Positions 1-21,549 of a stretch of DNA of 21,549 nucleotides are shown piece after piece. The first letter of the stretch is position 1. Every line of letters begins with the position of its first letter. Source of the DNA: Chromera velia (taxonomy: Eukaryota; Sar; Chromeraceae). The position numbers and the translations under genes were made by a program. The notes beneath the pieces were generated by a model. That model was not told the origin of the DNA and did no database searches. It saw only the letters and a program-made list of their open reading frames with translations. The DNA is taken from assembly GCA_018398765.1 (NCBI GenBank), contig JAHBMJ010002172.1, forward strand, positions 1 through 21,549, in the 5' to 3' direction.

Positions 1-26
1 GTCCCCATCAGATTTTCCGATTGTCC

Positions 27-29
<3 letters not shown>

Positions 30-58
<29 letters not shown>
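30..58. repeat. poly(A) tract of about 29 bases
   Basis: An uninterrupted run of A near the left edge. It could be the 3' tail of a retroelement lying left of the window, because the flanking sequence changes character just after it. No target-site duplication can be tested, since the other end is not in the window. Confidence 0.8.
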
Positions 59-61
<3 letters not shown>

Positions 62-176
62 AAGTCATGTAATCAGCCACTTATAGAGAGGCGGCGGCGA
101 GCGTGCAGTGGTCGGCCCGACTCGGCCGGTCCCGAGCCGCGGCGTTGCTTATCGGGGCAGCGCGGCTGGAGGCATG

Positions 177-230
177 ACGGAGAGCATGCATGTATTGATC
201 CATACGGAGAGCATGCATGTATTGATCCAT
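177..230. repeat. 27-bp perfect tandem duplication
   Basis: Two identical 27-bp copies, 177-203 and 204-230, each starting ACGGAGAGCATGCATG and ending GATCCAT. The sequence directly upstream (90-170) is GC-rich and non-coding. The unit contains GCATGCAT, a palindromic core that recurs across the window. The function is unknown. Confidence 0.9.
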
Positions 231-1091
231 GTTGTGAAGTTGATTTGCGCAATACTTCGGGAGATTTGATAAAGCAACTCTCAATAGATGAGAGCAGAAG
301 CCGGACAGAAGTCGTGCAGTATTATTCCTGTATAGAGAACCATAAGATTAACTGGACTGTCCTTGACTGGACTCTCTAGTTCATTACAGTTTCTCCGTTT
401 TCTCGAATTCAACTGTTCAAAGCCTTTTGGGTGCCCATTACAATGTTTGGTCTTGAAGCCGTCCCTCTCAGACAGTCAGATGTTCAATGTCTTGATGCAT
501 TAATTGCAACTCTGTTTTGTTTGCTGGTTATTTGGTTTGTCTCATAACTCTTTTGTTTCTTTGTCTCTTCACTCTTTTGGTTTAGAACCCTTTGGTTGTC
601 TGCTTGCAAAACAAGTAGCCAGTTTCTTTCAGTCTCTTAAATCTATAGAATGCGCGCTGCCCACGGCTGTATGGGAGGCCTGCATCGCTGGTTCTTGTGC
701 TCTCTTTATCTCTTCCACCAAGCGTCTGGCTGTGCCCTTTGACAGTTCTCTTCTGGCAGAGACAGATGAGCCACGCTAGTGAGCCACGCCAAGAAAAGCC
801 AAAAAAGAAAGGAAAATTCAAATGGAAAGAGACATGTCGCAAGATCAAGACGAATCAATGGCTTGGTGAATGGGCTACAAGACAGGAAGGCAACAGGAAT
901 AGAGATAGAATCTTCCATCTTCTTACTGTCACATGCCCTCACCGATTTTCAAAGAGAGAACCCCTCCAGACAGAGGCTCTCCATGCTCCTTCTTGCAGAA
1001 AGCGGCAGAAAGGAAATGGCAGTCACGTCTATCAAACACAGGAAATGATTTGCATATATGTACGCTGTCTCCTTATCTTTTTAAATCCTCT
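231..1091. other. No confident gene; possible decayed retroelement body
   Basis: Mixed-composition DNA with only short, frame-hopping open stretches on both strands. The plus-strand stretches (about 504-779 and 779-1048) lie directly upstream of a recognisable non-LTR retrotransposon C-terminus and may be its decayed body. I see no reverse-transcriptase or endonuclease motif in them, so this is position-based inference only. Confidence 0.35.
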
Positions 1092-1361
1092 GCAAACATC
1101 CGCCCTCTCTTAAGAGTGATGACGGGTGGTTATGTACAGCGGGGGGAGCTGGAAAAGACCTGCTTGGCTTGCTCTGACAGAAAAATTTGTGATAAGATCC
1201 ATCTGCTCACGGAATGTGCGGACACACAGAGAGAGAGACGGAAGCTTGATGAAATCATCTGCAGAATAAAAGAGCGCACGCCTATTAAGAAACGGGTGGA
1301 AATTGCGCAATGGGTGGCAGCTTTAGCTGGTAAAGGAGTGGGGGAGAGTGAAAAGAATTAA
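1092..1361 (+). pseudogene. Non-LTR (LINE-type) retrotransposon ORF2, 3'-terminal remnant
   Basis: The frame reads a hydrophobic LLRVMTGGYVQRGELEK stretch, then CLAC (codons at 1161-1172), a His at 1199-1201 and a Cys at 1215-1217. This is the Cx2C...Hx4C knuckle typical of the C-terminus of LINE ORF2 proteins, followed by a charged tail (RERRKLDE...) and a TAA at 1359-1361. In non-LTR elements this finger sits after the reverse-transcriptase domain and is thought to help bind RNA or DNA. Here no reverse transcriptase is readable upstream, so it is probably a 5'-truncated or decayed copy whose 3' UTR would follow 1361. The family is recognised by pattern only; the knuckle could in principle belong to another retroelement class. 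Confidence 0.5.
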
Positions 1362-2742
1362 AGTCTAAGAGATGATCACCCTTATATTGTCGTTCCAACC
1401 TCTGGTAGGTATGAGGGCGGTAGAGGAGTGTCTAGCATATGTCTAACTAAATTAGCGTGATTTCGTGTTATTGTGTATGAATGGGTCAATATGCTAGGTT
1501 AACAAACCAACATTGCATGTCATGCCCCATGGTTGGCCAGGGCCTAAGTGGTGGCTCACCGGCTTTAACCGCCTCAAATCTATTTACGCATGCCGGGGGT
1601 GAGTGGGGTACTTTTTACCCCCCTAAAGCGGCGCATTTCCGCAAAAAACTTGTTTTCATAATTGGTAAGGAGTAAGAAGCTGAAACTTTGTGTAAGAAGA
1701 CGCTATAACAATAGAAAAAGAACTATAGAACAGATTTTTTATATCATTTCTAGAAATATAGGCTGCCATACAAATTTTTTGATTTTCGGGCCATTTTTCA
1801 ACAGTTTCTGTTTTCAACAAAAAAATGCAAATAAAAAAAAACCTTCTTTTGTTTCATTCTTTCTTCTTTTTCTTTTTCATGAAAACGTACCATTTGTGGT
1901 TGCTTTCTTTATGAGTTTGCTCCAAAGGGGCATGCATGCACTTTGAAGGTTTTATGGACCGCAGGGACAGAACTGGACTACAGTGCAGCATGCAAACGGT
2001 ACCAAACATATTCGAACACTATAAGTATATAGAAAAAGCATTGGAGAGGTAAAAAACGTTGCTTAAGTTAAGAAAAGAGACCTAGAAAGAGACCGAAGTC
2101 ATGAAACAGTCAGAGATATAGAGTCTTTAATTGTAATATTTTTTATTTTTGCTTTTTATCGCCTTTTCACTGATATTTTTCGCGATATTTAAAGTTGTTT
2201 TGCATAGTAAAAACTAGTGTAGCAAATCTATATCATAAAAAGCTTTTAAGCTTTGAATGAGGCGCCTTTTGGCCGTTAGAAACACTAGAAATCAACCCTA
2301 GAAACATAGCTTTCATAGGGTAAACGGTGCACCTTATTTAACACCTGTTTTGCACCTAATTTAAGGTGCAAACCTGTTTTTGCACCAGTACCAGCACCTT
2401 ATGCACCTTTTCTCAGCTTTAATACAGCGTAACCTTAGCCAAGCCAAAACTATCAAATCAGGTCCCGGCCGCCTCATTGTAGACTACTCTAGGTCTGATC
2501 TGTAAAGTTTTATTACTGTTTTAAAGTGAAATAAAGTTTAAAGTCTAGTTTGAGTTTGTAGACTCTAAAATATAACTTTTGAAACGTACTTTAAAAGTTT
2601 TTTCTCATACATTAAAAAATGTTTTAAAAGGCTGCACAATCCTAAACAACTTATCAATGTGTTTACTAATAAGCTAGTGTTTAAGCTTTTTACTCTTAAC
2701 GTTTTAAAATCAAAAAGTCTAAAGTCTGTTGTCGGACTTCAT
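1362..2742. other. AT-rich non-coding DNA
   Basis: No gene is visible. The stretch is increasingly AT-rich with homopolymer runs. Position 1933-1940 carries a perfect TGCATGCA palindrome. The first 250 bases may be 3' UTR of the upstream retroelement remnant. A short hairpin and repeat cluster at 2325-2410 is listed separately. Confidence 0.6.
2325..2410. repeat. GCACC-rich repeat cluster with a hairpin
   Basis: A direct repeat, ACCTGTTTTGCACC near 2342 and ACCTGTTTTTGCACC near 2372, about 30 bp apart. Between the copies are inverted arms TTTGCACCT (2349-2357) and AGGTGCAAA (2364-2372) around a 6-base loop, with further GCACC copies to 2407. This is probably a remnant of a repetitive element. 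Nothing indicates a functional RNA. Confidence 0.6.
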
Positions 2743-2999
2743 TATAAAAACTAGGCGACGCACAGTAATAAAAAAAAAAAAAAATCTGGAGAAGCCTAAT
2801 CTTTTTTATTTTTTTTTTCTATTATTTTATTGGAAGTGCCAAATATATAACAAAAACACATCTAACTAAAAAACCTACCTTTGCTAAGTTTGCTTGGACC
2901 TTTGACCACTAGACTAAAAAAAAAAAAAAGAAAAAAAAAATCTTGACATGTCTATTCTTTTTTTTTTTTTCTACCACTGTGCATCGCCTAGTATAAAAA
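2743..2999. mobile_element. MITE: non-autonomous DNA transposon with TIRs and 8-bp TSD
   Basis: The element spans 2751-2991 (241 bp). The left terminal inverted repeat CTAGGCGACGCACAGT (2751-2766) is the reverse complement of the right end ACTGTGCATCGCCTAG (2976-2991) with one mismatch in 16. The flanks carry a perfect 8-bp direct repeat TATAAAAA at 2743-2750 and 2992-2999, read as the target-site duplication. The interior is AT-rich, full of A and T runs, and encodes nothing, so it must be mobilised in trans. An 8-bp duplication is typical of hAT-superfamily transposases, though P, Merlin and some other families also make 8 bp, and the TIR does not settle which. The intact TSD and nearly perfect TIRs suggest fairly recent insertion. 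Confidence 0.85.
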
Positions 3000-3153
3000 T
3001 AATTTTAAAGATCCGTATAGATCACACCTAGAGACTACCAGCATCTCCCTTGAGATTGCAACACTGCTAAGCAGCAATTAGTCTCTGAACCGCTCTAGAA
3101 ACCGCTCCGCACCCCTTCCTTACTCTTTATTAGGTTACTTTTCTAGCTTACGG
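3000..3153. other. Non-coding spacer
   Basis: Short AT-rich stretch between the MITE and the GAGT microsatellite. No gene or recognisable site. Confidence 0.5.
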
Positions 3154-3305
3154 TAAGTGAGTGAGTGAGTGAGTGCATGAGTGAGTGAGTGAGTGAGTGA
3201 GCGAGTGAGTGAGTTTAATAAGTGAGTGTCAGAATGAGGTGAGTGAATGTGAGTGAGGTGATCGAATGAGTGATTGAGTGATCGAGGTGACTGAATGACT
3301 GAATG
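3154..3305. repeat. (GAGT)n microsatellite, degenerating rightwards
   Basis: About 150 bp of tandem GTGA/GAGT tetranucleotides, nearly perfect at 3154-3210 and then decaying into GAATGAGT, GATCGAGGT and GACTGAAT variants to 3305. It is a simple sequence repeat in non-coding DNA. Confidence 0.9.
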
Positions 3306-4633
3306 TAGAAGAACAATCTGAACTTCAACGACTCCAAATTTAAGTCCAAAAACTTCAAATCACTTTAAAGCTAGTTTAAGTTCACTTAATTGAATTTTTG
3401 TCTAACAACTTAAATTTTATCATACCTAAGTTACTTTAACTATTTTATTACACCTATTGTAACACAATTATTTGTGTCACTGGTACTAGTATACAGGGTA
3501 TTGTGTCATAATTTGAATTGTGTCACACTATAGTTTCAGTCACGGTGTACTAGTTTAAAATGTTCTCTCTATAATTATGAGTTTAATATCTAGTCTCTAA
3601 TCTTCTATATTTTTGATATTAATTATGGTTTAGTAATGATTAAGCTTGAAACTTGAAGTGTACTTTTCTATAGTGCTCAACTTGATCGAATTTTTTTTTA
3701 TGTCGCGATCTAGAAAAACTTCTACAAGTAACGTACTTGAAAATTCTTACTATGAGCCAATTCATAGTCTATCATAGTCAAATCATAAATCTAATTACAA
3801 AGACTGTTTATAGTACGGCAATAATCAATAATAGTGGCACTTAAAATAGTTTAGTCTACAGTTCAGTTCAACTAATAACTATAGTAATTTGATGCATATC
3901 AAGATCTGGACTAGGATTTGGATGAGGATATTCACGCCGTTTCATGGTTTTTGTTCGAACATAATTTAACTCAATTAATATATTGAACAACCAGAGTTAC
4001 AATCTTCGTAACGATTAACCATGTATGCATGAATCTAGGCATGCATATCATGATAGCAATCAATCATGCACGTACGCGGTTCCTAACTAATTAGGCAATT
4101 ATTTAGACATTCGATTGATTGAATACTCTTTTAATTAAAGTTTATTTCTAAGTTTACTTTAAATACTTTTTAAACAAAAATTAAATTGCATGGTGATCGA
4201 TGCTAGGATCGATGTGCTTTCCTGTTGGTGCATGAGTCCAAATAATTAAGTACTGCCTTACAGAAACCGCTCTACTTTGTGTTCTACGAGTCGAACGCAG
4301 TACTACGCACTACTGCAGTAATTTAAATTAAATGTGGACGTTCATACTCAATTTTTAAGCTCACGATCGACGCTTTGCATGGAACTTTGACTAACTTTGA
4401 CAGTGAAGTCCATGGAGTGAAGTTGACTCTGCGATGAGATTCGCTTCGTCGCTTGCTGGCAAGTTGCTGCGTGGCTGCTTCGATCTGTCACCGCCTTGCC
4501 AATATGAGTGTGATCCAAAAGCTCCCCTCGACAGTCAGGTGACATACGATCATCTCCGACCCTACTGTAGTAGGTCCGATCAACGCTGCCAGTGGGTAGG
4601 CTGTCACTAAGCGCCGGTGCTAGAAGCGGCGCT
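3306..4633. other. AT-rich intergenic DNA with no gene
   Basis: No coding potential. Small local repeats occur: TTGTGTCA copies at about 3470-3530, GATCGATG twice at about 4194-4216, and GCAGTA/TACTGC inverted arms near 4300. The last 300 bases are the 3' flank of the minus-strand Cys/His repeat gene. No clear AATAAA signal was seen on that strand. Confidence 0.5.
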
Positions 4634-6942
4634 TCACTCCATCTCTTCAAGCAAACCTATCTCATCTTCTTCAAAGCCATCAGCCTCCTCGTTCGTCAGA
4701 GGGTGGAAAGGCTGCGACTGAGGGTCGGGTTCCCTCCACGAGGGTTCAGGTGGGTCACCTCTGTTCAAGGTGGGACTCTGCAACTCAGGAGGCTCAGTCT
4801 GAGGAGGTTGCTCTGTCCCGCCCTCTGCCTCACTTATCACTCCCACAGTAACCCAAACAGAAGAATTCTGGGTCGTCTTTGCACCTCCTCCCCTCACTCC
4901 CTTCATCTCCGTCACTGCCCCTGTCTCTCCTTTGTGCACCTTACTCACCTTTCCACTGTCTCTCATGGGACGGCACTCCTTGCAGTAGCGCTTATCCTTC
5001 CCATGAAGACAAATCCCCCCCCCCTTGCACTCCTTACAGTGATAACGTTGCCGGTTGTGTTCGCATCTAGCAGTGCGCCTCCCCCCCGACCCTTTGCCCT
5101 TTTGGCACTCCCCCCTCCCATCATCTGCTGATGCGGCTGCCTTGTGCTCTCGGTCATCGGTGCAAGGCTCAGGCACACGACGGCACTTTTCCGGTCGGTT
5201 GCCTGTCAAGTCTCCACTCAGTATTTCTCCGAGGGCCCCCCCCCCCTCGCAGGCGGGCACTGATTCCACCCCCTGTCCCTCTTCTTGAGCCTCAGCCTCC
5301 CTCTTTCGTTTTCCCGAACGTCTGTCTCTAGCCGTCGTACTGCTGGCTTCTGCTGCCTCCCCCTCTTTCCCCGTCTTCCCACCTCTCCCACCCCCTCTTC
5401 CTTTCTTCACCAATCCCTCCGCGCTCTTGTTCACAATACAGTCTCCACAAAATGCACGGTCGCGTCCGTGCTCACAGCCGCTCTCCCCAACACACTCCAC
5501 ACAGCTACGACGGAGCTGTCCATGCTTGCAGTTGCCCTCTCCCCCACATTCCTTGCACTGATCGCGACGCTGGCCGTGTTCACACTGCTGCCTGCCTCCG
5601 CCCTTTCTTTTACTGTTCGGGGCGGCCTTCGTTTCTTGAGCCTCTACGGGCGATGGGCCGGCCTTCTTCGGCCGACAGACCCCACAGAACCGCCGGATAC
5701 GGGCATGCTCGCAAATGTTTTTCCCACCGCATGGGATGCAGTCGTAACGCTTCCTTCCGTGCTCGCAAATGTTGCTCCCACCGCATGGGATGCAGTCCTG
5801 ACGTTTCCTTCCGTGCTCGCAGATGTTTTTGCCACCGCATTCTTTGCAGTCGTTTCGCCTTCGGCGGTGCTCGCACATAGCACCACCTCCACAGTCTTTG
5901 CAATATTAGGGATCTCGACCGTGCTCGCATCTCGGTCGATTTCGGAGGCATTCTACCTGCTTCGGCGCATTCATTGCATCTTCTGCGCTCTCTTCCGTGC
6001 GCACACAGAGCCGTGCCCCCACATTCCTTGCAACGCCCGCGGTGACGTCCGTGCTCGCAAAGGCTCTTTCCCCCACACTCTTTGCAGTAGTGTTTCTGCC
6101 GGCCATGCACACAGAGGTCCTTACCACCACACTCTTTGCATCTCCGTTTTTCCCGCCCATGTTCACAAATCCCCTTCCCCCCTACACAGGTACCGCTGAT
6201 GCCCGTGTTCGCACAAGCTTTTCCCCCCACACTCTTTGCATTCGTACCGTAGCCGCCCATGCTCGCAAATGCTCTTGCCCCCACACTCCTTGCACAGGGT
6301 CCGGCGTTTGGAGTGCTTGCAGAGAGCGCTGCCACCACACTCTTTGCAATCTCTCTTCAAGCGACCATGCTCACACACGCCTTTCCCGTCACAATCTTTA
6401 CAATAGTAGCGTGCCCGCCCATGCTCGCAAATACAGCCGCCCCCACACTCTTTGCACCAGTAGCGTACCCTCCCGTGCTCGCAAATAGAGCCGCCCCCAC
6501 ACTCTTTGCACCGGTAGCGTACCCGCCCATGCTCGCAAATGCCGCTCCCACCGCACTCTTTACAATACTTTGCATGCTTCCGACCGTGTGGGCAGACGGT
6601 ATCCTCCCCGCCCTCTTTCGCTCGTGTCCATTTAGGGCGGGCAGTCTCACCGGCCTCTCCAGTTTCTGCCTTCCCCATTCTGAATCCCTGCTCCTCAGCC
6701 TTGAGCTGCATGTCCCCGAAGAGCTCCTCCATCGTGTCTGTGGAGTCTGCCTTTGACGCTGCATCATGAAGGGGGTGCAGTTCATCTTCCGCAGGAGACA
6801 CAGCTAAGTCTCCTCCTCCCCCAGTGCCAGCCGACTGCTGTGCCCCCTCCACCCCCTCTTCACGGAGGTCCTGATCCCCCGCCTCCTGCCCCATCGGACC
6901 GATCGGGTCGTTGCCCTTTCCCTCGCCCCCCTCTTTCTCCAT
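4634..6942 (-). CDS. Gene A: Cys/His 18-residue repeat protein, frame broken twice
   Basis: The minus-strand frame from ATG 6942 gives about 116 acidic, low-complexity residues. An array of an 18-residue unit follows, for example CEHGRVRYRCKECGGGSI, with invariant C-x-H-x6-C-x2-C, a likely four-ligand zinc site. About 22 units can be counted in clusters separated by Lys/Arg/Gly-rich linkers. The last two lie before an acidic tail ending EIGLLEEME and a stop at 4634. Break 1 is near 6183-6190, where unit 8 loses about 8 bases and the frame shifts. Break 2 is at 5957-5895, where the frame shifts and the next unit (CEHGRDP-stop-YCKDC) has TAA at 5906-5908. A 61-bp GT-AG interval (5956-5896, with CCCTAAT before the acceptor) would repair break 2; break 1 has no believable intron. 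It may be a pseudogene, or an assembly error in a repetitive array. Proteins with such CEHG/CKECGG arrays are familiar in algae and some giant viruses, but their function is unknown. Confidence 0.6.
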
Positions 6943-7002
6943 GTGTTTACAGTTAGAAAGCGGCCCCCCTCTTTCTCCATGTGTTTACAGTTAGAAAGCG
7001 GC
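6925..7002. repeat. 38-bp perfect tandem duplication across the gene A start codon
   Basis: Two identical 38-bp copies, 6925-6962 and 6963-7000, plus two more matching bases. On the minus strand each copy carries AACTGTAAACACATGGAG, so the ATG and the first codons (MEKEGG) exist twice, at 6942 and 6980. Because 38 is not a multiple of three, the upstream ATG reads into a different frame. An upstream open frame (CKHMEKEGG) would join gene A directly if one copy were removed. Confidence 0.92.
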
Positions 7003-7624
7003 AGGGTCACGCAGCTGTCCCCCTCTCTCGTTTCAACCAGCAAGCCTCTTGGGAGGGAATGCGACTGCAGGGAGACAGGCGCAGACAGCGCACCAAAGCG
7101 ATGAAGTGACAATCAGCCAGCCAGACAATATGTTTCTTTCCCTGAGGCTTTTGCAGACAGATCTTTCTTTCTTTCTTTCTTTCTTTTTTTCCTTTCCCAT
7201 ACCAGACAATATATTTCTTTCTTTTGCCTCCTCTATGTACAAGCAGAACGACAAGAGGCAGGAAGGCAGGCAGGCAGACGGGCAGACAGCTAGACGGGCA
7301 GGCAGACAGACAGGCTATATGTTTCTTCTTCTCCCCTCTTTTCTTCATGAACAAACAGACAGACAGACAGACAGACAGGTCAATCACCTGAATGAATCAG
7401 AGACAAGGAGACGCACAGAGAGAGAGGGACAGAGATCAGAGATAGAGACGGAGACGGCTTCACAGTGACTGAGCCATGAACAGGGACGCAGAGCCGACAT
7501 ACAAAGTCACAAAGGCCCCCTAGGGCGTATGAACGTGAATGCAGATCCACAAACTTACGGAGACGACACCGTGGCGCAAGAGGAGAACGGAACTCACCTG
7601 AACCGCCAAGGCTTTTCGGTTCAT
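7003..7624 (-). other. Possible 5' exons of gene A (tentative)
   Basis: Candidate exon 1 is 7624-7598, reading MNRKALAVQ before a strong donor CAG|GTGAGT. Candidate exon 2 begins at 7064 after a good acceptor (TGTCTCCCTGCAG|T) and reads SHSLPRGLLVETREGD and onward to CKHMEKEGG, phase 0 to phase 0. It enters the 38-bp duplication in the frame gene A would have without the second copy. The 533-bp intron would hold the 7121-7379 microsatellites. If these exons are real, the duplication is another frame-breaking lesion; if not, translation simply starts at 6942. Confidence 0.3.
7121..7379. repeat. Microsatellite cluster (TTTC, GGCA, CAGA) with an 81-bp-spaced repeat
   Basis: Runs of TTTC (about 7163-7190), imperfect GGCA/GACA (7258-7316) and CAGA (7355-7378). 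A 20-bp segment CCAGACAATATGTTTCTTTC at 7121 recurs with one mismatch at 7202. Open frames here on both strands are low-complexity by-products of the repeats. Confidence 0.8.
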
Positions 7625-8534
7625 TCTGACTGAGACAGAAAAACGACGCGTCCCGTCTCCATCCTCAAATTACGCGACAGAGAGACTCTTACACCTCTCA
7701 GACTCTCGAACCATGCCACATAAACAGCTGAAAATGTCTTAAGATGAATACTTACACAGGGGGCTGCAAGCCAGCTTGTTAATTTGAGGAGATTTCTGCT
7801 GTCTCGTTCTACCATGATCTAGATTGCAAACGTGAGCTAGGGTTCGATCAAATTGGAGACCCAGTGCGGGCCCGGCGGGGCCGACGCTGATCTGGCCCGG
7901 CCCTGCATGGCACTGAGCTTGTGGCAGGTCGGGTCCCCGGGGTAGGCCCTGGCAGGCCTAGCCTGCTCTGGCGGCCTAGCTACTACTAGCTACCCTGGCC
8001 TACCCTGGCGGCCTAGCCTAAACATACCTACACTTCCTATATACCAAGTTCCCTTCTCAATACTTCATAAAACACGGACTGATAGGACGTGGTAGAATGT
8101 GGTAGACAATCAATAGGAGACAAAGTTCTTTCACAATTTTTTAAAAACTAAAGTAGATTAATTTATACATTAGTCTTTTTTTAACCCTTTTTTTCAAGTT
8201 TAACTAACAAACTGTTTCAACAAACTCTCAGTTATGACTGAAATGTTATTTATACTTATTTAAAGCTATGTTTATGCAATTGCAAGTTATAAAAGGATGC
8301 GCAAATTTTAACAAATTTTAAACTTTGAAGACTTGAATTGAATTAATTAGTTCGAACATTTTTTCTACAAAAAAAAAAATAACATCACATATAGGGAAAT
8401 GTTCTAATCAAAATCATAATTCAAGAAGAACGATAAAAACATCAATCACTGGCATGTATAATAGTAAGATATTGCAATTGGGTTAAAATCCAGTTTCACA
8501 TATTAATTTAAGTCACTCTGTATGCATCAAGTTA
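7625..8534. other. Intergenic region between genes A and B
   Basis: No gene seen. The part at 7860-8025 is very GC-rich with repeated GGCCTAG/CCTGGC blocks. From 8040 to 8530 the DNA turns sharply AT-rich with A and T runs. The abrupt composition change suggests inserted repetitive DNA, but I found no TIR or TSD. The 8400-8534 part is the 3' flank of gene B. Confidence 0.5.
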
Positions 8535-9679
8535 TCAAAAGAAGCCGCGTCGTGACGCCACCAGTTGTTTGCATTCTTCTAAATATGAAGATGCTCCTGC
8601 AAACACACGCATGAAATTCAATGTGGACGTGCGATGAGCAGCTGCTTGTGCACAGGAAGTAAATGAGCAGAGCCCGATGAAGCGAGACCCGCACGCCAGA
8701 AGTGCATCAAATACCCGACCGGGCATTCAAGAGAGAATCAAGACAAAAGCTAGTGACGTGTTCTTTCTCTCCCTCTCCTCTCGACCGACAGTACTTTTGG
8801 TCTGCAGAGAATGACTCTGCTCGTCATTTTTGCAAACATCAGAAGACCACCGATAGACAGGACAGAGAGCAGGTTAGGTGCCCCGGTGGGGGGGTGGAAT
8901 ACAAAGACGAGAGAGAGAAAGACAAACGTATACTCACCTTCTTCCAGTTGGGAAGAAGCATCCTGAAGTCGATCCAGTTCTTCCTTCTGAGCCTGCAGCA
9001 TTGCCACTGCCTGCACCGCCTCCTCCTTCGCATTTGAGGCCATTGCACTGCGACTGCTTGTTGAAGGCCCCCCCAAAACACGCATGGGACCCGTTGCAGA
9101 GGCGCCCCCTCCCCCTGTCGGACTGCCTCCTCCCCCACCTCCTGCCTGCCGCCCTCCAATAAGGCATCGGGGCCTCTTTGAAGGGTCCACCCCGTTGTTG
9201 TTCCTTCCCCCCGGACTCTGGCCTTCACCAGCAGGGGCCGTGCCTCCTCCCATGATTTGTAGGCGTTGGGTTGAAGCAGATGCAGAGGGAGTGGGGGACT
9301 TGGGTGTGCCTGGCATGCTGGCCTGTGAGGTCATGCGACTCATTCTGCCCTCCCTGCTGGCAGTGAAGTTGGACAGAAACCGCTTCATGATCTCCTTCGG
9401 TTTCGGCCTGCTGCCCCCTGCCCCTGCCCTCGTGGAGGACTGCTGTGTCCCCCCTCCCCCCTGCACAGAGCCCCCCTCATCACCCTCGTCCTCCCCCTCA
9501 TCCACAGCTGCAAGCTCTGCGGGCTTTCCGGGGTTCAGAGGCTCTCCTCCGAACAGGTGGGCAGCCAGGGGGTGGCCTGAGAGAATGACCCTCGGAGACA
9601 AATCCCCTCGATGAGTCTGCAGAAATAAATGGGTGCAGTGGAGGGGAGAGGAAGAGAGGAAAAGAGAGGAAAAGAGAGG

Positions 9680-9725
<46 letters not shown>

Positions 9726-12700
9726 CAGACAAATCGATGCATGAGAACGCAATCGAAGCCGTCGGGGAGCTTCGCCAAGTGATGCGTGTCTGCAAACACG
9801 AATGAAAACGAAATGCAGAGCAAAACGCCCCTTTATCTGTTCAATTCCCACCTCTTTCCTCCTTCTTCCTGCCAACCCGGCATGGCTGACTGACCATCTC
9901 TAGCGTGCGAAAGTCGGTATCCTCCTCTTCCTCCTCTCCATCCAGAGTCGCCTCCCCAGCGGCACTCCTCACAGCTCCCTGCAAACACTCGATCATCACA
10001 CAAAACACAGAATACAAAACAAGTCCAGGATACGTATCACGGGAGCAAGTGTCCTAGATGGATCGCACAAAGGATGCAGATGCGGTCTGTCCACTTCCTT
10101 GCATTCTTCATCTGAGAGGAGGCTGTAGACTCCGTCCCTAGTTCCATGAGCCTTTTTCGTTCGTTCTTTTCTATTTTCCCCCCTCTCCTTTCCATCCTGG
10201 CCATGCATGCAAGAAGGAAACCCTGTAAGTCAGTCAGCCCACCTCGCTACTGGGTCCAGCCTTGGGGGACACAGGGGCGCCAGTCGCTGCTGCGGCCTCA
10301 TGAGGGCCCACGACCTGACCACTCGCCTGCAAATAGCAAGAGAAGGGAAGGGAAAGCGCGGGAGGGACGATGGTGCAGGTGTCAGTGTGAGGAGAGGAAG
10401 AGAGAGAAAGAAACATGTGCGAATCATGAGAGAATTGGAGGAGGCAGAAAGAGGGGCTTTGCCCAACCTCTGCTATTCTCTCTCGCCATCCTCCCCTGTT
10501 TGCAGTACTTTTTCATTACTTCTGCGACAATGTTCTTCCCCCCCTCCCCCAGCTTCAGAAGCAGTTCGCAAAGTCTTACAGATCAGTACTCTCATCCAGG
10601 CGCTTGCAATTGCAGGCAAACAAAGACCTGGACAGCCGTGCAGTCATGCAGACTGACCTCCCAGTTGCAAATGAAGTTGAAACACGGGTCGCAAACGCGC
10701 ACCCACACTCTCCACTCTGCCTCCTTCGCACTTGAAGTCGTGTTTGTGCGTCGAAGCTGCCGGGAGAAATAAGAGAGGGAGAAGAAAACGTACATTTCAA
10801 CAGATCTCTGGGGGATTTGTCGCTTTCTCTGCAAAAAGCGTTACAGTCCGCAGCAAGGTTGGCCTTGCTTTCTCTTTTTGTTTCTGTCTTCACTCTCATC
10901 TTGCTCTGTTCTCATGCATGCGACTGACCACTGCAGGCTGGAGACTGAGTGAGAGAGGCTCCTTCTCCCTCTCCTTCGCCTCGCCGAGGGGTCCCGTGCG
11001 AGCGTGTGCAAGCAGAATGCCCCCTCCCCTCTCCCTCTCCTTCTCCTTTCCGACCCAGGAGTCCAAATGTTCAGTTGCCATCATCGTGATCAGTCCAGAA
11101 TTCCGCCCCTTTGTCGTGTTGTTGTAGTCATACTTCGCAGGGTCAGCAACAAGACTGAGGGGGATGGGTGCTTTCTTCGTCGAGCAAGCGGCGCACACAC
11201 AACGTCCACAGCGACGACCTGTAATACCGATGACAGACCGGATTAATTCTCACCATGACAGCATTCCAGACACAAATTTAAAACCAGGAACCCCTCGACA
11301 ATTACTTATGAAAGCAGCAGAGCCCGCTTTCATGATCAGCCCCTTCGCGTTGCTCGCAAACTCAATTTGCACACACAAAAAAAACAGCCAACAGCACTCG
11401 GGGAAAGAAAACGACCGTCCTTCCTTCCCTTTCTCCCTCCCTTTCTGCCTTACTAACTCAATCTCTCTCTCTGACTCACACACACACACACACACTCTGA
11501 CCCTTCATTTACTCACTGACAGTGGTGCCGTCTCCTTGAGACCGCGTCAAACGGCGCGATACACGTCATGCACGCCTTTGTTGCTGCATCCTTCACCCAG
11601 GCCCCCCAAAACCAGTCCACCACCTCCGCTCCCTCGGTGCTGTCCATGCTCATGAAAGTCCAAGTTTGCATCACGTGCCCTGTCCTGATCCCTCCCCAGT
11701 CGGGGATTGGCCACTCGTCCTCCAGAGCCTTCACTCCCGGGGCGCCTGGAAGGGCGTACTTTCGCGTCTCCCACCCCTTCTGGGCGGCCGTCATGGATAA
11801 CCGAAAGGTCTCCATCACAGGCGACAAAGGAACGGCCCCTGCTCCTGCGGCCCCCTGTTGCGGAAGGGTGACGTTGAACTGCTTCAAGTGAGCATGAATG
11901 CCCGTGGGAGGCTGCCACCCTGGAATGAAACATTCCCAGGGCCTCGCTCCAAATTCAACCAGCAGTCTGACCAGTCGTCTGAGCACTGCAGGATCCTCCT
12001 CCGCTCCCCTCTGCTTCTGGCCCTCCACTGCTGCCTTCAGGGTCTCCAACGGGGTCTTCCCAGACCGATCTCGAAGATTCACTGTTGCACCGTGTTTGAG
12101 AAGAAGACGCAGCGCTCCCGTCTGCAAATCCTCATCCAAAATTCGGGCACCGAGGTCACACAACAAATGAACCGCGGGCCTCCCAAAATCCTGATCCCCC
12201 CCTCTGGTGTTCTCCCTTTCCCTCTCCCCCGGCCCTTTGCAGAGAGAGGGAAAGTCTGGGTCCACCCCCGAGACCAGAAGCCTCCAGGCAGAGGGGAAAG
12301 CTCCGGCTGCAATCACGAACAGAGAAAGAAATGCATGGAAACGTGTATGAGGCGACACCCAGCCAGAGAAGGAGGGCGGTGAGGACCTTCAACAAGACCG
12401 GGACAGCAAAGAGGAACATGAGAATGAGACACCCCGACAAATCCTTCCTGTGGTAAAAATCAATCAGGGGCAGATACACAGAGGGACTCCAGAAAGAAGG
12501 TAGGCGGGAGACAAAGAAGAAAGATAAATCATGGTTCAGCATACTGCACTGATGGTAGCTGCCTTAGCCATAATCAAATAATGTACTGACCGAAGATCAT
12601 TGCTTGCAAGGGATTCAAATGGGGAAACCTTCTTTTGTGGGGGGCGACAACATCGTCAGCCCCTTCCTCGTCCTCTTCCGCCGACAGTGCAGGGGAGGAA

Positions 12701-15269
12701 GTTGGGGCCTCAGCTTCATCCAGGGGAGGTGGGGGTGGGGCTCCGTTCAGGTCGACCCCGTTGGCTCTCAGGGTCCGTAGTAGGGACAGTGAGACTGCAT
12801 GCATTTGGACTCATTTGTTGTCTCTGAGTTTCATCAAGACGTACCTTGTTGCACTAATATTTTCAAAGAGCGACGAGATCTATTGATGAGTCTAAAGCGA
12901 AAGATATGGATTTAATCAAGGGAAAGGGTGAAAAAGAGAGGTGCTGGCTGTCTCTCCTGAAAGCAACATGAGAAGAATGCAAAAACCATAAAGGCCGTCC
13001 CCCAACCCCGGACAAACAAGGTAGAGAAGCTCACCGTCACTAAAAGGATGCAGAGCTGCCAACTCGACAGCAGTCCAGCCGTCTGCCGAGATCTGCAAGG
13101 AAACAAAAAAAACACTTAAGGTGTGAAGAGAGGTTAGGGCAAATCAAAAAGAGGGACGACAGGCTAAGCCACTTGAGAGAAAGAAGACGGCCCACTGCTG
13201 GAATAACGCCACGCAGAGAGCACTAAGTCTCTGAATGCGTGTTATTTCCGTTTTCATTCCCCTCCTGACTGACCTCAAACGGGTCTGCCCCGTGTCTCAA
13301 AAGGATTTCAACGATCTCGCACTCCCCTTCCCGCACAGCAATCAGAAGAGGTGTGTCCTCCCAAGCGCACCGCATGCAACTGTCGCTGGTTCCTTGTCGC
13401 TTCACCGGACTCGTCCCCGACGCCACCTGCTTCGCCCCCCCTTCATCCGCGATGGGGGTCTGTTCCTCTGGAAAAAAGGGGGAAGTGGGAGAAGAGGGGG
13501 GAGAGGCTGAGGCCTCATCTTCCCCCTCGTCTGCCTGCATGGTCCGACATCGACAGTCAGGCGGACACGCAACGCTGGCACCGAATCGGATCAAGCGGAG
13601 GAGGGAATCCGTCGCAGAGGACAGACAAGCAACGTGGACCGGCCCCAGGCCCCACTCATCTCTCTTCTCTAGTTCCTCTTTGTTCATCGCATCCTCTAGC
13701 AGTCTCATTCGGTTCTCTTCGTCTTGCTGCTGCTGCTGCTGTTGCGAGGAGGAAAGAGGAAGTTGCAGCCGCACACGAGAGGAGTTTGAGATCGGTTCTC
13801 CCCCTTCTTTCTGTCCCCCTGAATCAAAACGATTTTCCCTGACAATGCTGTGCAAAGTCCCTCGGACAAGCGAATGGCCGAGGAGGGCTGCAGCACGAGC
13901 ACAGAGATATTCCCGTCGGTCTCTTGCAACCGACACGCTCAAGTCTCTCATTCTTGCACTTCCTCTCTGACTGTGCGATGCTCTACCTCTTGAAGGCATC
14001 TCACACGCTTCCGTACTGCCCCCCTCCCCTCCTTCGTCGTCGTCACTCTTCTTTCGCAAGTCCCGCAGAACTGCTGTGACGGCGGCGGGCATTCCGACGG
14101 GAACCGAAATGCGCGCCGTGTCGACCAAAACGTCACCGGTGGACTTCCACCCCCGTTTTCTTCCTCCCACAGCGGCTCCACCAACCCCATCAGACTTCCC
14201 GGCAGCAGCAGAGGGACCGACCACTGCGGGGATCTGTGCCGCCCTTTCTCCCATGGGCCCCCGTCGCAGAAGCCCCAGGGCCAACGTGCGTCGACGCCCC
14301 TGTCTGGTCTCTCCAAACCTGTGCGATGCAGTTTTTTGGGATCCTGGGAGTTGCGTAAAGGACGCAGAAGGGCTGGAGACTGCCACTGAGTGTCGTTTGG
14401 AGGGCACCAGCCGTACCGTGTCTCTTCTGAAGGGCATGACCATCTGGTTGGCCACGAAGGTGGCGACGACAAACCTGATCGTGCTCATCCATTCCATCTT
14501 TTCCTCCTCTTCCTGCACGTGGCCACGTACGGCAAGAAGTAAATCGGAAAGTCAAAAACAAAACGCTATTAAATCAGCAGGACGCTTCAGGGACTTGAAA
14601 AGCTCCCGCAATGTAGACACAGAAAAGAGCGCAGCAAAATGACGCGGTGAGAGGAAAAGGTGAAAGAGGAAAAGGGAAGGAAATGGCAGGTAAAGAGTGT
14701 CCTTGGCTGAGACTGACGTCAAAACAAAAGTGAAGCACTTGCTTCTCATCTGCAATCTGGAAGCCAAACATTTCCACATTAGCCTTTACTTGTGCTGGAG
14801 AGTCGCAGAGCAGTAGATGTTTGTGAGGAATCGTCCTCTGCCACTTGAATTGGACTTTCACGGGACCGTCTGGGGCATTCCCACCAGCAAGCGAGCGAAC
14901 GGAATTGGCAGCAGACTGCATTGTGGCTTTGAAGGCGTTTTCCTTTTTGGGCTTTGGCACCTCTTCCGTGAGGAAAGAAGTGAGATCCTGATCAGGGGCT
15001 CTCTCTTTCTCTGACGATTTCGAAGTGCTCATCGGGTTCGTTAGAACCAGGCAGTCCGTGAAAGCGAAAAGATGCTGCGGGTTCAGTCTTTTTGTCTTGG
15101 GGTTCATTCTCAAAACTGGGCCATCTTTGATGAGGGTTCTCCTACAGGACTTGTCTCCCAAGAGAGGGCACTGGATGGCCACAATGTCTTCGAGGATCGG
15201 GTGCTGCACCGACTGGAACTTGATGGCAACACCCAGATCCACGCGTGGCGTGGAGCCACCCTCACTCAT
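8535..15269 (-). CDS. Gene B: PH - ankyrin repeat - FYVE zinc finger protein (11 exons)
   Basis: Exons: 15269-14739, 14512-13274, 13092-13035, 12794-12591, 12234-11521, 11218-11151, 10756-10658, 10326-10243, 9978-9895, 9616-8938, 8596-8535. All phases agree: 3822 nt, 1273 residues. Residues ~43-199 form a PH-like domain with a long charged insertion; the frame joins FGFQIADEKQ to EEEEKMEWMSTIRF (Trp185). Ankyrin repeats lie at ~462-491, 561-590, 591-627 and ~694-740; GADPFE|ISADGWTAVELAALH crosses an intron seamlessly. A seven-Gln run sits at 434-440. The FYVE finger (~893-970) keeps every signature: WVKD, CMTC (899-902), RRRHHCRRCG and RVCDPC (960-963). FYVE fingers bind PI3P, so an endosomal role is expected. 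The tail is Gly/Ser/Pro-rich, then a coiled coil (~1213-1265). The exon 6 donor is weak (GTTGCT); an alternative GTATGA at 11133 with a later acceptor also keeps the FYVE frame. ANKFY1 is similar but has BTB instead of PH. Confidence 0.85.
9641..9724. repeat. (AAAGAGAGGA)n and (AG)n simple repeat in gene B intron 9
   Basis: Three near-identical 10-bp units (9651-9680) pass into a pure AG run of about 32 bp (9683-9714). On the transcribed strand this is a TC-rich tract in the intron between the 9978-9895 and 9616-8938 exons. Confidence 0.85.
11474..11496. repeat. (CA)n microsatellite in gene B intron 5
   Basis: About ten CA units next to a CT-rich stretch, just inside the intron that splits the FYVE finger codon. 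On the transcribed strand it is (TG)n a few tens of bases after the donor GTCAGT. Confidence 0.85.
13724..13744 (-). repeat. CAG-type trinucleotide repeat encoding seven Gln in gene B
   Basis: Minus-strand codons CAA CAG CAG CAG CAG CAG CAA, coding residues 434-440 of the PH-ankyrin-FYVE protein, just upstream of the first ankyrin repeat. The run lies in a disordered Ser/Gln/Glu-rich linker and is likely length-polymorphic. Confidence 0.85.
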
Positions 15270-15945
15270 TGCGATTAAGTGGAGCGGTTTCTCCCTTGAC
15301 CAGCTGCACTCTGCTAATCCTTGAGGTCAGTCAGACCGATATGCTGATGTAGACGGCGGCATTGGTGCATGCGTTTGGAGCTTCGCTGTCTCAACGGACT
15401 CCCTACAGATTGGTCATGCCGGGCACTTGCGATGGTTGAATAAGCTTCTCCATCGGCCTGTCAGGTCAGCGACGTATCAATCGATCCACTCTGACAGCTG
15501 ATCTATATATATATATATAGGCTGCGACCTCGATCCGCATTCGATCCGCACCCTAGCTGCTTAAATTTACACTGCATGCATTTCAGAAGTCACTGCACAC
15601 GAGACACATTATTTTTTGGTGAGTGCCTTGGATTCCACGGGTCCATAGTTGAGGGGGTGGAGCCGAGGCCACGGCCGCGCGCGGCACCATGCAGTGTTTG
15701 ATCGCTATGCATTTTTTTTTTCTGGGGCCTAGCTCGTGCATGGACAGCAGCTAGAGACCTGCCCTCCGAGGTGTCGACGAGCTGCGCGCATGCACGGAGT
15801 GCCTGCATGCAAAGAGACTTTTGTCAACGTGTGTCCTCGTATATATATAGACGGTCAGAAGTGTGGTCAGAGCCCACAACAGTCCAAAAACTATCGAAAA
15901 ACGAAGAAGGTGCTGGATGCGCTGAACGTAATGAATCAGGGTACG
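15270..15945. promoter_or_regulatory. Divergent promoter region of genes B and C
   Basis: 676 bp between two start codons pointing away from each other. It contains (TA)8 at 15504-15519 and a second TA-box TATATATATA at 15840-15849, about 96 bp before the gene C ATG. TGCATGC-type palindromes occur at 15366-15372, 15573-15580 and 15804-15811, plus a CGCATGCA at about 15787. TGCATGCA resembles known ApiAP2 binding motifs of apicomplexans; that link is inferential here. No transcription start can be placed from sequence alone. Confidence 0.5.
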
Positions 15946-18591
15946 ATGGGGTGTGTGTCCAGTAACAGCAAAGAGGGCGTGGGGGGTCAGGGGGGAGACG
16001 GTGGACTGAAAGGACGAGAAGAGACCCCCCGCCCTGCCCGAAAAGAGAGGGAACGGCAACCCCAAGATGCTTCCCACCTTTTCACCCGCAAGAATGTTGA
16101 GGTTCATCTCGTTGGTGCGCGTAGGGAGGGACCCGGAGAGACGCTGAACATTCCGCTAGACCCTAGGAGACACGCCATCTCCGAGTTGGAAGAGATGGCG
16201 AGGGCGATGTGTGTACAGAAGGCGACGTGGTTCGAGGAGTTTGTGATTTGGAATGAAGGCAAGAGAGTGAACTCATCGTCAAGGAATGCGGTAGGGAAGC
16301 AGAAAATCGAGTTCTTTCTCGGGTGCTCCTTTTATGCGCGGGTAAGTTAGAAGAGGAAGGGTCTGAATGCTGGTGTTGATTTATTGATACCTAAAAGATG
16401 TATGTATCTTGGAGGAATTCCAATTCAGTCCGACGACCGTTCGCGTTTCGGTCGCAAAAGCCTTTGTTTCGACTGCGTGAGCTTGTTTCTTGAACTGTTC
16501 CATGCATCCGTTCGTACAGGGCTTGGTGGGAATACGTGACAAAACGGAATAAAAGATACGTTCATGGCAGCGGGTCCAGAGGAGAGTCACAGTATACTTC
16601 TTCTGAAAGCACGTACCACACACAGAGGGACGCAGGCAGACAGATCAGCAAACAAGTAGACAACCAATCAAAGAAGTAAGTAAGTAAGCAACCAAGCACG
16701 CCACAAGGACAGGGACGGGAGTGGAGAGAGACTTCATGCAGCTGCATGTTCTCTTCCTCTCATGCACACGATTCGTCACGACTTGCTTCCTTGAATGAAG
16801 TCAGGCTGAAGCCTTTCCAGAACATGCGAAAAATAATTCTGAGGTGGCTCAGAGATTGAGTCAATGGATTATCTCAAAGAAGCACCCGTGAATATGTGTG
16901 AATAAGAAATGCAGGTGAGTTTGGCAAAGCGTTCCTTTTTCGTGTACGAGCTGAAAGGAGAGGGTGGCAGTGGCAGTTTCCGCTGCTGGGAGCTTCAGTG
17001 GGAGGAGACTGCTCGTGTGGAAGTGGGTCCTGGGGAGACTGGGAGGGATTTGAAGAGAGCAGTTCGAAAAGCCTTGGGAAAGGGGGAGAAAGAGAATGAA
17101 GGAGAGGGTAAGTCAGGGAGGAAGCACAGGGTTCAGGAGACTGGTGGGATGACTGACTGAGTGAAAGTGCCACTTGATCTTTTCAGCCTCCTCCTCCTGC
17201 ACATCGCACGTTCCTTTCCACCTGCATTTCCAAGAGAGGAGACTTGAGTACTTCTGCGCCCCCCGCACGTCTGCTTTCCCACGCGCGTGCTCAACCTCCC
17301 GGTCACATTCGGGCCTGAAAAGGGAATGCATCCAGCGCATGCCTGTGTACTGTTCTGCACATTTTTCATTTTTGCGGGTTCCACGGAACATGTGTTAGTT
17401 ATGTGTGTGAACGCCTACACAACAATGCGCGCAGACAGCCTCTCTTGTGCGCATTCCCGTTCTTGCAGACCCCGCAGAACCAATGAAGAAGAACTCAGAG
17501 GGCAAAACAGACGACAAGGTGGAAGGAAGCGCGAAAAAGGAGGGTGCAGAGCCGTCGAGTTCGTTCTCTCTGTTCAGTTTTGACGGTCGAGAGATTTCAG
17601 ACAGTTCCAAAATGGCGGGGTTCGACCTGAAGCCCTCCAGCAGGTACCTGACCCTCTCTGCTGAGCACTGCAAGTTCTCTTTTGTGTCTGTGAAGACCCT
17701 TACTGGCAAGACGATCAGGGTGGAGGCAGGGGACGGGGACCTTGTCGAGACTGTGAGTCATCTGATCTGAGTGAGGAAGATTTCCTGTGTGGTTTCGTCA
17801 ATGCATGTAGTTGCGTGGCAGAACTTTCAGGCATGGGTCGTGGGAGACGCCTCTCCTTTTGGAAACTTGCTTGCATCTCCTGCAAGATCAGACAGGTGCA
17901 GACATGCATAGTCCCTTTCTGCGCAGCCCCAGAAGGGATAAAAGCGGTGTCTTGTGTGTGTCTGGTGCTCATTTTTTGCACACCTCTTTTGATTCTGCTC
18001 CTCTTTTCTGCCCTCAGTTGAAAGTGCGTATAGAGGAGAAGGAGGGCGTTCCGCCTGATCACCAACGACTTGTGGTCTCTCTGGAGGGCAAAGGGTCTGT
18101 CTCCCTGGAGGACGGCTGCACTCTGTCTGACTACATTGTACCCCGAAAGGGGGAGGGCAGGGACCCCACTGTGTACCTGGTCATGAGGCTGCGGGAGGGG
18201 CCCTCGGTCGGAGGGACCCAATTTGTTGACGTGAGGGGGAATCTGGAGAAGAGAGCGTTCAGCAGCAAGGCCCCCTATTGGAGACGGGTGGGGAAGGGCC
18301 TGAACATTCACGGCGTGTGCAGACGTTCGACGTGCAATGCTTTTGGGCGGGAGGTAGGAAAGTCGGGGGGGGGGTGACCATGGAGACTGTGTGTGTGCTG
18401 TTTTCTCGTCTGTAGCTAATGAGGGTGTACGTTGTGCCTGCAGCCGGAGTTGAATGGGGGGGGATCGTTTTCCATTTTTTCGATTCTGGGCCCTCTCAAT
18501 TTGCGTGTGGGAGGGAGATCAGTGGGTGTCTGCGTTTGCGTGTCTGTGTCTGAGTGCGTGCCTGCGCATCCGTGTGTGTGTGTGTCTGTGT

Positions 18592-18628
<37 letters not shown>

Positions 18629-19759
18629 TGAGAGAGAGAGAGAGAGGCCCATCGATCTGCCTCTTTACCCTTATGTCACTTACTTGTTCTCAAACGGTAG
18701 CAAATGTTTGCTGGTGCGAGATTTGGAGCTTTTGATGAGCACGTGCGGTTTTGCAGACAGCAAGGCGATGTTTACACCTTCGATCGCATCCTTCAATTGT
18801 CCCTAAGTGGAATGACGACTCTCACCAATTCTGAAAAAGCCAATGGAGTTATTGATCGAGGCGTGCTTGATTCTTGCGTTTCTCCTCATTTTCATTCTCT
18901 TCTTTTACCGACGAGACGCCTGCAGGTGATCATTCCGAAGGGCATGGACTCTTTTGACTTAATCCTCCAGTCCTCCGAGTGCTTCTGTCCCGCATGCGGT
19001 GGCTGGGTGGAACCAAAAACGTGCGGGTTCTTCGACTGCAGGTGGGAAGGGGAGGGGAGGGGAGGGGGGGCAGCATTCATTCCTAGTTCTCCAAAGAAAT
19101 CGTTGTTAACGTGCTTGGATGCAGATACAGAGCTCCTGCCTGAAACAAGTTTTTGTTGATCTATCTATCTGCAGGTGGACCCACGAGGCCATCTTCAGGG
19201 AGAGGGAAGGAGAGCGCCCGATGATGATTGGGGGTGAGTGCCGTGAGAAGTCCAGACAGCGATCGCACAGCATTTGTAGCACCACAGGAGGAAGAGCATG
19301 AATGCTCAGAAGAACAATTGGTTTGAGATGGGGTTCACGTGCACATGTCGATGGTCGTGTCGTCCATTTCCGCTTGCTTGTGTTGCAATGCTTTCCCTTC
19401 CGGTACTTCCGGAAGTAGATTGCTTTCTTGTGGAGACCATTCTTTGAAAGCGTTTGCAAGCGCATGGCCTGCGTGCAGGCGAGTGGCAGGATGCGTTCTC
19501 GGACGCCTACCAGAAGTTCAAGAAAGGCACCGAGTCCCTCTCCTACATTCGTCTCGTCTTCTTCCTCCAGGACCTGGAAGAGAGGGACCTCTGCGCCGTC
19601 TGTCTGGAGAGCCTGGCGTCGGACGGACAGCCAAATCTCCAGACAGCCTGCACCCCTTTCTCATGCGAACGCCACAAGTTTCATCTGAAGTGCATCAGCT
19701 CGTGGCTGGCTCAAGGGCGGACCTGCCCTGTCTGCAGGGCCCCGGCAGATGCTCGCTGA
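15946..19759 (+). CDS. Gene C: triple ubiquitin-like, Cys-rich module, RING protein; putative E3 ligase (7 exons)
   Basis: Exons: 15946-16341, 16915-17107, 17469-17752, 18018-18353, 18926-19041, 19175-19233, 19479-19759; 1665 nt, 554 residues, all phases agree. ATG 15946 was chosen because it gives MGCVSSNSK, a myristoylation/palmitoylation motif; in-frame ATGs exist upstream (15931, 15790, 15736). A weak ubiquitin-like fold lies at ~50-135. A second at ~142-262 is split by a charged linker (VYELKG... then FSLFSFDGREISDSSKMAG). The third (~263-352) is unmistakable: VKTLTGKTIRVE, then KVRIEEKEGVPPDHQRLV and MRLREG, without the Gly-Gly end, so it is not processed. Next comes APYWRRVGKGLNIHGVC...C (C392, C397), then CPAC (424-427), TCGFFDC (436-441) and W, a zinc-type module familiar from protist ubiquitin-family proteins. 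The C-terminal RING has C500, C503, C524, H527, H530, C533, C544 and C547, with CxxH spacing one residue longer than usual. Most likely a membrane-tethered ubiquitin ligase. Confidence 0.88.
18571..18646. repeat. (TG)n-(GA)n compound microsatellite in gene C intron 4
   Basis: About 55 bp of TG repeats interrupted by two TCTG units, followed by about 18 bp of GA. It lies in the 572-bp intron between the exons ending CNAFGRE and starting VIIPKG. Confidence 0.9.
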
Positions 19760-19791
19760 TCAAGTCGTCCATAGTTATCCAACCTGAGGTT

Positions 19792-19824
19792 ACATGATGA
19801 ATGAATGAATGAATGAATGAATGA
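19792..19824. repeat. (ATGA)n microsatellite in the gene C 3' flank
   Basis: Seven to eight ATGA/AATG units about 33 bp after the gene C stop codon, probably within its 3' UTR. Confidence 0.85.
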
Positions 19825-21117
19825 CTAAGCCAGGTGGAGCCGAGCTCCTGGCAGTCCATGAGCATGCACGCCTTGTCGAGATCCTAGCTCCATCAAAGAA
19901 GAGACAGTAGGTTTAACGAAGACTGATTCACTGTGGGTGAATGATCAACTGCATTCAGAAGGCAGCTTGAATCTGAAAGGGGAAATTCAAAAGGCACTGT
20001 GAGGCAGACAATATGACTGTACTTGCAGCGCAGGACCTGGTACACGAAAAAAGAAATACAAACGAGTTAGATATGTATAGATCAGATTTTCTTTTTTTTT
20101 TTCTCTTCTTCCATGCTTACATGCAAGCGTGTCGCTAGGCGTGTCGCCGACTAGGCTTACTCTGCAACTTGCCAGGAGGCCCCTAGGGAGGCCCAGGATT
20201 TTACATAATTTTAGGCTAGGATTTTCGCGGATTTTTTCGAATTTGAGCTAAAATCTTAGCAGAAAATGTATATAGGATTTTTACTAAGAATCTAGCAAAC
20301 TGTTTCAAAAGTTAGCTAGTATTCCATATCTTAAAGTTCACTAAAAGGCTAGTAAAAGCCTATATTAAATAGCTAAAATCCTATAAAATCTGTTAAATCC
20401 TGTACACTCCACTAGGATTTTAAGTTTTTGAAATCTTATAAATTCTTTAATAGTTCAAATCCCATGAAAGATCCCACTAACTAGCCCACTAATAGCTTAA
20501 AATTCTGTAAAGGCTATAGCAGTACATGTGGGGTCTAGTATGCTAGGGTATATTTGTTCTAATATAGTTTTATTATATATGCGTACAATCAGAGTAATAT
20601 ATATATTGAACGTAACATAAGGGCCATGATAAGGCGTCTTAGCCACTACTAGACTAGCTACTAGACTAGCTACTGTAATAGAAATCATAAAACAGGGGAG
20701 GGTGTCCGAGAAGGGAAGGCGGCGTGTAAAGCAAATTTTGGCAAAGTACTAGCATTGGTTCCGTAACGATGGAGGTGGCGCTATATGAAGTAGCTTACCA
20801 TAGATAGCAGACTATGTCTCATAAATCAGCATCATTCATGCTCAAGCATCAAAGGTGTTTAATCACGGAATTTATTTATTCACTAGTTACTCATTTTAAA
20901 AGTAATATAATCAGGAATATATTGCTAAATTAATTAAGGGGGGGTCCGGGGGGCGGGGCCGCCCAGGCTACATTTTTGATTTTTTTTTAAAAATACAGTT
21001 TATGACTATAAAAAATTGGTTTTGAAAAAGATAAACAGGGGCTATCTAGCTGTTAGGCACTGTTAATAGGCAGTAGTGTAACAGTTACTATACTAGACTG
21101 TGTTACAGTGTTACTAG
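19825..21117. other. AT-rich repetitive intergenic DNA
   Basis: No gene seen. A GC-rich lead (20120-20200, with GCTAGGCG and CCCCTAGGGAGG) gives way to AT-rich DNA. In it, TAGGATTTT (20212, 20273, 20412) and its inverse AAAATCCTA (about 20375) recur. A 12-bp unit ACTAGACTAGCT is tandemly doubled at 20648-20671. A short G-rich patch lies at 20939-20968. The 21000-21117 part precedes the reverse-transcriptase ORF and may be its 5' UTR. Confidence 0.5.
20210..20425. repeat. Interspersed and inverted TAGGATTTT motifs
   Basis: GGCTAGGATTTT at 20210 and ACTAGGATTTTA near 20409 face AGCTAAAATCCTATA near 20371. These are dispersed sub-repeats on both strands inside an AT-rich block. Probably the body of an uncharacterised repeat; its ends could not be fixed. 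Confidence 0.45.
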
Positions 21118-21135
21118 AATTTTATAAATCAGAAA

Positions 21136-21549
21136 ATGGGAAGAAAATCTCGTGGGCGTCATGCATTTGGGCGAGAGATTGTGTGGCTGAAAGCAAAATC
21201 GTTTAGAGACGGGCACCCTAGACAGCTCTCTGAACTGAAGTGGCGCCCACTGGTATCGTATGCGAGGCACGCATGGAGAAAGCCCTTTTCGATTGTGTAT
21301 CGGTTATTGAATGGATTGCTTTCCACTTTAAGTCCGCATGCGACCTTGTTTTCACCGTTTACTTTTATGCAAGACATCGGAAAATTTAATGGGGGGTCGG
21401 GAGATATCGAATGCGCCCATTTTACTGCTGTTCGGGGAAGGATGTTGCCGTCTGTTTCGCATTTTAGTCAGATCTTCGTTCATGTCGAGGACATTAAGAA
21501 CTTTTATCCTTCAATTCCCCGAGCATTGGTTCTTCATTTACTTTCTTGT
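21136..21549 (+). CDS. Reverse-transcriptase ORF of a retroelement, 5' part, cut by window edge
   Basis: The frame opens after TAG at 21115-21117, has its first ATG at 21136 and stays open for 138 codons to the end of the window. Near residue 36 it reads WRPLVSYARH, like the RPxxS motif at the start of many reverse-transcriptase domains. This is followed by RLLNGLL...LFSPFTFMQDIGKFN. At 117-128 it reads VEDIKNFYPSIP, matching motif A, with D119 as the likely first catalytic aspartate. Motifs B to E would lie beyond the right edge. The lineage (Penelope-like, LINE or another protist family) cannot be decided from this part. The upstream AT-rich DNA may be the element's 5' end. It may or may not be the same family as the LINE remnant at 1092-1361, since no shared segment is available to compare. 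Confidence 0.65.
   Translation, partial: MGRKSRGRHAFGREIVWLKAKSFRDGHPRQLSELKWRPLVSYARHAWRKPFSIVYRLLNGLLSTLSPHATLFSPFTFMQDIGKFNGGSGDIECAHFTAVRGRMLPSVSHFSQIFVHVEDIKNFYPSIPRALVLHLLSC

Follow-up and report, generated by a model that had tools for sequence, protein, structure and literature searches.

Gene Structure at the Locus

The window (the whole 21,549-nt stretch of Chromera velia DNA that was analysed) was found to carry on its plus strand a gene with an ATG at 15946 and a stop at 19759, the spliced product of which is 554 aa long with an unbroken frame (Table 1). All six introns are of the GT-AG type and the frame is kept across all seven exons. Judged by this reconstruction, the seven-exon gene at 15946-19759 is real, in agreement with the coordinates and exon number given in a preliminary description of this DNA. 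That description had also placed an MGCVSS start, a ubiquitin-like region, a Cys-rich module and a RING finger in this order within one protein; the order was recovered here, and it recurs in a paralog on contig C1155. The exon 2/3 boundary (the 5' end of exon 3) is the least certain, because it is located in a stretch absent from the paralog. Pfam matches were taken at E<=1 for the whole window protein and at E<=10 for separate pieces, with HMMER filters that drop most weak matches.

Table 1. Features of the window gene, its paralog and possible module relatives (residues are those of the window protein).
Feature	Position	Strand	Remarks
Upstream in-frame ATG	15931..15933	+	Adds MNQGT ahead of MGCVSS; would bury the myristoylation site
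Exon 1	15946..16341	+	Start ATG, lipidation motif, linker, putative ubiquitin-like domain 1
Exon 2	16915..17107	+	5' portion of ubiquitin-like domain 2; GT-AG; resembles paralog domain 2
Exon 3	17469..17752	+	Lys/Glu-rich linker, remainder of domain 2, initial strands of domain 3 (KTLTGKT)
Exon 4	18018..18353	+	Remainder of domain 3 (LREG end, without GG), first half of Cys-rich module
Exon 5	18926..19041	+	Second half of Cys-rich module (CPAC ... CGFFDC)
Exon 6	19175..19233	+	Cys-rich module region continues
Exon 7	19479..19759	+	Conserved post-module segment, RING-H2 (19589-19741), stop
MGCVSSNS lipidation motif	15946-15969	+	Residues 1-8
Putative ubiquitin-like domain 1	residues 49-133		Extends one codon into exon 2
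Ubiquitin-like domain 2	residues 135-263		Contains a long Lys/Glu-rich insert
Ubiquitin-like domain 3	residues 268-352
Cys-rich module region	residues 357-495
RING	residues 499-549
Paralog exons	L001 399-1037 and 1351-2100 (C1155)		One intron, 462 aa
Paralog intron	L001 1038-1350		GTCAGT...CAG
Possible third module ORF	L012 1222-2109 (C829)	-	Five of seven Cys aligned, E 0.24
Broken module relative	L029 4873-5117 (CP058704.1, Parachlamydiaceae MAG)	-	Two frames

A Paralog in the Host Genome

The host genome (177.8 Mb, 4040 contigs) was searched with the module plus RING, which yielded 13 matches with E<=10. One of these is on C1155, four are on the window contig, seven cover the RING end only and one, on C829, is in the module region. 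The C1155 match has an E value of 6.1e-70, with 53% identity over module plus RING. Of three splice choices that keep the frame of this gene, we adopted that whose donor fits best and whose junction matches the window gene. The resulting intron and the third intron of the window gene interrupt domain 3 at an identical phase-0 position (...ET|LK and ...LT|LK), and Pfam reports two ubiquitin stretches plus a RING in the paralog.

Identical amino acids were found at 194/446 aligned codons of the two genes, 54/175 in the N-terminal part and 140/271 from domain 3 onward. The mismatches by codon position (189/153/276), together with a dN of 0.54 and a dS of 2.46 (NG86; dS saturated), fit two protein-coding genes that selection has maintained. 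The shared domain order, the identity over module plus RING and the match between the first exons (E 7.7e-9) indicate that the recurrence of the layout in the paralog is more than chance. Among the matches listed in three genome searches (13, 5 and 12 matches) there was no further gene with the full layout, although a missing match here does not prove absence.

RING Finger

The RING finger claimed for the C-terminus was confirmed as a canonical RING-H2, with Pfam matches at residues 499-548 (zf-rbx1, E 2.6e-8; zf-RING_2, E 5.7e-8). The ligand pattern C3H2C3 (C-C-C-H-H-C-C-C) is complete in both genes, all eight ligands being present at window residues 500-548 and paralog residues 412-454, and at least one Pfam RING family is above its cut-off in each protein. 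The window RING has CAVC, a Trp preceding CPVC and an Arg after CPVC. Both paralogs thus keep the hydrophobic residue of CxVC, the Trp and the Arg of CPxCR; in active RING ligases, such positions contact the E2 and the Arg supplies the linchpin. The window protein is therefore a probable ubiquitin ligase by sequence. As for features of RBR ligases, it has one RING only, and no IBR match was obtained with Pfam at E<=1.

Ubiquitin-Like Domains

Three ubiquitin-like folds had been proposed ahead of the module, and they fared differently. Domain 3 is matched by Pfam ubiquitin (PF00240) at residues 269-330 with an E value of 1.8e-10 (40.9 bits against a cut-off of 25.4). In alignment, Leu8 and Val70 of the ubiquitin hydrophobic patch are retained, and position 44 of the patch is a Val. 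These patch residues, and the fact that the candidate ubiquitin-like domains with their inserts cover about half of the protein, would suit a ubiquitin scaffold or receptor tethered to a membrane. Its ubiquitin-like domains would do most of the work by recruiting the proteasome, Cdc48 or autophagy factors, while its RING would mainly dimerise or bind E2 without transfer. However, all canonical RING ligands and the linchpin Arg are kept in both paralogs, which would be unexpected were transfer dispensable, and we consider a scaffold unlikely compared with a ligase.

In the window protein, domain 3 terminates in RLREG in place of the RLRGG of conjugatable or cleavable ubiquitin, so that by known rules neither its release nor its conjugation as ubiquitin would be expected. 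The corresponding domain of the paralog has an intact RLRGG followed by HIPP, so that a cleavable version is possible there. It is conceivable, if quite improbable, that the paralogs form a permanent and releasable pair: a deubiquitinase could cut the paralog at RLRGG, freeing the RING half while the acylated half stays, and the window copy with RLREG would stay tethered. Were this so, ubiquitin itself would be the built-in cleavable hinge of a ligase.

Domain 2 was recognized through the paralog. Alone, paralog domain 2 is matched by Pfam ubiquitin at E 3.6e-9 (36.7 bits against a cut-off of 25.4), and hhalign gave 94% for it against a ubiquitin set from which it had been excluded. Window domain 2 alone had no Pfam ubiquitin match at E<=10 and an hhalign probability of 1.6, but in shuffle tests it scored z 4.4 against ubiquitin and z 6.0 against paralog domain 2, with 0/500 shuffles as high in either comparison. 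Against paralog domain 3 its score was z 0.85 (89/500 shuffles as high). Shuffle rows from a copy of window domain 2 with its inserts removed are biased and were left out of the counts, as was an hhalign comparison of the domain 2 pair with a set that included paralog domain 2, which is circular. Since paralog domain 2 is matched at this E value and window domain 2 lies above all shuffles, at least two ubiquitin-like domains are likely.

Domain 1 is matched between the genes, the first exon of the paralog aligning with exon 1 of the window gene in the genome search (E 7.7e-9). It has no Pfam ubiquitin match at E<=10, and hhalign gave ~0.2 against both ubiquitin and domain 2. Paralog domain 1 scored z 5.1 against paralog domain 2, with 0/500 shuffles and 0/904 segments of real proteins as high; as fifteen domain pairs were compared in the shuffle tests, this single strong score needs caution, and BLASTP aligned just 7/18 residues of the two. 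The likeness of paralog domain 1 to ubiquitin is modest (13/500 shuffles and 89/904 real segments as high), and nothing was seen against the two domains 3 (293/500 and 185/500 shuffles as high). Window domain 1 was likewise without signal against any of four comparison domains, 110 to 256 of 500 shuffles and 318/904 and 535/904 segments being as high; the counts of 110/500 and 318/904 belong to the comparison with paralog domain 2. A single-sequence structure model of domain 1 (16081-16341) is helical with low confidence (pLDDT 57.7, pTM 0.34) and is regarded as uninformative, not as a sign against a beta-grasp fold. A profile search of the PDB with domain 1 returned a single match, an antibody chain, which was rejected as a relative at E 0.28.

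Two of the three proposed folds are thus supported, domain 3 directly and domain 2 via the paralog, and domain 1, for which one internal-repeat score speaks, is a possible third. A plain RING ligase having just one ubiquitin-like domain, with other folds or little order in segments 1 and 2, would fit the one ubiquitin stretch that Pfam reports in the whole window protein as well as the lack of Pfam or profile matches for domain 1 and for window domain 2 alone. It is nevertheless highly improbable given that paralog domain 2 belongs by itself to the ubiquitin family and that its window counterpart exceeds 500/500 shuffles whether compared with ubiquitin or with paralog domain 2.

Cysteine-Rich Module

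A Cys-rich module between the ubiquitin-like domains and the RING, as previously noted, is indeed present, and it is 55% identical to that of the paralog over 139 columns. The preliminary description had likened it to a poorly characterised protist family; outside the two paralogs, the evidence for relatives is slight and consists of a possible module on C829 and a broken one in a Parachlamydiaceae genome. The Cys residues invariant between the paralogs are at alignment positions 36, 41, 66, 68, 71, 80 and 85. Their spacing resembles that of a CX4C/CPxC zinc ribbon, and the module would presumably bind zinc. It has no Pfam family match at E<=10. A search of NCBIfam for relatives gave nothing but deacetylase matches far under the cut-off. 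A PDB profile search with the module gave two matches, the best at E 0.32, which were not accepted.

The ORF on C829 keeps Cys 36, 41, 68, 71 and 85 of the module alignment and has no Pfam ubiquitin or RING match. It was missing from the five matches of the follow-up genome search and, when used as query, recovered no more than itself and a single weak locus. In view of its weak E value and these follow-up searches it is considered a possible member only.

In prokaryote genomes, 238 stretches were obtained by alignment search, with none confirmed, and seven by DNA-pattern search, one of which was accepted (L029, in a Parachlamydiaceae MAG). Its stretch WRE..PGLNMEGTCTNEKCEA has tblastn E values of 9e-6 (paralog) and 4e-4 (window module), both of which are flattered because the eight target loci had been picked by pattern. 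Directly behind it, in another frame and outside the search pattern, follows KGFVTFEL...CCPMC...FWDCDF (E 0.65 alone). The two frames may reflect either a broken copy or indels in the assembly. Parachlamydiaceae live in amoebae. Near this module, pieces appear ubiquitin-like by eye; Pfam gives them no support. In viral contigs, protein or alignment searches yielded 3 and 18 candidate stretches, with none confirmed, and DNA patterns yielded 1, 0 and 12 stretches. The best viral pattern stretches, with tblastn E values of 0.074 and 0.17, were not accepted.

Translation Start and Predicted N-Terminal Lipidation

The MGCVSSNS start of the window protein fits a PROSITE-style N-myristoylation pattern (M-G-x-x-x-[S/T..]). 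The paralog start, MGGTLS, also fits M-G-x-x-x-S; beyond this motif the N-terminus of the paralog is unlike that of the window protein. Three matches to N-myristoyltransferase were found in the host genome. The highest 19-residue Kyte-Doolittle averages are 0.86 for the window protein and 1.33 for the paralog, so that an obvious transmembrane helix is lacking in both. Cys3 is found in the window copy only, the paralog reading MGG, and dual acylation is therefore not conserved.

An ATG at 15931 lies five codons (15 nt) 5' of that at 15946, in frame and without an intervening stop, and the open frame of the window gene reaches back to 15733. If 15931 is included in the transcript, a scanning ribosome would meet it first. 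Use of this start or one farther upstream would make MGCVSS internal and the product a soluble RING ligase without an anchor. The start contexts are G at -3 and A at +4 for ATG 15931, against A at -3 and G at +4 for ATG 15946; with its -3 G, the context of ATG 15931 is acceptable. The window sequence by itself is thus compatible with an upstream start, which the preliminary description had named as a refuting outcome. In the paralog, the stretch from the preceding in-frame stop to MGGTLS contains no Met. With MGGTLS as the first in-frame Met of the paralog, the MGCVSS start is favoured over ATG 15931; this argues against the upstream start without being proof, and the remaining N-termini differ. 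A soluble ligase is accordingly possible yet rather unlikely. An out-of-frame ATG at 15917, just 5' of the MGCVSS start, opens an upstream frame of two residues.

The preliminary description had placed a lipid-anchored ligase on membranes. The motif in both genes and the N-myristoyltransferase matches speak for this, and the in-frame ATG at 15931 speaks against it. A lipid anchor on the window protein is predicted and probable.

Proposed Function and Comparison with Known Systems

The reading preferred here, to which we give a probability of roughly 0.6, is that the product of the window gene is a RING-H2 E3 ligase tethered at the cytosolic face of a membrane; its lipidation, zinc binding, activity and domain roles are all predicted. 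N-myristoylation of Gly2 would provide the hold on the membrane, with Cys3 possibly palmitoylated, and the C-terminal RING would recruit and activate a charged E2. Next to the RING, the Cys module with its zinc-ribbon-like spacing (CX4C ... CPxC ...) and the segment that follows it would in all likelihood bind the substrate or the E2 or bring them into position, and the ubiquitin-like domains may be fixed parts of the chain that are not conjugated and serve in docking or regulation.

RING ligases tethered by lipid and ligases combining a ubiquitin-like domain, a zinc module and a RING are both already known kinds. By analogy, the nearest working model for the window protein would be ZNRF2, an N-myristoylated ligase with a UBZ zinc finger and a RING, of which a Gly2 mutant loses membrane partners (PMC4889327). 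In common with ZNRF1 and ZNRF2, the window protein has an N-terminal myristoylation motif and a putative zinc module ahead of a C-terminal RING. However, its Cys module is without a Pfam match at E<=10, so that Pfam lends no support to membership of the ZNRF family; furthermore, the legend on ZNRF2 names UBZ and RING only and no ubiquitin-like domains (PMC4889327).

The nearest domain order is that of RBBP6/Mpe1, RBBP6 having a ubiquitin-like domain (DWNN), a zinc knuckle and a RING in this sequence (PMC1360078). The window protein differs in having two or three ubiquitin-like domains, one of them near ubiquitin itself, plus the lipid motif, and RBBP6 is splicing-associated. Pfam contains models of both DWNN and the CCHC zinc knuckle; because neither was among the matches of the whole window protein (E<=1) or its pieces (E<=10), the window protein is not regarded as an RBBP6 member.

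Parkin, HOIL-1L and UHRF1 are Ubl-containing RING-type ligases, and the window protein resembles them in combining a ubiquitin-like domain and a RING within one chain, whereas IBR, NZF and SRA are absent from its Pfam matches. RNF11, MGRN1/LUL and NEURL1 are lipidated RING ligases, NEURL1 reportedly being N-myristoylated. They share with the proposed protein the tethering of a RING ligase via an N-terminal acyl group but have other associated domains. Among the open-licence literature matches listed, there was no report of a lipid motif combined with ubiquitin-like domains, a zinc module and a RING, and no description of the window protein or its Cys module.

If the membrane-anchored reading is right, an acylated tandem ubiquitin-like chain with a Cys-rich module and a RING would be this lineage's own route for placing a ubiquitin ligase on membranes. 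The module is unmatched in Pfam and recurs in the paralog, and a broken relative occurs in a Parachlamydiaceae genome; naming and testing the module would give a function to a module that annotation passes over.

Neighboring Open Reading Frames

A divergent open frame is located at 14577-15269 on the minus strand, ~0.7 kb from the ATG of the window gene, with a sub-threshold match to the BUD3 PH domain (E 0.053). Another, at 21118-21549 on the plus strand, runs off the end of the window and has no Pfam match at E<=1; by eye, its stretch VEDIKNFYPSIP resembles reverse transcriptase. This latter frame sits in an AT-rich block, the GC content being 0.37-0.40 in 20001-21500.
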